Shown: piece after piece, positions 1 to 64,000 of the stretch
Numbering within the stretch: position 1 is the stretch's first letter
How the letters are laid out: every line of letters starts with the position of its first letter
Origin: Alphaproteobacteria bacterium
Lineage (GTDB): Bacteria > Pseudomonadota > Alphaproteobacteria > Micavibrionales > Micavibrionaceae
NCBI GenBank assembly: GCA_002690045.1
Contig: NZDE01000012.1
Span: 124,001 to 188,000, forward strand
Reading direction: 5' to 3'
Length of the DNA: 64,000 bases
Made by a program: the position numbers and the translations under genes
The notes under the pieces: generated by a model
What the model was told of the DNA's origin: nothing
What the model saw: the letters and a program-made list of their open reading frames with translations, nothing else
Database searches by the model: none

Positions 1-2
1 TC

Positions 3-380
3 TATGCGTGGAAATCAGCGCAGCAAGTCTGGGCGGAAGTAGGGACATCAGCCGAAGGGCACAAAGTCTACAAACTCCATGGCCCACTTTTCTTCGGCTC
101 TATCGCCAATTTCCGTGATTTGATATCACCTAGCAATGATGAAGAAAACGAAGTTGTTATTGACTTTAAACGCTCCCGCGTATGGGATCACTCCGCCCTT
201 GATGCGATTGATGCGCTTGCGACAAAATATCAAGACGCTGGCAAAACCCTACACCTTGTCCATTTAAGTCAGGACTGCCAGCTTTTGCTGAAAAACGCCC
301 GTGATATGGTCGAAGTCAACGTTATGGAAGACCCGCAATACGGGATCATCGCAAGCTATGACCGTGTGGTTGACAAATAG
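3..380 (+). CDS. SulP family anion transporter, C-terminal fragment with STAS domain
   Basis: The reading frame is open from the first bases of the window, so the gene starts upstream and only the last 125 codons or so are visible. The translated end reads like a STAS domain, the cytoplasmic regulatory domain that closes SulP sulfate/bicarbonate-type transporters. It has a KLHGPLFFGSIANF strand-helix segment, then VVIDFKRSRVWDHSALDAI, which is the typical STAS core just before the conserved loop and helix. The membrane part lies outside the window, so the substrate cannot be judged. A TTG within this frame at 120 is internal and not a real start. A free-standing STAS protein is possible but less likely given the order of elements. 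The family assignment rests on pattern recognition of the STAS core. Confidence 0.72.
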   Translation, partial: YAWKSAQQVWAEVGTSAEGHKVYKLHGPLFFGSIANFRDLISPSNDEENEVVIDFKRSRVWDHSALDAIDALATKYQDAGKTLHLVHLSQDCQLLLKNARDMVEVNVMEDPQYGIIASYDRVVDK

Positions 381-445
381 ACCAGAAATCTCATTGACAT
401 AAGCTTTATGCCGTTCTAATCTGCCATGCTTGGGAGATTAGAATT

Positions 446-1999
446 ATGGATAAACAAGAGGTCAAAAGACCAAATCATTTTATTCAGCACAAATATAGAT
501 ATTTGAGCGCTATGGTGTGGGGATATATTTTTAATCAATGGGGGCTTTTTGATGTGCCCTATGACTTTGTCACGCAAGAAACCAAGCATTACAAAGCCGC
601 TGATTATACTGATGACGCATCGAAAGTTGATACGAGCGTTATTACCGTCAAAGACAAGAAATTTAACACGCATATTTTTGAAGGTTTTACGGGTTTAAGC
701 CAAGACGAGGCTGATAATATCGTCAACAGCTATAACCAACGTATTCAATATGTTTATAATCACGCTCTAGATATCTATTACGAGCAAACTGATTACAACA
801 GCTTTGTTGACAATATCACAATCCCAAATCTTGCCTTAGAGCTATCTAGTGGGAAAGAGTATAGCGCCGAATTTATTGAAAATTATACAAGCCTTGTTGC
901 TTCATATTTAGGCGATCGGCTTGATCCACATTCAGAGGCTTATATAGCTACGCCTAACGACCTTTCAGAACAAAAGATGATAGAGAGCATTATGCTAGCG
1001 CAGAAGATCATTGAAAAGCACAAAGATATTGATCGCATGTGGGATGACGCAGCTAGACAAAAGAAGTTTCAATCTAACCATAGTAAATATAATACGAAAT
1101 ATAATAAGCAAGAAAATGTGAATTTTTCTGTTCTAGACAAACGCTTTATATTGATCGAGATACCTAATTTTACAGACGAAGATGCATTAGGTAGCATTCG
1201 TCAAAACTTGCAAAAAGCTACAGAAATTTATGGTCAACAGCTTGAGGGCATTGTCATAGACCTCCGTGACAATCCGGGCGGCTATGAACGATTGACAACT
1301 GAACTTGTTGATGCGTTCACAAATGCGACAGATCTGGGACATAACGAGGTGGCCGCTACAATGTGGCTAGATCACCTTTATCTGCTACTCAACGGCAAAC
1401 CTAATGCACGTTATCTCAAAACCCCTATAAAAGGGCATGTTGGACAAACCACCGATTTACCAATCAACATCTTGATTAACAATCAAAGCGCAAGTGCCGC
1501 CGAGGTTTTCGCAGGTACATTACAAGGGCTTGAGCGTGCAAAAGTCTTCGGAAAAACAACTAGCTTTGGCAAGGGCCTCGCGCAAGCTACATATAATTTT
1601 AAAGAATTAAATGCAAAAGTGAAAATAACGATTCAAGCGTTATATCTGCCTAAAATTGGATCATATCAAGCCATTGGTATCAGCCCGGATGTATTAGTCG
1701 ACATGACCCCACGTGACACAAAATACCCGTATTTCTATGAGCGCGATTATCGAGGCCATACCCCCAACCCTGAAGGCAAGACCGAAGCGCCGCCATCGCC
1801 TTATCGCTGCAAGGTCGATTTTGATTACGCAAAGGGCGATAAGCAAGCGTGGTATAAAAAACATGACATGATGAGCGATACCATTAAAGCCGTAAATATT
1901 GGTTACGATGAAACGATGCTTTGCGCGCTTGATGATTTAATGGGCACGCCGCAATATTCCGTGACTGAAGAAAACAAACCTGCCGTACCGCACGTGTAA
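446..1999 (+). CDS. S41 family (C-terminal processing type) serine peptidase without obvious PDZ domain
   Basis: The 517-residue protein carries the S41 peptidase core. LDPHSEAY near residues 159-166 matches the conserved LDPHS motif of CtpA enzymes. IVIDLRDNPGG precedes the nucleophile, and QSASAAEVFAG places the catalytic serine at about S350. The general-base lysine is K376 in the SFGKG motif, one residue further from the serine than in E. coli Prc. CtpA/Prc enzymes cleave proteins from their C-termini, usually in the periplasm. Two things are odd. The N-terminus has no clear signal peptide. Between LDPHS and the peptidase core there is a Lys/Asn-rich stretch of roughly 75 residues where a PDZ domain normally sits. 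The substrate is unknown. The gene stands alone between the SulP gene and a convergent deaminase gene. The start at 446 is the first ATG and is preceded by a purine-rich stretch. Confidence 0.82.
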   Translation: MDKQEVKRPNHFIQHKYRYLSAMVWGYIFNQWGLFDVPYDFVTQETKHYKAADYTDDASKVDTSVITVKDKKFNTHIFEGFTGLSQDEADNIVNSYNQRIQYVYNHALDIYYEQTDYNSFVDNITIPNLALELSSGKEYSAEFIENYTSLVASYLGDRLDPHSEAYIATPNDLSEQKMIESIMLAQKIIEKHKDIDRMWDDAARQKKFQSNHSKYNTKYNKQENVNFSVLDKRFILIEIPNFTDEDALGSIRQNLQKATEIYGQQLEGIVIDLRDNPGGYERLTTELVDAFTNATDLGHNEVAATMWLDHLYLLLNGKPNARYLKTPIKGHVGQTTDLPINILINNQSASAAEVFAGTLQGLERAKVFGKTTSFGKGLAQATYNFKELNAKVKITIQALYLPKIGSYQAIGISPDVLVDMTPRDTKYPYFYERDYRGHTPNPEGKTEAPPSPYRCKVDFDYAKGDKQAWYKKHDMMSDTIKAVNIGYDETMLCALDDLMGTPQYSVTEENKPAVPHV

Positions 2000-2006
2000 G
2001 ACCTCA

Positions 2007-2417
2007 TTATTCTATAAACGGCTTACGCCAATAGAATGGCTGCATTTCGCCGAGTGTTTTTGCTTGCCATTTTGTGCTATCCCCGTCAATCGGTACGGCG
2101 ACAGAGACACCACCCCCATAGAGATACAAACGCTCCTGACAAACACCGCAGGGAGATAGAATGTGGACATCTCCTTTATCATCGCGGGAAATACAAATGC
2201 TCGCGGCGATAGCTTCATTAATTTTATACGCCTCACATATTGCGCCTGTTTCATGACATAAGGAAACACTGTCATTCACGACTTCGGGCGCAGTGCTGAG
2301 CAAGATTTTTCCGCTTTCTGTATACATCGCCGCAACGCCTTGCCATGGCTGCTTGCCAAAACGCGCATCAAGAAAATCACAGGCCGCTCGATATAATTTT
2401 TCATCAACTTTGTACAT
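2007..2417 (-). CDS. Cytidine deaminase-like zinc-dependent deaminase
   Basis: A small protein of 136 residues from the start chosen here (144 if an ATG at 2441 is used). It has the two zinc-binding signatures of the cytidine deaminase fold: C54-H-E56 in the LCHETGAI segment, with the glutamate as proton shuttle, and SPC90GVC93QERL. Length and motif spacing fit homotetrameric cytidine deaminases and their blasticidin-S-deaminase-like relatives, which deaminate cytidine-type nucleosides in the cytosol. The residue before the catalytic glutamate is His rather than the usual Ala, so the exact nucleoside is uncertain. The gene overlaps the 3' end of the antiporter gene upstream on the same strand (14 nt with the 2417 start), suggesting translational coupling. 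Neither start has a strong Shine-Dalgarno sequence. Confidence 0.75.
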   Translation of the reverse strand: MYKVDEKLYRAACDFLDARFGKQPWQGVAAMYTESGKILLSTAPEVVNDSVSLCHETGAICEAYKINEAIAASICISRDDKGDVHILSPCGVCQERLYLYGGGVSVAVPIDGDSTKWQAKTLGEMQPFYWRKPFIE

Positions 2418-3600
2418 GGCTTTGTTCTTTATAAATAACATTTTTAAGCAGCAATGGCGCGACCATTGTTGTAATTAAGCTCATCATAATCAGCCCAACA
2501 AAGGCAGGCTGTTCAATCACGCCGCTTGTGAAGGCTAGCAAGGCTATCGTCATGGCAACTTCACCGCGCGGGGACATCCCAACGCCAACCGCCAATGAGT
2601 CTCGATTAGATAGGCCGGATATTTTAGCAAAGAAACCGCAGCCAATTAACTTGCTTAATATCGCCACGACCGATAAAGCCAATGCAAAATAAAGCGCGTT
2701 AAACGAAAAGTTTGAAAAGTCCGCCAATACGCCGAGTGAGATAAAGAAGATAGAGCCAAATATAATGCGGATGTATTCCGCGCCAGTGCGGAAGTCTTTA
2801 CTTTTCATCGTTTGAACACGTTCAAGAGACACCCCCGCAATAAATGCCCCGACAATCGCCGACAAGCTCATCACTTCAGCGAGCATGGCATAGAGGAACG
2901 CCACCATCATCACTAATATAAATATAAAATCGGGATATTTATCCGTAATAGCCGAACCATCAATTTTATGAATGATCGGCTTTATAATCTCCCCGCCGAT
3001 AAGCGCGCCGCCTATAAGGAAGACAAAAGCCTTCGCCGCGAAAATTGCCATTTCGGGTGCGCTGATTGTCCCGTGGGATAATTGCTGCGCCACGGCTAAT
3101 GCAAACAAGGCAAGCACATCATCAATAATCGCCGCGCCAATAATCGCCTGCGCCGCTTCGCTTTTTAACTTCCCCATCTCGCGCAATGTATCTGCTGTAA
3201 TGGCGATACTGGTTGCGGTCAGCGCAACACTGATGATAATTGCCTTAGCAAACGGAAAACCAAAGGCCACCGCTACAGCATAGCCGCCAATCCATGGCAG
3301 AACGATGCCACCCAAGGCGATAAGGAAATATGACGGTTTGGTGATTTCTTTTATTTTGAATTCTAAGCCAATGACAAACAGCAATATAATCGCGCCGATA
3401 TGCCCGATACTGGCCACAAAGTCAGAATAATGAATAAGGTTAAGCGCGCTTGGACCGATCAGTACGCCCGCAAGGATAACACCAATAACAGCCGGTTGGC
3501 GCAGCTTGTTCGATAACAAATACCCGCCCAAAGCCATAAAGAGAAGTAAGCTCATTTGAAATTCAATACTATCTGTTACATGCGCGACGTCTATGCTCAT
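2404..3600 (-). CDS. CPA2 (Kef-type) monovalent cation:proton antiporter
   Basis: A 398-residue, very hydrophobic protein with about 12 predicted membrane helices and no C-terminal RCK/TrkA domain. Characteristic CPA2 segments are GVILAGVLIGP near the N-terminus, LLFVIGLEFK, and the paired-aspartate helix IIGAAIIDDVLALF, whose aspartates carry ion binding in this superfamily. It should exchange Na+ or K+ for protons across the inner membrane. The absence of the regulatory NAD-binding domain separates it from KefB/KefC and points to a NapA/GerN-like exchanger. I start it at the ATG at 3600 because AAGGAAAAATCT lies directly upstream. An in-frame ATG 18 nt further upstream lacks a ribosome-binding site. 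Its 3' end overlaps the deaminase gene. Confidence 0.85.
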   Translation of the reverse strand: MSIDVAHVTDSIEFQMSLLLFMALGGYLLSNKLRQPAVIGVILAGVLIGPSALNLIHYSDFVASIGHIGAIILLFVIGLEFKIKEITKPSYFLIALGGIVLPWIGGYAVAVAFGFPFAKAIIISVALTATSIAITADTLREMGKLKSEAAQAIIGAAIIDDVLALFALAVAQQLSHGTISAPEMAIFAAKAFVFLIGGALIGGEIIKPIIHKIDGSAITDKYPDFIFILVMMVAFLYAMLAEVMSLSAIVGAFIAGVSLERVQTMKSKDFRTGAEYIRIIFGSIFFISLGVLADFSNFSFNALYFALALSVVAILSKLIGCGFFAKISGLSNRDSLAVGVGMSPRGEVAMTIALLAFTSGVIEQPAFVGLIMMSLITTMVAPLLLKNVIYKEQSHVQS

Positions 3601-3664
3601 AGATTTTTCCTTATACAATATTCAACGCCTTCATTTTAAATGAATTCATTGATTCTGCATAAAG

Positions 3665-3697
3665 AAAAAGCCGCCCCCTGTGACCAGAGGACGGCTT
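3665..3697 (-). terminator. Rho-independent terminator of the groESL operon
   Basis: Read on the minus strand, a 13-bp stem (two G-T pairs, arms 3685-3697 and 3668-3680) with a 4-nt loop is followed by a run of T. It lies about 40 nt past the groEL stop codon. Confidence 0.9.
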
Positions 3698-3738
3698 ATA
3701 ATATCTAAAGCGTTAAAGCTTTGGATGGGTTGGGATGA

Positions 3739-5403
<1,665 letters not shown>

Positions 5404-5461
5404 TTAATTTCCTTATGTTTAGATTTTTGAGTGTTCACATTTCAATGTTTCGAACAGCCGC

Positions 5462-5755
5462 TTATGCAGCTTCGATAACACCCATAATGTCGCTTTCTTT
5501 CATTACCAATAGCTCTTCGCCATCGATGGTCACTTCTGTACCTGACCATTTTGAGAAAAGAACGCGATCGCCCGCTTGAACATCAAGCGGCACAACTTTA
5601 CCTGCTTCATCACGTGCGCCAGAACCAACGGCCACGATTTCGCCTTCCATAGGCTTTTCTTTTACTGTGTCAGGAATAATAATCCCACCATCTGTTTTTT
5701 CACTGACTTCGATACGACGCAATAATACGCGATCATGTAAAGGACGGAATTTCAT
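5462..5755 (-). CDS. groES: Co-chaperonin GroES (10 kDa subunit)
   Basis: A 97-residue GroES starting [14 protein letters not shown], with the mobile-loop region [12 protein letters not shown] and the roof segment near [21 protein letters not shown]. It caps the GroEL chamber as a heptameric lid. The ATG at 5755 is chosen over one 33 nt upstream because AAGGAGA lies at ideal spacing (about 8 nt) before it, and because all GroES proteins start at this methionine. It is first in the groES-groEL operon. Confidence 0.99.
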
Positions 5756-5850
5756 TATAGTATTCTCCTTAGTTGTTAAAGTTAGCAAGCTGCATATACC
5801 TTATGTGCAAGCCTACATACAGCTCCTTACACCCTGCATGACAAATGCAT

Positions 5851-5877
5851 TTAGCACTCCTCACACGAGAGTGCTAA
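5851..5877. promoter_or_regulatory. CIRCE operator (HrcA-binding inverted repeat) of groESL
   Basis: Perfect 9-bp arms TTAGCACTC and GAGTGCTAA are separated by exactly 9 bases, matching the CIRCE consensus at every arm position. It lies about 95 nt upstream of the groES start, next to the promoter. It predicts repression by HrcA, whose gene is not in the window. Confidence 0.97.
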
Positions 5878-5878
5878 A

Positions 5879-5907
5879 TAGATAGATCAGCGGCAAAAAA
5901 ATTTCAA
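5879..5907 (-). promoter_or_regulatory. Candidate groESL promoter
   Basis: On the minus strand a TTGAAA box (5902-5907) is 17 nt from a TATCTA box (5879-5884). The -10 box ends two bases before CIRCE, so the operator would cover the transcription start, as expected for HrcA control. The -10 box is a moderate match only. Confidence 0.55.
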
Positions 5908-5956
5908 GGGAAATCGACTCTTTTTTGAGTCTTTATGCGGGCTTGTGCACAAAATA

Positions 5957-6874
5957 TTATGACGCTATCGAATCATATAGACTGCCGAATTTTTCGTCAT
6001 ATTCGTGGCATTGGTCGATGCCGGCGCGGTAATCGGGGTAATGCAGCGAGACGCCGAGCTCTTCTTTTATGCGGTCATTATGGACGCGCTTATTGTCGGA
6101 ATAGAAGCTAAGCGCCATTGGCGGTAAGTTTGCCTCTTCAATCGGGACTAGCGGCGGAACTGCATGGTTTAGTAATTCACAGGCATAGGCGATAACTTCA
6201 TGCGCAGGGGCTGGATTATCGTCACAGACATTATAAACAGCGCCCGCATTAGGCTGCGCGATGGAGGCACGCACGACCTGTATAATATCTTCAACATGAA
6301 TGCGGCTAAAGACCTGCCCTTGTTTTTCAATGCGGCGCGCAATACCCGCGCGCACCGAGTCGAGCGCAGAGCGGCCCGGCCCGTATATGCCCGCGAGGCG
6401 AAAGACATGCACAGGCAAATTTTCACGTCGGCGTAGTGAGCGCCATTGTTCTTCAGCTTTACAGCGGCGCGTACCGCGGATGGTCGTTGGCGTAGTTTCG
6501 GTATATTCATCAACCCAATCACCGCCACGGTCACCATAGACACATGTGGAGGACAAATACCCAACCCATTCAAGGTTTGGCAAAGTTGAAAGCATATCGC
6601 CATGCGCCAGAAATGCTGGGCAGCCGTCTTTACCCGGCGGGGTCGAAATCAAAATATGGGTGACGTCTTTTAACACATATAGCGGGTCACCAAGTGGGCG
6701 TTCATCATCAAACAGATAAGACGAAATTCCCGCATTGCGCATCATTTCACGTTTATCGGAATCGCGCGATGTGCCGGCAACCGCCCAGCCCTCATCACGC
6801 AGCGCCTGACCAAGGAAGTCACAAACATAGCCATAGCCAAAACAGAATAGTTTTTTTTGATTATTATTTTCCAT
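5957..6874 (-). CDS. SDR-family NAD(P)-binding protein, YeeZ-like epimerase/dehydratase homologue
   Basis: A 305-residue Rossmann-fold protein. The N-terminal FGYGYVCDFLGQAL carries a GxGxxG-like dinucleotide loop. GYLSSTCVYGDRGGDWVDE corresponds to the active-site strand of extended SDR proteins, and VFRLAGIYGPGRSALD to the conserved substrate-domain entry. This combination is typical of YeeZ-like proteins annotated as nucleoside-diphosphate-sugar epimerases, but the classical YxxxK pair is not evident, so the chemistry is unknown. The start is taken at the ATG at 6874. A GTG six nt upstream is in frame, and neither has a strong ribosome-binding site. The gene lies just upstream of the groESL promoter, in the same orientation, and is probably transcribed separately. 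Confidence 0.7.
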   Translation of the reverse strand: MENNNQKKLFCFGYGYVCDFLGQALRDEGWAVAGTSRDSDKREMMRNAGISSYLFDDERPLGDPLYVLKDVTHILISTPPGKDGCPAFLAHGDMLSTLPNLEWVGYLSSTCVYGDRGGDWVDEYTETTPTTIRGTRRCKAEEQWRSLRRRENLPVHVFRLAGIYGPGRSALDSVRAGIARRIEKQGQVFSRIHVEDIIQVVRASIAQPNAGAVYNVCDDNPAPAHEVIAYACELLNHAVPPLVPIEEANLPPMALSFYSDNKRVHNDRIKEELGVSLHYPDYRAGIDQCHEYDEKFGSLYDSIAS

Positions 6875-6955
6875 TATCACGCACGCCTGTAAATAACGCC
6901 CATTAAACCCACAACAATTAATTAGATATAGCTAATATTATACCCTGCCTAGCAA

Positions 6956-7624
6956 TCAAAAATCAACGTTTTCGTAATGTCTGGCAGGTAAGAAGCCCGG
7001 AATACGATCTTCGAGCAAACCTTGGAAAGATGGGCGCGATTTAACGCGCGCATACCAATCTTTCGCCGCCTGATGTTCATCCCACGGGACGTCACCAATA
7101 TAATCAATAGCCGATAAATGCGCCGCGGCTGCAATATCCGCGAGGGAGAACTGATCCCCCGCTAGCCAGTTGCGTTTTTCGGTTAGGAAGCCAATATAAT
7201 CCATATGGTAATGAATATTGGCGTGACCGGCGCGAATAGATGGGCCATGCGGCTCACCCATTTTCAAGAAGCGCTTCATCAGTTTCTCACCGACCAAGTT
7301 TTCTGTTACTTCCTGATTAAACTTAATATCAAACCAACAGGTCAAACGGCGAACTTCCGCCTTTTGCACAGGGTCGTGGCCAAGCAATGTTGGCTCAGGA
7401 TAGACCTCATCAAGATATTCGCAAATGACCATAGAGTTGGCGAGCGTTGTGCCATCCGCCTCGACCAATACAGGCACATCACCTGCAGGGTTCATGGCAA
7501 GAAATTCGGTGCGGCGTTCCCACACACGTTCAATTTCGCTTTTAAATTCAAGCTGTTTTTCCGCAAGAACGATACGAACTTTGCGTGAAAAAGGGTGCAG
7601 CCATAAATGATACAACGTTCTCAT
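6956..7624 (-). CDS. Glutathione S-transferase family protein
   Basis: A 222-residue cytosolic GST-fold protein. The N-terminal thioredoxin-like domain runs over about residues 1-80, with SRKVRIVLAEKQL as its first helix, NPAGDVPVLV (the cis-proline region before strand 3) and NSMVICEYLDEVYP, the glutathione-binding SNAI-like segment. The C-terminal helical domain contains NWLAGDQFSLADIAAAAHLSAIDYIGD, the N-capping motif of the GST core. It should bind glutathione and act in detoxification or a related thiol reaction; the substrate cannot be deduced. It lies between the SDR gene and the AsmA gene, all on the minus strand, with gaps of about 80-95 nt. Confidence 0.88.
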   Translation of the reverse strand: MRTLYHLWLHPFSRKVRIVLAEKQLEFKSEIERVWERRTEFLAMNPAGDVPVLVEADGTTLANSMVICEYLDEVYPEPTLLGHDPVQKAEVRRLTCWFDIKFNQEVTENLVGEKLMKRFLKMGEPHGPSIRAGHANIHYHMDYIGFLTEKRNWLAGDQFSLADIAAAAHLSAIDYIGDVPWDEHQAAKDWYARVKSRPSFQGLLEDRIPGFLPARHYENVDF

Positions 7625-7719
7625 GCTTATATTTATACATTAGGAATCAAGGTTTGAACAGGCCTAACCGTCATTTTTTACCTGCACGAACCCAAAACCG
7701 CTATTTATATAAGCAAACC

Positions 7720-9483
7720 CTAAAACGGCAAGGCTTTGAGAATATCGCCGCCGACTTTGTCGCCAAGCTCCTTGCCAATTTTATCTTTAATCTTTTCTTT
7801 CACTTCCGTGCCAGCTTTGGCCTTCAATAAAGATTCCGTATCAATTTTGTAAGATGGCTTCGTCAGCGGCCCTGTGATTTTGATTGGAATATAATTTTCA
7901 TTGTTGCCTTTGTTCTTTGATAAATTAAGCTTCAAACCATAATCAATCACCTGCTTCACCAAATCAACTTGCCCAGCGCCTTGTATGTCACTCAGGGGTG
8001 CGGATAAGTTAAATTTAGTGTTATTCGCTATACCATTAGCTAACGTCATATTTGCGACAATTTCGGTAAACTCAAAACGGTCATCACCTTCTTGTACAGA
8101 TAAGGCCTGCTGCACGGCAGCCACGCCCGTTAACGATCCATCCTCAAGCGCCTTCGCTACAGATAACGCCTTATTAAGCCCCTTAGACACGCCCCATTTT
8201 TGGATAACACCATCACTAATTGTGGTATCAAGTGCCCCCTTAGCCTTTGATATATCAATTGGCCCCGCAAGACATGGCAAGGCCATATTGCCTTGCGCCG
8301 CCAACGCACCTGTGAAGATGTCTTTATTTGCCGCAGCAAGTAAAAGCTTACCCATGTTTAAGGATGATAAACCCGCATTCACAACACAATTTGCAGGGAC
8401 GGACTGCCCGCGCACAGCAACATCAAAGACGCCCTGCCCGTCATACATGGCAAGGGTTAGCGGGGCAATTTTATATGTGCTATTCGCGCCCGTTATCGTT
8501 GCATCCAGCGTATCAACGACATATTGATTAAAGCTCAGCTTATCAACATGCAGCTTACCATTCACCGTTAAATTTGGCAGCGGCTTTGGCGCTTTTGGCG
8601 TTGCGTTTTCCGGCTTCTGAAGGACAGCTAAGAATGTTTCCGCCTTTACATCCTTCGCTTTCAAGTCAAAATCTATGCGCGGTACAGCGCCCGATAAAAT
8701 GACCGCGGCCTGCCCATTAACAACTTGGTTAAGCGCCGTAAGATTTAAATTCTTAATATCGAATTTTTTCGCCTTCAATGCCGCATTAACATCCGCCTTT
8801 AGCGTCACATCGACGCCGTTACCTTTTAAATTTGGTAATTTAATATTCAATTTGGATACGCCATTATTTAATGCAAACGCGTCCATTGATTTATAATCAA
8901 GCACAGCTTCGTAAGTCGCATCAATTGCGTTAAGCATCTTGCCCGCTTTATCACTTTGCTTAACCGCCGCCGCGACATTGATTGGCACGCCGCCACTACC
9001 TGTGTTTGGGCGAATATCTAACGCGCCGTTTTTAACGTCCGCAAAGCCTACAAAGATATCTTCTAAAGCAAAACTTTTAAGCAAGACATTCATTTTACCG
9101 CCATCTGGCGTAGGCTTTATATAATCTAGATTATTTAACGCGATTTCATTAAGCACGACAGATTTAGAAAACACATGCGGAAACCACGAAATATGCGCCT
9201 GCGCTTTTTCAAAGGCAAAACTTTGCCCCTTCAGCTGCGGCATTTTAGCATTGCCTGTATCCTTCGCCGAAATATCAGCCACCGACAATTTCACAGACGG
9301 GAATATGGCCAGCTTAATAGGGCCTTTTATTTGCCAGTCTAGGCCGGTTTTATCTTCTAACCTTTTTTCAATTTCTGGTGAAAACTGGTTAAAATCAACC
9401 AAGCTGTTAATCGCGATGCTCGATGCCGTAATTAACACAACTAAAATTATAAAAAAGCCGACAAAAAACTTAACAATCTTCAT
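7720..9483 (-). CDS. AsmA family envelope protein
   Basis: A 587-residue protein with one N-terminal membrane helix (about residues 4-26). LVDFNQFSPEIEKRLEDKTG and the WQIKGPIKLAIFPSVKLSV segment follow, which is the diagnostic start of AsmA proteins. The rest is predicted periplasmic and beta-rich, with LNGKLHVDKLSF-like strands and a conserved C-terminal region near KITGPLTKPSYKID. AsmA-like proteins form long grooves and are linked to phospholipid transport and outer-membrane homeostasis. This copy is close in size to E. coli AsmA (about 617 aa). A second, shorter AsmA-like protein is encoded at 23834-24637. It is divergent from dps across about 160 nt. Confidence 0.88.
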   Translation of the reverse strand: MKIVKFFVGFFIILVVLITASSIAINSLVDFNQFSPEIEKRLEDKTGLDWQIKGPIKLAIFPSVKLSVADISAKDTGNAKMPQLKGQSFAFEKAQAHISWFPHVFSKSVVLNEIALNNLDYIKPTPDGGKMNVLLKSFALEDIFVGFADVKNGALDIRPNTGSGGVPINVAAAVKQSDKAGKMLNAIDATYEAVLDYKSMDAFALNNGVSKLNIKLPNLKGNGVDVTLKADVNAALKAKKFDIKNLNLTALNQVVNGQAAVILSGAVPRIDFDLKAKDVKAETFLAVLQKPENATPKAPKPLPNLTVNGKLHVDKLSFNQYVVDTLDATITGANSTYKIAPLTLAMYDGQGVFDVAVRGQSVPANCVVNAGLSSLNMGKLLLAAANKDIFTGALAAQGNMALPCLAGPIDISKAKGALDTTISDGVIQKWGVSKGLNKALSVAKALEDGSLTGVAAVQQALSVQEGDDRFEFTEIVANMTLANGIANNTKFNLSAPLSDIQGAGQVDLVKQVIDYGLKLNLSKNKGNNENYIPIKITGPLTKPSYKIDTESLLKAKAGTEVKEKIKDKIGKELGDKVGGDILKALPF

Positions 9484-9565
9484 ATTCGCCTCCGATACGA
9501 ATCCGTGCTACAATAAGGTATGACGTAAGGTTCAGATTTTATGCGGATTTTTTTGCTCCGCCCCC

Positions 9566-9595
9566 TTGGTCTGCACCATAACAGAACTATATAAT
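9566..9595 (+). promoter_or_regulatory. Candidate dps promoter
   Basis: TTGGTC (9566-9571) and a perfect TATAAT (9590-9595) are separated by 18 nt. The predicted start of transcription is around 9602, leaving a leader of about 40 nt before dps. Confidence 0.6.
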
Positions 9596-9643
9596 GTGAT
9601 ACAGTATTCTAAACTTAAAGTTAATATATATCGAGGATCAACC

Positions 9644-10114
9644 ATGACAAGTACAGCATCCCTAAACCCAAAGGCAAATGTTTCTGTCGTTCAGGCATTA
9701 CAAGAAACCCTTGCAGACAGCTTTGTCCTTTATTTTAAAACACATAGCTTCCACTGGAATGTTGAAGGCCCCCATTTCCATTCACTCCATGGTATGTTTG
9801 AAGAACAGTATACAGAGCAATGGACCGCCTTAGATGAAATCGCTGAACGTATTCGCGCCCTTGGTGAATATGCGCCAATGAGCTTTGCCGAAATTTCCCG
9901 CCACGCAGAAATGTCTGAAACAGAAAAGAAACTTTCAGCGATGGATATGGTTAAAACGCTGGCCGAAGACAACTTAGCCCTTGTTTCCAAGCTTCAGGCC
10001 GCCACAGAAATCGCCCAAGAAGCAGGCGATGAAGCCACAGCCGACCTATTCATTGGTCGCACAACCGTTCATGAGAAAAATGCATGGATGCTGAATAGCA
10101 CAGCAAAGAAGTAA
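9644..10114 (+). CDS. dps: Dps family DNA-binding/ferritin-like stress protein
   Basis: A 156-residue four-helix ferritin-like protein. The segment KTHSFHWNVEGPHFHSLHGMFEEQY holds the His and Glu residues that form the Dps inter-subunit ferroxidase centre, and EIAERIRALGEYAP follows as in all Dps proteins. Dps dodecamers oxidise and store iron with hydrogen peroxide and protect DNA in stress or stationary phase. The N-terminus has only a short, weakly basic tail (MTSTASLNPKANVS), so DNA binding may be weak. The ATG at 9644 is preferred because CGAGGATCAACC gives a ribosome-binding site. A longer frame from 9566 would include the promoter itself. A strong terminator follows. Confidence 0.93.
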   Translation: MTSTASLNPKANVSVVQALQETLADSFVLYFKTHSFHWNVEGPHFHSLHGMFEEQYTEQWTALDEIAERIRALGEYAPMSFAEISRHAEMSETEKKLSAMDMVKTLAEDNLALVSKLQAATEIAQEAGDEATADLFIGRTTVHEKNAWMLNSTAKK

Positions 10115-10140
10115 TTTCGACGTTTTAAACGTCAAAAATA

Positions 10141-10167
10141 AAAGCCCGCAAATTTAGCGGGCTTTTT
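10141..10167. terminator. Bidirectional terminator between dps and the ferredoxin-NADP reductase gene
   Basis: AAAGCCCGC and GCGGGCTTT arms surround a short AT loop, with T runs on both strands. It sits between two convergent genes. A small inverted repeat (GACGTTT/AAACGTC) lies just before it at 10118-10132. Confidence 0.9.
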
Positions 10168-10171
10168 TATA

Positions 10172-11218
<1,047 letters not shown>

Positions 11219-11281
11219 TCATTGTGCTGAAATAGGGTGATAGCGAAAAACTAGAGATTTTCCAAGTAAAAACTTTATAAT

Positions 11282-11773
11282 TTACATGCCATGCGCATGA
11301 GACCCACCATTATTTTTAGATGGCTTTTGCTCTGCCTTAGGCTCCTCGGGGAGCACTGAAGAAAGCGCCCAAAGCTCATCTAAACCATGCGGGCCATTTT
11401 TAGGCATGATATATAACTGAGCAAACTTCGTCTCATACCCCGCCGTGGCAAATTGACGCGCAAGCGACTGGTAGCCTTCATTATTTTTCACCATATCTTC
11501 TGAAATATTCTCAGCCACCGCCTGCGGGATCGGCTTACCGCCCAACAAGCGCGCAAGGAACAGCCCCTTATCCTCGGCTCTATACTGCGCCAGACACACA
11601 CGGATCGAGCTATCCTCAACGGCCGCGCGCACAAGCGCATCTTCATTTTTTGCCACGCGCTGGAATGCCGTGGTAATGGCCTTGTCAGACGCCTCATGCA
11701 ACGCACGTTCTGCGGCGTTTTGCGCATCTTCTTTTTGTTGCTTATAATTCTGAATACGATCAGATAAATTCAT
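11282..11773 (-). CDS. Uncharacterised protein, predicted helical and soluble
   Basis: I do not recognise this 163-residue protein. It starts MNLSDRIQNYKQQKED with a charged, probably coiled helix of about 45 residues rich in Ala, Glu and Lys. A mixed middle part follows, and it ends in a Pro/Lys-rich tail finishing NGGSHAHGM. There is no signal peptide or membrane segment. The ATG at 11773 is chosen because AGGTGAAGTA precedes it; a longer frame from 11800 has none. Codon use and amino-acid composition look like the neighbours, so it is probably a real gene. It stands between the reductase gene and usg on the same strand. Confidence 0.65.
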   Translation of the reverse strand: MNLSDRIQNYKQQKEDAQNAAERALHEASDKAITTAFQRVAKNEDALVRAAVEDSSIRVCLAQYRAEDKGLFLARLLGGKPIPQAVAENISEDMVKNNEGYQSLARQFATAGYETKFAQLYIMPKNGPHGLDELWALSSVLPEEPKAEQKPSKNNGGSHAHGM

Positions 11774-11852
11774 TACTTCACCTGTATAATTGTTATGCAT
11801 TTTTATGTATTAATGCATAACAATATGCGGCAGTCAAGATAAATCGGCACTT

Positions 11853-12119
11853 TTAGTGGATTATAAATTCAGCGTCATAAAAGCCAAATTCGGATGGTGT
11901 GATGATCTTTTTACTCGCCACATAAACAGAATGCAGCTTGCCATCAAGCTCACGCGTCCAGAAATCAAGGAAGTTTTTCAGTACAGGAAAGCGCGGCGAT
12001 ATATCATATTCCTGCCAAATATAACTTTGCAGCAGATCAGGATGATCTGGCAGATGATAAAGAATTTCCGCCGTTGTTAAGCGGTAATCTTTGGTTAACT
12101 GGTCTTCAAACGTCGCCAT
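11853..12119 (-). CDS. Usg family protein
   Basis: An 88-residue protein matching the small Usg family, common in Alphaproteobacteria and first noted next to trp genes. The recognisable core is LTTAEILYHLPDHPDLLQSYIW, then the DISPRFPVLKNFLDFWTRELDG segment and LHSVYVASK. Biochemical function is unknown. It has no signal peptide and should be cytosolic. The ATG at 12119 has AGGAGAACTTGCAT upstream, a good ribosome-binding site; a TTG two codons earlier is in frame. No tryptophan genes are nearby, so the old trp linkage is not kept here. Confidence 0.75.
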   Translation of the reverse strand: MATFEDQLTKDYRLTTAEILYHLPDHPDLLQSYIWQEYDISPRFPVLKNFLDFWTRELDGKLHSVYVASKKIITPSEFGFYDAEFIIH

Positions 12120-12273
12120 ATGCAAGTTCTCCTGCAGCTAGTTTTAGATACTCTAATACGCTTACAATGATAAAATATATTCATTTACATATGGTTAACC
12201 GACATGCGCCGTAATAAAATGAAAGCAGGCAATTATAATGTGTGGGTAAGTCTGTTAATTATGTGTGTATAGC

Positions 12274-12303
12274 TTGGCAAGGGGATTCCCTCTTATGTAG
12301 AAT
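12274..12303 (+). promoter_or_regulatory. Candidate promoter of the PAS histidine kinase gene
   Basis: TTGGCA (12274-12279) and TAGAAT (12298-12303) are 18 nt apart, each matching five of six consensus bases. The spacer holds a GGGGATTCCC palindrome. Transcription would start about 45 nt before the kinase ATG at 12354. Confidence 0.55.
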
Positions 12304-12353
12304 CTATTTCATGCGCATTCGGCATTTTTATACTCATTTACGCTTGATCGGCC

Positions 12354-14384
12354 ATGTTCTTTAAAACGAATAAAACACAGAAGACACAAGAAATCTCTGC
12401 CTTAGAGAAAAAGGCAGAAAGCCTTAGTGCTGCACAAGAAAAAATTGCCCGCGCCGTTTTTAACGCAGATGGCTACTGCATTTATGCAGATGGCGCATTT
12501 AATGCACTCCATAAAGACGGCCACTTAATAGACACACATTTGCTAGACTTCATTATTTTTGAGGACGAAGCTGCGATTGATACGCGTAACACTTTTGCCC
12601 TGGGCGCACAAAGCGCTGGCCTACCGCTCGCCGTTGAGGATGGGATACAAAACGTATCGTATTTTGATAAATCGCGTAGCGCGAACAACCCTGAACTAAC
12701 ATTCCCGACAAAACTCTTGTTTCAAAGCATTAAAGGCAAAAATGGTAAGAACTATACCATTATGAGCCTGCCTGACAGTGATTATAATGCTGACATACCC
12801 GACAATATCGTTCAGCTTATTGATGCGCAGGGCGGCACAAGCACAGAGAATGAAAGCTTTATTGAAGACGCGGGCTTAAGCAAGCAAGACATATCTATTT
12901 TCCTGAATATGTCACATGAATTAATGGCCATTATCCGCCCTGATGGACGCGTGCGCGACATTAATCACACTATTCAGCGCAATCTTGGCTATACCACCAA
13001 ACAGCTAGAAGCCATCAATTTTATTGACCTTATTCACCCTGAAGATCGCGCCCATGTCCATACTATTTTACGCAGCATACTGAACGAGAGCGCAGACGAA
13101 GAGAATGGCATTGCCACACATGGTGAAATCATCTTTTTTGAGACACGGATTACAGCGCGCGATGGCGAAACGCTATGGACCGAATGGAAAGTCCAAAACA
13201 CCGAAAGCGGCCTTTATACCGTTGGGCGCGACATGACAGATGCCAAGCGCCATGAAGACGAACTAATCCGCCATCAAACACAATTATCCGAAGCGCAAGA
13301 GATTGGCCAGATGGGGCATTGGCGTTGGGATATAGGCCAAAACAGCATTTCGTGGTCTGACGAGCTTTACCGGATTTTTGGCGTATCCCAAGACAAATTC
13401 TGCCCCTCACTCGATAGCGTCAACAGCCTTTTACAACGACGAGATGTCGGTCGCATGATGCAAGCTTTCCAGCGCGCCATGATCGAAAAGAATAACTACG
13501 AAATGGAATTCGCGATTATCCTGCCAAACAAGCAGGAGCGCAGTCTAAAGCTACAAGGGCGCTGCGAAATGGATAATCACGGCGATGTCTGCGCCCTATT
13601 TGGCGTGATTCAGGACGTAACGGAGCGCACAAATTACGAGCGCGACCTGCGCAATGCGAAAGAGTCAGCGGAGCGTGCTTACGCTGCCAAGTCGCAATTC
13701 CTTGCTAATATGAGCCACGAGCTGCGCACACCACTTAACGCTATCATTGGCTTCTCCGAGATGATTCAGCGCCAGCTTCTCGGCCCAATCGGCACAGAAA
13801 AATATCTCGACTATATTGTTGGCATTCGTGAAAGCGGTGAACATTTGCTTGATCTGATTAGCGATATTTTGGACATGTCTAAAATGGAAGCCGGCAAATA
13901 CGAACTTGACCTTGAAGACCTCAACATCGCCAAAATTGTTCGCCTCGCCGTACATATGATGGAAGGCAAGGCAAGCGATGCTGGCGTTAAAATGCAGTTA
14001 AACATCAACGATGAAGACGCTAGCCTGCAAGCCGATCGCCGCGCCATCTTACAAGTCATGCTAAACCTCCTATCCAACGCCGTTAAATTCACTGAAGAAG
14101 ATGGCGAAATTCATGTCGCCTGTGAAGCTGATGCAGAATATATTCGTATAGTTGTATCTGATACAGGCATTGGTATTCCCGCCGACAAAATCAACGATAT
14201 TACTAATCCGTTCGAACAGGCAGCCGCGCACGATACGCGCAGCCACGAAGGCAGCGGCCTTGGTCTTGCCATTACAAAGGAGCTCATTGAGCTACATAAC
14301 GGTGCGCTCCGTATTGAATCCGAATATGGGCAAGGCACTACGGTAAGCTTCACCATTCCCGTTAAGCATGAGGCGCAAGAATAA
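12354..14384 (+). CDS. Soluble PAS-domain sensor histidine kinase
   Basis: A 676-residue kinase without membrane segments. The first 180 residues are not recognised. PAS domain 1 covers about 184-300 ([18 protein letters not shown], then [12 protein letters not shown]), and PAS domain 2 about 310-425 ([20 protein letters not shown], ending [10 protein letters not shown]). The dimerisation/phosphoacceptor domain has H455 in [20 protein letters not shown]. The ATPase domain shows the N box NLLSNAVKF, the G1 box DTGIGIP and the G2 box GSGLGLAI. It should sense a cytosolic signal and phosphorylate a response regulator. No regulator gene is adjacent, but a single-domain regulator is encoded at 26047. 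Its stop codon overlaps the start of the Trm112 gene by one base. Confidence 0.92.
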
Positions 14385-14578
14385 TGGCTGCTATTGACAA
14401 GAAAATATTAGAAATTCTGGTCTGCCCTGTGACAAAATCACCCTTGCGTTACGATAAGTCCGCCAATGAATTGATTTCTGATCAAGCGGGCCTCGCTTTC
14501 CCCATTCGTGATGGCATCCCCGTAATGCTGATCGAAGAGGCGCGCGAACTGGCAGAAACAGAAAAAAAGAAGAAATAG
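14384..14578 (+). CDS. Trm112 family zinc-ribbon-like protein
   Basis: A 64-residue protein of the Trm112/YcaR family. It has the motif [18 protein letters not shown], then [13 protein letters not shown], which is the signature of the bacterial members. Only the first of the usual cysteines is present; the paired cysteines of a full zinc ribbon are absent, as in many short bacterial homologues. Eukaryotic Trm112 activates methyltransferases; the bacterial role is unclear. The start overlaps the kinase stop (TAATG), so it is translationally coupled to an apparently unrelated gene. The C-terminus is a lysine run. Confidence 0.88.
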
Positions 14579-14679
14579 CGCCGCGCAGCCGCGTTTAATC
14601 CTAAATCTCTTTGACATTTACCAAATATTATCTTTTATTAGGCATCATATGCACAGAGTTATAAATAAGGGGGCATATT

Positions 14680-15498
14680 TTGCAACAACATTACGTACAT
14701 GATGAAAATATAAAGCATGTCATTTTTGACAATGACGGCACATTATACCCTGAACCGCCTGATGTGAAAGATAAGCACATGCAGGCCGCCATTGCGACAC
14801 TTAAGCCACGCTACCCACATAAAAGCAATGACGATATTCGCGGACTCATTAAACAATCTCAAAAAGAGTACAAAAGCTCTTTTGGTATGTTTGTTGCGGA
14901 TATTGACGGTCCTGCGGAGCAGCAAGAAGAGCTTTTACGCCTGCGCGCACTCCATTACGAATGCTTATCGCACCTTGCCATCAAAGACTTCTTCGATCAA
15001 AGCGCTGCGCCAACGGCAGAAATTGGTGATTTACGCATCAAAGGCGTTAATGTCCACGTAGCCACACACGGCAACAAACCATGGACAGATTTTTCTTTAA
15101 ATCAAAATGGTGGTTTGGCGCGTTATTTTAATGACACCAATATATTTACTAAAGATGAAGTACCCGAACTTGCTGGCAAAAATGAAGGCTCAATCTTTTA
15201 CGATTTATTACTTAATAAAATGGGCATCCCCCCTGCTGAAGAACGGCGCGGTAAAAATTGTGCAATGATTGATGACCAAGCCAAAAACCTAATCTCTGCA
15301 AAAAATCTCGGCATGATGACCGTACTCATTGACCCTAAAATGACAGACGAAGATAAGCCCGATTATGTCGATTGTGTTGCGCGCAATGTAAAAGAAGCGG
15401 TTGCCTTTATAAACCAAAGCAACCACCACCACGAAATCAAAGCATCATTGCCGGATAAGAAAGCCGTTAATAAAGGCCCCGGGCATGACACAATATAA
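14680..15498 (+). CDS. HAD superfamily hydrolase, pyrimidine 5'-nucleotidase-like
   Basis: A 272-residue HAD hydrolase. Motif I is FDNDGTLYP (about residues 16-24), with both catalytic aspartates. Motif II is the threonine in VATHGNKPW, and motif IV is MIDDQAKNLISAKNLGMMTVLI. The DNDGTLYP form is typical of pyrimidine-5'-nucleotidase-like HADs, but VATHGNKPW is unusual and the substrate is unknown. The start is a TTG at 14680. AAGGGGG lies at good spacing upstream, motif I begins only 15 residues later, and the next in-frame ATG (codon 34) would remove motif I. The next gene overlaps its 3' end by 14 nt. Confidence 0.8.
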   Translation: MQQHYVHDENIKHVIFDNDGTLYPEPPDVKDKHMQAAIATLKPRYPHKSNDDIRGLIKQSQKEYKSSFGMFVADIDGPAEQQEELLRLRALHYECLSHLAIKDFFDQSAAPTAEIGDLRIKGVNVHVATHGNKPWTDFSLNQNGGLARYFNDTNIFTKDEVPELAGKNEGSIFYDLLLNKMGIPPAEERRGKNCAMIDDQAKNLISAKNLGMMTVLIDPKMTDEDKPDYVDCVARNVKEAVAFINQSNHHHEIKASLPDKKAVNKGPGHDTI

Positions 15499-15703
15499 AA
15501 GACCTTTTTCAGCCCCAAAACTTACCAGGGCCTACATGGATGCCTGTCAGATTACACCGCAAACATGCAAAAGCCTCGCCGCGCGCATCGAAATTTTACG
15601 GCAAATTATGGATCAACGACGCGAAAGCATTGAAGATCACTATGAAAAAAATAGCGGTGACGCAACAAAACGCCTTGGTGTATCCATCAATTTGAAAAGC
15701 TAA
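15485..15703 (+). CDS. Small uncharacterised protein overlapping the HAD gene
   Basis: I do not recognise this 72-residue, basic, predicted helical protein (MTQYKRPFSAPKLT..., then IEILRQIMDQRRESIEDHYEK). It begins inside the last codons of the HAD gene, 14 nt before its stop, in the same orientation. That suggests translational coupling. Small size and lack of motifs leave function open. The gene call rests on the coupled position and normal composition. Confidence 0.55.
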   Translation: MTQYKRPFSAPKLTRAYMDACQITPQTCKSLAARIEILRQIMDQRRESIEDHYEKNSGDATKRLGVSINLKS

Positions 15704-15776
15704 ATTTGATTGACTTTTTGCCGCGTCTTCATCACATTTTATATTATATATAAAATTATAATTCAGGAGTTTCACG

Positions 15777-17354
15777 ATGAGCACAGATAAAACCGAGCGC
15801 GTATATATATTCGACACGACATTGCGCGATGGCGAACAATCCCCCGGCTGCTCCATGAACCTTGAAGAAAAACTCAAAATCGCTGCCCTGCTTGACGACA
15901 TGGGCGTTGATATTATCGAAGCGGGCTTTCCCATGGCCTCCAAAGGCGACTTTGACAGCGTGCAGCAAGTGGCAAAAACCGTTAAAAACGCTACCGTGTG
16001 CGGCCTATCCCGTGCCATTCGCAAAGATATAGAAGTTTGCGCCGAAGCCATCGCCCCCGCAGAAGGCCGCCGCATACATACATTTATTTCCACATCACCG
16101 CTGCATATGAAACATAAATTGCAGATGGATGAAGATACTGTTATTGAAGCGATCAAAGAAAGCGTTAGCTTCGCGACCAAATTCACCGATGATGTTGAAT
16201 GGTCAGCCGAAGATGGTAGCCGAACAGAGGATGACTTTTTATGCCGCGCCGTTGAAACCGCGATTAATGCAGGCGCACGAACCATTAATATTCCAGATAC
16301 TGTTGGCTATGCCACGCCAAATGATTATAGCGCGCTAATCGCTATGCTTGTAAACCGCGTCCCCAATATTGACAAAGCGATACTATCTGTGCACTGCCAT
16401 AATGACCTTGGCCTTGCCGTGGCAAACTCACTTGCAGGTGTTCAAGCTGGCGCGCGCCAAATTGAATGTACGATCAACGGCATTGGTGAACGTGCCGGTA
16501 ATGCCGCGATGGAAGAAATTGTCATGGCCATGCGCACACGTCAGAACCAATACCCATTCACCAATAACATTAAAACCGAAATGATTACTAAGGCATCGCG
16601 CACTTTATCAAAAATTACTGGCTTTAATGTCCAGCCAAATAAAGCGATTGTCGGGGCGAATGCATTTGCCCATGAAAGCGGCATCCACCAAGACGGCATG
16701 TTAAAACATCGCGGTACATATGAAATTATGACACCTGAAAGCGTCGGCCTTACTGAGTCCAATCTTGTTTTGGGCAAACATTCAGGCCGCCATGCCTTCC
16801 GCGCGAAGCTCGAGGACCTTGGCTATAAACTTGGCGATAACGCCTTAAATGATGCCTTTAACCGCTTTAAAGACCTAGCAGATCAGAAAAAAGAGATTTT
16901 TGATGATGACATCATCGCCCTAATGGATGACCAAAACCGTATGGACAAAACGCAAGACATCCAGTTTGAGACATTAATTGTTCATGCCGGTACAGACGGG
17001 CCACAAACATCAGAAATCACCCTAAACGTAGAAGGTAAAAGCAAAACTGCCAAAGCAAGCGGCAACGGTCCTGTCGATGCGATGTTCAAAGCCATTCGCG
17101 ACATTTATCCGCATGATGAAACTGAATTGCTGCTTTATAATGTCCACGCCGTAACGGGCGGCATTGATGCGCAGGCAGAAGTCACTGTGCGCCTACAAGA
17201 ACATGGGCATATCGTCAACGGTAAGGGCGCAGACGTAGACACAATGATTGCCTCTGCTAAGGCCTATGTGCACGCGCTGAACAAGCTTGCGCATATTCGC
17301 GCCGTATCTTTGCAGAACGGTGGCGCAGCGCCTATATATGAAGTTGGCCCTTAG
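15777..17354 (+). CDS. leuA: 2-isopropylmalate synthase
   Basis: A 525-residue LeuA, which condenses acetyl-CoA with 2-oxoisovalerate in the first step of leucine synthesis. The catalytic TIM barrel shows FDTTLRDGEQSPG near the N-terminus (metal- and substrate-binding RD pair), the metal ligands in VHCHNDLGLAVANS, and NGIGERAGNAAMEE. HESGIHQDGMLKHRGTYEI marks the linker subdomain. The C-terminal regulatory domain, where leucine binds, is complete and includes LYNVHAVTGGIDAQAEV. Length is normal for the bacterial short form. CAGGAG lies 8 nt before the ATG. No leader peptide with a leucine run is visible in the 73 nt upstream. Confidence 0.96.
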   Translation: MSTDKTERVYIFDTTLRDGEQSPGCSMNLEEKLKIAALLDDMGVDIIEAGFPMASKGDFDSVQQVAKTVKNATVCGLSRAIRKDIEVCAEAIAPAEGRRIHTFISTSPLHMKHKLQMDEDTVIEAIKESVSFATKFTDDVEWSAEDGSRTEDDFLCRAVETAINAGARTINIPDTVGYATPNDYSALIAMLVNRVPNIDKAILSVHCHNDLGLAVANSLAGVQAGARQIECTINGIGERAGNAAMEEIVMAMRTRQNQYPFTNNIKTEMITKASRTLSKITGFNVQPNKAIVGANAFAHESGIHQDGMLKHRGTYEIMTPESVGLTESNLVLGKHSGRHAFRAKLEDLGYKLGDNALNDAFNRFKDLADQKKEIFDDDIIALMDDQNRMDKTQDIQFETLIVHAGTDGPQTSEITLNVEGKSKTAKASGNGPVDAMFKAIRDIYPHDETELLLYNVHAVTGGIDAQAEVTVRLQEHGHIVNGKGADVDTMIASAKAYVHALNKLAHIRAVSLQNGGAAPIYEVGP

Positions 17355-17440
17355 GCAAGCTTTACCGCTTAAAAAGGTCATTTTTTACATCGCGCGCACA
17401 CTGCACCAACATCGGCAACGCCTAATCCTGACCCAAGGGC

Positions 17441-17474
17441 GCATACCATTCGTATCAAATTGAAACGGGTATGC
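17441..17474. repeat. Imperfect inverted repeat downstream of leuA
   Basis: Arms GCATACC (17441-17447) and GGTATGC (17468-17474) enclose a second pair, CGT-A-TCA and TGA-A-ACG. Together they form a hairpin with a 3-nt bulge and one mismatch. No T run follows, so it is not a classical terminator. It is the only structure seen in the 277-nt gap between leuA and the next small gene. Confidence 0.45.
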
Positions 17475-17631
17475 GGATAGGGATGTACTTACACGCCCAA
17501 AAGAAAGACAAAATAACCACCTATAGCATATAAAAATTTTGAGCAGCCTATACGGATGCATAGAATCCTCTGCAATGGCATGCGTTTTGCATATTAGTTA
17601 ACACATTAAAATTAATAAGAAAGCGGGTAGT

Positions 17632-17892
17632 ATGAATAGATTGTATGAAAACGAACCAGATATGCAAGCGCTTGCAGAAATGCTGAACAATATTGAGCCT
17701 GGCAGCGGTACAGATATGTTGGCCGATACAGTGAACGTCACACAAAGCCCGCTAGATAATAGCGATACTTTTTCTACAAATCCCGCAGAAACCATGTCCC
17801 TCATAGACCATATATGGTTAAATATTAACGAGGCCATAGCTCACGTAAGCACACACGCCGCAAGCGGCCTATTCAACACCCCCCTTTTCTAA
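17632..17892 (+). CDS. Small uncharacterised acidic protein
   Basis: I do not recognise this 86-residue protein. It is acidic (MNRLYENEPDMQALAEML, then NNIEPGSGTDM), without cysteine, signal peptide or membrane segment. It ends in a more hydrophobic stretch (HVSTHAASGLFNTPLF). A purine-rich AGAAAGCGGG lies upstream of the ATG. It sits alone between leuA and the rplK promoter. It may be a genuine lineage-specific gene, or a chance frame. Confidence 0.42.
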   Translation: MNRLYENEPDMQALAEMLNNIEPGSGTDMLADTVNVTQSPLDNSDTFSTNPAETMSLIDHIWLNINEAIAHVSTHAASGLFNTPLF

Positions 17893-17917
17893 ACCACTAC
17901 TCACATATAAAAAACAC

Positions 17918-17946
17918 TTGCTTTATACGCCGCGCCCCCCTATAGT
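17918..17946 (+). promoter_or_regulatory. Candidate promoter of rplK-rplA
   Basis: TTGCTT (17918-17923) is 17 nt from TATAGT (17941-17946). The -10 box matches five of six bases. The spacer ends in a GC-rich run. The position, about 100 nt before rplK, leaves room for a structured leader. Confidence 0.6.
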
Positions 17947-17975
17947 GCGGCGTCTCTTTTTATTAAGGGGCTAAT

Positions 17976-18012
17976 GGCTGTGGAAGATTGGTACATTTGT
18001 CGTACCACGGCT
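17976..18012 (+). promoter_or_regulatory. Candidate ribosomal protein L1 autoregulatory leader
   Basis: In the rplK 5' leader a stem-loop can form. Outer pairs are GCTGT (17977-17981) with ACGGC (18007-18011). An unpaired purine-rich GGAAGATT follows on the 5' side only. Inner pairs are GGTAC (17990-17994) with GTACC (18002-18006), around a 7-nt loop. Two stems separated by an asymmetric loop is the general shape of L1-binding sites on 23S rRNA and L1 operon mRNA. Function is inferred from shape and position only. Confidence 0.45.
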
Positions 18013-18045
18013 CTTCGTTCAACTTTTGCTATAACGGAGATTATA

Positions 18046-18480
18046 ATGGCAAAAAGAAAAGTATCAGGTTTTATTAACCTGACCATCCAAGCTGGTGCGG
18101 CGAACCCGTCTCCACCAGTAGGCCCGGCGCTTGGCCAACACGGCGTCAACATCATGGAATTCTGTAAGGCGTTCAACGCAAAAACAGAAAGCTTTGAAAA
18201 AGGCACACCAATTCCGGTTGTTATTACTGTTTATGAAGATCGTTCATTCACATTCGAAACAAAAACACCACCGGCAAGTTTCTTCATCAAGAAAGCTGCG
18301 AAATTGAAAAAAGGTGCGGACAATCCTTCTAAAGAAGTTGTTGGCACTATCAAAACATCGCAAATCAAAGAAATTGCTGAAACAAAAATGGTTGACCTTA
18401 ACGCAAATGATATTGAAGCAGCAATGCGCATTATCGAAGGTTCAGCACGCTCTATGGGCGTAGAAGTTGTGGAGGGTTAA
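18046..18480 (+). CDS. rplK: Large-subunit ribosomal protein uL11
   Basis: A 144-residue L11 beginning [20 protein letters not shown]. The invariant [20 protein letters not shown] follows, and the C-terminal RNA-binding domain includes [15 protein letters not shown]11 binds the GTPase-associated centre of 23S rRNA. The true start is the ATG at 18046, after ACGGAG. An open frame reaching back to 17974 overlaps the leader and does not match the family. It is followed at 4 nt by rplA. The usual secE-nusG upstream and rplJ-rplL downstream are absent. Confidence 0.98.
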
Positions 18481-18484
18481 TCCT

Positions 18485-19189
18485 ATGGCGAAAAAAGCAA
18501 AGAAAATGTCTGCAGCTTTAGCAAATATTGATCGTGAAAAATTCTACGGTCTTGAAGAAGCTGTAAAAATCCTTAAAGGCTACGAAAAAGAGCGCAAATT
18601 CGACCAAACAGTTGATATTGCGATCAACACATGTCTTGACCCACGTCACGCTGACCAAGTACTTCGCGGCGTTACTGAGCTGCCAAACGGCACAGGTAAA
18701 TCAGTTCGCGTTGCGGTTTTCGCACGTGATGAGAAAGCTGAAGAAGCAAAAGCAGCTGGCGCAGATATCGTTGGTGCGGAAGACCTTCTTGAAAGCATTC
18801 AAAAAGGTAACATGGACTTCGATCGCTGTATTGCAACACCAGACATGATGCCACTTGTTGGTCGTTTGGGTAAAGTTCTTGGTCCTCGCGGCCTGATGCC
18901 TAACCCAAAATTGGGTACGGTTACACCTGACGTTGCTAAAGCTGTTGAATCAGCCAAAGGCGGCGCAGTTGAATTCCGCGCTGAAAAAGCCGGTATCGTT
19001 CACAATGGCGTTGGCAAGCTTAGCTTCGCAGAAGACAAGTTGGTTGAAAACATTCGCTCATATATTAACGCGATCCAAAAAGCGAGACCAGCAGGCGCAA
19101 AAGGCACATATCTTGAGAAAATAACACTTTCTACATCTATGAGCCCAGGCCTTAAAATTGACATTGCGTCAATTACAAAAGCCGCTTAA
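18485..19189 (+). CDS. rplA: Large-subunit ribosomal protein uL1
   Basis: A 234-residue L1 with [18 protein letters not shown] near the N-terminus, domain II with [16 protein letters not shown], and the closing [13 protein letters not shown]. It forms the L1 stalk of the ribosome and in many bacteria represses its own operon by binding the leader mRNA. The ATG at 18485 follows GTGGAGGG, giving a good ribosome-binding site within the end of rplK. A perfect 9-bp terminator follows, so the operon is only rplK-rplA. Confidence 0.98.
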
Positions 19190-19216
19190 TTAGCTGCATA
19201 AAATTATTTTTTTATA

Positions 19217-19252
19217 AAAGCGCCCTGTAGTGTACTGGGCGCTTTTTCTTTT
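19217..19252 (+). terminator. Rho-independent terminator of rplK-rplA
   Basis: A perfect 9-bp stem (AAAGCGCCC with GGGCGCTTT) and an 11-nt loop are followed by a T-rich run, about 28 nt past the rplA stop. Confidence 0.92.
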
Positions 19253-19357
19253 GGAATATGCGCCCACCTTAGAAACCTCAACATATTATAATAAATCTTG
19301 ACTAAATTATGTAAAATATGTATTATTGCGCATCAATATATGTGTAGGGAATAATAT

Positions 19358-19993
19358 ATGCAAAGTCTTAGAAATGTCTTTAACCGCGCAGCAGCGCCTA
19401 TCCGCACCACGCTTAACAAAAATATGGAGCGCATTTCTTCTGCCTGCTATATAGCGGGGGATGTTCTTCTGTTTGGTAAAGAGGGGCTAAATTACAACCT
19501 TGAAACTTTGTCTGGCGCATTATTTATTGCCGGCGCAGCTGCGCTATGGAAAGGCGCTAACCCAATTTATATGAAGTTAGCTGGCTATGCCACTATAGCC
19601 GGCGCAGCCGTCCTTGGCGCCGCAGGGTACGGACAACCTGGCGCATTGGAGCAAGGGCTATCTGCAATACCGACAATGACAGCAGGCTATTTAATGACCC
19701 GCGATTCAGCTACACAGGCCATAGATGATGTTAAAGAAAGTGCAAAAGGCCTATTCAACAAAGTCAGCGGTTTCATAAAAGAGCATCCACTAATCCTAAG
19801 CGGCGGATTAACCGTCAGCAGTACGTCTTTACTAATGAGCGCCGCCGTGAAACAAGATGATATGATATTAGGCACGATTGCTGGCCTATGGACCCTTGCA
19901 GCAATTTGCATTGCCGGCTCTGACCCCAGCATTAAAAAAGCTATCGCTCCTAAGCAAACAGATAGTGATGCGCCTAGCCAAAATTTGGGGTAG
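19358..19993 (+). CDS. Uncharacterised multi-pass membrane protein
   Basis: I do not recognise this 211-residue protein. After a basic N-terminus it has at least four or five hydrophobic segments: SSACYIAGDVLLF, LSGALFIAGAAALW, LAGYATIAGAAVLGAAGYG, PLILSGGLTVSSTSLLMSAA and LGTIAGLWTLAAICIAGS. A charged loop with VKESAKGLFNKVSGFIKEH lies in the middle. It is rich in Ala and Gly and has no cofactor or catalytic motif I can see. It is probably an inner-membrane protein of unknown function. The gene is convergent with the GGDEF/EAL gene, 13 nt away, and no terminator is visible between them. Confidence 0.65.
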   Translation: MQSLRNVFNRAAAPIRTTLNKNMERISSACYIAGDVLLFGKEGLNYNLETLSGALFIAGAAALWKGANPIYMKLAGYATIAGAAVLGAAGYGQPGALEQGLSAIPTMTAGYLMTRDSATQAIDDVKESAKGLFNKVSGFIKEHPLILSGGLTVSSTSLLMSAAVKQDDMILGTIAGLWTLAAICIAGSDPSIKKAIAPKQTDSDAPSQNLG

Positions 19994-20006
19994 AACTTCC
20001 TCGCTT

Positions 20007-22139
20007 TTAAGCCTGCTTCTTGAAGTGTTCTAGGTCGCCATTATAGGTCTCTAGGAATTCCATGAACTGATCCGCTGGTACAGGACGAGAATAACGATAG
20101 CCCTGCACTTCATCACAACCTTCGCGGAGCAAAAACTCTTCGTGTTCGTAGTCTTCCACGCCTTCTGCAATAACTTTTAAGTTCAGTGAGTGGCCTAGGC
20201 TGATGATTGTTTTGGTAATGGCCGCATCGTCTTCATCTTGCAGGGCATTACGAATAAAGCTTTGGTCAATTTTTAGGCGGTCGATCGGGAATTGACGTAG
20301 GTATGACAATGATGAATAGCCCGTGCCAAAGTCATCAATCGCTAATTCAACGCCGATTTGGTTCAGCTTCATCAATGTTTCAATCGTGAATTCGACATCA
20401 TCCATGAAGACCGATTCCGTCACCTCAAGTTCCAAATATTTAGGTGGGATGCCTGTTTCTTCAAGAACCTCTTTGGTCAGCGCGACAACGTCACTTTGGT
20501 GGAACTGTGCGCCAGATACGTTCACTGCGATGCGGACATTATGACCTTTATCATGCCAAGTTTTGGCGGTGCGGCAGGCATTACGCAATACAAACTCACC
20601 AATTGGTACAATCAAGCCAGACTGCTCAGCAATCGGTACGAACAAGCCCGGTGAAATATATGTTCCGCCTTGCTCACTATCATCTGGACGCCACCAACGT
20701 AGCAGCGCCTCTGCACCAATGACCTCACCTGTTTTAAGGTCAAGCTGCGGCTGGAAGTGGAGCGTCAATTGCTCTTCTTCCAAAGCATCACGCAAGTCAC
20801 GCAACATTTGGAAACGTAGCTGTACCGCGCGGTCGAAATCTTCGACATATTCACGGATCGTATCACGCCCATCTTCTTTTGCACGGTTCAGGGCAATATC
20901 CGCATTTTTTAGAACTTGCTCAGGGTCAGACGCGTCATCAGGATATGTCGCAACACCAATAGAACAACGGATTTGGAAGTTTTCGTTAAACACCTTAAAT
21001 GGCTCATTACGAATAACGTTTTGGATGCGCTCACCAATTTCTTTTGCATTGGTGATACTTGTGACCATCGGCACAGTAATCGCATATTCATCTTCGCCTG
21101 TACGTGCGACAACAGCTGTATCTGGTAATGCAGAAGCTAGACGTTTACCAACGCCACGCAAAATAGCATCACCAATATTGTGGCCCATTGTATCATTGAC
21201 GTCCTTAAAATGGTCAAGGTCAATAGTAATAACCGCCCAGCGCCTTACTTGCCCATCTTCATTCATGGCGCTGCGCGCTAGTTCCGCCAGTTTCTGCAAG
21301 AACAAAATACGGTTTGGCAGCCCTGTTAGCGTATCATAATAAGCAAGCTTATGAATTTGGTCTTGCGCAGCCGATTTAATGCGGCTGATATTATCCGCAT
21401 TTTGGCGGATCAAGCTTTGCACGGTCAAAACGGCTGTACCAATTTCATCATCAGCTTTATACGGGTAGTCATCAATTTCTGGTTTTTCAGGGTTTAAAGA
21501 CGCTTTGCGCAAATTTTCACTTAAAAATAGCGTAGGCACCAAAAGCCAGCTGCCTATAAACATCAATATTATAAGTGTAGATGCCAATGACAGCCCTAAA
21601 AGTAAGCCTGCATTTTCAGTTGTTTCTTGCAGACGGCCTTTAGACCATTCTGTGCTATCTAAACGGAAAGCGATATAGAATGGCAAATCATTCAAGTCTT
21701 GCGCTGTAATCAGCACATCAACATATCCATCACCCGTGACAACCTGTTTATACCCCTCAGCCGTTCTGAACAAATCCGCATTCAGCCCCGTGACCTTACC
21801 GTATTCATCAAGGACCTCAAATGTAATGTCATAAGCGCGGTAACCCAACACATTTGGTGAACGCTTAAACGCGTCCCCATCTTTAGTCTCAAACGGATTA
21901 ATAGCGCCATCAATCATATTGTCCATAACCGCACTTGAGATAACCTCATTCTTCAGCATATTGAAGATTTGCGCGTTATGATAGCTTTCAAACTTCACAA
22001 AGTAAGCACCAATGAAGACCACTTGCATGAACAGCAATGTCAGAAAAGTCACGAAGGCCAAACGCCAAGTGATCTTACTCTTCCAAACATAAGATTTAAA
22101 TAAAAGTGATTTGCGTCCAGACTTACTTTGATCGTTCAC
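20007..22139 (-). CDS. Membrane-bound GGDEF-EAL protein, probable c-di-GMP phosphodiesterase
   Basis: A 710-residue protein. The first membrane helix lies near residues 27-47. A periplasmic domain of about 130 residues follows, then a second helix near 180-203 and a HAMP-like linker. The GGDEF domain comes next (LAYYDTLTGLPNRILFL onward), then the EAL domain. The GGDEF active-site loop reads G348-E-D-E-Y352, with the second glycycle position replaced by Glu and Phe by Tyr, so cyclase activity is doubtful. The EAL domain looks complete: E477-A-L, the DDFGTGYSS loop and LKIDQSFI. The likely role is degradation of cyclic di-GMP in response to an envelope signal. The sensor domain is not recognised. 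Confidence 0.9.
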   Translation of the reverse strand: MNDQSKSGRKSLLFKSYVWKSKITWRLAFVTFLTLLFMQVVFIGAYFVKFESYHNAQIFNMLKNEVISSAVMDNMIDGAINPFETKDGDAFKRSPNVLGYRAYDITFEVLDEYGKVTGLNADLFRTAEGYKQVVTGDGYVDVLITAQDLNDLPFYIAFRLDSTEWSKGRLQETTENAGLLLGLSLASTLIILMFIGSWLLVPTLFLSENLRKASLNPEKPEIDDYPYKADDEIGTAVLTVQSLIRQNADNISRIKSAAQDQIHKLAYYDTLTGLPNRILFLQKLAELARSAMNEDGQVRRWAVITIDLDHFKDVNDTMGHNIGDAILRGVGKRLASALPDTAVVARTGEDEYAITVPMVTSITNAKEIGERIQNVIRNEPFKVFNENFQIRCSIGVATYPDDASDPEQVLKNADIALNRAKEDGRDTIREYVEDFDRAVQLRFQMLRDLRDALEEEQLTLHFQPQLDLKTGEVIGAEALLRWWRPDDSEQGGTYISPGLFVPIAEQSGLIVPIGEFVLRNACRTAKTWHDKGHNVRIAVNVSGAQFHQSDVVALTKEVLEETGIPPKYLELEVTESVFMDDVEFTIETLMKLNQIGVELAIDDFGTGYSSLSYLRQFPIDRLKIDQSFIRNALQDEDDAAITKTIISLGHSLNLKVIAEGVEDYEHEEFLLREGCDEVQGYRYSRPVPADQFMEFLETYNGDLEHFKKQA

Positions 22140-22318
22140 TTGCGAGGGCTCCTTGTCCTAGCACTTCATTAAGGCGTGAGAGTTTCAAGATGTGCCGCCA
22201 TGAATATAGCGCGCTAACCCCGTATATTAGCACAAGGATCACACAAAAACACCACACTATTTAAAATTTTAGATAAAATTTATAAAAGTTTTATTAAGAA
22301 GGTGTCTTGCGTCGTTTT

Positions 22319-23668
22319 TTACCGCATCGTTTCCCGAAAACGCACGGCCACACCAAAACCTGGCTTCGCGCGAATTTCATCTTCAGCCATAGCGATATGC
22401 CCACGGATAATTGTGTAAATTGGCCACCCTGTAACGACCATATCATGATACGGCGACCAGCCAGCTTTTGAATATTGCTGCGCATCGTCAATACGCTGCT
22501 GCTTTTTTAAATCAACAATCGTGAAGTCCGCATCATAACCCGCTGCAATACGCCCTTTAGCGGCAATCTGATGCACACGCTGCGGCCCATAACAAAGCAG
22601 ATCCACCAAACGTTCCAATGATAAGCGTCCCGCATTCACATGGTTTAACATGATCGGCAACATCGTTTGTACACCTGGCGTACCCGATGGGCTTTTTGGA
22701 TAAGGCTGTGCCTTTTCGTCTAATGTATGCGGTGCATGGTCTGAACCGATAATATCTATCGTACCATCCGCGATGGCTTGCCAAAGCGCATCCTGATGAT
22801 GCTGTTCGCGAATAGGTGGGTTTTGCTGCGCCTTACTGCCCAGCGCCTCATAACAATCTGGCGCAGCTAGCGTTAAATGGTTAGGCAGCACCTCCACCGT
22901 CACTAAATCTTTATTTTGGCGAAGAATTTCAAGTTCCTCAGCACATGTAATATGCAGCACATGAATGCGGCGCCCTGTTTTACGAGCAAGATTAACCACG
23001 CGCTTCACCGCATTGGCTGAAGACTCCGCGCTCCGCCATTTCGGGTGCAGATCTACCGTGACATCTTCAGGCGCAAGCACATCGAGCATTTCTGCCTTAT
23101 TCTTCGCCATTATTTGCTCATCCTCAGCATGCACAGCGACAATGCGGCGACCATTTTTAAGCACTGCCTCAATTGCCTCATCCTCCGATGGCAACAGAGA
23201 GCCCGTAGACGAGCCCATAAATATTTTTATGCCGCAAACGCCTTTAAAATTTTCCCATTCATTTAACTGATCCGCATAATCAGCCGTACCACCCAGATAA
23301 AACGCATAATCACAATAGGACGTAGCGGCCGCTTTATCTAATTTCCACTGCAAACTTTCAGGCGTAATGGTTAGCGGGTTGGTGTTTGGCATTTCGAATA
23401 TTGCCGTAACCCCGCCTGCGATAGCGGCTTTTGTGCCTGTTTCCAATGTTTCTTTATGTTCGCCGCCCGGTTCGCGGAAATGCACCTGCGTGTCAATGAC
23501 GCCTGGCAGGACATGCAGCCCAGTGCAATCAATCGCCTCAGCGGCGTCAACATCAGCAGAACAACCAATTTCAACAATTTTACCGCCGCGCACCGCGACA
23601 TTTGTTTGCACTGTGCCGCTTGGCGTAACAACGTGGCCATTTTTGAGAAGAAGGTCGAATTTTTCCAT
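22319..23668 (-). CDS. Dihydroorotase-family amidohydrolase with QxH in place of HxH
   Basis: A 449-residue cyclic amidohydrolase resembling type I dihydroorotase, the pyrimidine-synthesis enzyme that closes carbamoyl-aspartate. The metal site begins GVIDTQVHFREPG, so the first His of the usual HxH pair is Gln. The other ligands appear present: the carbamylated lysine in GIKIFMGSSTG, His in IVAVHAEDE, His in HVLHITCAEE, and Asp in IIGSDHAPH. I recall the same QVHFREPG form in other alphaproteobacterial proteins of this group, so it is probably a family trait rather than decay. The enzyme may be an active one-metal form or a dihydroorotase-like enzyme with another substrate. The start at 23668 fits the family N-terminus (MEKFDLLLKNG); the open frame extends 44 codons upstream without support. 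Confidence 0.83.
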   Translation of the reverse strand: MEKFDLLLKNGHVVTPSGTVQTNVAVRGGKIVEIGCSADVDAAEAIDCTGLHVLPGVIDTQVHFREPGGEHKETLETGTKAAIAGGVTAIFEMPNTNPLTITPESLQWKLDKAAATSYCDYAFYLGGTADYADQLNEWENFKGVCGIKIFMGSSTGSLLPSEDEAIEAVLKNGRRIVAVHAEDEQIMAKNKAEMLDVLAPEDVTVDLHPKWRSAESSANAVKRVVNLARKTGRRIHVLHITCAEELEILRQNKDLVTVEVLPNHLTLAAPDCYEALGSKAQQNPPIREQHHQDALWQAIADGTIDIIGSDHAPHTLDEKAQPYPKSPSGTPGVQTMLPIMLNHVNAGRLSLERLVDLLCYGPQRVHQIAAKGRIAAGYDADFTIVDLKKQQRIDDAQQYSKAGWSPYHDMVVTGWPIYTIIRGHIAMAEDEIRAKPGFGVAVRFRETMR

Positions 23669-23833
23669 TGCGCGATACCCTATATATTGCCGTTTCATAT
23701 CGCCCGCCATGATACGTGTTAAATACCTCAAGGCGCAAGGGCTATTCTTAATCAATACATTACACATCTTGACCCATCTTTTTTTTAATTTACACTCCAC
23801 ACCAGATAAATTTTAAACCAATGGGGGCTTATT

Positions 23834-24637
23834 ATGGCTGATGAAACTGTGAAGAAATCTTGTATTGCTAAGAAAATTGGACTTGGGGTCGCCCTATTGG
23901 TTATTGCTGGCGGCGTGTTTGTTTACATGAACATGGGCTCAATCGCCAAGACAATCGCCGAAAAAGTCGGCAGCGATACCTTGGGCGTAAAGGTTAGCAT
24001 TTCTAGCATCGACATCAGCCTTAAAAACAAATCCGTTCTAGTGAGTGGCCTATCTGTTGCCAACCCAAAAAGCTTTAAGAAACCACATGCAATGAAAGTC
24101 GGCTCAATTCATATCGCGATGGATTCGTTTTCAAAAGAGCTTCTTACTTTTAATGATGTTAGCGTAAAAGGCAGTGAGCTGTTTTTAGAAGTTACGCCAA
24201 AAGGTACAAATTTAAGCGCCATTAAGAAGAATATTGATCAAAACAAAAAACCACCGACCAAACCGAAAGAAGAAAGCAGCAAAGCTGCGCCAAAAGTCAT
24301 CTTAAAGAACTTCTTATTTGCTGGCGCGCAACTGCACCCATCACAAACATTAATTAGCGGCCATGACTTAAAAGACGTCAATGTTCCAGACATCAAGCTT
24401 ACAAGCATAGGCGTGAAACAAAATGGCGTGCTTGCCCGCGAAGCCATCGCACAGATTTGGGAAGCGATTTCTAAAGGCGCATTAAAAGCATCATCCAATG
24501 CTGGCCTATTAGAAGGAATGTCCGCAGATAGTCTAAAAGATTTGTCTAGCACTATGGGCATATCAAATATTGGTGGCAGCGCATCTGGCAAGGTAGAAAA
24601 AGCCAAAGAAGGCATCAAGAGCCTGTTTGGTCAATAA
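23834..24637 (+). CDS. AsmA-like single-pass envelope protein
   Basis: A 267-residue protein with a membrane helix at about residues 13-32 (IGLGVALLVIAGGVFVYMNM). It then has GVKVSISSIDISLKNKSVLVSGLSVANP, the start pattern of AsmA/DUF748-like periplasmic proteins. A Lys/Pro-rich linker near residues 135-155 is followed by a second small beta domain and an amphipathic C-terminus. It is probably an inner-membrane-anchored periplasmic protein, with envelope lipid homeostasis as a guess by family. It is followed at 39 nt by the TAXI binding-protein gene in the same orientation and may be cotranscribed with it. Confidence 0.7.
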   Translation: MADETVKKSCIAKKIGLGVALLVIAGGVFVYMNMGSIAKTIAEKVGSDTLGVKVSISSIDISLKNKSVLVSGLSVANPKSFKKPHAMKVGSIHIAMDSFSKELLTFNDVSVKGSELFLEVTPKGTNLSAIKKNIDQNKKPPTKPKEESSKAAPKVILKNFLFAGAQLHPSQTLISGHDLKDVNVPDIKLTSIGVKQNGVLAREAIAQIWEAISKGALKASSNAGLLEGMSADSLKDLSSTMGISNIGGSASGKVEKAKEGIKSLFGQ

Positions 24638-24676
24638 AGACATTCGCAGCACAACAGAAAGTAACTGGATAAGACC

Positions 24677-25951
24677 ATGCATATTCCTGAAACCGTGAAA
24701 ACCTATGGCCTCATTGCATTAATTATTGCATGTTCTTTTTGGTTTGCTGCCCGCTTTATTGAACCCACGCCGCCAAAAGAAATTACCATCGCAGCTGGGG
24801 CTGTTGGTGGTGATTATTATCGTTATGCAGAGAAGTATCAAAAGCATCTGGCGAATGAAGGCATCACCCTCAATATTTTAGAGACTGCAGGGTCGCTTGA
24901 GAACATCACCCTTTTAGAAGAGAAAAAAGCCGATATAGCTTTTATCCAAAGCGGTTTAGCCACAGAAGATAATTCTGAATATATCGAAGCGTTAAGCGGC
25001 TTATATTTCGAACCCATTTGGGTCTTTATACGTACAGATGTCTTTTCAGGGATAGACCTCCAAAAGCTAAAAAACCGTAGGATAGCTATTGGGAAAGTTG
25101 GTAGCGGAACAAATAAAGTCGCCCGCCAGTTATTAGAGTTAAACAAAATGGTGGATGATACAACACTACTCGAAATATCAGGTCAGAACGCCATAGATGC
25201 CCTAAAAAAAGGTACGGTTGATGCCGCCGTATTTGTCGCAAAACCGAGCGCAGCAACGATACAAACACTTATGCACGACAAGAGCCTGCACTTACTTTCT
25301 TTTGATCGCGCCTATGGTTATACAAGCACTTATAAATTCCTGTCTAAGGTGACACTAAATGAAGGTGTCATTGATATGGCGCAGAATATCCCGAACAAAA
25401 GCGTTCCTCTTTTAAGCCCCGTGGCACAGCTTGCCGCACATAAAGACTTTCACGGCGCATTAAAAACACTGCTGGTTAGCACAACTATGGATATTCACAA
25501 AGACGCAACACTTCTTTCTACTAAAGGCCAATTCCCTACCCTAGACTTTATCGATCTTCCCATCGCGAGTGAAGCCACACGTTATTTCACCTACGGCCCC
25601 AATATTTTACAGCGTTTTTTGCCCTTCTGGCTCGTTGACATGATTAGCCGCATGGTCGTGATGCTTATTCCTTTATTGGGGGTTATGCTGCCATTAATAA
25701 AACTCGCATCACCGACGTACCGCTGGCGCACGCGCTCCAAAATTTACAAATGGTATAAAAGCTTGAAAAAAATGGAAGAAACTGCGAATGCAAGCGATGC
25801 CGATTTAGATGAAATTTTAGCGGCACTTTCAAAAATAGATGCCGATGTAAAAAAGACGATCGTCCCTTTATCATATGCAGATGAACTGTATAATCTGCGT
25901 TTACACATTCAGATGATTAAAGACCACGTGGAACGCAACAAACATCCATAG
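24677..25951 (+). CDS. TAXI family TRAP-type solute-binding protein with C-terminal membrane anchor
   Basis: A 424-residue protein. An N-terminal membrane helix or uncleaved signal (about residues 9-25) precedes a TAXI-type periplasmic binding domain. ITIAAGAVGGDYYRYAEKY holds the GxxGGxYY-like start motif, and VGSGTNKVARQLLE is the second conserved segment. Near 313-345 there is another membrane segment (FWLVDMISRMVVMLIPLLGVMLPLI), followed by a basic, probably cytosolic tail of about 80 residues with helices. TAXI proteins normally deliver ligand to a TRAP permease, but no permease gene is adjacent. The extra anchor suggests a sensor or accessory role. The ligand is unknown. Confidence 0.85.
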   Translation: MHIPETVKTYGLIALIIACSFWFAARFIEPTPPKEITIAAGAVGGDYYRYAEKYQKHLANEGITLNILETAGSLENITLLEEKKADIAFIQSGLATEDNSEYIEALSGLYFEPIWVFIRTDVFSGIDLQKLKNRRIAIGKVGSGTNKVARQLLELNKMVDDTTLLEISGQNAIDALKKGTVDAAVFVAKPSAATIQTLMHDKSLHLLSFDRAYGYTSTYKFLSKVTLNEGVIDMAQNIPNKSVPLLSPVAQLAAHKDFHGALKTLLVSTTMDIHKDATLLSTKGQFPTLDFIDLPIASEATRYFTYGPNILQRFLPFWLVDMISRMVVMLIPLLGVMLPLIKLASPTYRWRTRSKIYKWYKSLKKMEETANASDADLDEILAALSKIDADVKKTIVPLSYADELYNLRLHIQMIKDHVERNKHP

Positions 25952-26046
25952 ACCTATACTATAGACGTACCTCATATACTTGATATTTATCAACAAAACT
26001 ACCCGCTCATGCTACAATTGTAGGTAAGATTACGGGAGAGAAAGTA

Positions 26047-26430
26047 ATGAAAACACGTATTATGGTTGTTGACGACAGCGAAACAGAAAGATTTATCTTT
26101 AGTCTAGTGTTAAAGAAGATTAATGCTGACCTTGAGCACATTGAGGCCGCAAACGGGCAAGAAGCCCTCGAGCTCCTAAAAACTTCAGACACACATCCTG
26201 ATTTTATATTCCTAGATTTAAATATGCCGATTATGGACGGGTTCGAATTCTTAGAAGAAATCACGAATAAGCATCACATTAACAGTAAAGTTGTGGTTGT
26301 CTCTAGCTCATATAGAGAAGATGATATTAAACGCTCAACTAGCTATCCAATTGTCTGCGACTATATTGCTAAGCCAATAAATATATCCGCTCTAACAGAT
26401 ACAATAAATATAATTAGCGCTGCCAATTAA
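26047..26430 (+). CDS. Single-domain response regulator (CheY-like receiver)
   Basis: A 127-residue stand-alone receiver domain. The acidic pair is D9-D10 in MVVDDSETE, the phosphoacceptor is D57 in FLDLNMPIMDG, the switch serine lies in VVVSSSY, and K109 sits in the AKPI motif. There is no output domain, so it works by protein-protein contact or phosphorelay. No kinase gene is adjacent; the soluble kinase at 12354 is a possible but unproven partner. GGGAGAGAAAGTA precedes the ATG. Confidence 0.93.
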   Translation: MKTRIMVVDDSETERFIFSLVLKKINADLEHIEAANGQEALELLKTSDTHPDFIFLDLNMPIMDGFEFLEEITNKHHINSKVVVVSSSYREDDIKRSTSYPIVCDYIAKPINISALTDTINIISAAN

Positions 26431-26523
26431 CACTATGCGTGTTAATAAAACTTAGACAGACACGAAAAGAACAGCATCGCCAGGTCACCAGCCCATTGTT
26501 ATAATTGCAAATATTAGGAAAAA

Positions 26524-26597
26524 TGGAGCGGGTGACCGGGATCGAACCGGCACTACTAGCTTGGAAGGCTAGGGCTCTACCATTGAGCTACACCCGC
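26524..26597 (-). tRNA. tRNA-Gly (anticodon TCC)
   Basis: A 74-nt cloverleaf read on the minus strand. The acceptor arms are GCGGGTG and CACCCGC, the D arm is GCTC-AATGGTA-GAGC, the anticodon loop CTTCCAA has a 5-bp stem CTAGC/GCTAG, and the T loop is TTCGATC. The 3' CCA is encoded. It reads GGA and GGG codons. Confidence 0.97.
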
Positions 26598-26688
26598 TTT
26601 TGCGTTATACTAACACTAGATGCCAAGAATAAAGCCGATTGCGCATCAAAAATCAATATATATTCTCAATTTATCTAAAATTTTATTT

Positions 26689-26725
26689 AAATAGTAACTA
26701 TTTGTATAGAATTTACGAATATAAT
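26689..26725 (+). promoter_or_regulatory. Candidate promoter and operator of the pseudopilin genes
   Basis: A perfect 7-bp inverted repeat AAATAGT-A-ACTATTT (26689-26703) overlaps where a -35 box would sit for the perfect TATAAT at 26720-26725. The first pseudopilin ATG is 37 nt downstream. No good -35 hexamer is visible, which would fit an activated or regulated promoter. The area is AT-rich, so chance matches are possible. Confidence 0.38.
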
Positions 26726-26761
26726 ATTAATGTGAGTTATAAGCATTTTAGGTAGTTATCG

Positions 26762-28141
26762 ATGATCAAGGGCTGTAAGAACACATTTAAATTCAAGAAA
26801 ACTTCCGAATCAGGCATGACCTTGCTTGAGGTCGCTATTGGCATGATTATTATTGGCGTGCTTGTGGTTGCGCTGCTTCCTTTTTACAAAAAATATAAAT
26901 ATGACAACATTAAATATGACACATCGCGCAGTCTTGGTGATGTTGAACGCGCCCTTTCGCGTTACGCCCTGATTCATGGTAAATATCCAAAACCTTCGCA
27001 GCGCGACCTTAAATATGGTGATGCGGAGTATGGTAAAGAAACAACAGCCGCCATTACGGCGTGCGTTTTAAACGACCCGAAAGTCTGCCGCCTTAACGGT
27101 TTTGGCGATAAAGATGGCACCCCCGGCACAGATACTGTTTTACGCGGCGATGTGCCATTCGCTGTACTTGGCCTGCCTTACACCAGTGGTGTTGATGGCT
27201 ATGGTAACCGTATTACCTATGTTATATCAGAATCTTTGACAAATACTGATTTAACAACATTTGATGATGATTGGGGCGTTGTCCGCGTTAAGAACCGTGC
27301 GGGCATTGCCGATTCAGCCGTTAATAACTTTACTGCGGGCGATGCGCACTTCGCATTAATTAGTCATGGGCGCAACGGCGTTGGCACGTATACCAGCCAA
27401 GGCACATTACGCGCAGCATGTAGCGGCGTTAACTGGGGGCAAGACATTGAAAATTGTGATCTAGATTCTGAATATACTAATAATTTTGACGCATCTGTCG
27501 TTGACAGTTCAGGCATCCCGCGTGACCGCCGCCAAAGTGCAGATGTAGAGGGCGCAGCTTATTATGACGATTTTGTTGAATTTAGTAACTTGCTTATTGA
27601 GGGCACATGGCTTCGTTCAGGCGATAATATTGCCTCTGGCAACTCGGTTAACTCTAGCATCGTGGCTGTAAAAGTCGGTGCACAGAATAGTACGGCAAAC
27701 CCCGAAGACAAAGTCGTATATTACAATGATGTTGACGGCAACGGCGATGGACGGGACGACCCGCCAACAGCCAAGCTTAATATTGTTGGCGCCAATAAAA
27801 GTTTGAAAGCGAATGCCGCCTATGTGAACCGCCTCTGCCCTGCATCTGACCCAGGCTGTAACCAAGAAACTCATATTGGCGATAGTAACAATTTTACAGC
27901 AGGTATATTTAACCCTGCCATTCTCGGCGCAGATGCCAGCAGCAATAGCGGCACGGTTTTATCCGATTCAAACGGCATAAACTGTACAACAGGCGAACAT
28001 CTGGTTGGCATTAACGGCGCAGAGGAAGTCTGCGAGAAGATTATTCCACCGAGCGTAAAAAGCCTCGGGTCAACATTATGTGACCCGACCAATGGTATTT
28101 ATCCGCGCGGTGTTGTCGGTGGCGTTTTAGTATGTGAATAG
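26762..28141 (+). CDS. Large pseudopilin-like protein 1 with type IV prepilin leader
   Basis: A 459-residue protein with a class-III prepilin leader. Cleavage is expected after G18 (SESG|MTLLEVAIG), with Glu at mature position 5 and a hydrophobic helix IIIGVLVVALLPF. The first mature residue is Met instead of Phe. The large exported part shares landmarks with the two following proteins: GVDGYGNRITYVIS, ISHGRNGVGTYTSQG and YYDDFVEF. A segment AKLNIVGANKSLKANAAYVN resembles tail-fibre-type repeats, and a terminal part has paired cysteines (CTTGEHLVGINGAEEVCEK). It is probably a minor pilin or pseudopilin displayed at a pilus tip. No other pilus genes are in the window. It is first of three genes, 19 nt before the second. 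Confidence 0.8.
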   Translation: MIKGCKNTFKFKKTSESGMTLLEVAIGMIIIGVLVVALLPFYKKYKYDNIKYDTSRSLGDVERALSRYALIHGKYPKPSQRDLKYGDAEYGKETTAAITACVLNDPKVCRLNGFGDKDGTPGTDTVLRGDVPFAVLGLPYTSGVDGYGNRITYVISESLTNTDLTTFDDDWGVVRVKNRAGIADSAVNNFTAGDAHFALISHGRNGVGTYTSQGTLRAACSGVNWGQDIENCDLDSEYTNNFDASVVDSSGIPRDRRQSADVEGAAYYDDFVEFSNLLIEGTWLRSGDNIASGNSVNSSIVAVKVGAQNSTANPEDKVVYYNDVDGNGDGRDDPPTAKLNIVGANKSLKANAAYVNRLCPASDPGCNQETHIGDSNNFTAGIFNPAILGADASSNSGTVLSDSNGINCTTGEHLVGINGAEEVCEKIIPPSVKSLGSTLCDPTNGIYPRGVVGGVLVCE

Positions 28142-28160
28142 AAAAAGTGATTGAGAAGAT

Positions 28161-29414
28161 ATGAAACAGCAAAACATAATCATGAAAAACAAGAATAAAG
28201 CCAGCGCTGGCTTTACATTGATTGAGCTGTCCATTGTCATCATCATTATTGCGATCACGATGATTCCGCTTATACAAGCGATTGAGCGTTATTACGAAAA
28301 CCGCCGCATTGATTACACGCAAAAAGTCATCGCCGCAGCAACAACCATGATTTCAGAATACCCAAATGCCGTTGTTGATGAAGTATATCCTTGCCCCGCT
28401 TATCGCGACAAACCAATCACAGATGTTGACTATGGCGTGTCACCCGATTGTTCAAGCTTACCAGCTGATGTTGATCAGCCCGGTGAATGTCATCGCGGCG
28501 TTTGTATTGTCGAAAGTAATTTCGACAGGGACAACGATGGTAATGACGACTGGATCATAATTGGCGGTTTTCCCATTGCTCTGATCCAAGAAGAAGCTGC
28601 GAAAGGCAATATTGATTACCGTACAGCAGATCAATTCAGCACAAGAATGGATCTTGATGGGTGGGGTAATCAGTTAACTTATGCGGTAAGTTATAATTAT
28701 ACGATTGAAGGTAACCGCGAGAAATACTGGCTAGGCGTTGTCGATGCACGCGACGAATTTGGCCTACCAACCGCAGGCGTTGGCGATAACGCGCATTATG
28801 TCGTGGTATCACACGGCCCCAACCAACTCGGTGCCTATAACGGCAATGGCATTGTTGGCTTCCCATGTGACACGACCACTGTTGAAGGTGATAATTGCGA
28901 CAATGACGAAACTTTTGTCCAAGGATTAGGGTTCTATAAAGCAAATACAAATAAAGCCTATGATGATTTTGTACGTTTTTATTCCATTAATTCACAAAGT
29001 ATATGGGATGAAGACGAAGACGAAGACTGGGCGCGCGACCAAGTTTATTTTTCACCGAGCGGCAATTTATCCATCGCTATGGATAGCGCGACACTGCCTA
29101 GCGTGGCTCTAGAAGTTAATGGCGAAATTAAGGTTAACAATAACTTATTAGCCGATGAAATATGCGATAGCACCGGCTTATGTTTTAACACCGCATTAAT
29201 TACGGGTTCAGAAACATGCACCGGCGTTAACATTATGCGCGGCATTGGCAATAACGATTTAGATTGCGTTACACCGTCCACACCGGCTCCCGTCGGAACA
29301 TGTGAGAAAGAAGTCGGTGGCGGACCAGATGACGGCGACCCTACAAATAATGTGAAGGGTTTTATTCAAGGATTCAAAAGTGATGGAGGGGTAATATGTT
29401 ATTACAAACCGTAA
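28161..29414 (+). CDS. Large pseudopilin-like protein 2 with type IV prepilin leader
   Basis: A 417-residue protein with the leader ASAG|FTLIELSIV. Cleavage is expected after G17, and Glu5 of the mature form is present. The exported part contains VYPCPAYRD, then DGWGNQLTYAVSYN, VSHGPNQLGAYNGNG and YDDFVRFYS, the same order as in its two neighbours. Near the C-terminus VALEVNGEIKVNNNLLADEIC resembles the repeat found at the tips of phage tail fibres and other trimeric adhesins. A Cys pair follows (CTGVNIMRGIGNNDLDCV). The end is Gly/Asp-rich. The function is probably a minor pilin or adhesin. Its 3' end overlaps the third gene by 19 nt, implying coupled translation. Confidence 0.8.
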   Translation: MKQQNIIMKNKNKASAGFTLIELSIVIIIIAITMIPLIQAIERYYENRRIDYTQKVIAAATTMISEYPNAVVDEVYPCPAYRDKPITDVDYGVSPDCSSLPADVDQPGECHRGVCIVESNFDRDNDGNDDWIIIGGFPIALIQEEAAKGNIDYRTADQFSTRMDLDGWGNQLTYAVSYNYTIEGNREKYWLGVVDARDEFGLPTAGVGDNAHYVVVSHGPNQLGAYNGNGIVGFPCDTTTVEGDNCDNDETFVQGLGFYKANTNKAYDDFVRFYSINSQSIWDEDEDEDWARDQVYFSPSGNLSIAMDSATLPSVALEVNGEIKVNNNLLADEICDSTGLCFNTALITGSETCTGVNIMRGIGNNDLDCVTPSTPAPVGTCEKEVGGGPDDGDPTNNVKGFIQGFKSDGGVICYYKP

Positions 29415-32077
29415 AGAGAGCGTCGAAGCAAGCGAGCCCAGACAAAAGAAAAAATATGCGCGGCTTTACGCTGATTGAAATTTCAATCGCGTTGATTGTT
29501 GTCGGTTTGCTTATCACCCCCTTATTTAGCCTATATGCACAATATACGGTTAAGAAAAAACTGGAAGGTACTGAGGACAACATCCGCCGCGTTGTATCAA
29601 TGATGGAAGAATATCGTGACATTAATGGTGAATACCCGTGCCCCGCACCAATGAATGTCGCGCGCGATGACGTGAATAATGGGCGCGCCATGCCTTGTGA
29701 TGCCGCCACATTCGCAGCCTTCCCACAAGCACAAGGTGAATGCCTTGAAGGTATATGTTTACAAGCCAGCGTGCGCGGGGCATCTGATGTAATTATTGGT
29801 GCTGTACCGTTCCGCGACCTCCAAATGAGCGAGACAGATTCCCTTGATGGGTATGGCAACCGCCTTATGTACGCTGTAACGCAAGACTTGACTGAAATAA
29901 CAACATTTAACACCGATGCTGGCGGCATATCCATTGTGGACAGTGGCGGGAATGAAATGACACGCAACCAAGACGCCATGTTCTTGGTGTTAAGCTATGG
30001 CCCATCTAAGGAAGGCGCATACAGTAAATTTGGCATGCTCCAACAGCCATGTTCTACTGTCTCTACACTAGAAACAAACAACTGTATTCCTGACTTTGGT
30101 GGCAACGTTCCTGTGACGATGGCGTCAACAGATGCGATTTTCTCTTATGCGCCAATAACCACGGCGCAAAACGCCGATACTTTTGACCATATGATGCAGT
30201 TCCACGCCACGCATGAACAGGCACTATGGCGCCGTTACAACAACACGGCAGCTGAAATTGTACACGCACAGGATATGTCACAAGACCGCACGGTTGCGAT
30301 TGGCGTAAAAGAGCCTGACACAGATGTCGAACTTCAGGTAAATAGTGAAGTGGCCAATGCTGGTCAAAATGTTGCATCTATACGCATTAATTCAGGCAAC
30401 CTTATTACCGACCAACTCTGTGATGAAGCTGGCACATATTGTTTTGAGCCAAAATTACTTGCGGGTGACGTTGATGCTGCCACAGGCGGTATGCGCTGCG
30501 CCAATGCGGATGAATATATGGTCGGTATTGAAGCTGGTCAGCCTGTTTGTGAAAAAATCGAAGTTAAATGCCCAGACAGCAAACCTGTATTCATTGGTTA
30601 TGACACAGCAACAGGCGAAATGAAATGCGCCGATGCACCGGGGAATGGCTGTCTGTCATCAGCACAATCTGTCTGTGGCACAAATGATGTTATCGTATCC
30701 GATGCAAATGATGGTCAAACCCGCACCGTAAACGCTGGTTTTGAAGCTTGCGCGGAAGCCGTGTTTAAATGCGATAATGGCGCATGGAGTTTGTTTGACA
30801 CCAGTAAGGTCACCACAGCACGGTGTGAGTTTAAAACTGAAATTACAGAAACCGTTGAAGATTGTGGCGCACCAGGTGTCGACGACCTTTACGGCGACCA
30901 AACACGCACAAAGAAATCAACTACACGCTGCGCACAGTCTCCATTAGTCGAATGGACCGGCAGCTGTATTTGCGGCAAATATGAAGATGGAACATCAATC
31001 CCAGATGAAAACGAGTATACGACATGTGCAGCACTCGGCCACGATGCAATAGCCTCACCAAGTTACTTTTACGACGAAAATGGCGACCCTCAGGAGGTAC
31101 GACGCGTCATCACAACATACACATCAGGCGGCGCTTGTAAACGAAATGCAAAAAACGGCTGGGATTTAAGAAACTGTGAGTGTGACAACTACCCATCTAG
31201 CGTGTCATATACTTTAAAAACGATTTCCGAATGGCCGGGTTTAGGCCCAACAACAGGCGGGAATATAAACCTGTGGGATTCTAACGGCACATATAAAGAT
31301 ATGCCGGCACGTTTTAGTCCTGCGTCTTGTCCATCAGGACGTACTGGTACACGTGAACGCTTAGAGTATTTTGATACGCGTTTAAACCAATGTAAGTGGA
31401 AAAATACGGGCACAGCGATTTATCGCGCAGATACTTGTGCGTGTAATAACTGGCCTGGTTATGATAATGACACAAAAGAAGTCGCCTGTGGCGGCGGTTT
31501 CCCAGGCACATTGACGCAGCCAATCACATTTAATCATGCGGCATGTAAATGGGTTAATAATGGCCCACCAACAGGAACATGTACCTGTGACAAAGACCCG
31601 TCTAGCCCACCAGATGAGACACTTAGTTGTGGTTCAGGTTACTTTGCACCAGGCAGCTATAAAAAGCGCGCAATGAAACTTAACACATCGACATGTCAGT
31701 GGGTGAGTGATCCAAGTGGTGCAATCACTGAAGACAACTGTAACTGTGCTGGCCCACAGCCTGACACACAGCCGCACAGCTGTGATGACATGACCTGTGA
31801 AATCCCTGATGTGGATGACCAGATTTCCGTTCCGCTTACACCAAGCTGTCAATTAGATAGCGGAAACGCGACAATCACGGTAGTCGGCTCATGTAAGCAG
31901 AGAAAGTTCTTCTGGGATAAGGTTAGCTCGGAAGGCTTTGCTGACCCACCGCCAACAAACCCACGTTACATTGACGACCCTTGTGGGTGTGGTGATGAAG
32001 GCGACAAGGAATTCTGCTATGAATATGGTGACGATTCATTCCGTAAATATAAATGTGAATGCCGCCGCGCAGAATAA
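29396..32077 (+). CDS. Very large pseudopilin-like protein 3 with cysteine-rich C-terminal tail
   Basis: An 893-residue protein, far larger than ordinary pilins. Its leader is NMRG|FTLIEISIALIVV, with cleavage after G23 and Glu5 present. The first 400 residues follow the same plan as its neighbours: GEYPCPAPMN, DGYGNRLMYAVTQ, LSYGPSKEGAYSKFG, then VELQVNSEVANAG, ITDQLCDEAGTYCF and the Cys segment CANADEYMVGIEAGQPVCEK. From about residue 430 the protein becomes cysteine-rich. CxC motifs start at 524, 594, 681, 729, 782, 863 and 887, and several lie in loosely repeating units of the form CGxGF/Y...CxW...CxC. Many disulfides in the periplasm or outside are expected. GGAGGGG precedes the ATG. Confidence 0.8.
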   Translation: MLLQTVKRASKQASPDKRKNMRGFTLIEISIALIVVGLLITPLFSLYAQYTVKKKLEGTEDNIRRVVSMMEEYRDINGEYPCPAPMNVARDDVNNGRAMPCDAATFAAFPQAQGECLEGICLQASVRGASDVIIGAVPFRDLQMSETDSLDGYGNRLMYAVTQDLTEITTFNTDAGGISIVDSGGNEMTRNQDAMFLVLSYGPSKEGAYSKFGMLQQPCSTVSTLETNNCIPDFGGNVPVTMASTDAIFSYAPITTAQNADTFDHMMQFHATHEQALWRRYNNTAAEIVHAQDMSQDRTVAIGVKEPDTDVELQVNSEVANAGQNVASIRINSGNLITDQLCDEAGTYCFEPKLLAGDVDAATGGMRCANADEYMVGIEAGQPVCEKIEVKCPDSKPVFIGYDTATGEMKCADAPGNGCLSSAQSVCGTNDVIVSDANDGQTRTVNAGFEACAEAVFKCDNGAWSLFDTSKVTTARCEFKTEITETVEDCGAPGVDDLYGDQTRTKKSTTRCAQSPLVEWTGSCICGKYEDGTSIPDENEYTTCAALGHDAIASPSYFYDENGDPQEVRRVITTYTSGGACKRNAKNGWDLRNCECDNYPSSVSYTLKTISEWPGLGPTTGGNINLWDSNGTYKDMPARFSPASCPSGRTGTRERLEYFDTRLNQCKWKNTGTAIYRADTCACNNWPGYDNDTKEVACGGGFPGTLTQPITFNHAACKWVNNGPPTGTCTCDKDPSSPPDETLSCGSGYFAPGSYKKRAMKLNTSTCQWVSDPSGAITEDNCNCAGPQPDTQPHSCDDMTCEIPDVDDQISVPLTPSCQLDSGNATITVVGSCKQRKFFWDKVSSEGFADPPPTNPRYIDDPCGCGDEGDKEFCYEYGDDSFRKYKCECRRAE

Positions 32078-32098
32078 ATATCAATAAAATCAAAATAG

Positions 32099-32130
32099 AA
32101 AAACGCCGTATAAATATATACGGCGTTTTT
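32099..32130. terminator. Bidirectional terminator between the pseudopilin genes and the methyltransferase gene
   Basis: A perfect 14-bp inverted repeat, with core arms ACGCCGTATA and TATACGGCGT flanked by A and T runs, surrounds a 4-nt loop. It serves both convergent genes. Confidence 0.95.
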
Positions 32131-32146
32131 CATTGAGTGCTTAGGC

Positions 32147-32779
32147 TCAAAGCTTACACATGAACTCGCAAAATACCCGGCTATAATGATTTTCTGGAAG
32201 ATGTTTTTCTAAATCATTCGTTGCGTCGCGCGTTAAGTTAAAATCTTGACGTAACCTTGCACGTATATCTAGGCCATCATCGGCCCACCCGCGCGGGATA
32301 ACGGGCACGCAGCGGTTAATTGTATTAGCAATGAAAAATGGCGCCCCCTTCGGTAAAGAGCGCAATATTGTTTGATATGCAGGTTCAAAATCACAATGCT
32401 GCAACACCCAGATACTATACGCGCCATCAACTTCGATTTTGCCCTCCTTCACCATATTTTGATATTGATGCAGGCTCATAGCCGTATAATTTTGATGGGA
32501 GACATAGGATACCGACTCTCTTAACATATCTTCCGATATATCAACCCCAATTACAGAACATCCCGTTTTGTGAATGAGCTCTTTCGCAATGCGCCCTATG
32601 CCAACACCATAATCAAGAATTAGGCTGCGCTCCGTTATGCTCATTTGGTTTATCATTGCATCTGCAAATATTTGTGTTTCATACGCCCAGCGTTGGCGCG
32701 TATCACCTGTGAGAATTATATTGGCTAAATCTGTAATATTCTGGCCCAGAAAACGGCTTTCATCGTAATATTTTACCAT
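32147..32779 (-). CDS. Class I SAM-dependent methyltransferase
   Basis: A 210-residue protein of the class I methyltransferase fold. Motif I is LILDYGVGIGRIAKEL (SAM-binding glycine loop), motif II is VIGVDISEDML with the acidic residue that holds the ribose, and motif IV is near SIWVLQHCDFEPAYQTI. The central SAM-binding domain is complete. The C-terminal part is short and the substrate cannot be deduced. Similar stand-alone proteins methylate small molecules or lipids. It is convergent with the pseudopilin genes and separated from them by a terminator, so it is probably not part of that operon. Confidence 0.85.
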   Translation of the reverse strand: MVKYYDESRFLGQNITDLANIILTGDTRQRWAYETQIFADAMINQMSITERSLILDYGVGIGRIAKELIHKTGCSVIGVDISEDMLRESVSYVSHQNYTAMSLHQYQNMVKEGKIEVDGAYSIWVLQHCDFEPAYQTILRSLPKGAPFFIANTINRCVPVIPRGWADDGLDIRARLRQDFNLTRDATNDLEKHLPENHYSRVFCEFMCKL

Positions 32780-33026
32780 GTTTACACCCTGAACTTTTTA
32801 TAATTTATTTAACTGTAATATCTTTAACTATGAATCCAGATTATCATTCATTAGTTAATAATAATATAATAAAAATCTAATTTAATGAAAATTTTTAGTA
32901 AAATGCACGCATATGCTGCATCGCCATAAATATATAACATTCTAGTGAATATTTACATGACATTTACATAATTGTGAGAAAATCATACATGTTATAGTAT
33001 TTATTTATTTTTTTAGGGTGTTCAAA

Positions 33027-34448
33027 ATGGGGTTATTTTCAAGGGTACCATATTACAGGTCCCCCAAAACGCAAATTGAAGAACAGGTCGAGGAGCTTCT
33101 CTCGCCGATTGAGAAGTTTACACACAATCAAATTGCAACAGGTATATTTTTGGCGATCGCATCAATAATGAGCATGGTCATATTCAACAGCCCATTCCAT
33201 GACGCTTTTCACCATATATCTGAATATTCATTGGGCATTTTCTTAGAAAATCATCAATTCACAATGCCGATACATGAATGGATTAGCAGCGGTTTAATGG
33301 CTGTCTTTTTCCTCTATATAGGGCTAGAGCTTAAACGTGAAATGCTGGTCGGTGAATTGCGCCATGTGCGGCAATCCATAACCGTGCTTGGCGCGGCGGC
33401 AGGCGGTATGGTCATGCCGGGTTTAATATATGTTGCGTTTAATTACGGCGGGTCGCATATGAATGGATGGGCCATACCAATGGCAACAGATGCGGCATTT
33501 GCTCTAGGCACATTAGCCTTGTTAGCGCGCCATGCCTCCCCAACATGTTTTGCGTTTTTAGCCGCACTCGCCATATTTGATGATTTAGGCTCTGTGATGA
33601 TTATTGCGACGTTCTACTCTCATGGCTTTGACATTATTATGGTCGGCTATTCATCAATTTTGTTTGCGTGTTTATTGATGTGCAATATCCTTGGTGTACG
33701 CCATGTCGGCGTCTATATGATGGTTGGCGTTGCACTATGGTATTGTGTACATGAATCAGGCGTACACGCCACAGTTGCCGGTATATTGATTGCCGCGGCG
33801 GTGCCCGCTCGCCCAAAAGTGCTACAAGACGGCTTCATACGTCGTGCCAAAGCCCTGCTATTTATGATGGACCATGTCGGCAATCAGGAAGATGACATTC
33901 TAAAAGCGCCGAAACAGCACCATCTCCTTCACGAGATAAAAGACATGGCGAGCAAAGCAAGCACACCGTTACAAGCGTGGGAAACTAAGTTAAAGCCGCG
34001 CGTTACCGTCTATGTTTTGCCGCTTTTTGCCCTTTTCAACGCGGGCGTTGTTATCGGCATGCATAATATAGATGGCATATTAACAAACCCGGTTGTACTC
34101 GGCATATTCTTTGGCCTGCTTGTTGGCAAACCTTTAGGCATTACGCTATTTACGTGGATTACCGTTAAATTTTTCAAAGGTGCACTACCAGAGGGTCTAA
34201 ATATGCGTCACATTCTTGGCCTTAGCATGCTTGGCGGGATGGGTTTTACTATGGCGCTTTTAATCGCCAATATTAGCTTTGAAGCAGGTTCACAGATCCT
34301 AGAACAGGCGAAGTTATCAATACTAAGCGCGTCTATCTTTGCTGGCATAATCGGAGCACTTATCCTAATGCACAACAACCGTCATCCAGCGCAGCGCATG
34401 ACAAAGCCACCAGAAGAGACAGAAAGTCATATCAATATTGTGGAATAA
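33027..34448 (+). CDS. nhaA: Na+/H+ antiporter NhaA
   Basis: A 473-residue NhaA. Diagnostic segments are the pair of aspartates in AALAIFDDLGSVMII, which bind and exchange ions, and IPMATDAAFALGTLALL, with the third functional aspartate. FFLYIGLELKREMLVGEL and HESGVHATVAGILIAA are also present. It exports Na+ in exchange for protons at alkaline pH. It is longer than E. coli NhaA (388 aa), with about 30 extra N-terminal residues and an extended cytosolic loop near residues 275-325. The ATG at 33027 is preferred over a GTG nine nt upstream because AGGGTG lies at good spacing. The 247 nt upstream are very AT-rich. Confidence 0.95.
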   Translation: MGLFSRVPYYRSPKTQIEEQVEELLSPIEKFTHNQIATGIFLAIASIMSMVIFNSPFHDAFHHISEYSLGIFLENHQFTMPIHEWISSGLMAVFFLYIGLELKREMLVGELRHVRQSITVLGAAAGGMVMPGLIYVAFNYGGSHMNGWAIPMATDAAFALGTLALLARHASPTCFAFLAALAIFDDLGSVMIIATFYSHGFDIIMVGYSSILFACLLMCNILGVRHVGVYMMVGVALWYCVHESGVHATVAGILIAAAVPARPKVLQDGFIRRAKALLFMMDHVGNQEDDILKAPKQHHLLHEIKDMASKASTPLQAWETKLKPRVTVYVLPLFALFNAGVVIGMHNIDGILTNPVVLGIFFGLLVGKPLGITLFTWITVKFFKGALPEGLNMRHILGLSMLGGMGFTMALLIANISFEAGSQILEQAKLSILSASIFAGIIGALILMHNNRHPAQRMTKPPEETESHINIVE

Positions 34449-34456
34449 AAGGAAAA

Positions 34457-34532
<76 letters not shown>

Positions 34533-34594
34533 TAATCTTGAACAAGATTGAGAGGCAAGATAAGAGATTTCACATGCGAATGCAAGCGCAAAAG

Positions 34595-34628
34595 AAAAGC
34601 CCGATGGAAATTATCCGATCGGGCTTTT
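34595..34628 (-). terminator. Terminator of the Bax-inhibitor-1 family gene
   Basis: AAAAGCCCGAT and ATCGGGCTTTT arms form an 11-bp stem. On the minus strand it is followed by a T-rich stretch, 20 nt past the gene's stop codon. Confidence 0.88.
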
Positions 34629-34647
34629 GTATAATTATTTATATGAC

Positions 34648-35361
34648 TTAATCACCGCCGCGCATCAGCTGCAGCAAGTTCATAAATATCGCAATGAAGC
34701 TGATATATAGCGACAATGCACCGGACCATGCCAAACGGCTGTTTATTTCATCACCATGACCGGCGTTATATGTACGTTTCATGTTCTGTGTTTCCCACGC
34801 AGTAATACCTGAGAACGCCAGAATAGAAACGATTGATATAATATCCGCAAAACCGGCATTTTTGAAAAAGAACATATTTAATATGCCCATCGCAAACACG
34901 CCAAGCACGCCCATAATACAGAATGTACCAAGCGGGCCGAGGTCACGCTTTGTTGTATAGCCAAAAATGCTTAAGCCTGAGAACATGATTGTCGCAAGCA
35001 AGAAAGCACGCGTAATATCACCCAGCTGGTAAGCGTAGAAGATAGTCGCAAAGCTGATACCGTAAAGTGCAGACACCGCAATAAACGACAAACGTAAGCC
35101 ATTCGATGACATTTTCGCAGGGTTAAAGCCAAAGAATACAATGGCAACTGGCGCAAACATCACGACATAAGCCTGCGGGCCACTCAAAAATAGTTTCATT
35201 AGCTCGGGGCTACTTGCCACAAAGAATGATACTAATGCGCTGATCAGTACCCCTAGAGACATACGCGCATAAACGCGATTCATGTGTGATTTAAGGCCTG
35301 CATCATAGGACACTGCACCCGAATTCACACCTGAGAAACGATCAGGATTTATATTGTTCAT
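34648..35361 (-). CDS. Bax inhibitor-1/YccA family membrane protein
   Basis: A 237-residue inner-membrane protein with about seven hydrophobic helices. SHMNRVYARMSLGVLISALVSF is the typical first helix region of bacterial BI-1 proteins. GLSIFGYTTKRDLGPLGTF is the characteristic central motif, and a penultimate helix ends ILAFSGITAWETQNMK with the conserved acidic residue. Family members are pH-sensitive calcium-leak channels in the studied case (BsYetJ), and E. coli YccA modulates FtsH. The exact role here is open. The gene is divergent from the glutamate dehydrogenase gene across a 296-nt AT-rich region in which I see no convincing promoter. Confidence 0.92.
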   Translation of the reverse strand: MNNINPDRFSGVNSGAVSYDAGLKSHMNRVYARMSLGVLISALVSFFVASSPELMKLFLSGPQAYVVMFAPVAIVFFGFNPAKMSSNGLRLSFIAVSALYGISFATIFYAYQLGDITRAFLLATIMFSGLSIFGYTTKRDLGPLGTFCIMGVLGVFAMGILNMFFFKNAGFADIISIVSILAFSGITAWETQNMKRTYNAGHGDEINSRLAWSGALSLYISFIAIFMNLLQLMRGGD

Positions 35362-35657
35362 TTATTTTCTCCATACATAGATGTAACAAAATCAGTAATC
35401 TTATATATTATTATATAGAATACGTCACGCATTTTCAAAGATCTTCGTACGAAATATGTACAAAAATCGTCTTTAATTCACTTAAGCCTGTTTTGCGCAG
35501 ATGCAACATAATGTTTTCTTTTCATGCCGCGCTGCACATGTTATCTTAAGGGCATTACGGGGTAATATTACATTCTCCCTTTTCTTGCATATAACTCCGC
35601 GTATACTAAGGGCGGAATTATCCCGCGTGTATTATTTAAACTACCTAAGGTGACCTT

Positions 35658-38600
35658 ATGATTGCTGCATCGCTCATCAAAAACGCTTTGGCATCACTTC
35701 CGAAAAAAACATCTGCATCAGAAAAACAGTTTATCGAAGAGTTTTATAAACAAATTCCGAGCGAAGACGTCACCGCTTTGCCCGCCGAAGAAATTGCCCG
35801 AATTGGTCATATCCATTACGAAGCGGGGTTAAAGCGTGGGCGTAAGGACCATATTGAAATTAGTCACATTGAAAAAGAGCAAGATGAGCGCGTCGTTAAA
35901 CGGACGACGATTGATATCATTACAGATGACCGTCCATTTACGCTAGACTCCATCGCTGCGGAGCTCTCTGCGCAAGGGCTAATTATCAACCTTTCTGCGC
36001 ATGCGAGCTTCCATGTTAGCAACAACAAGGAAAAAGCCGAATATATTTATAAGGATGATCAAGGCAGTGTTGTGCAGGGGCATCTGCACATTGAATTAAA
36101 CAGCTATGTCGCGCAAGCACATATTGCGCCATTAAAGGCCGCATTAAAAACAATCTTGCGAGACGTTAAATATGCGACAGAAGATTGGCAGAAAATGCGT
36201 GTGCGCCTGCGCGCTGCGCAAAAGTCCCTGTCGCAAGCACCGACAGATTACCCTGAACATGAGATTGAAGAGTATCTAAACTTCCTAGAATATCTGTATC
36301 AAGACAACTTCACCTTCCTTGGTTACCGTGAATATAAATTTACAGGTAAAGGCAAAGAGATTAAAAGTGAAACTGTCAAAAATGAGAATTGGGGCGTTCT
36401 GCGTGAAAAAGCGCCCGTCTATATCAATGAAGATGAGGACGGCCTGCCACCAGCATTACAAATGCTACGCAAAGCGCAGCCACCGGTTAATGTTTCTAAA
36501 GTAAACAAAAAGTCCACTGTTCACCGTCGCGTGCCGCTAGATGCAATTGCCATTAAGCTTTTTAATGAAAAGGGCGAAGTTACTGGTGAAGCTTTATTCA
36601 TCGGCCTATTTACATCTGTAACCTATTCACGCTCTATCCAAAGCATTCCATATCTGCGCCTAAAGGCTGACGCCGTGATTGCCAAGGCTGGCTACAAACA
36701 TGGCGGCCATAATGACAAAGCGCTACGTCATATTTTGGAAAAATACCCGCGTGATGAGCTATTCCAAATCGACATACCGAGTTTAACAAAAATTTGTAAA
36801 AGTATCTTGCGCTTGCAAGAACGTGAACGCATCGCGCTATATACACGACCAGACCCATTTGGGCGTTACATTTCATGTTTGGTCTATATTCCACGCAGCC
36901 GTTATTCAACGCGCATGCGCCTAAAATTCCAACGCATTTTGGAAGCGGAACTTGGCGGTGAGTGTACAAATTACAAATCACAAATTGATGATTCGTCCCT
37001 ATGCCGCGTGCTATACACCATCCACCACAAAAAACGTAATGCGCCGAAATTCGACAATTGTGAAATCGAACGCAAATTACAAGAAGTCGGCAAGTTATGG
37101 CGTGAACGTTTAACGCAAACCTTGCTCGACAACACTATTTACGAAGAATCTTACGTTGTTGAACTTATCGCGCGTTATGGCGAAGCCTTCCCAATGCCGT
37201 ATCGCGACCAATACAGCCTCATGGAATCGATCGCGGATATCGCAAAGCTTGAAGAAGCCCGTAAAAGCGAGGATATTGCCGTAGATCTATATTGGCAGCC
37301 AGAAGAAGATAAAACACCCGCTGGTTGGGGCGTGAAAATTTATAGCCATGATAAGCCGATTGCTTTATCTGACATGCTGCCCATCGTTGAAAATGCTGGC
37401 CTGCGCATCATATCCGAACATCCGGTGCGCGTCCGGCCAAAGGATGGGTCAAAGAAAACATATTGGATCCATGATTTAACTATGGAGCCGACAGACCCTG
37501 AGCTTTTAAAAGAAACTGCCGTTTACACCGCCAAAGCAAAAACCGAAGAAGCGCTGCATAAATTATGGCGCGGTGAAATGGAGAATGACACGCTCAACAA
37601 ATTGTTGGTTAGCGCGAATATGGACTGGCGCGATGTATCAATATTGCGCTGTTATGTTCGTTACTTAAAACAGGCGCGCTTCCCTTACTCGCAGGAATAT
37701 ATTGAAAGCGCGATTACAGCTCACCCTAAAATTGCATCACATCTGATTGATTTATTCCATGCGTGGCACGACCCCGCGAATAAAAAAGACGCGAATATGA
37801 AAGCCGCGGGGGCAGCGCTCGCGATAGATCATGCGCTCGAAAAAGTGGATTCATATGACCACGACTCTATTTTACGGGCGCTCTACACTTTGGTCGATGC
37901 GACATTACGCACCAACTTTTACATTTCAACTAAACAACAGGCATATAAGCCGACGATTTCGATAAAAATCGATTCACGCAAAGTGCCGTTTTTGCCTGAG
38001 CCGCGCCCTTATCGTGAAATCTTCGTTTACTCCCCACGTTTTGAAGGCATCCATTTGCGCGGCGATGTTATTGCGCGCGGTGGCTTGCGTTGGTCAGACC
38101 GTAATGAAGACTTCCGCACGGAAATCCTTGGCCTAATGAAGGCGCAGCTCGTCAAAAACGCGGTTATCGTCCCAATGGGGGCAAAAGGCGGCTTTGTTCT
38201 GAAGAAACCGCCAAAAGAAGGCGGACGCCAGGCCTTTATGGATGAAGGCGTCGCATGCTATAAGCTATTTATTCGTAGCTTGCTGGACATAACCGACAAC
38301 CGTGTTGGCAAACGTGTCGTTGCGCCTAAAATGGTAATGCGCCGCGATGGTGAAGACCCTTATTTAGTTGTTGCTGCAGATAAAGGCACGGCAACATTCT
38401 CAGACATTGCCAATGAAATCTCCCTAGAATATGACCATTGGCTTGGCGATGCGTTTGCATCAGGCGGGTCAGCGGGTTATGACCACAAGAAAATGGGCAT
38501 TACTGCCCGCGGCGCATGGGAAAGCGTCAAGCGTTCCTTCCGCGAAACTGGGCGCGATATTCAAAGCCAAGACTTTACGGTCGTTGGTGTTGGTGATATG

Positions 38601-40484
38601 GGCGGCGATGTGTTCGGTAACGGCATGTTACTTTCTGAACATATCCGCTTACAAGGCGCGTTTAACCATTTGCATATTTTCTGCGACCCTGAGCCAGATA
38701 TCGCCAAAAGTTATAAAGAGCGTAAACGCCTATTCGATAACGTCATGGGCTGGGATCAATATGACACCAAGTTACTATCCAAAGGCGGACGTATATATTC
38801 GCGCCATGACAAATTGTTAGAGCTAACGCCGCAAATCAAAAAAGCTTTTGATATTGAGGCAAATAAAGTGACGCCGCATGAATTAATGAAAGCCATGCTG
38901 AAAGCGGATGTTGACCTTCTGTGGTTTGGCGGTATTGGCACATACATTAAATCCGAAGATGAAAGCCATGCCGATGCCAGCGATAAGGCCAACGACCTTA
39001 TCCGTATCAACGGTAAGGACGTTCGCGCCAAAGCTGTTGGCGAAGGGGCAAACTTGGGCGTAACGCAGCGCGGCCGTATTGAATACGCGAAACGCGGCGG
39101 GCGCATCAACGCAGACTTTATTGACAATTCTGGCGGGGTGGATTCATCCGACCACGAAGTCAATATAAAAATCCTCCTTAATGAAGTCATGCGCGAAGAA
39201 AATACAAAACTACCACTGAAAAAGCGCAATACACTTCTTGCAAAAATGACGGATGATGTCGCAAAGCTTGTCTTGAAACATAACTACCAGCAAGCACAAG
39301 CAATATCCCTTGCCGAATTTAAAGCGAAAGAACATTTACAAGCGCATGCCGCGCTGATTGATGAATTTGAATCGAGCGGCGTGTTTGAGCGCGAGCTTGA
39401 ATATCTGCCCGATGCGGAGGAGATTGACCGCCGCCGCCGCGCAGGTGAAGGCCTAACGCGCCCTGAAATTGGTGTATTATCATCCTATGCAAAAATCATC
39501 TTTACCAAGAAACTCCTTGATAATGACTTTTTGGATGTGCCTGAATTATCCTATTGGGCGGTAGATTACTTCCCCAAAGCCATGCAAAAGCAGTATCGCG
39601 ATGAAATTCTCAACCACAGGCTACGACGTGAAATTATTGCTACGCGCATCGCCAACAGCGTTATCAACCGTATGGGCCCTGACTTTGTGCGTAGCCGCGT
39701 TATAAAAACAGGCATGTCGCCAGCAGAAGTCGCTAAGGCGTATTTGATTGTCCGTGAAGCGTTTGACCTACAGTCACTTTGGACACGTATTGAGGCGCTC
39801 GATAACGTTGTGCCAGCCAAGACGCAAATCAAGGCGATGAATGCCGTTGTAGAATTAGTTGAACGTGAAACCACATGGCTTTTAACTAAGCTTGGTAAAC
39901 CGCTCGACATTTCAACCGATATTCACAGTTTCAAAACGGGCGTGAATGCACTTAAGAAAACGTTTGAAACAACATTGACCGAAGATGAAAAGCTGCGCAT
40001 CACATCACGCTATGACGCCCTCATAGCCGATGGTCTGCCTGAAGATATTGCCAAGGACATCGCCGGCCTGCCTGCGCTTGGCTCCGCCTGTGATATTATA
40101 CGCGTGGCAATTGACAGCACATCTGATATTGAAGACGCTGCCAAAATCTTCTACCAAATTGGTGAAGTTTTCCATCTTGAATGGCTGCGCGAACAGGCAA
40201 AGAATTTACCAGTTAACAACAAGTGGAACGCCGAAGCTTTAGATGGTCTTATTGACCAGCTATATTCCTGTCAAACAGGTCTCGCCGTTCATATACTCCG
40301 TTCCATGAAGCCAAAAGAGCGTAAGGATAAACACCACAGCTTTGTACGCACATGGATTGACCGCCATGAAGGCCAAGCCGCCGCTGTGGAACATGTATTC
40401 TCAGAAATACGCGCCGCCGCGAAGGTGGATATGGGCATGCTGATTATCGTTGAACAACGTTTACGTGCACTATATGGCGGATAA
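35658..40484 (+). CDS. gdhB: NAD-specific glutamate dehydrogenase, large (180 kDa) type
   Basis: A 1608-residue protein of the L-GDH180 type. It converts glutamate to 2-oxoglutarate and ammonia with NAD+, mainly for catabolism. The first 700 or so residues form the family's regulatory ACT-like and linker region (TIDIITDDRPFTLDSIAAELSA near residue 95). The catalytic domain begins near residue 808 with GGLRWSDRNEDFRTEILG. KGGFVLKKPP carries the substrate lysine, and VVGVGDMGGDVFGNGML is the NAD-binding part. The C-terminal family-specific domain is complete to the end. AAGGTGACCTT gives the ribosome-binding site. The single gene is closed by a bidirectional terminator. The symbol gdhB follows use in some bacteria; gdh2 is also used. 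Confidence 0.96.
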   Translation: MIAASLIKNALASLPKKTSASEKQFIEEFYKQIPSEDVTALPAEEIARIGHIHYEAGLKRGRKDHIEISHIEKEQDERVVKRTTIDIITDDRPFTLDSIAAELSAQGLIINLSAHASFHVSNNKEKAEYIYKDDQGSVVQGHLHIELNSYVAQAHIAPLKAALKTILRDVKYATEDWQKMRVRLRAAQKSLSQAPTDYPEHEIEEYLNFLEYLYQDNFTFLGYREYKFTGKGKEIKSETVKNENWGVLREKAPVYINEDEDGLPPALQMLRKAQPPVNVSKVNKKSTVHRRVPLDAIAIKLFNEKGEVTGEALFIGLFTSVTYSRSIQSIPYLRLKADAVIAKAGYKHGGHNDKALRHILEKYPRDELFQIDIPSLTKICKSILRLQERERIALYTRPDPFGRYISCLVYIPRSRYSTRMRLKFQRILEAELGGECTNYKSQIDDSSLCRVLYTIHHKKRNAPKFDNCEIERKLQEVGKLWRERLTQTLLDNTIYEESYVVELIARYGEAFPMPYRDQYSLMESIADIAKLEEARKSEDIAVDLYWQPEEDKTPAGWGVKIYSHDKPIALSDMLPIVENAGLRIISEHPVRVRPKDGSKKTYWIHDLTMEPTDPELLKETAVYTAKAKTEEALHKLWRGEMENDTLNKLLVSANMDWRDVSILRCYVRYLKQARFPYSQEYIESAITAHPKIASHLIDLFHAWHDPANKKDANMKAAGAALAIDHALEKVDSYDHDSILRALYTLVDATLRTNFYISTKQQAYKPTISIKIDSRKVPFLPEPRPYREIFVYSPRFEGIHLRGDVIARGGLRWSDRNEDFRTEILGLMKAQLVKNAVIVPMGAKGGFVLKKPPKEGGRQAFMDEGVACYKLFIRSLLDITDNRVGKRVVAPKMVMRRDGEDPYLVVAADKGTATFSDIANEISLEYDHWLGDAFASGGSAGYDHKKMGITARGAWESVKRSFRETGRDIQSQDFTVVGVGDMGGDVFGNGMLLSEHIRLQGAFNHLHIFCDPEPDIAKSYKERKRLFDNVMGWDQYDTKLLSKGGRIYSRHDKLLELTPQIKKAFDIEANKVTPHELMKAMLKADVDLLWFGGIGTYIKSEDESHADASDKANDLIRINGKDVRAKAVGEGANLGVTQRGRIEYAKRGGRINADFIDNSGGVDSSDHEVNIKILLNEVMREENTKLPLKKRNTLLAKMTDDVAKLVLKHNYQQAQAISLAEFKAKEHLQAHAALIDEFESSGVFERELEYLPDAEEIDRRRRAGEGLTRPEIGVLSSYAKIIFTKKLLDNDFLDVPELSYWAVDYFPKAMQKQYRDEILNHRLRREIIATRIANSVINRMGPDFVRSRVIKTGMSPAEVAKAYLIVREAFDLQSLWTRIEALDNVVPAKTQIKAMNAVVELVERETTWLLTKLGKPLDISTDIHSFKTGVNALKKTFETTLTEDEKLRITSRYDALIADGLPEDIAKDIAGLPALGSACDIIRVAIDSTSDIEDAAKIFYQIGEVFHLEWLREQAKNLPVNNKWNAEALDGLIDQLYSCQTGLAVHILRSMKPKERKDKHHSFVRTWIDRHEGQAAAVEHVFSEIRAAAKVDMGMLIIVEQRLRALYGG

Positions 40485-40499
40485 TATAAAACGATCACA

Positions 40500-40532
40500 A
40501 AAAAACGGCCTCGATAATAAGGCCGTTTTTTT
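40500..40532. terminator. Bidirectional terminator between the GDH gene and fadD
   Basis: AAAAAACGGCC and GGCCGTTTTTT arms with a 10-nt loop and long A/T runs on both sides stand between two convergent genes. Confidence 0.93.
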
Positions 40533-40548
40533 ATTTGTACTTATTCGT

Positions 40549-42276
40549 TTATTCTGCCGCCAGTTTTTGCATTTCTTCTGCGACAATATCCTTACGCGAC
40601 AGCTTACCAATCATCGTTTTCGGCAGTGGTTCATCACGCACCTCAATTTGGCGTGGCATTTCCATTGGGGATAGATGCTCTTTCAAGAAGTCGCGTAAAT
40701 CTGCCTCGGTCAAGGTGCGTCCCTCTTTTGGCTTAATCCATGCCTTGATAATCTCGCCGCGGTCTTCATCAGGCAAGCCTGCGACAATACATTCCTCAAC
40801 TGATGGGTGTTGATAAATTGCATCTTCAACATTACGCGGATACACATTATAGCCATTAGTAATAATCATATCTTTGATGCGATCAACAATGAAGAAATAG
40901 CCTTCGTCATCCATTGTTGCGATATCGCCTGTGCGCAGATACCCATCAACAATCGTGCTTTTGGTCGCCTCTTCATTTTCCCAGTAACCTTTCATAATTT
41001 GTGGCCCTTTGGCGACAAGCTCGCCACGCTCACCCGACTTCACTTCCGAACCAGGGTTATCTTTGTCCCATAAACGTACATCCGTATTCTGCACAGGCAT
41101 GCCAATGGAGCCTGGCTTATTAACGCCTTCCGTCGGGTTCACACAAATAACAGGCGCCGCCTCGGTCAGACCGTAGCCCTCCACAACAACGCAGCCCGTG
41201 CGCTCCTCAAAGTCTTTTTTCACCTCAACCGGCAGCGGCGCGCCACCTGAGATGCAGAACAAAATTGATGTCAGGTCATATTTATCAATGTCAGGATAAT
41301 TGTTAATGGCATTATAAATTGCTGGTACTGCGGGGAAAATCTGCGGGCGATGCTTATGAATTAATTTTAATGTCTGCTTTAAATCAAAACGCGGTAAAGC
41401 GACGATTTCCAAACCAGCATAAACGGAGAAATTCATCACAGCCGTTAACGCGAATACATGGAAGAACGGCAACACGCCAACCATTTTACCTTCCCCGTAA
41501 GGCGTTTGTTTACACCATTCAACACATTGCGTCGCATTGGCAACGATATTCGCATGAGTTAGCATTGCGCCTTTTGGCACCCCCGTTGTGCCGCCCGTAT
41601 ATTGCAACAAGGCAACATCCTTATAAGGGTCAATATCAACGGGTGAGATTTTGCCCGTGTTATTCATCACCTTTTCAAGTGGGAAGTGACGGTCATCATT
41701 TGGTATAGTTGCAAGTTCTTTACCTTTCAACATTTTAAACAGCATGCTTTTTGGGAACGGCAACATGTCCGTGAATGGGCATATAATCAGCTGATTAAGG
41801 CGTGTCGATGACAGCATTTCTAACATTTTATCATGCAGCATCTTCAAATCTGCCGTGATCATAAGATCTGTGTGACTATCCTCAATCTGATGGTGCAATT
41901 CTTTGATGGAATAAAGCGGGTTATAATGTACAACCGTTGCGCCAATCTTGGTAATCGCATAAAAAGCGACCACAAACATTGGACAGTTCGGCAGAAAGAT
42001 ACCCACTTTAGAATTTTTACCTATGCCTAAAGTCTGCAAGCCGCGTGCAAGGCGGTCTGCCATTTCGGCCATTTCGGCCCATTTATATTTTTTACCCAGA
42101 AAATCAAATGCTGGACGATCGCCATATTTCTCACGCGTATTCTCCATCAAGTCAAAAATCGGCTTCACATTAATCCGGTCTTCCCATTTCAAATGTTCAG
42201 GATAGTTCTTAATCCATGTTGGATCTTTATGAGTGGCTTTGTCTTGGGTGTTTTTATTCTGATTATCTTCCTGCAT
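40549..42276 (-). CDS. fadD: Long-chain fatty acid-CoA ligase
   Basis: A 575-residue adenylate-forming enzyme. The ATP/AMP signature is LLQYTGGTTGVPKGAMLTH. VVEGYGLTEAAPVICVNP is the fatty-acid-binding/adenylation motif of FadD enzymes, and GYLRTGDIATMDDEGYFFIVDR with KDMIITNGYNVYPRNVED forms the hinge region. The catalytic lysine lies near the C-terminus in LPKTMIGKLSRKDI. It activates fatty acids to acyl-CoA at the inner membrane for beta-oxidation or lipid synthesis. The ATG at 42276 is preferred because GGAG lies 6-7 nt upstream; an in-frame GTG four codons earlier is the alternative. No other fad genes are adjacent. Confidence 0.92.
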   Translation of the reverse strand: MQEDNQNKNTQDKATHKDPTWIKNYPEHLKWEDRINVKPIFDLMENTREKYGDRPAFDFLGKKYKWAEMAEMADRLARGLQTLGIGKNSKVGIFLPNCPMFVVAFYAITKIGATVVHYNPLYSIKELHHQIEDSHTDLMITADLKMLHDKMLEMLSSTRLNQLIICPFTDMLPFPKSMLFKMLKGKELATIPNDDRHFPLEKVMNNTGKISPVDIDPYKDVALLQYTGGTTGVPKGAMLTHANIVANATQCVEWCKQTPYGEGKMVGVLPFFHVFALTAVMNFSVYAGLEIVALPRFDLKQTLKLIHKHRPQIFPAVPAIYNAINNYPDIDKYDLTSILFCISGGAPLPVEVKKDFEERTGCVVVEGYGLTEAAPVICVNPTEGVNKPGSIGMPVQNTDVRLWDKDNPGSEVKSGERGELVAKGPQIMKGYWENEEATKSTIVDGYLRTGDIATMDDEGYFFIVDRIKDMIITNGYNVYPRNVEDAIYQHPSVEECIVAGLPDEDRGEIIKAWIKPKEGRTLTEADLRDFLKEHLSPMEMPRQIEVRDEPLPKTMIGKLSRKDIVAEEMQKLAAE

Positions 42277-42288
42277 AAATTTCTCCAC

Positions 42289-42610
42289 TTAACGGCATTG
42301 GTTATTATTATATAGCTTCAAAAACTCAAAAAATGTCATATACAGCTTACATTTTACTGCACTTAGGATGAAATTGTTATTAATTTCGAAAAAAATATAC
42401 TAATAGTACAGGGAAATTCATCTCTAAAAACAACACTCTAAACTATATCCTCTATATTCACCTAACCTAATATACATAATTTTCTAGACTTTAGGTTGCA
42501 ATTGTGTTTAGATTCCTCCCATGAGCAGTGCGTGTATGGGAGACATTGCTAATATATTTTTTATATTTTTTACTAAAGTTGATTTGATTGACTAATTTGC
42601 GAGGGAGGCA
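42289..42610. other. Divergent AT-rich intergenic region between fadD and the cold-shock gene
   Basis: No gene is seen in these 322 nt. The region is strongly AT-rich. The clearest structure is an inverted repeat CTCCCAT (42516-42522) with ATGGGAG (42536-42542) around a 13-nt loop, in the presumed 5' leader of the cold-shock gene about 70 nt before its ATG. GAGGGAGG directly precedes that ATG. I could not place a convincing promoter for either gene. Confidence 0.5.
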
Positions 42611-43222
42611 ATGATGGTCATAGCGATAAGAAAAAGCGATACGAAAACAGACGATAATTTAGTCGAACTGAGCGCCGCTGATGCGGATGAAATTTTAGAA
42701 ACAGATGTTGAAGTAAAACTGAAATGGTTTAATCAACCTAAAGGTTTTGGGTTTGTTGTACCAAACGACAAAGATGTTGATGCCTTTCTGCATATCACAA
42801 CATTACAAAAAGCGGAAATCCAGAATATTGGTGAAGGTGCTGTGTTAATTTGTGATATTGGCTATGGCAGCAAAGGTGCAATGGTTCGCGCGGTCAAAGC
42901 CATGCTTGATGCGGGCTTAATGCCGGGTGAAAACTCAGAAGAACTTGTCCAAAAATCTGGTTTTAACGGCATGGAAGGCACAGTTAAATGGTACAAGCCT
43001 GATAAAGGTTTTGGCTTCGTTATTCCTGATGATGGCAAAAAAGATGTATTTGTACATAAAACCTGTCTAGAGAAGCACGATATTGATAGCCTAATTCCTG
43101 GTCAACGCATTAAAATGGCTGTAAAGGACGTACCAAAAGGCCGTGAAGCCGTTACGATTGAGCTAACTGGATCAAATGATACGACAGTTATCAATTTCAA
43201 CCCTGCAAATAGCGCAGAGTAA
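42611..43222 (+). CDS. Two-domain cold-shock protein
   Basis: A 203-residue protein with two cold-shock (OB-fold) domains. Domain 1, about residues 36-100, contains VKLKWFNQPKGFGFVVP with the RNP1-type aromatic motif, and DAFLHITTLQ as RNP2. Domain 2, about 120-190, contains GTVKWYKPDKGFGFVIPDDG and DVFVHKTCLEK. A short acidic N-terminus precedes them. Double-domain Csp proteins are common in Alphaproteobacteria. They bind single-stranded RNA or DNA and melt mRNA structure, often in cold or stationary phase. A strong GAGGGAGG ribosome-binding site precedes two possible starts (42611 and 42614). The leader with its hairpin may take part in regulation. Confidence 0.93.
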   Translation: MMVIAIRKSDTKTDDNLVELSAADADEILETDVEVKLKWFNQPKGFGFVVPNDKDVDAFLHITTLQKAEIQNIGEGAVLICDIGYGSKGAMVRAVKAMLDAGLMPGENSEELVQKSGFNGMEGTVKWYKPDKGFGFVIPDDGKKDVFVHKTCLEKHDIDSLIPGQRIKMAVKDVPKGREAVTIELTGSNDTTVINFNPANSAE

Positions 43223-43257
43223 AAACCACATTCAGGCATATCGTTTTCCTATTTTTA

Positions 43258-43276
43258 ACATGAATCATGTTATAAT
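43258..43276 (+). promoter_or_regulatory. Candidate extended -10 promoter of aat
   Basis: TGTTATAAT is a perfect extended -10 element, with the hexamer at 43271-43276. It is preceded by the palindrome ACATGA-A-TCATGT (43258-43270). No -35 box is evident. The ATG of aat lies seven bases after the hexamer, where transcription would start. Confidence 0.5.
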
Positions 43277-43282
43277 AGCTGC

Positions 43283-43924
43283 ATGACTGAAGATTTTTCA
43301 GATGTACTTATGATGCTCTACCACCAAGGCGTATTTCCCATGGCGGAAAGCGCTGACGACCCGCAAGTTATGGTGATTGAACCAAAAATGCGTGGCATCC
43401 TCCCAATTCATGATCTTTATATATCCAAAAGCCTAAAAAAGCGCCTTAAAAAACGTGACTATGAAATAAAAATAGACACCGCATTTACAAATGTCATTGA
43501 ACAATGCGCTATCCCCAAAGAAGGACGTGAAAACACATGGATCAACCGCCCAATTAAAAAAGGCTTTGAAAGCCTACATCGTCAAGGCCATGCGCATAGC
43601 CTTGAAATCTGGCAAGAGGGTGAATTAGTTGGCGGCCTCTACGGCTTGGCGCTCGGCGCAATATTTTGCGGGGAAAGCATGTTTTCAAATGCCCGCGACA
43701 TGAGCAAAATTGCCCTTGTTCATCTTTGTGCTTTGCTTAAACATTTTGACTATCAATTACTAGATGCGCAGTTTATCACCGACCATTTAAAACGCTTCGG
43801 CGCATATGAAATGCCGCAAAGTGAATACAAACATATGCTATCCCTTTGGGCAAATAAAGACCGCCCCTTCCCAACAGAATATGATCCCGCATGGCTTGAT
43901 GCATTTTTAAATGCAAAAAATTAG
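43283..43924 (+). CDS. aat: Leucyl/phenylalanyl-tRNA-protein transferase
   Basis: A 213-residue Aat, which adds Leu or Phe to N-terminal Lys or Arg of proteins and so marks them for ClpAP through ClpS. Family motifs are GVFPMAE near the start (usually GxFPM), TWINRPIKKGFESLHRQGHAHSLEIW, and LVGGLYGLALGAIFCGESMFSNARDMSKIAL, with the catalytic region. LLDAQFITDHLKRFGAYEMP is also present. Length is slightly short compared with E. coli (234 aa) because the N-terminus is trimmed. There is no visible ribosome-binding site. The upstream TATAAT suggests the mRNA may begin at the start codon. Confidence 0.95.
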   Translation: MTEDFSDVLMMLYHQGVFPMAESADDPQVMVIEPKMRGILPIHDLYISKSLKKRLKKRDYEIKIDTAFTNVIEQCAIPKEGRENTWINRPIKKGFESLHRQGHAHSLEIWQEGELVGGLYGLALGAIFCGESMFSNARDMSKIALVHLCALLKHFDYQLLDAQFITDHLKRFGAYEMPQSEYKHMLSLWANKDRPFPTEYDPAWLDAFLNAKN

Positions 43925-43993
43925 CCACAGAAAAGCGGTGCGCTATTGCGTAATTTCATCGCAAAGTTTGGCGCGCTCCCCTAAAGTTAATTT

Positions 43994-45814
43994 ATGGCAA
44001 AAGATTGTATCGGCACAGCGCATGCGCAGATTTTAAAGGACGTTTTTGGGTATGATGAATTTCGTGCGAACCAAGACGACATCATCACGCATACAATTGC
44101 GGGTAAAAGCGGCTTTGTCCTGATGCCGACAGGCGGCGGCAAGTCGCTTTGCTATCAAATCCCTGCGATGGCGATGGATGGGTGCTGCATTGTTATTTCC
44201 CCGTTGATCGCCTTGATGCAGGACCAAGTCTTACAACTTAAAGAATTAAACGTTAAGGCCGAAACCTTAAATTCCGCCACACCTGCCGAAGACCGCCGCC
44301 GTATTATTGCGCAGCTTTATGATGGTTCATTGGATTTACTATATGTTTCACCTGAACGCCTGCTTGGTGATGGCTTCCTCGATATACTCGACAACTGCCC
44401 GATCAACCTTTTTGCAATTGATGAAGCGCATTGTGTGTCGCAATGGGGGCACGACTTCCGCCCTGAATATGCGCAGCTCGGCACACTCGCAACACGCTAC
44501 CCCAACATCCCACGCCTTGCGTTAACCGCCACTGCCGATGAACGTACACGTAAAGATATTCTACGCGTATTGAACATCAACGAAGACAGCAGCTTCATAA
44601 GCGGCTTTGACCGCCCGAATATCAAATATTTTGTGACGCCGAAGAATAATCCCAAAAAAGAATTAGAACAGTTTATTTCAACTTATCATGCACGGGATAG
44701 CGGCATTATCTATTGTCTATCACGTAAGAAGGTTGAACAAACCGCAGAATGGCTAAAGGAACAAGGTTATAACGCCCTACCCTACCACGCAGGTATGGCG
44801 GACGGTGCGCGCGCCGATGTTCAGGAACGTTTTTTGAAAGAAGAACAAATCATCATTGTTGCCACCATCGCTTTTGGCATGGGCATTAACAAACCTGATG
44901 TACGTTTTGTCGCACACCTTGATTTACCCGCCAATATTGAATCCTATTATCAGGAAACTGGTCGCGCGGGACGTGATGGCCTGCCCGCAACAGCGTGGAT
45001 GACATACGGCATGCAGGACGTAGCGCTGCGCGGGACGATGATTGAAAGTTCCAACGCATCTGGCGATCAAAAATTTGTTGAGAAACAAAAGCTTTCAGCC
45101 TTGCTCGGCTACTGCGAGACCTTACGCTGCCGCCGTCAAATCTTGCTCAATTATTTTGGTGATGATATTGCGCCTTGTGGCAATTGCGATATATGTGAAA
45201 ATCCGCCAGAAAGCTTTGATGGCACGCTCGCCGCGCAAAAGGCCCTTTCAGCTATTTACCGCACAGGACAGCGTTTTGGCGTGGCGCATACCGTTAATAT
45301 TTTAATCGGCAAGGAAAGTGAGCAAACCAAGCGCTTTGGCCATGATAAATTAAATGTCTGGGGCAAAGGCAAAGAACACGGACAAAAAGAATGGCAGTCT
45401 ATCTTCCGCCAGCTTCACGCCCTTGGCCTTATCAGCGTTGATATGGATAATTATAGCGCCCTAAAACTCACGGCAGAAGGCGCAGCCTTCATCAAAGAAA
45501 AACAAGAAATTGCGCTACGCGTTGAAAAGTCGCGAAAAGCCATACGCAGCGAAGAAGCCGCAAGCATGATAGAGCGCATGCTTACAAATGAGAATGACCA
45601 ACAAATCTTTGATGCCCTACGCAGCAAACGTGCAGAACTTGCCAAGGCACAAAACGTGCCGCCTTACGTAATTTTCCATGATAAAACCCTAATCCATATG
45701 GCAAAAGTTAAGCCACAAACCCCATCTGATTTATCCCTGATTCCGGGCATCGGCGCATCAAAACTCGGCCGCTATGGTGATGCCTTTTTAGATGTAATCG
45801 CTGGCGTTGCTTAA
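43994..45814 (+). CDS. recQ: ATP-dependent DNA helicase RecQ
   Basis: A 606-residue RecQ, about the length of the E. coli enzyme. Walker A is MPTGGGKSLCYQ, and the Walker B/DEAH box is AIDEAHCVSQWGHDFRPEY, including the RecQ aromatic-rich loop. Helicase motif VI is YYQETGRAGRDGLP. The zinc-binding cysteines are in CRRQILLNYFGDD and CGNCDICEN, a winged-helix domain follows, and an HRDC domain closes the protein (VIFHDKTLIHMAKVKP, then SLIPGIGASKLGRYG). It unwinds DNA 3' to 5' in recombination and replication repair. Its stop codon overlaps that of the convergent ferredoxin-NADP reductase gene by four bases (TTAA). Confidence 0.97.
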   Translation: MAKDCIGTAHAQILKDVFGYDEFRANQDDIITHTIAGKSGFVLMPTGGGKSLCYQIPAMAMDGCCIVISPLIALMQDQVLQLKELNVKAETLNSATPAEDRRRIIAQLYDGSLDLLYVSPERLLGDGFLDILDNCPINLFAIDEAHCVSQWGHDFRPEYAQLGTLATRYPNIPRLALTATADERTRKDILRVLNINEDSSFISGFDRPNIKYFVTPKNNPKKELEQFISTYHARDSGIIYCLSRKKVEQTAEWLKEQGYNALPYHAGMADGARADVQERFLKEEQIIIVATIAFGMGINKPDVRFVAHLDLPANIESYYQETGRAGRDGLPATAWMTYGMQDVALRGTMIESSNASGDQKFVEKQKLSALLGYCETLRCRRQILLNYFGDDIAPCGNCDICENPPESFDGTLAAQKALSAIYRTGQRFGVAHTVNILIGKESEQTKRFGHDKLNVWGKGKEHGQKEWQSIFRQLHALGLISVDMDNYSALKLTAEGAAFIKEKQEIALRVEKSRKAIRSEEAASMIERMLTNENDQQIFDALRSKRAELAKAQNVPPYVIFHDKTLIHMAKVKPQTPSDLSLIPGIGASKLGRYGDAFLDVIAGVA

Positions 45815-46821
45815 GGCACACCCTTAGTGGTTGAATATTCAAAGTGAAGTGGCGTATCAGGTTTTAGCTTTTTATAAACTGCATGTGCAGCCTGTGCGGC
45901 CTCAGCAAAGCCGGTCAAAATCAGCTTCAATTTGTCGGGGTAAGTCACCACATCGCCTACCGCATATATGCCATCAATATTAGTGGCGCAGCTGCGTGGG
46001 TCAACGGCTATATGGTGATGTTCAACCGTAATGCCCCATTTGGCAACGATGCTTAGGTCAGTGGCAAGACCATAGAACGGCAAGAGATAATCTGCGGCGA
46101 CCGTCTTTTCATGACCATCCATATCCGCGATGATTACGCCGTTTAATTTACCGCCTTCACCTTCAAGGCCTTTTAACTGATATGGCGTGGCAAGGTCTAT
46201 TTTTCCTGCATCAGCAAGCGCCTTAACCTTAGCGACCATTTCTGGCGCGGCGCGGAATTTGTCACGGCGGTGGACAAGGGTAATATGCGCCGCGACATCA
46301 GCCAAAGATAACGTCCAATCAATCGCGCTATCACCGCCGCCGCCAATAACGATGCGGGCATCACGGAAACGGTCTTTGTTACGCACGGCATAAAATACGG
46401 AATGTTCTTCGTAATCTTCAATGCCGTTTAATGGCGGACGGTTCGGGCCGAATGCGCCTGCACCTGCTGCGATAATCACGGTGCGGGCATAGAGTGCCGC
46501 GCTTTTTGATGTTTCAATATGAAAGACATCATCACCGCGCGTAATATTCATGACCTGCTGCCCCAAATGATATTCAGGCGCGAAAGGCGCAGCTTGGCGT
46601 TCAAGGTTATGGATGAGGTCTTCGGCCTGAACGGATGGAAAACCCGGTATATCATATATGGGTTTTTCAGGGTAAAGCGCCGTGCATTGCCCGCCAATTT
46701 CAGGAAGGGCATCAATAACATGCGCATCAAAACCCAGCATCCCACATTCAAAAATTGTAAATAACCCCACCGGCCCCGCGCCGATAATTGCAACATCTTT
46801 GATGACTTTTTGATCAGTCAT
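45811..46821 (-). CDS. Ferredoxin/flavodoxin-NADP+ reductase, thioredoxin-reductase-like type (copy 2)
   Basis: A 336-residue paralogue of the reductase at 10172-11200. [17 protein letters not shown] is the FAD-binding motif, [20 protein letters not shown] is the family hallmark, and VIGGGGDSAIDWTLSLADV is the NADPH motif. There is no CxxC pair. The C-terminal extension is shorter than in copy 1 (HFEYSTTKGVP). It should exchange electrons between NADPH and ferredoxin or flavodoxin. Two such enzymes in one genome suggest different partners or conditions. The ATG at 46821 is chosen; an in-frame GTG lies 12 nt upstream. Its 3' end overlaps recQ by four bases. Confidence 0.9.
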   Translation of the reverse strand: MTDQKVIKDVAIIGAGPVGLFTIFECGMLGFDAHVIDALPEIGGQCTALYPEKPIYDIPGFPSVQAEDLIHNLERQAAPFAPEYHLGQQVMNITRGDDVFHIETSKSAALYARTVIIAAGAGAFGPNRPPLNGIEDYEEHSVFYAVRNKDRFRDARIVIGGGGDSAIDWTLSLADVAAHITLVHRRDKFRAAPEMVAKVKALADAGKIDLATPYQLKGLEGEGGKLNGVIIADMDGHEKTVAADYLLPFYGLATDLSIVAKWGITVEHHHIAVDPRSCATNIDGIYAVGDVVTYPDKLKLILTGFAEAAQAAHAVYKKLKPDTPLHFEYSTTKGVP

Positions 46822-46875
46822 GCTATCTTTCACTTTCTAAGCCATTTTTGGCGGTGATGAATTAACTCTAGTGGA

Positions 46876-47310
46876 ATGAATATAATTATGCGGCAAGTTA
46901 ATGTCCATAGCCTTGAAGAAACAGAAGCACTTGCCGCCGAAATAGCGGATGGTATAAGCAGCCCACGCATCATTTTACTTGAAGGCACGCTCGGCATGGG
47001 CAAAAGTAGCTTTGCCCGCGCCTTTATTCGCCATTTATGTGGCGCGCCTGAAATGGAAGTGCCAAGCCCGACCTTCACCCTTGTGCAAGGTTACGATAGC
47101 GCCAAGGGCGAGATTTGGCATTTTGACCTGTACCGCCTTGAAGACCCCGAAGAAATTTGGGAACTGGGCTGGGAAGATGCGCTTTCCGACCATATCTGCT
47201 TGATCGAGTGGCCTGACCGCCTTGGCCATTACACACCCGATGATGCGCTACGTATAACCATCACGGCCGGAGATGCGGAAAACAGCCGGATTTTCACAAT
47301 CGAGAATTGA
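46876..47310 (+). CDS. tsaE: tRNA threonylcarbamoyladenosine biosynthesis ATPase TsaE
   Basis: A 144-residue P-loop ATPase with LLEGTLGMGKSSFARAFIRHL as Walker A. PSPTFTLVQGY is the conserved switch segment, and WHFDLYRLEDPEEIWELGWED is a diagnostic TsaE motif. It is needed, with TsaB and TsaD, to make the t6A modification at position 37 of ANN-decoding tRNAs. A second ATG lies four codons in, which leaves the start slightly uncertain. It opens the run tsaE-murU-addB-addA, 31 nt before murU. In many alphaproteobacteria an amgK-type sugar kinase gene lies between these two; none is here. Confidence 0.96.
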   Translation: MNIIMRQVNVHSLEETEALAAEIADGISSPRIILLEGTLGMGKSSFARAFIRHLCGAPEMEVPSPTFTLVQGYDSAKGEIWHFDLYRLEDPEEIWELGWEDALSDHICLIEWPDRLGHYTPDDALRITITAGDAENSRIFTIEN

Positions 47311-47341
47311 CCGTAAAGCACACGTAGCTTATCAATAAACT

Positions 47342-48070
47342 ATGATCGAAAAAGCTTTCATACTTGCCGCAGGCCTAGGCACGCGCCTTCGCCCTTATAC
47401 CGACAAAGCGCCAAAACCCATGGTGCATATTGGCGGCAAGCCGATCATCGCGCATACAATAGACGCATTGGCGGCACAAGGCGTGAAAGAAATTGTCGTC
47501 AACACATCGCATCTGGCGCATGTGATTGAAGATTACCTTAAAACAATAGATAGCCCGCGCATTATAATTTCACATGAAGACGAACGCCTAGAAACAGGCG
47601 GAGGCATCAAAAAAGCGCTGCATCATTTTGGCGATGATCCTTTTTATATCATTAATGGGGATGCGCTTTGGCAAGACCCTGAAGATGACCATGAGGCTGC
47701 CTTAGCATTGCTCGCACACAACTGGGACAGCACAAAAATGGATTTGCTGCTGCTCTGTATGGATTGCAAAAAATTTGAAGCCAAAGAGATCAATGGCGAT
47801 TACACAATTACCGCGGATGGCCGCGCAACACGCAATAAAGACAAAAACGGCACGCATATGTTTAGCGGCATCCGCATTTGCCACCCGCGCTTGTTTGATG
47901 ATGCGCCTGATGGCTATTTTTCCTTCCTAGAATTAATGGATAAAGCCGAAACTTCAAACCGTCTTTATGCACTGCCTTATCAAGGCGTATGGCATCACAT
48001 CAGTACGGTGGATGATTTAAAACGCGTTGATGCCCTATATCAGGAGGCGCAAAATGACAGCGCCGCTTAG
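47342..48070 (+). CDS. murU: MurNAc-1-phosphate uridylyltransferase-like nucleotidyltransferase
   Basis: A 242-residue sugar-1-phosphate nucleotidyltransferase. The N-terminal signature is ILAAGLGTRLRPYTDKAPKPM, followed by GGKPIIAHTIDALAAQGV. The metal-binding aspartate is in IINGDALW, and LETGGGIKKAL is the loop typical of MurU and related enzymes. MurU makes UDP-MurNAc from MurNAc-1-phosphate in peptidoglycan recycling. The call by genome context (tsaE before, addB after) and sequence is strong, but a general NDP-sugar enzyme cannot be excluded. The partner kinase AmgK, usually adjacent, is absent from this place. Its last 17 nt overlap addB. Confidence 0.83.
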   Translation: MIEKAFILAAGLGTRLRPYTDKAPKPMVHIGGKPIIAHTIDALAAQGVKEIVVNTSHLAHVIEDYLKTIDSPRIIISHEDERLETGGGIKKALHHFGDDPFYIINGDALWQDPEDDHEAALALLAHNWDSTKMDLLLLCMDCKKFEAKEINGDYTITADGRATRNKDKNGTHMFSGIRICHPRLFDDAPDGYFSFLELMDKAETSNRLYALPYQGVWHHISTVDDLKRVDALYQEAQNDSAA

Positions 48071-51000
48071 CCTTTATAACATCCCTGCGGCTTATCCGTT
48101 TTTAGACAGCTTCGCGCATGGCCTGCTGGCTGAATACGCAAATGATCCTGCCGCTTTTCAAAGCTTAAAAATATTACTGCCGACGCGCCGTACATGCCGT
48201 AATTTGCGCAATGCGTTTTTGCGCATTAATGATGGCGCGCCGTTTATCCTTCCCAACCTTATTCCCGTTGGTGACCTTGATGAGGATGAACTAAAACTCC
48301 ACGCTATTGCGGCGGGACACAGCGCCGATATTATGGCGATTAAACCGGCCATATCCCCCTTGCGCCGCCGTTTGCTTTTGGCGCAGCTTATTCAGCGTAT
48401 TCCTGACCAAAACACCCGCCCTGAACAAGCGGTCGCGTTGGCAGATTCATTGGCACGATTAATTGACACCGTCCATAATGAGGATTTGTCCTTTGAAGCG
48501 CTAAACAATTTGGTTGCTGCAGAATTTGCGGAACATTGGCAAATAACGCTCGACTTTCTTGAAATCATCCGCATCCACTGGCCAAAGATTTTACAGGCCG
48601 AAGGCTGCATTGACCCAGCAGATCGCCGTAACCGCCTAATCAAATTATTAATCTCCATTTGGGAGAAAGAACCGCCGCAAAGCCCCATCATTGCAGCAGG
48701 AATAACAGGGTCATTACCAAGTACGGCTGCCCTCCTTCATAAAATTGCGGCGCTTCCGCAGGGGCAGGTTATTCTGCCGGGGCTTGATAGCTATATGGAC
48801 AGTGAAAGCTGGGCAGCGCTTGATGCGACGCATCCGCAGCATGTGTTCCATCAATTGCTTTCACGCATGGGCGGCGTATCTTATAAAGATATTCCAGACT
48901 GGCCTGCATTACATGCCGCGCCGAAACGCAGCGCAGCCATAGAGCGCCGCTTTGATGTGTTAAGCGAAACAATGCGTCCGGCAGAAAGCTGTTATAAATG
49001 GGCGGCGCTGCGCATGCGCGGTGATGACGCCCGTAAGGCGGCGCTTGAAGATAGCTTAGAAGACATCCACCTGATCCAAGCTAAAACCGAACAAGAAGAA
49101 GCTGAGAAAATCAGCCTTATCCTACGCGAAACATTAGAACATCCGCAAAAAACGGCTATTGTTGTGACGCCCGACCGTGCCCTTGCACGGCGCATTGGCG
49201 CAGCAATGCGCCGCTGGGACATTCAACTGGATGATAGTGCCGGCACGCCGATGCATTACACCCGTATCGGCAGTTGGCTGCAAAGCAGCGCCGTATTTTT
49301 AGTTGAAAATTTACGCCCGCTGCCCTTTTTAAACTTCTTGCACCATCAATTGGCGTCTTGCGGCTGTGAAGACCATTACATTGCCGATATAGCCAGCCTT
49401 TTTGACCGCCATATCATGCGCGGCGCAGCGCCTAGTGGCGGCTATGATGGATTGCGCGCGCGCATTCAAAAGCGTTTAAAAGAAGAAAAAATCAATGAAG
49501 ACATCGCCGAAAAATGCGCAGACTTCCTTGACCATCTACAAGACTTAACCGCGCCGCTTTATGACCTTGTCCAAAGCGGCAAGCATGATTTCATCGCATG
49601 GCTAAACGCCCATATTGAAACCGCCGAAAACCTCGCCGCGCAGCCAGAGAAAACTGGCGCAGAACGCCTATGGTGCGGTGAAGATGGCGAAGAAATTGCG
49701 GTATTCCTCTCTGAACTCAAACGCCAAGCTTATAATTTGCCCGATATGGACGGCGAATCTTATTTAGCTATTCTTGTTCAATTGATGCGCGGCATGTCCG
49801 TACGCCCGCTTTATGGCACGCATCCACGCCTACAAGTGTTGGGGCAATTAGAAGCGCGCATGATCCACGCTGATGTCATGATCCTCGCGGGGCTTAATGA
49901 AGGCACATGGCCAGCTGATCCTGGGCATGACCCTTGGATGTCGCGCCCGATGCGCAGCGATTTTGGCCTACCGTCATTAGAACAAGCGATTGGACAGGCG
50001 GCGCATGATTTTGTGCAATGCTTTACGGGGCAGAGCGTTTACCTTACCCGCGCGGAACGCAAGGACGGGGCACCAACGGTTACGTCACGATGGCTGCTGC
50101 GTTTAAATGCCGTGCTGCAAGCGTTAGGGCGCAATATCGAAGAATTAAGTTTTGCTGAAGTAGACGCATGGCACGCGGCCTTAATGCGCCAAGATGGTGA
50201 CGCGCAGCCCGTTTCCCGCCCTGAACCACGCCCGCCCGCATCGGCGCGCCCAACATCATTGGCCGTAACCAGCATTGGCCGCTGGATGCGCGACCCTTAC
50301 AGCCTGTATGCGAGCCATATTTTAAGGCTACAAAAATTAAATCCCGTAGAAGAAGACGCAAGCGCCCTCGACCAAGGGAATTTCATCCATAAAGTTTTGG
50401 AAGAATTTACCAAAGCGCATCGTGATACCCTGCCCGGTGATGCGGCGGATCAAATCCTTGCTTTAGCCGAAGAGATCAAAAAAGATTGGCCAGAAGTCCA
50501 GAACATCCCGAATTTCTGGTGGCCGCGCTGCGCGCGCGCCCTCACATGGTTTGTTGACCATGAACAAGGCTGGCGTAAATCAGGCCACCGCCCAAAAGTC
50601 ATTGAAAGCGAAGGCAAGATTGATTGGGATGGCTTTGCCCTCCGCGCCACGGCTGACCGCATTGATAATACTGCGCTTGGCGATAAAATCATTATTGATT
50701 ACAAAACCGGTACGCCACCAAGCAAGCAAGACATGGTCGCCGGATGGGAACCGCAATTACCGCTCGAAGCTTTAATCGTGCAGAATGGTGGCTGGCAAGG
50801 CGCGGAAGGTCGAGTGTGTGACCTTCAAATATGGCGCGTCACAGGCGGCACGCCTGCCGGTGAAATCCATACGCATGAGAAAATATTCGTTGCTGCATTA
50901 AGCGCCGCGGAAGATGGGCTGAGTAAACTTATCAAAGCATTTGAGTCCGCTGAAACGCCTTATTACAGCCTACCAAACCCTGCTGCCGCGCCTGATAAAA

Positions 51001-51092
51001 ACCGGCAGGATTATGCGCATCTTGCACGCGTTGCCGAATGGGAATTAGGCATCGCTGCGCCCAAAGCCGTGAGAGGGGAACAAAATGGTTAA
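48054..51092 (+). CDS. addB: Double-strand break repair protein AddB
   Basis: A 1012-residue alphaproteobacterial-type AddB, the partner of AddA in the helicase-nuclease that resects DNA ends for RecA. The N-terminal helicase-like part starts with ILLPTRRTCRNLRNAFLR, where a Walker A lysine would be. As usual for this subfamily it has no functional P-loop. LAGLNEGTWPADPGHDPWMSRPMR is the recognisable inner helicase segment. The C-terminal nuclease domain has GNFIHKVLEEF and the catalytic IIIDYKTGTPPS. AGGAGG lies 6-7 nt before the ATG at 48054, inside the murU gene, so the frame reaching back to 48027 is rejected. It overlaps addA by 8 nt. Confidence 0.95.
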   Translation: MTAPLSLYNIPAAYPFLDSFAHGLLAEYANDPAAFQSLKILLPTRRTCRNLRNAFLRINDGAPFILPNLIPVGDLDEDELKLHAIAAGHSADIMAIKPAISPLRRRLLLAQLIQRIPDQNTRPEQAVALADSLARLIDTVHNEDLSFEALNNLVAAEFAEHWQITLDFLEIIRIHWPKILQAEGCIDPADRRNRLIKLLISIWEKEPPQSPIIAAGITGSLPSTAALLHKIAALPQGQVILPGLDSYMDSESWAALDATHPQHVFHQLLSRMGGVSYKDIPDWPALHAAPKRSAAIERRFDVLSETMRPAESCYKWAALRMRGDDARKAALEDSLEDIHLIQAKTEQEEAEKISLILRETLEHPQKTAIVVTPDRALARRIGAAMRRWDIQLDDSAGTPMHYTRIGSWLQSSAVFLVENLRPLPFLNFLHHQLASCGCEDHYIADIASLFDRHIMRGAAPSGGYDGLRARIQKRLKEEKINEDIAEKCADFLDHLQDLTAPLYDLVQSGKHDFIAWLNAHIETAENLAAQPEKTGAERLWCGEDGEEIAVFLSELKRQAYNLPDMDGESYLAILVQLMRGMSVRPLYGTHPRLQVLGQLEARMIHADVMILAGLNEGTWPADPGHDPWMSRPMRSDFGLPSLEQAIGQAAHDFVQCFTGQSVYLTRAERKDGAPTVTSRWLLRLNAVLQALGRNIEELSFAEVDAWHAALMRQDGDAQPVSRPEPRPPASARPTSLAVTSIGRWMRDPYSLYASHILRLQKLNPVEEDASALDQGNFIHKVLEEFTKAHRDTLPGDAADQILALAEEIKKDWPEVQNIPNFWWPRCARALTWFVDHEQGWRKSGHRPKVIESEGKIDWDGFALRATADRIDNTALGDKIIIDYKTGTPPSKQDMVAGWEPQLPLEALIVQNGGWQGAEGRVCDLQIWRVTGGTPAGEIHTHEKIFVAALSAAEDGLSKLIKAFESAETPYYSLPNPAAAPDKNRQDYAHLARVAEWELGIAAPKAVRGEQNG

Positions 51093-54000
51093 TATGAATG
51101 CCGCCCCGAAAACCACATTAAGCAATGACCCAAATGTACCGCAAAAAATGGCATCCGACCCTGAAGCATCGGTTTGGGTGAATGCCTCGGCAGGTACGGG
51201 GAAAACCAAAGTTTTGACGGATCGCGTTTTGCGTCTGTTACTACCTGACGCGGATGGACAGCGCCGCGCATCACTCGCCACGCGCATCTTGTGTATCACC
51301 TTCACCAAAGCGGCGGCGAGCGAGATGGCGAGCCGTATCAATAAAATCCTCGCCACATGGGCGGTGATGGATGATGCGAAACTGTTTAGCGACCTTGAAA
51401 AACTTTTGGGGCATGCGCCATCCGCGCAGCAAATCAAAACCGCGCGGCGATTATTTTCTGATGTGATAGACGCGCCGGGCGGCCTCAAAATCATGACCAT
51501 TCATGCATTTTGTCAATCCGTTCTTGGGCGTTTCCCTTTAGAAGCCAACATCCCACCAAACTTCGCCGTGGTCGATGAAGAAGAAGCCAAGAAATTGGTT
51601 AATAATGCGCGCCGTAAAATCCTGTCCCCCGCTGCGTTAAACGCCAATGCCGAAATGGCGCAATTAATGAATAATCTGGCGGCAGAAAAGAATGAAGGCC
51701 AAGTCAATGAAGTGTTGATGTCTGTGTTATCAGAGCGCCTACAATTGCGCCGCGCGCTGCATGACATAGACAGCCGTGATACGCTTTTTGCGCAAATATG
51801 CGAGAGCTTTAAGTGCCCGCAAAATATTAGCATCGAAGCAGACTGCCCTTTAGACGAAGACCGCCTTTGGGCGCTTGCCAAGTTGCTGCAAACCGAAGGC
51901 AAGAAAAAAGAACAAGGCTACGGCAGCATCATACAGACATGGCTTGAAAGTGACGCTCATGCGAAGCTTGAAAACTTTGGCTTACTTCTGCGCGCCTTCC
52001 TTAATGGTGATGGCAATCCATATAGCGGTTTTCCAACTAAAGGGCTTGCGCAAGACCACCCCCATTTAGAAAATGAAATCGCTGAACTGCGTAGCGCCGC
52101 CATGGCGTTTGGTGAACAAATCAAGGCGCAGCGCTGCGCCTCTTTAACAGCTGATCTTCTTTATCTGGGGCATTATGTGCTTGATGAATATAGACGCGCC
52201 AAAGAATTACAAGGCGTGCTTGATTATGAAGATTTGATTTTCAAAACGCATGATTTACTGCGCAACCCTGAAACGGCGCGTTGGGTTCTATTTAAATTGG
52301 ATGGCGGTTTAGATCATCTATTGATTGATGAAGCACAGGACACCAACCCCGAACAGTGGGAAATAATCGATTCCCTCGCGGCCGAATTCTTTAGCGGTCA
52401 GTCCGCGCGGGATGAAATCAACCGCACGATTTTTACAGTGGGTGATGAAAAACAGTCCATCTACTCCTTCCAACGGGCGGACCCTAAAGCCTATCAAAAA
52501 ATGCGTCATCATTTCCGCGGACAAATTGAAACCGCGGAAAAGAAATGGGCGGATATTGCGATGGTGACATCCTTCCGGTCAACGCGCACAGTATTGCAAT
52601 TGGTTGATGAATGTTTTGCGCCTGATGGCCATCGCCAAACGCTTGGCCCATCTTATGATAGCGATGCGCTACAGCATTTTAGCTTCCGTGCCAAAGCAGG
52701 CGGGCGCGCTGAATTATGGCCGGTGATTGAGGCCGACAACACACGCAGCAAAATTGAAGAATGGCAATTACCGTTAGAGATTAAACACACACAAAACCCG
52801 CAAACTGACCTTGCCGAGCAAATCGCGCAGGAAATTAAAAAATGGCTTACTGACGGGCGCATTTTACCATCCAAAAACCGCGCCGTGGATGCGGGAGATA
52901 TTTTAATATTGGTGCGCAACCGTTCACAAATTGTCGGCGCATTAATGCGGGCGCTTCGAAAATATAACATCCCTGTCGCGGGTGTTGACCGCCTTGCCTT
53001 ACGTGAACAAATCGCGATTATGGATCTGCTCGCCCTCGCGCAGATCAGTATTTTGCAGGAGGATGATTTAAGCCTTGCGAGCCTGCTTAAATCGCCCTTT
53101 ATCGGCATGGATGAAGAACAACTTTTTGCCCTCTGCCATAACCGCGGTGGCCAGTCGCTCTGGCAGCGTCTTAAAAACAGCCCGCAGCATGAGGCGGCCG
53201 TTGCGTGGATCAAACGCCTTGCCCGTATCGCCCGCAAAGAGCGCCCTTATGAGTTTTTCTCCGTCGCGCTTAATACGGCATGTCCTGCGGGGCAAACAGG
53301 CTTATCCGCACTTACTGCGCGCCTAGGGCGTGATATAGATGAGCCATTAAGCGAGTTTTTAAACCTGAGCATTCATTACGAACAAGATAATCTGCCTAGC
53401 GTGCAAGGCTTCCTCAACTGGTTTGAAAGCCGTGATACGACCATTAAACGCCAAATGGAAGAAGCTGGCCGCGAAGTGCGTATCATGACGGTGCATAGCT
53501 CAAAAGGTTTGCAGGCGCCTATCGTCTTCATGCCTGATACGCTTTACCGAAATGGCGGCGGGCCGCGTGAAGATAATAATCTGCTTTGGCCGAACCGTAC
53601 GGGTTATGCTTATCCGCTCTATGCGCCGCGCAAGGATGACCGCAGCGCCGCCTTCAACGCCGCAAAAGATGACATTGATGCCAAAGAGCGTGCCGAATAT
53701 AATCGCCTGCTTTATGTTGCCCTAACCCGCGCGGAAGATGAGCTATATATATGCGGCGCAGGCAGCGTCCCGAAAAATCACCGTGATAGTTGGTATCATG
53801 TTGTTGAAGACGCCTTCCACCGCATAGACCATGAAGAAGGCGAAGATGGCCGCCTTATCATTCGCCATGCACAGGAAGAAACCATCCCTGCGCAAACGGC
53901 CAAAGCGCAAGATGCAGACACGCCGCAAGATAATGTCCCGCATTGGATGTTCACGCCGCCGCCCGAAGAAGCTGCGCCGCCGCGCCCACTTGCGCCATCC

Positions 54001-54525
54001 CGCCCATCGGAAGATGAGCCTGCCTATCATTCCCCATTAGAAAGTGATAACGCGCATCGTTTCCTGCGCGGGAATGTCACGCATAAATTATTGGAATTAC
54101 TGCCGAGCCTTGCCCCCGCCCAGCGCGAGGAGGCCGCGCGCCTTTATGTAGAGGACGCTGCCAAAGATTTAAGCACAAACGTCCAAGCGAGCATCATCCG
54201 TGAAACATTAAATGTGCTAACCCACCCTAAATTTGCGCCCGTATTTGGCGCAGGGTCTATGGCAGAAGTGCCGCTAACCGGCCTCATCAACAACCAAGTC
54301 ATTAGCGCCCAAATTGACCGCATGCTAGTGACCGATACTGAAGTGTTCATTGTTGATTTCAAAACCAACCGCCCTTCACCTACGGACGAAAAAGACGTGC
54401 CCGCCATTTATAAAAAGCAGCTTAAAAGCTATGCGGATGTTATGCGCCACATATACCCTGATAAGGCCATTCGTACAGCGCTGTTATGGACGGATCGCGC
54501 CGCGTTGATGGAGATAGAGGTTTAA
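51085..54525 (+). CDS. addA: Double-strand break repair helicase AddA
   Basis: A 1146-residue UvrD-like helicase-nuclease. Walker A is VNASAGTGKTKVLTDRVLRLL near residues 31-50, Walker B is DHLLIDEAQDTNPEQW, and motif III is FTVGDEKQSIYSFQRADP. Motif V is IMTVHSSKGLQAPIVFMPD and motif VI is RLLYVALTRAEDELYI. The C-terminal nuclease domain has GNVTHKLLELLP and the catalytic DFKTNRPSP. Together with AddB it unwinds and trims broken DNA ends. GAGAGGGG precedes the ATG. It overlaps addB by 8 nt and the convergent rapZ by 4 nt (shared TTAA). In many relatives trxA follows; here it does not. Confidence 0.97.
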   Translation: MVNMNAAPKTTLSNDPNVPQKMASDPEASVWVNASAGTGKTKVLTDRVLRLLLPDADGQRRASLATRILCITFTKAAASEMASRINKILATWAVMDDAKLFSDLEKLLGHAPSAQQIKTARRLFSDVIDAPGGLKIMTIHAFCQSVLGRFPLEANIPPNFAVVDEEEAKKLVNNARRKILSPAALNANAEMAQLMNNLAAEKNEGQVNEVLMSVLSERLQLRRALHDIDSRDTLFAQICESFKCPQNISIEADCPLDEDRLWALAKLLQTEGKKKEQGYGSIIQTWLESDAHAKLENFGLLLRAFLNGDGNPYSGFPTKGLAQDHPHLENEIAELRSAAMAFGEQIKAQRCASLTADLLYLGHYVLDEYRRAKELQGVLDYEDLIFKTHDLLRNPETARWVLFKLDGGLDHLLIDEAQDTNPEQWEIIDSLAAEFFSGQSARDEINRTIFTVGDEKQSIYSFQRADPKAYQKMRHHFRGQIETAEKKWADIAMVTSFRSTRTVLQLVDECFAPDGHRQTLGPSYDSDALQHFSFRAKAGGRAELWPVIEADNTRSKIEEWQLPLEIKHTQNPQTDLAEQIAQEIKKWLTDGRILPSKNRAVDAGDILILVRNRSQIVGALMRALRKYNIPVAGVDRLALREQIAIMDLLALAQISILQEDDLSLASLLKSPFIGMDEEQLFALCHNRGGQSLWQRLKNSPQHEAAVAWIKRLARIARKERPYEFFSVALNTACPAGQTGLSALTARLGRDIDEPLSEFLNLSIHYEQDNLPSVQGFLNWFESRDTTIKRQMEEAGREVRIMTVHSSKGLQAPIVFMPDTLYRNGGGPREDNNLLWPNRTGYAYPLYAPRKDDRSAAFNAAKDDIDAKERAEYNRLLYVALTRAEDELYICGAGSVPKNHRDSWYHVVEDAFHRIDHEEGEDGRLIIRHAQEETIPAQTAKAQDADTPQDNVPHWMFTPPPEEAAPPRPLAPSRPSEDEPAYHSPLESDNAHRFLRGNVTHKLLELLPSLAPAQREEAARLYVEDAAKDLSTNVQASIIRETLNVLTHPKFAPVFGAGSMAEVPLTGLINNQVISAQIDRMLVTDTEVFIVDFKTNRPSPTDEKDVPAIYKKQLKSYADVMRHIYPDKAIRTALLWTDRAALMEIEV

Positions 54526-55391
54526 ACTTCAGGCATATCACGATGCTGTGTTTGCACAGATAAGCCTTTTTCCCGAAGATAATCGCCAAGGCGTTCCGTA
54601 CAAAAGACTGAGCGGTGCTTGCCCCCCATACAGCCAAAACCTATGGTCAGATAGCTTTTACCCTCTTTTTGATAACGCGGCATGAGTAGGTCCATCATAT
54701 TGGTGACGTTCTGCCAAAAGGCGGCGAAGTCTTCATCATCTTCGATGTAATTGGCAACCTTCTTATATTGTCCGGTCAGCGGACGCAGCGCTTCATCCCA
54801 ATGCGGGTTTCTAAGGAAACGCACATCAAAGACCATATCCACATCACGCGGTAAACCTTTTTTAAAGCCAAAAGACTTTACAGTGACGAGCATATTATTA
54901 ACCTGCGCATCAGAAAATTTATGCTGTAAATCATCGCGCAAGTCATGCACGGAGAAGTCGGATGTATCAATCACATAATCCGCCGCACCAAGCAACGGCG
55001 CCATAATATCCATTTCGTGAAGAATGCCATCTTGAACGCTGCGGTCTTGCGCCATGGGGTGGCGGCGGCGCGTTTCAGAAAAACGTTTTTGCAGCACGGC
55101 TTCTTCAGCCTGCATAAAAACCAAACGCGCAGCAATGCCGTTATCATCTTGGTCAATACGGCGCATCGCATTTAGCAAATCATCAGGTGAGAAATACCGT
55201 GTGCGCGTATCAATGCCAACCGCCATTTTGCGGACATCGCTTTCCATGGCAAGTAGCCCATCAACCAATTGAATGGGAATGTTATCAAACACCTCATAGC
55301 CCATATCTTCAAAGACTTTCAGCGCCGATGAGCGCCCTGCGCCAGACAGTCCCGTGACAAATAATATGGTTGTATTTTGAGGTTTAGGCAT
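54522..55391 (-). CDS. rapZ: RNase adapter/nucleotide-binding protein RapZ
   Basis: A 289-residue RapZ (YvcJ) family protein. The N-terminal P-loop is FVTGLSGAGRSSALKVFEDMGYEV, with the GRS form typical of the family. FDVRFLRNPHWDEALRPLTG marks the middle. The C-terminal domain ends in IGFGCMGGKHRSVFCTERLGDYL, the conserved metabolite/RNA-binding part. In E. coli RapZ guides RNase E to GlmZ RNA in response to glucosamine-6-phosphate; in alphaproteobacteria it usually lies next to hprK. The ATG at 55391 has AAGGGG upstream; a GTG overlapping the chvG stop (GTGA) is the alternative. It overlaps addA by 4 nt at its 3' end. Confidence 0.95.
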   Translation of the reverse strand: MPKPQNTTILFVTGLSGAGRSSALKVFEDMGYEVFDNIPIQLVDGLLAMESDVRKMAVGIDTRTRYFSPDDLLNAMRRIDQDDNGIAARLVFMQAEEAVLQKRFSETRRRHPMAQDRSVQDGILHEMDIMAPLLGAADYVIDTSDFSVHDLRDDLQHKFSDAQVNNMLVTVKSFGFKKGLPRDVDMVFDVRFLRNPHWDEALRPLTGQYKKVANYIEDDEDFAAFWQNVTNMMDLLMPRYQKEGKSYLTIGFGCMGGKHRSVFCTERLGDYLREKGLSVQTQHRDMPEV

Positions 55392-55393
55392 AT

Positions 55394-57064
55394 TCACGCC
55401 CCTTCATAAATTGGCAAGATAATCGTAAACACTGCGCCGCCAGCGGGATGGTTTTCTGCTTTAATGCGCCCGCCATGCGTTTCAACAATTTGTAGGCATA
55501 TCGACAGCCCTAAACCTGAATGCATGCCGAAATTATCTTGTTCACGGCGCTCCGTATAAAAGCGTTCAAAGATGCGGTCAAAGTCCTCATCCTGAATACC
55601 GGGGCCATGATCACGAATTTTGATTTCAACACATTTGGGTTCATCCCATAAATTGACGCTGATTTCCACCGCATCATCTGGCGCAGAAAAAGATAGTGCA
55701 TTGGTCAAAATATTTTCTAAGACTTGCATAATACGCCCTTTACTCATACGCACAGGTACAGGCGTTTCATTTAAATTGGCAGGGAAGATAATTTTGGCGA
55801 CATCATTATGCCCCTGCCGTTCAATAAGTTGTTCCATGAACGAAATAGTGTCGCGGATCACCTCATAAATATTGACGGGCTCAAAGCGCTCACGTGCAAG
55901 CTCTTTATCAAGGCGCGTAGCTTTCGAAATATCCGTAATCAAACGATCCATACGCTCCAAATCATGCAACATGATAGAAATCAATTTTTGCTGCTTCTTC
56001 TTATCTTTAACTTTATCTAATGTTTCTACGGCGCTACGCATTGAGGTGAGCGGGTTTTTAAGTTCATGGGCAACGTCCGCCGCGAAGGCATCAATCGTAT
56101 CAATACGTTCAATTAACTCCGCGGTCATGGCGCGCAGGGTTTCGGACAATATACTAATCTCATCATTACGATCAGATAAATCAGGAATGTCTTGATACTT
56201 CCCGATCCCCTGACGAATTGATTCCGCAGCAATGGCTAGGCGGCGCAGTGGATGGCCAATATAAGCTGCCAAGAACAATGATAAAAGTGCAATAAAGGCA
56301 AGCGAAACCAAAACCGTGTTCACCATATTCGCACGCAGTTTCATCAGCATTTCTTCGACGCCAACTTTGTTATAAATCAGCACCATATGACCTAAAAACT
56401 CGTTGCCATCTGAAAAAAGTGGCCGGTAAACGATAACCTTTAATACCTTATCCGTATTTCTAAAAATGCGAATATCTGGCACACGTATAGATGTTGGCAG
56501 CGCGAAAGGAATATCCTGAATATCTGTTAGTTCCTCGGGTATATCGACCGCGTCAATACTGCGTGTTTTATCAAAGAAAAAATTTATCATGCGAATATAT
56601 TCGGGAATGTCTTTTAAATTTCGCTGCCCATTTGCAGGCAACCGTCCATCAAAGACTATGCCACCATCAGGGTTAAATATAAAAATATCTGCCCCTGTGG
56701 TTAGAATACTACGCCCGAGGAAGCTTTCAATATTTTGCGGCGCATCTGAATCGTAAAAGGCTGTATAGCTGCTTGATATCAGTTCCGTCTCACCGCGGAT
56801 TTTATCAAGCTCGCCACTGACCAAATTTTCTGTGTAATCAATTGCGCTAAACGCAAAAAAGACGATCAGAATCATTACTGCTAAATTCAAAATCAAAATA
56901 CGCTGCGTTAACGATGTACGTTTACGCCCGACATGCATAAAGCGGCGGTTAAGCTTGGTGTAGCGGTCATCACGCCAATCATCATCGGTCGTCGATAAGG
57001 CGTTATGCGTGCGCTTTAGAATCTTTGAAACGGTAGCCGATACCGTAGAGGGTTTCGATTTCAT
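55394..57064 (-). CDS. chvG: ChvG-type sensor histidine kinase
   Basis: A membrane sensor kinase, 556 residues from the start chosen here. The first membrane helix (RILILNLAVMILIVFFAF) lies near 55-75 and is followed by a periplasmic domain of about 180 residues. A second helix (VLVSLAFIALLSLFLAAYI) leads to a HAMP domain. The phosphoacceptor His (codon 56066-56068) is in AADVAHELKNPLTSMRSAVETL, the ChvG form of the H box. The ATPase domain has NILTNALSF, DHGPGIQ and SGLGLSICLQIVE. ChvG/ExoS kinases respond to acid or envelope signals. The start is uncertain: ATGs at 57118 and 57064 both lie inside chvI, and one at 56938 lies after it. Confidence 0.87.
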   Translation of the reverse strand: MKSKPSTVSATVSKILKRTHNALSTTDDDWRDDRYTKLNRRFMHVGRKRTSLTQRILILNLAVMILIVFFAFSAIDYTENLVSGELDKIRGETELISSSYTAFYDSDAPQNIESFLGRSILTTGADIFIFNPDGGIVFDGRLPANGQRNLKDIPEYIRMINFFFDKTRSIDAVDIPEELTDIQDIPFALPTSIRVPDIRIFRNTDKVLKVIVYRPLFSDGNEFLGHMVLIYNKVGVEEMLMKLRANMVNTVLVSLAFIALLSLFLAAYIGHPLRRLAIAAESIRQGIGKYQDIPDLSDRNDEISILSETLRAMTAELIERIDTIDAFAADVAHELKNPLTSMRSAVETLDKVKDKKKQQKLISIMLHDLERMDRLITDISKATRLDKELARERFEPVNIYEVIRDTISFMEQLIERQGHNDVAKIIFPANLNETPVPVRMSKGRIMQVLENILTNALSFSAPDDAVEISVNLWDEPKCVEIKIRDHGPGIQDEDFDRIFERFYTERREQDNFGMHSGLGLSICLQIVETHGGRIKAENHPAGGAVFTIILPIYEGA

Positions 57065-57716
57065 CAAATTCTGGGTCTGCGTATTTGAATTTTTTTCTGA
57101 CACGGCGAATATGGGCATCTATAGTTCGATCATCTACATAGATATTCGCACCATATGCGCTATCAATCAACTGATCTCTTGAAAGAACTTGTCCAGGCCG
57201 TGCAGTTAAGGCCTCAATCAGCAAGAACTCTGTTACTGTGAGGTTTATAACATGCCCATTCCATTCACATAAATGGCGCGCCTTATCAAGAGACAGCCCC
57301 TCGACTATGCCATCATTTCCATTTTCAATAGAATCATCCGCATCGCTAAGACGTGCGGCTTGGCGGCGTAAGGTGGCGCGAATGCGCTCCACTAATAGGC
57401 GCTGTGAAAACGGTTTAGTGATATAATCATCAGCCCCCAGACGCAGGCCAAGCACTTCATCAACCTCATCATCTTTGGAGGTAAGAAAAATAACTGGCAC
57501 ATCTGACGATTTGCGAAGTTGTTCTAACAACCCAAAGCCATCAAGCTTAGGCATCTTAACATCTAGTACAACCAAGTCGGGACCATCAGAAAGAATATCG
57601 GAAAGGCCAGCTTCGCTATCAGAGAATGTCTTTACATTAAAATCTTCGGCTTCAAGTGCCATTGAAACACTCGTGAGGATATTTTCATCATCATCAACCA
57701 AAGTAATTTTTTGCAT
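57003..57716 (-). CDS. chvI: ChvI-type OmpR-family response regulator
   Basis: A 237-residue regulator. The receiver domain begins MQKITLVDDDENILTSVSMALEAE, which is the ChvI pattern. The phosphoacceptor is D52 in LVVLDVKMPKLDGFG, and the lysine is in DDYITKPFS. The DNA-binding winged helix has NLTVTEFLLIEAL and RDQLIDSAYG, and closes with IETLYGIGYRFKD. It should be phosphorylated by ChvG, encoded directly downstream with overlap. The ATG at 57716 has GGGGA at workable spacing; another ATG six nt upstream is too close to it. It overlaps the folC 3' end by 23 nt. Confidence 0.93.
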   Translation of the reverse strand: MQKITLVDDDENILTSVSMALEAEDFNVKTFSDSEAGLSDILSDGPDLVVLDVKMPKLDGFGLLEQLRKSSDVPVIFLTSKDDEVDEVLGLRLGADDYITKPFSQRLLVERIRATLRRQAARLSDADDSIENGNDGIVEGLSLDKARHLCEWNGHVINLTVTEFLLIEALTARPGQVLSRDQLIDSAYGANIYVDDRTIDAHIRRVRKKFKYADPEFDEIETLYGIGYRFKDSKAHA

Positions 57717-59124
57717 GCTCATCTTCCCCTAATACGGAACCAGCTAAATAAAGCGACCCGCAAATCACATAATGCGCAGGCTTATCGCTGATGCCTTTAT
57801 GATAGGCACGCGCCGCCACTAACGCCGCTTCCACTGTATCATATGCGCCTATAGCCTGTCCATTCGAAGCACCATTCTGCTTGGCCTGATTTAATAAGTC
57901 TTCTGGGGTGATGCTTCGCCAATCTGTCGGCACGGATACGGCTGCGATCCCATCGACCAAAGGTAATAATGGCTTAAAGAATGCCGCTGTATCTTTAGTT
58001 TCGATCATCCCTGAGATCATATACACAGCTGCATCATTTTTCTCACGCCACTGACGAATTTGCGCGGCGAGCGCCAAAGCACCGCTATCATTATGCGCAC
58101 CATCTAACCATAGCATATCATGCTCATCCACATGCATACGTAAAGGATGGGTATTTAGTCTCTGCATACGTGCAGGCCATTTTGTATTCTGTAAAGACGG
58201 TAGCAAATCATCAATGCTGACGAATTCTTGTTTTTTCTGCGCCAGTAGAATTTTAGCCGCAATTAAGGCCATTCCCGCATTTCCTGATTGGTGATGTCCT
58301 AATAATGGAAGCGCAGGGAGGACATGTACAGCAGGCTCAATTGGCCAGCCCTGGCGCGCTTCTAAAAACAAACATGTATGGCCATTTTGGTCATGATCGA
58401 TAAACCAATCATGCCCCGCGCAATATAAAGGCACGCTTAGTTTTTCAGCTTCACGGCGAAGCACTTCATAAACTTCAGGGAAAATTTGCGGCCCAACAAT
58501 GCACGGCACGCCCGCCCTCATAATGCCTGCTTTTTCCCATGCAATTTTCTCAATTTCACGCCCAAGAAAATTTTCATGGTCATGTGAGATTGTCGATATA
58601 AGCGTTATTGCAGGTTTTTCAACTACATTCGTCGCATCAAAGCGCCCGCCCATACCAGTTTCCAACAAGGTATAATCAGCGGCTGTCTCGGAAAATGTTT
58701 TTAAGGTTGCCGCCGTGACGGCTTCAAAAAATGAAACTTCATTTTGCTGATAAAGTGGCTCCATACCCTCAAGCAGCTCGACCAGATCTAACGTAGAGAT
58801 AAACCCATCACCTAAATATAAACGCTCATGAAAAGAAATGAGATGCGGCGAAGACATCTTAACAATGCGCTGCCTCGCCCCTTCCATTATTGCTTGTAGA
58901 AATGCTAGTGTAGACCCCTTACCATTTGTACCCGCAATATGCACCACTGGCGCTAGCTTTTCTTGCGGATTATCCAACAAGCTCAACACATGCTCTATGC
59001 GCCCTAAACCCGGCTCAATTTCATTTTTATAAAATGTGTAATACCGATTTAAGACTGCATCAAGGCGCGACAAATCTTCATCCGACGCGCCTTGTTTATT
59101 TGAGAAATTCAATGCTTGGCCCAT
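57694..59124 (-). CDS. folC: Folylpolyglutamate synthase/dihydrofolate synthase
   Basis: A 476-residue Mur-ligase-like enzyme that makes dihydrofolate and adds glutamates to folates. The P-loop is VHIAGTNGKGSTLAFLQAIM. YTLLETGMGGRFDATNVVEKP carries the FolC signature, and ITLISTISHDHENFLGREIEKIAWEKAGI follows with a metal-binding His. The C-terminal glutamate-ligase domain includes MLWLDGAHNDSGALALAAQ. The gene follows accD at 29 nt, the standard accD-folC pair of Alphaproteobacteria, but then overlaps chvI, which is unusual. Confidence 0.95.
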   Translation of the reverse strand: MGQALNFSNKQGASDEDLSRLDAVLNRYYTFYKNEIEPGLGRIEHVLSLLDNPQEKLAPVVHIAGTNGKGSTLAFLQAIMEGARQRIVKMSSPHLISFHERLYLGDGFISTLDLVELLEGMEPLYQQNEVSFFEAVTAATLKTFSETAADYTLLETGMGGRFDATNVVEKPAITLISTISHDHENFLGREIEKIAWEKAGIMRAGVPCIVGPQIFPEVYEVLRREAEKLSVPLYCAGHDWFIDHDQNGHTCLFLEARQGWPIEPAVHVLPALPLLGHHQSGNAGMALIAAKILLAQKKQEFVSIDDLLPSLQNTKWPARMQRLNTHPLRMHVDEHDMLWLDGAHNDSGALALAAQIRQWREKNDAAVYMISGMIETKDTAAFFKPLLPLVDGIAAVSVPTDWRSITPEDLLNQAKQNGASNGQAIGAYDTVEAALVAARAYHKGISDKPAHYVICGSLYLAGSVLGEDEHAKNYFG

Positions 59125-59153
59125 ATGTGCCTTATGCTTAAATAATAAAGGGG

Positions 59154-60164
59154 TTAAGCTGACTTCTTTACCGCACTACGGGCAGCATCTTCATTAACAG
59201 CTTCCATTTTTTCACCCGATGAAGACACAGATGCAACACTCACTACGCTTTTGCCATTTTCTGTGTTTTTCGTGGTTTTGGATTTTTTCCCTTTTGGGTT
59301 ATCTGCAATTTTTGTGTTCATCAACAGCGATAAAGCCTGTCCAATCACGGCGTTTAATTCAGCGCGTGGGACAACCATATCAACCATACCATGTTCCAAC
59401 AAATATTCAGCTGTTTGGAAGTCATCTGGTAATTCTTCACGAATAGTTTCTTGAATAACACGTTTACCAGCAAATCCAATTGTTGCGCCCGGCTCAGCAA
59501 TATGAATATCGCCAACCATCGCAAATGATGCACTCACGCCGCCTGTTGTTGGGTTTGTAAGCAGAACAATATATGGCAGGCGCGCTTTTTTAACGCGGTT
59601 GACCGCAATAATTGTCCGTGGCATCTGCATCAATGAAATGGCGCCTTCTTGCATACGTGCGCCGCCAGATGCCGGCACAGCGATAAGCGCTGATTTTGTT
59701 TTAACGGCGATTTCCGCGGCTGTAACAATGCCTTCGCCAACAGCTGCGCCCATAGAGCCGCCCATGAATTTAAAGTTAAACAGCGCAATAACCACTGGAT
59801 TACCACCAATTTTACCTGACGCAATAATAATCGCATCGTCTTCATTGGTTTTAGCGCGCGTATCCTTCAAACGATCCGCATATTTTTTACGGTCTTTAAA
59901 TTTTAATGGGTCTGCAGGTACAGACTTGTTCTTGTGGCGAGAATATTTGCCGCCATCAAACATTAATGCCAAGCGATCTTCAGCAGAAATAGCCATGTGA
60001 AAATCACAATGATGGCAAACGAAATCATTTTCCGTTAGCTCACGGTGGAACACCATATTGTCACATGATGGACATTTATCCCACAAATTATCCGGCACAT
60101 CTTTTTGCGTGCCAACAAGGGAACGGATCTTCGGTCGAATAAAATTATTAAGCCAATTGTTCAT
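59154..60164 (-). CDS. accD: Acetyl-CoA carboxylase carboxyltransferase subunit beta
   Basis: A 336-residue AccD. The N-terminal zinc ribbon has CPSCDNMVFH and FVCHHCDFHM (four cysteines). The carboxyltransferase core contains SGGARMQEGAISLMQMPRT, LTNPTTGGVSASFAMVGDIH and EPGATIGFAGKRVIQETI. It forms malonyl-CoA with AccA, AccB and AccC for fatty acid synthesis. The C-terminus carries about 50 extra residues of low complexity (Lys, Ser, Thr, Val, Glu), beyond the family core, and probably disordered. The gene heads the minus-strand cluster accD-folC-chvI-chvG-rapZ. The usual upstream trpFBA genes are absent. Confidence 0.97.
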   Translation of the reverse strand: MNNWLNNFIRPKIRSLVGTQKDVPDNLWDKCPSCDNMVFHRELTENDFVCHHCDFHMAISAEDRLALMFDGGKYSRHKNKSVPADPLKFKDRKKYADRLKDTRAKTNEDDAIIIASGKIGGNPVVIALFNFKFMGGSMGAAVGEGIVTAAEIAVKTKSALIAVPASGGARMQEGAISLMQMPRTIIAVNRVKKARLPYIVLLTNPTTGGVSASFAMVGDIHIAEPGATIGFAGKRVIQETIREELPDDFQTAEYLLEHGMVDMVVPRAELNAVIGQALSLLMNTKIADNPKGKKSKTTKNTENGKSVVSVASVSSSGEKMEAVNEDAARSAVKKSA

Positions 60165-60222
60165 TTTACCATCTACTTCTCGTTAATCGAAGCTGCCAAT
60201 AATCCAGAAACAGAAACAAAAG

Positions 60223-61062
60223 TCAAGATTTAACCCTAAATGAGTCTGCTTTATATGTGCCCAGCATCTGCACCGTCTTAGCAAAGAAGTTTAATTCATC
60301 GAGCGCATATTTGAACCGCTGCTCATCTGGGTGCGCCTCAACTTCGGCATAAAAATGCGCGGCTTTAAACTGCGCATCAATATACGATTCCAATTTTGCC
60401 ATTTGAATTCCATTGGTCGCAAAACCACCCATCGCCTTATAAAGTGCACTTGGGATGTTACGAACATCGAAGATAAAACTGGTTATCACCTTTTCTTCTT
60501 TTTTATATTCTGGACCATTCATTTCTGGTGACAGAATCAAGAAACGCGTCGTGTTGTGCGATTCATCTTCAACATTTTCAGCGATAATATCTAAATCATA
60601 TAATTCTGCCGTTAAGGTCGATGAAATTGCCGCATGTTCTTTATCATTCCATTTCGCGACATCACGCGCGGCGCTTGCTGTATCTGCATGTACATGTGAA
60701 ATGAACCCATGTTTTTTAATTAAATTTTGGCATTGTGGGATGGCGTGGACATGGCTGTGCACATTTTTTATATCCGCTATAGTCGCGCCGCGTACACCAA
60801 CCAAAGCGTGATGAATAGGCTGGAAATGCTCTCCTGTAATATAAAGCTTGCCCTTGGGTAACAGGCGATGCACATCCGCAACACGGCCTGCCAAAGTGTT
60901 ATCCACCGGAATCATGGCCAAATCCGTTAAGCCTTCGCGAGCATGCATGAACGCTTCGTCAAACGATTTGCAGGGTACTGTTTCATAATCTGGGCAGGCC
61001 TGCCGCGCGGCAAGGTCTGAATACGCGCCCTTAGCGCCTTGGAATGCTATTTTCTTGCTCAT
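60223..61062 (-). CDS. pheA: Prephenate dehydratase
   Basis: A 279-residue monofunctional prephenate dehydratase, the step from prephenate to phenylpyruvate. IAFQGAKGAYSDLAAR opens the catalytic domain. DLAMIPVDNTLAGRV and the catalytic HNTTRFLILS follow. The C-terminal ACT domain contains IPSALYKAMGGFATNGIQMAKLES. The motif after it is ESYI rather than ESRP, as I recall from other alphaproteobacterial enzymes, so phenylalanine feedback may differ from E. coli. The ATG at 61062 has GAGTGAG upstream. It lies 58 nt upstream of accD, in the same orientation. Confidence 0.95.
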   Translation of the reverse strand: MSKKIAFQGAKGAYSDLAARQACPDYETVPCKSFDEAFMHAREGLTDLAMIPVDNTLAGRVADVHRLLPKGKLYITGEHFQPIHHALVGVRGATIADIKNVHSHVHAIPQCQNLIKKHGFISHVHADTASAARDVAKWNDKEHAAISSTLTAELYDLDIIAENVEDESHNTTRFLILSPEMNGPEYKKEEKVITSFIFDVRNIPSALYKAMGGFATNGIQMAKLESYIDAQFKAAHFYAEVEAHPDEQRFKYALDELNFFAKTVQMLGTYKADSFRVKS

Positions 61063-61184
61063 AATTCTCACTCAACACATATTTTTTTGTCTAAACGATA
61101 TTAATGACTTAACAAACATAGTGCAATTAGCTAAACTCGCAAAAGTTAAAATAATAATGAGTCAATATAAGTAGGCATAAGCAT

Positions 61185-61781
61185 ATGAATAATATGGAGT
61201 TTAATAAGATTTTTGCAGCCGTGTTGTTAGCAGGGATCATTGCAATGTTTTCAGGTTTTGTTGCGAACAAGCTTGTTCATCCAGAAGCGTTAGAGCAAGA
61301 TGCGGTCGCTGTTGAAGGCGGCGCTGTCGCGACAGGTGCTGGCCCTGCAAAGGCTCCAGAAGCGGAACCAATATTGGCATTACTTGCTGATGCAGATATT
61401 GAGCGCGGCAAGAAGCTAACCAAAGCGTGTGCAGCATGTCACACTTTTGACCAAGGTGGCGCAAATGGCGTTGGTCCAAACCTATACGGCGTCGTTGGCA
61501 ATCAAAAGCAAGCACATGCTGGCTTTAGCTACTCAGGCAGCCTCAACGAGCAAGGCGGAAATACATGGACATATGCCGAGCTAAACAAATTCCTTTGGAA
61601 GCCAAAGAAATACGCATCAGGCACAAAAATGAATTATATTGGTTTGAAGAAGCCAGAAGATCGCGCTTCTATCATTGCATATATGCGCACATTAGCCGCA
61701 AGCCCAGTTGCGCTACCTAGCGCTGCAGAAATAAGTGCAGAAGCTCCCAAAGAGGAAGCAACAGAAGAAGCTGCAGAATAA
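61185..61781 (+). CDS. Membrane-anchored c-type cytochrome (CycM-like)
   Basis: A 198-residue protein. A hydrophobic N-terminal helix (about residues 8-26, IFAAVLLAGIIAMFSGFVA) acts as anchor or signal. An Ala/Glu/Pro-rich linker follows, then a class I cytochrome c domain. The heme site is C82-A-A-C85-H86 and the sixth ligand is probably M149 in SGTKMNYIGL. The GGANGVGPNLYGVVG and FSYSGSLN segments are typical of cytochrome c2/c552 types. An acidic tail (EAPKEEATEEAAE) ends the protein. CycM-type proteins pass electrons from the bc1 complex to cytochrome oxidase. No oxidase genes are near. Divergent from pheA; closed by a terminator. Confidence 0.93.
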   Translation: MNNMEFNKIFAAVLLAGIIAMFSGFVANKLVHPEALEQDAVAVEGGAVATGAGPAKAPEAEPILALLADADIERGKKLTKACAACHTFDQGGANGVGPNLYGVVGNQKQAHAGFSYSGSLNEQGGNTWTYAELNKFLWKPKKYASGTKMNYIGLKKPEDRASIIAYMRTLAASPVALPSAAEISAEAPKEEATEEAAE

Positions 61782-61803
61782 ATAAGCTGAACTAAACAAA
61801 TTA

Positions 61804-61836
61804 TAAAAGCGCCGAGCGAAAGTCTGGCGCTTTTTG
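61804..61836 (+). terminator. Terminator of the cytochrome c gene
   Basis: AAAAGCGCC and GGCGCTTTT arms with a 12-nt loop and a T-rich run stand about 25 nt past the stop codon. Confidence 0.9.
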
Positions 61837-61951
61837 TTTTGTGCGGCGCACAACATTTCTGGCCTTTTGAGACCGCCAGTAACCATGCTATTAATAATGG
61901 GCTTAAGAGTTGCTTAACGTGAACACCACCAATCAGGAGGATAACAGCAAG

Positions 61952-63925
61952 ATGGCTTCCGATGCTAAGCTAAACGAACATGCGCATGACACACAAAAAT
62001 ACATGCCACCACAAGAATTTTCCCAACATGCACATATAAAATCTTTTGCTGAATACGAGGCGCTTTATAAACGCTCAATTGATGATCCTGAGGGGTTCTG
62101 GGGCGAGATGGGGGCGCGCCTTGATTGGTTCAAAAAACCTACAAAAATAAAGAATACATCCTATGAAGGCGATGTCTCTATCAAGTGGTATGAAGATGGC
62201 GTGCTTAACGCATCCTATAACTGTATCGACCGCCACCTCCCTGCCAAAGCAAATGATACCGCCCTTATCTTTGAAGGCGATGATCCAAATAATTCTTATC
62301 ACGTTACATACGGCACATTAAAAGATAAAGTCTGCCAACTCGCCAACGCATTGAAGGCGCGCGGCGTTAAAAAAGGTGACCGCGTCACAATTTATATGCC
62401 AATGGTTTGCGAGGCTGTATATGCTATGCTTGCCTGCGCCCGTATAGGCGCAATTCACAGCGTAGTTTTCGGCGGCTTTTCACCCGAAGCATTACGCGAC
62501 CGTATTATAAACTGTAAATCTGACATTGTGATTACCGCCAATGAAGGCGTACGCGGCGGCAAGGCGATCCCACTTAAGGCTAATACAGATAAAGCCTTAG
62601 CAGCCTGTCCGAATGTGCATAGCGTAATTGTGCTAAAACGCACAGATGCGGCCATAGACATGAAAGAAGGCCGCGATGTTTGGTGGAATGAATTTGTCGA
62701 CAGCCAAGACACAGAGTGCCCATGCGAAGAAATGAATGCGGAAGATCCGCTATTTATTCTTTATACGTCTGGATCAACCGGCAAAACAAAAGGCGTCATG
62801 CACACAACAGGCGGCTATATGGTTTACACTAGCTTAACCCATGAAATTATTTTTGATTACAAACCGGGTGATGTGTATTGGTGTACTGCTGACGTTGGAT
62901 GGGTTACGGGGCATTCATATATTGTTTATGGCCCACTCGCCAACGGCGCAAAAACCGTTGTGTTTGAAGGCGTTCCAAGTTACCCAGACATGTCGCGTTT
63001 TTGGCAGGTTGTTGAAAAACATAAAGTTAACAGCTTCTATACTGCGCCAACAGCCTTACGCGCCTTACTTGCCGCTGGTGATGACTTTGTTACGAAATGT
63101 GATCGTTCATCACTTAAAGTTTTAGGTACAGTTGGGGAGCCAATCAATTACGAAGCATGGATGTGGTATCACGAGGTAGTCGGTGAAATGCGCTGCCCAA
63201 TCGTTGACACATGGTGGCAAACCGAAACAGGCGGTCATTTAATGACGCCAATACCAGGGGCGACACCAACCAAACCGGGCTCAGCAACGTTCCCATTTTT
63301 TGGTGTACAGCCACAACTGGTTAACCCTGAAAGCGGCGAAGTGCTGTATGGTGAAGCTGAAGGCGCACTTTGCATGGTTGAAAGCTGGCCGGGGCAAATG
63401 CGCAGCGTATTTGGCGACCATGAGCGTTTTGTACAAACGTATTTCAGCCAGTATAAAGGCAAATATTTCACTGGTGACGGTGCACGCCGTGACCAAGATG
63501 GCTATTACTGGATTACGGGGCGCATTGATGATGTCATCAACGTATCTGGTCACCGTTTCGGTACAGCGGAAATCGAAAGCGCGATTGCGGAACACGACCT
63601 TGTCGCCGAAGCCGCCGTGGTGGGGTATCCGCACGACATTAAAGGACAGGGCATTTATGCCTATATAATCTTACGTGCAGGGGAAGTGCCAAGCGATATT
63701 CTAAAACAGGAAATCATCAAAACAGTCCGCTCCATCATCGGGCCAATTGCGAGCCCAGATGTTATCCATTTTGTAGACGGCCTGCCGAAAACACGTTCAG
63801 GTAAAATCATGCGCCGTATCCTGCGTAAGATTGCCGCTGATGAGTTTGATAATTTAGGAGACACATCCACATTGGCTGAACCAGACGTGGTGACTAAATT
63901 AATTGAAGGCCATAAGGCACTTTGA
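61952..63925 (+). CDS. acs: Acetyl-coenzyme A synthetase
   Basis: A 657-residue Acs, close to E. coli Acs (652 aa). It makes acetyl-CoA from acetate, ATP and CoA. The adenylate-forming signature is [22 protein letters not shown]. The acetate-pocket motif is [16 protein letters not shown], and [26 protein letters not shown] is the hinge. The catalytic, acetylation-controlled lysine is in [16 protein letters not shown] near the C-terminus. AGGAGG lies 11 nt before the ATG at 61952, slightly far but strong. Non-ATG starts in frame upstream (61910, 61919) lack support. 75 nt of apparently non-coding sequence follow to the window end. Confidence 0.97.
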
Positions 63926-64000
63926 TCGTATATATAAATAGCGGCGCTCAAAACAAATTAATCTGGCACGATAACAAACATAAAGGCGGCAAGATAGAAT

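Follow-up and report, generated by a model that had tools for sequence, protein, structure and literature searches.

The window, by which we mean the whole stretch of 64,000 nucleotides analysed here, comes from a relative of Micavibrio and raises the question of what a bacterium might do with three large prepilins encoded side by side, and of which machinery would handle them. All three genes lie on the forward strand. Gene A (26762..28141, 459 aa) has a leader through Gly18 (26762-26815), followed by MTLLE. Gene B (28161..29414, 417 aa) has a leader through Gly17 (28161-28211) and the large gene C (29396..32077, 893 aa) one through Gly23 (29396-29464), both followed by FTLIE. The residues in front of the cleavage site are SESG in A, ASAG in B and NMRG in C, so that each protein begins with a class III prepilin leader (Gly-1, Glu+5), after which comes a hydrophobic helix. 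An initial annotation had described three consecutive prepilin genes with Gly at the cleavage site and Glu5, spaced by 19 nt or overlapping. The ORF coordinates and leader models agree with it, with a gap of 19 nt between A and B and an overlap of 19 nt between B and C. Of the 89 ORFs tested in the window, each 80 aa or longer, only these three show the leader pattern, and the leader models PF07963 and TIGR02532 match A, B, C and just one other prepilin in the whole genome (2.88 Mb, 98.9% complete). A palindromic, terminator-like hairpin (32098..32131, no strand assigned) lies 20 nt past the stop codon of C and marks the operon end. The position of this hairpin after the last stop codon suggests that A, B and C form a single unit.

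Upstream, between a dihydroorotase-like gene and the array, the window encodes a DUF748 protein, an NMT1-like protein and a response regulator (23834-26430). These genes are missing from that spot in two sister genomes (L077, L078).

The profiles used to compare the proteins, one for the core and one for the downstream module, were built without the genus of the window. The core pilin-head domain is recognised in A at aa 61-285 (26942..27616, E ~1e-48), in B at aa 63-284 (28347..29012, E 2e-50) and in C at aa 68-280 (29597..30235, E ~1e-52), all on the forward strand. The match of about 215 residues in each protein confirms the common core, and the origin by duplication, that had been proposed for them. 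The initial annotation had itself made the proposal depend on the proteins aligning outside the leader. Since both profiles match all three there, A, B and C are true paralogues. At the place of the PCPA segment noted earlier in the second and third proteins, A carries YPKPS instead of the CPA motif.

The predicted structural models are weak, with mean pLDDT values of 57 and 47, and the model of C past about residue 470, which is mostly below pLDDT 50, was left out of the structure search. Residues 18-276 of the B model, with pLDDT around 70 in the core, gave structural matches to type IV pilins only, the best being CofA with a moderate Z score of 6.0, while TcpA reached 4.2. Foldseek alone, with the weak model as query, gave no significant match. 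By this comparison, residues ~18-276 adopt the fold of a type IV pilin. Among 56 homologues, 54 have a leader that is recognised by N_methyl. The pilin core of one family member (L094:8615-10192, G062) encloses a SUEL-type lectin domain (E 1.1e-9).

Alignment of the 56 homologues reveals a common plan, in which the leader and helix are followed by YPCPA, GxxPF, DGxGN...YAVT...LT, SHGxNxxGAY, C...NCD and DD...W. Further towards the C-terminus comes NVGIGTxxPxxxLxVxGxIxA and then CDxxGxxCFxPxxIGG...CPxGxxMxGIxNGxxxC. In the Cys-bounded segment that had been read as ending near CEK, what is conserved is the element CD..G..CF.P..I.G...CP.G..M.GI..G...C; the CEK ends are partly coincidental.

Downstream of the pilin head, the second profile detects a module with this Cys segment, again on the forward strand, in all three proteins. 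It covers aa 333-431 of A (27758..28054, E 1.5e-8), where it is degenerate, aa 281-381 of B (29001..29303, E 1e-14), with the stretch LEVNGEIKVNN, and aa 277-392 of C (30224..30571, E 4e-17). The tail-fibre-like character that had been suspected from such stretches was borne out by comparison with the mosaic adhesive trimer (MAT) fibres of Bdellovibrio. In such trimeric, beta-helical fibres the capping loop follows the MAT consensus V-G-[G/N]-x-x-x-P-x-x-x-L (PMC10769870). An unselected family profile (A1) matches the MAT protein Bd2133 at 1.8e-6, together with other MATs. A profile of clear examples (A6) finds only MATs and MyRF, with Bd2133 at 2.7e-14; this E-value is partly circular because the rows of A6 were picked for their MAT-like pattern. 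Phage tail-fibre families weakly match the same stretch in most clear examples. For the scan of the collection a genus alignment was used, since the alignments that spanned the whole order (A1, A2) were too diverse. The strict form of the motif occurs in 34 of 112 family members, versus 0.02% of shuffled tails, and in A, B and C themselves the module is short and degenerate. Judged by its sequence, the module downstream of the pilin head matches the MAT/tail-fibre capping-loop module.

Some members of the family are encoded by single genes with longer fibre regions and motifs of the VGIGTxxPxxxL type (L140:4742-7801 in G029 and L155:7583-9481 in G021); the G029 protein, of 1020 aa, contains more than one of them. 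Genome G091 encodes chimeras of pilin and tail spike, singly (L152:1325-4357) or paired (L153:897-4670 and 4677-7649). All three proteins match Peptidase_S74 as well as phage tail-spike families, and one of them in full runs from a pilin core through spike repeats to S74.

The size of C is due to its C-terminus, where tandem Cys modules of the form CxC...CPxGxxG...C..G.W...CxC add about 500 residues (30572..32074, forward strand, alignment A7). This Cys-rich end matches nothing in Pfam, PHROGs or PDB. In some relatives, the same core bears an S74 tail spike, a SUEL lectin or a LamG lectin. Between sister species the C-terminal parts diverge faster (dN ~0.20-0.23) than the cores (0.07-0.09), in a comparison where pairing by length mismatched some of the neighbouring control genes and dN/dS is unusable because dS is saturated. 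The Cys modules of C are presumably the adhesive tip; that they might bind a ligand is a guess, as they have no known relative.

The cassette is widespread. In the order that includes Micavibrio, relatives of B are found in 72 and relatives of C in 79 of 95 related genomes. Exactly three genes are present in 41 out of 59 clusters, and neighbouring genes mostly overlap or lie a few bases apart (median gap -10 nt). Singletons and pairs occur as well, and several of the pairs are cut by the ends of contigs or regions. The first tree groups the long genes, with 3 changes against 33 in shuffles. The labels A (first gene) and B were set by gene order after this tree had been seen, and when the family's 22 complete arrays are placed on a tree, the labels A, B and C need 2 changes, which is the minimum. 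Support in these arrays is 100 for C and 70 for A, and a single clade is compatible for B (p-AU 0.86). The pattern is less clear in arrays from other families of the order. As a rule, then, the cassette appears from its sequences to combine three old lineages, A, B and the long C, with one gene apiece.

Where an array has additional copies, these are mostly of C, and one genome has two full arrays. In G039 (L089:11787-13390) the lineage A gene seems to be split into two ORFs of 265 and 247 aa, and lineage C is duplicated. In two genomes resembling M. aeruginosavorus (L092 in G053, L154 in G024), opposite strands encode another two family members, a divergent second pair of ~350-370 and 520 aa.

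Furthermore, we sampled 385 genomes of the class. Matches from outside the order end where the core ends and the proteins are mostly ~235-340 aa long, which suggests that the fibre extension was added within the order to an older, short minor pilin. Two genomes from outside the order have several longer proteins, and in one outside genome (L101) such a short pilin lies beside PilC, PilM-P and PilT genes. No relative of the family was detected in the viral contigs searched, hence at that sensitivity there is no sign of a phage gene. We also found no description of the family or the cassette in the searchable literature, which covers few subscription papers.

The machinery for these pilins had been predicted to be encoded elsewhere, and the same genome does contain it at C13:63-77 kb, where PilB, PilC, PilM/N, PilO, PilP, an ABC protein, a TPR protein, PilD, two PilT proteins and a secretin are encoded; names other than PilB, PilC and PilT rest on position and sequence reading. 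PilY1 (PF05567) had no match in the genome at E 1, in a weak search that scarcely matched the control genomes either. The one further prepilin, of 257 aa (C14, L016:4426-5199), is solitary, far from all other pilus genes of the genome, and is likely the major pilin. In a sister family the cassette itself lies at the end of a pilus cluster running from PilB to PilD-PilT-PilT-secretin-major pilin (G062, G074, G077, G080), and in three of these four genomes a relative of the 257-aa prepilin is located there too. Across the order, PilC and the cassette are both present in 77 genomes, both absent in 11 and discordant in 7 (Fisher p ~4e-9, a value that ignores kinship).

The combined evidence makes it probable that the cassette is the tip complex of a retractable type IV pilus, made of three modular minor pilins which carry a tail-fibre-like adhesin for attachment to prey or surfaces. 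The earlier proposal of a set of tip adhesins is therefore still the best reading that we can infer. PilD would cleave the leaders of A, B and C, and the three proteins would be assembled first, at the pilus tip, probably one of each. Their fibre modules would then join as a heterotrimer, as the three chains of a trimeric beta-helical stalk resembling MAT fibres and phage tail fibres. The Cys modules of C would form the exposed end and bind the prey surface or another substrate, and retraction driven by PilT would draw the cell to the bound target. Duplication and fast divergence of C would shift the range of binding and leave the machinery untouched. Only tentatively do we go further and propose that A, B and C are an obligate heterotrimeric tip, with one stalk chain each, and that an order of predators uses the pilus as a retractable, phage-like receptor-binding fibre. 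Predation is documented for Micavibrio only, and the window comes from a relative of it.

Each protein could instead form a homotrimer, as CofB and TcpB do, so that there would be three alternative tips on different pili and not one mixed tip. These two minor pilins occur at the tip as homotrimers (PMC9565799), some singletons of the family bear complete S74 tail spikes, a type of protein that is homotrimeric in phages, and C alone is sometimes duplicated. However, one gene per lineage is kept together, with overlaps, and alternative tips need no such linkage; we regard separate homotrimers as unlikely. Could the three proteins be tip pilins for DNA uptake and not for cell recognition? Minor-pilin tips of competence pili bind DNA, and the pilus machinery here is retractable, but in the relatives the C-terminal modules belong to the lectins and tail spikes, which typically bind glycans, so a role in DNA uptake is very improbable. 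The least credible alternative is that A, B and C are type II secretion pseudopilins pushing exoproteins out: although their leaders weakly resemble GspG/GspH and a paper on M. aeruginosavorus suggests that pilus parts may replace missing Gsp parts (PMC3189940), GspG (TIGR01710) scores 20.9 bits against a cut-off of 88.85 and in the leader region only, the sole GspE/GspF-type pairs in the genome are PilB/PilC, with two adjoining PilT, and a Tad-like one, and PilT adjoins the cassette in the sister family. The label pseudopilin given by the initial annotation is thus wrong for a genome with PilT-type retraction ATPases, and we rejected it.

If the three paralogues do form a pilus tip, prey recognition by Micavibrio-like predators would depend on a specific three-gene cassette, the recognition modules of phages and Bdellovibrio would be tied to pili, and the stalk would be a natural case of a heterotrimeric, tail-fibre-like one.

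Modular pilins and three-pilin tips are already known; what is new is that three paralogues with a trimeric-fibre module in common make up a cassette and are kept one-of-each across an order which includes obligate predators. Modular pilins have an extra non-pilin module behind the pilin module, here the MAT/tail-fibre and Cys modules, and the combination of pilin and S74 has already been recorded among them (PMC8179133, PMC9934059). In Streptococcus sanguinis, PilA, PilB and PilC likewise carry a grafted adhesive module, are placed at the tip and cooperate as three minor pilins, whereas the three proteins of the cassette are paralogues with the same core and tail-fibre-like module, in an A/B/C set found order-wide (PMC8179133, PMC9934059). 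The KilLMN tips of Myxococcus Tad pili also have in each cassette three minor pilins, of which one bears a large variable domain, as well as a role in predation and repeated cassettes; they belong to a Tad pilus and not to a PilB/PilT-type pilus, the passages of the source that describe them mention no tail-fibre module, and the likeness is an analogy (PMC12075869). The MAT fibres of Bdellovibrio share the V-G-x-x-x-x-P-x-x-x-L capping-loop module and serve surface recognition in a predator (PMC10769870). However, MATs start with an ordinary signal peptide and a conserved beta-rich anchor of ~130 aa, whereas the cassette proteins have a pilin as anchor, with its alpha-1 helix directly behind the leader. 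CofB and TcpB of type IVb pili are comparable as large minor pilins with a pilin head, beta-rich extra domains and a trimeric tip, but they form a homotrimer from one gene and have no known tail-fibre motif (PMC9565799).
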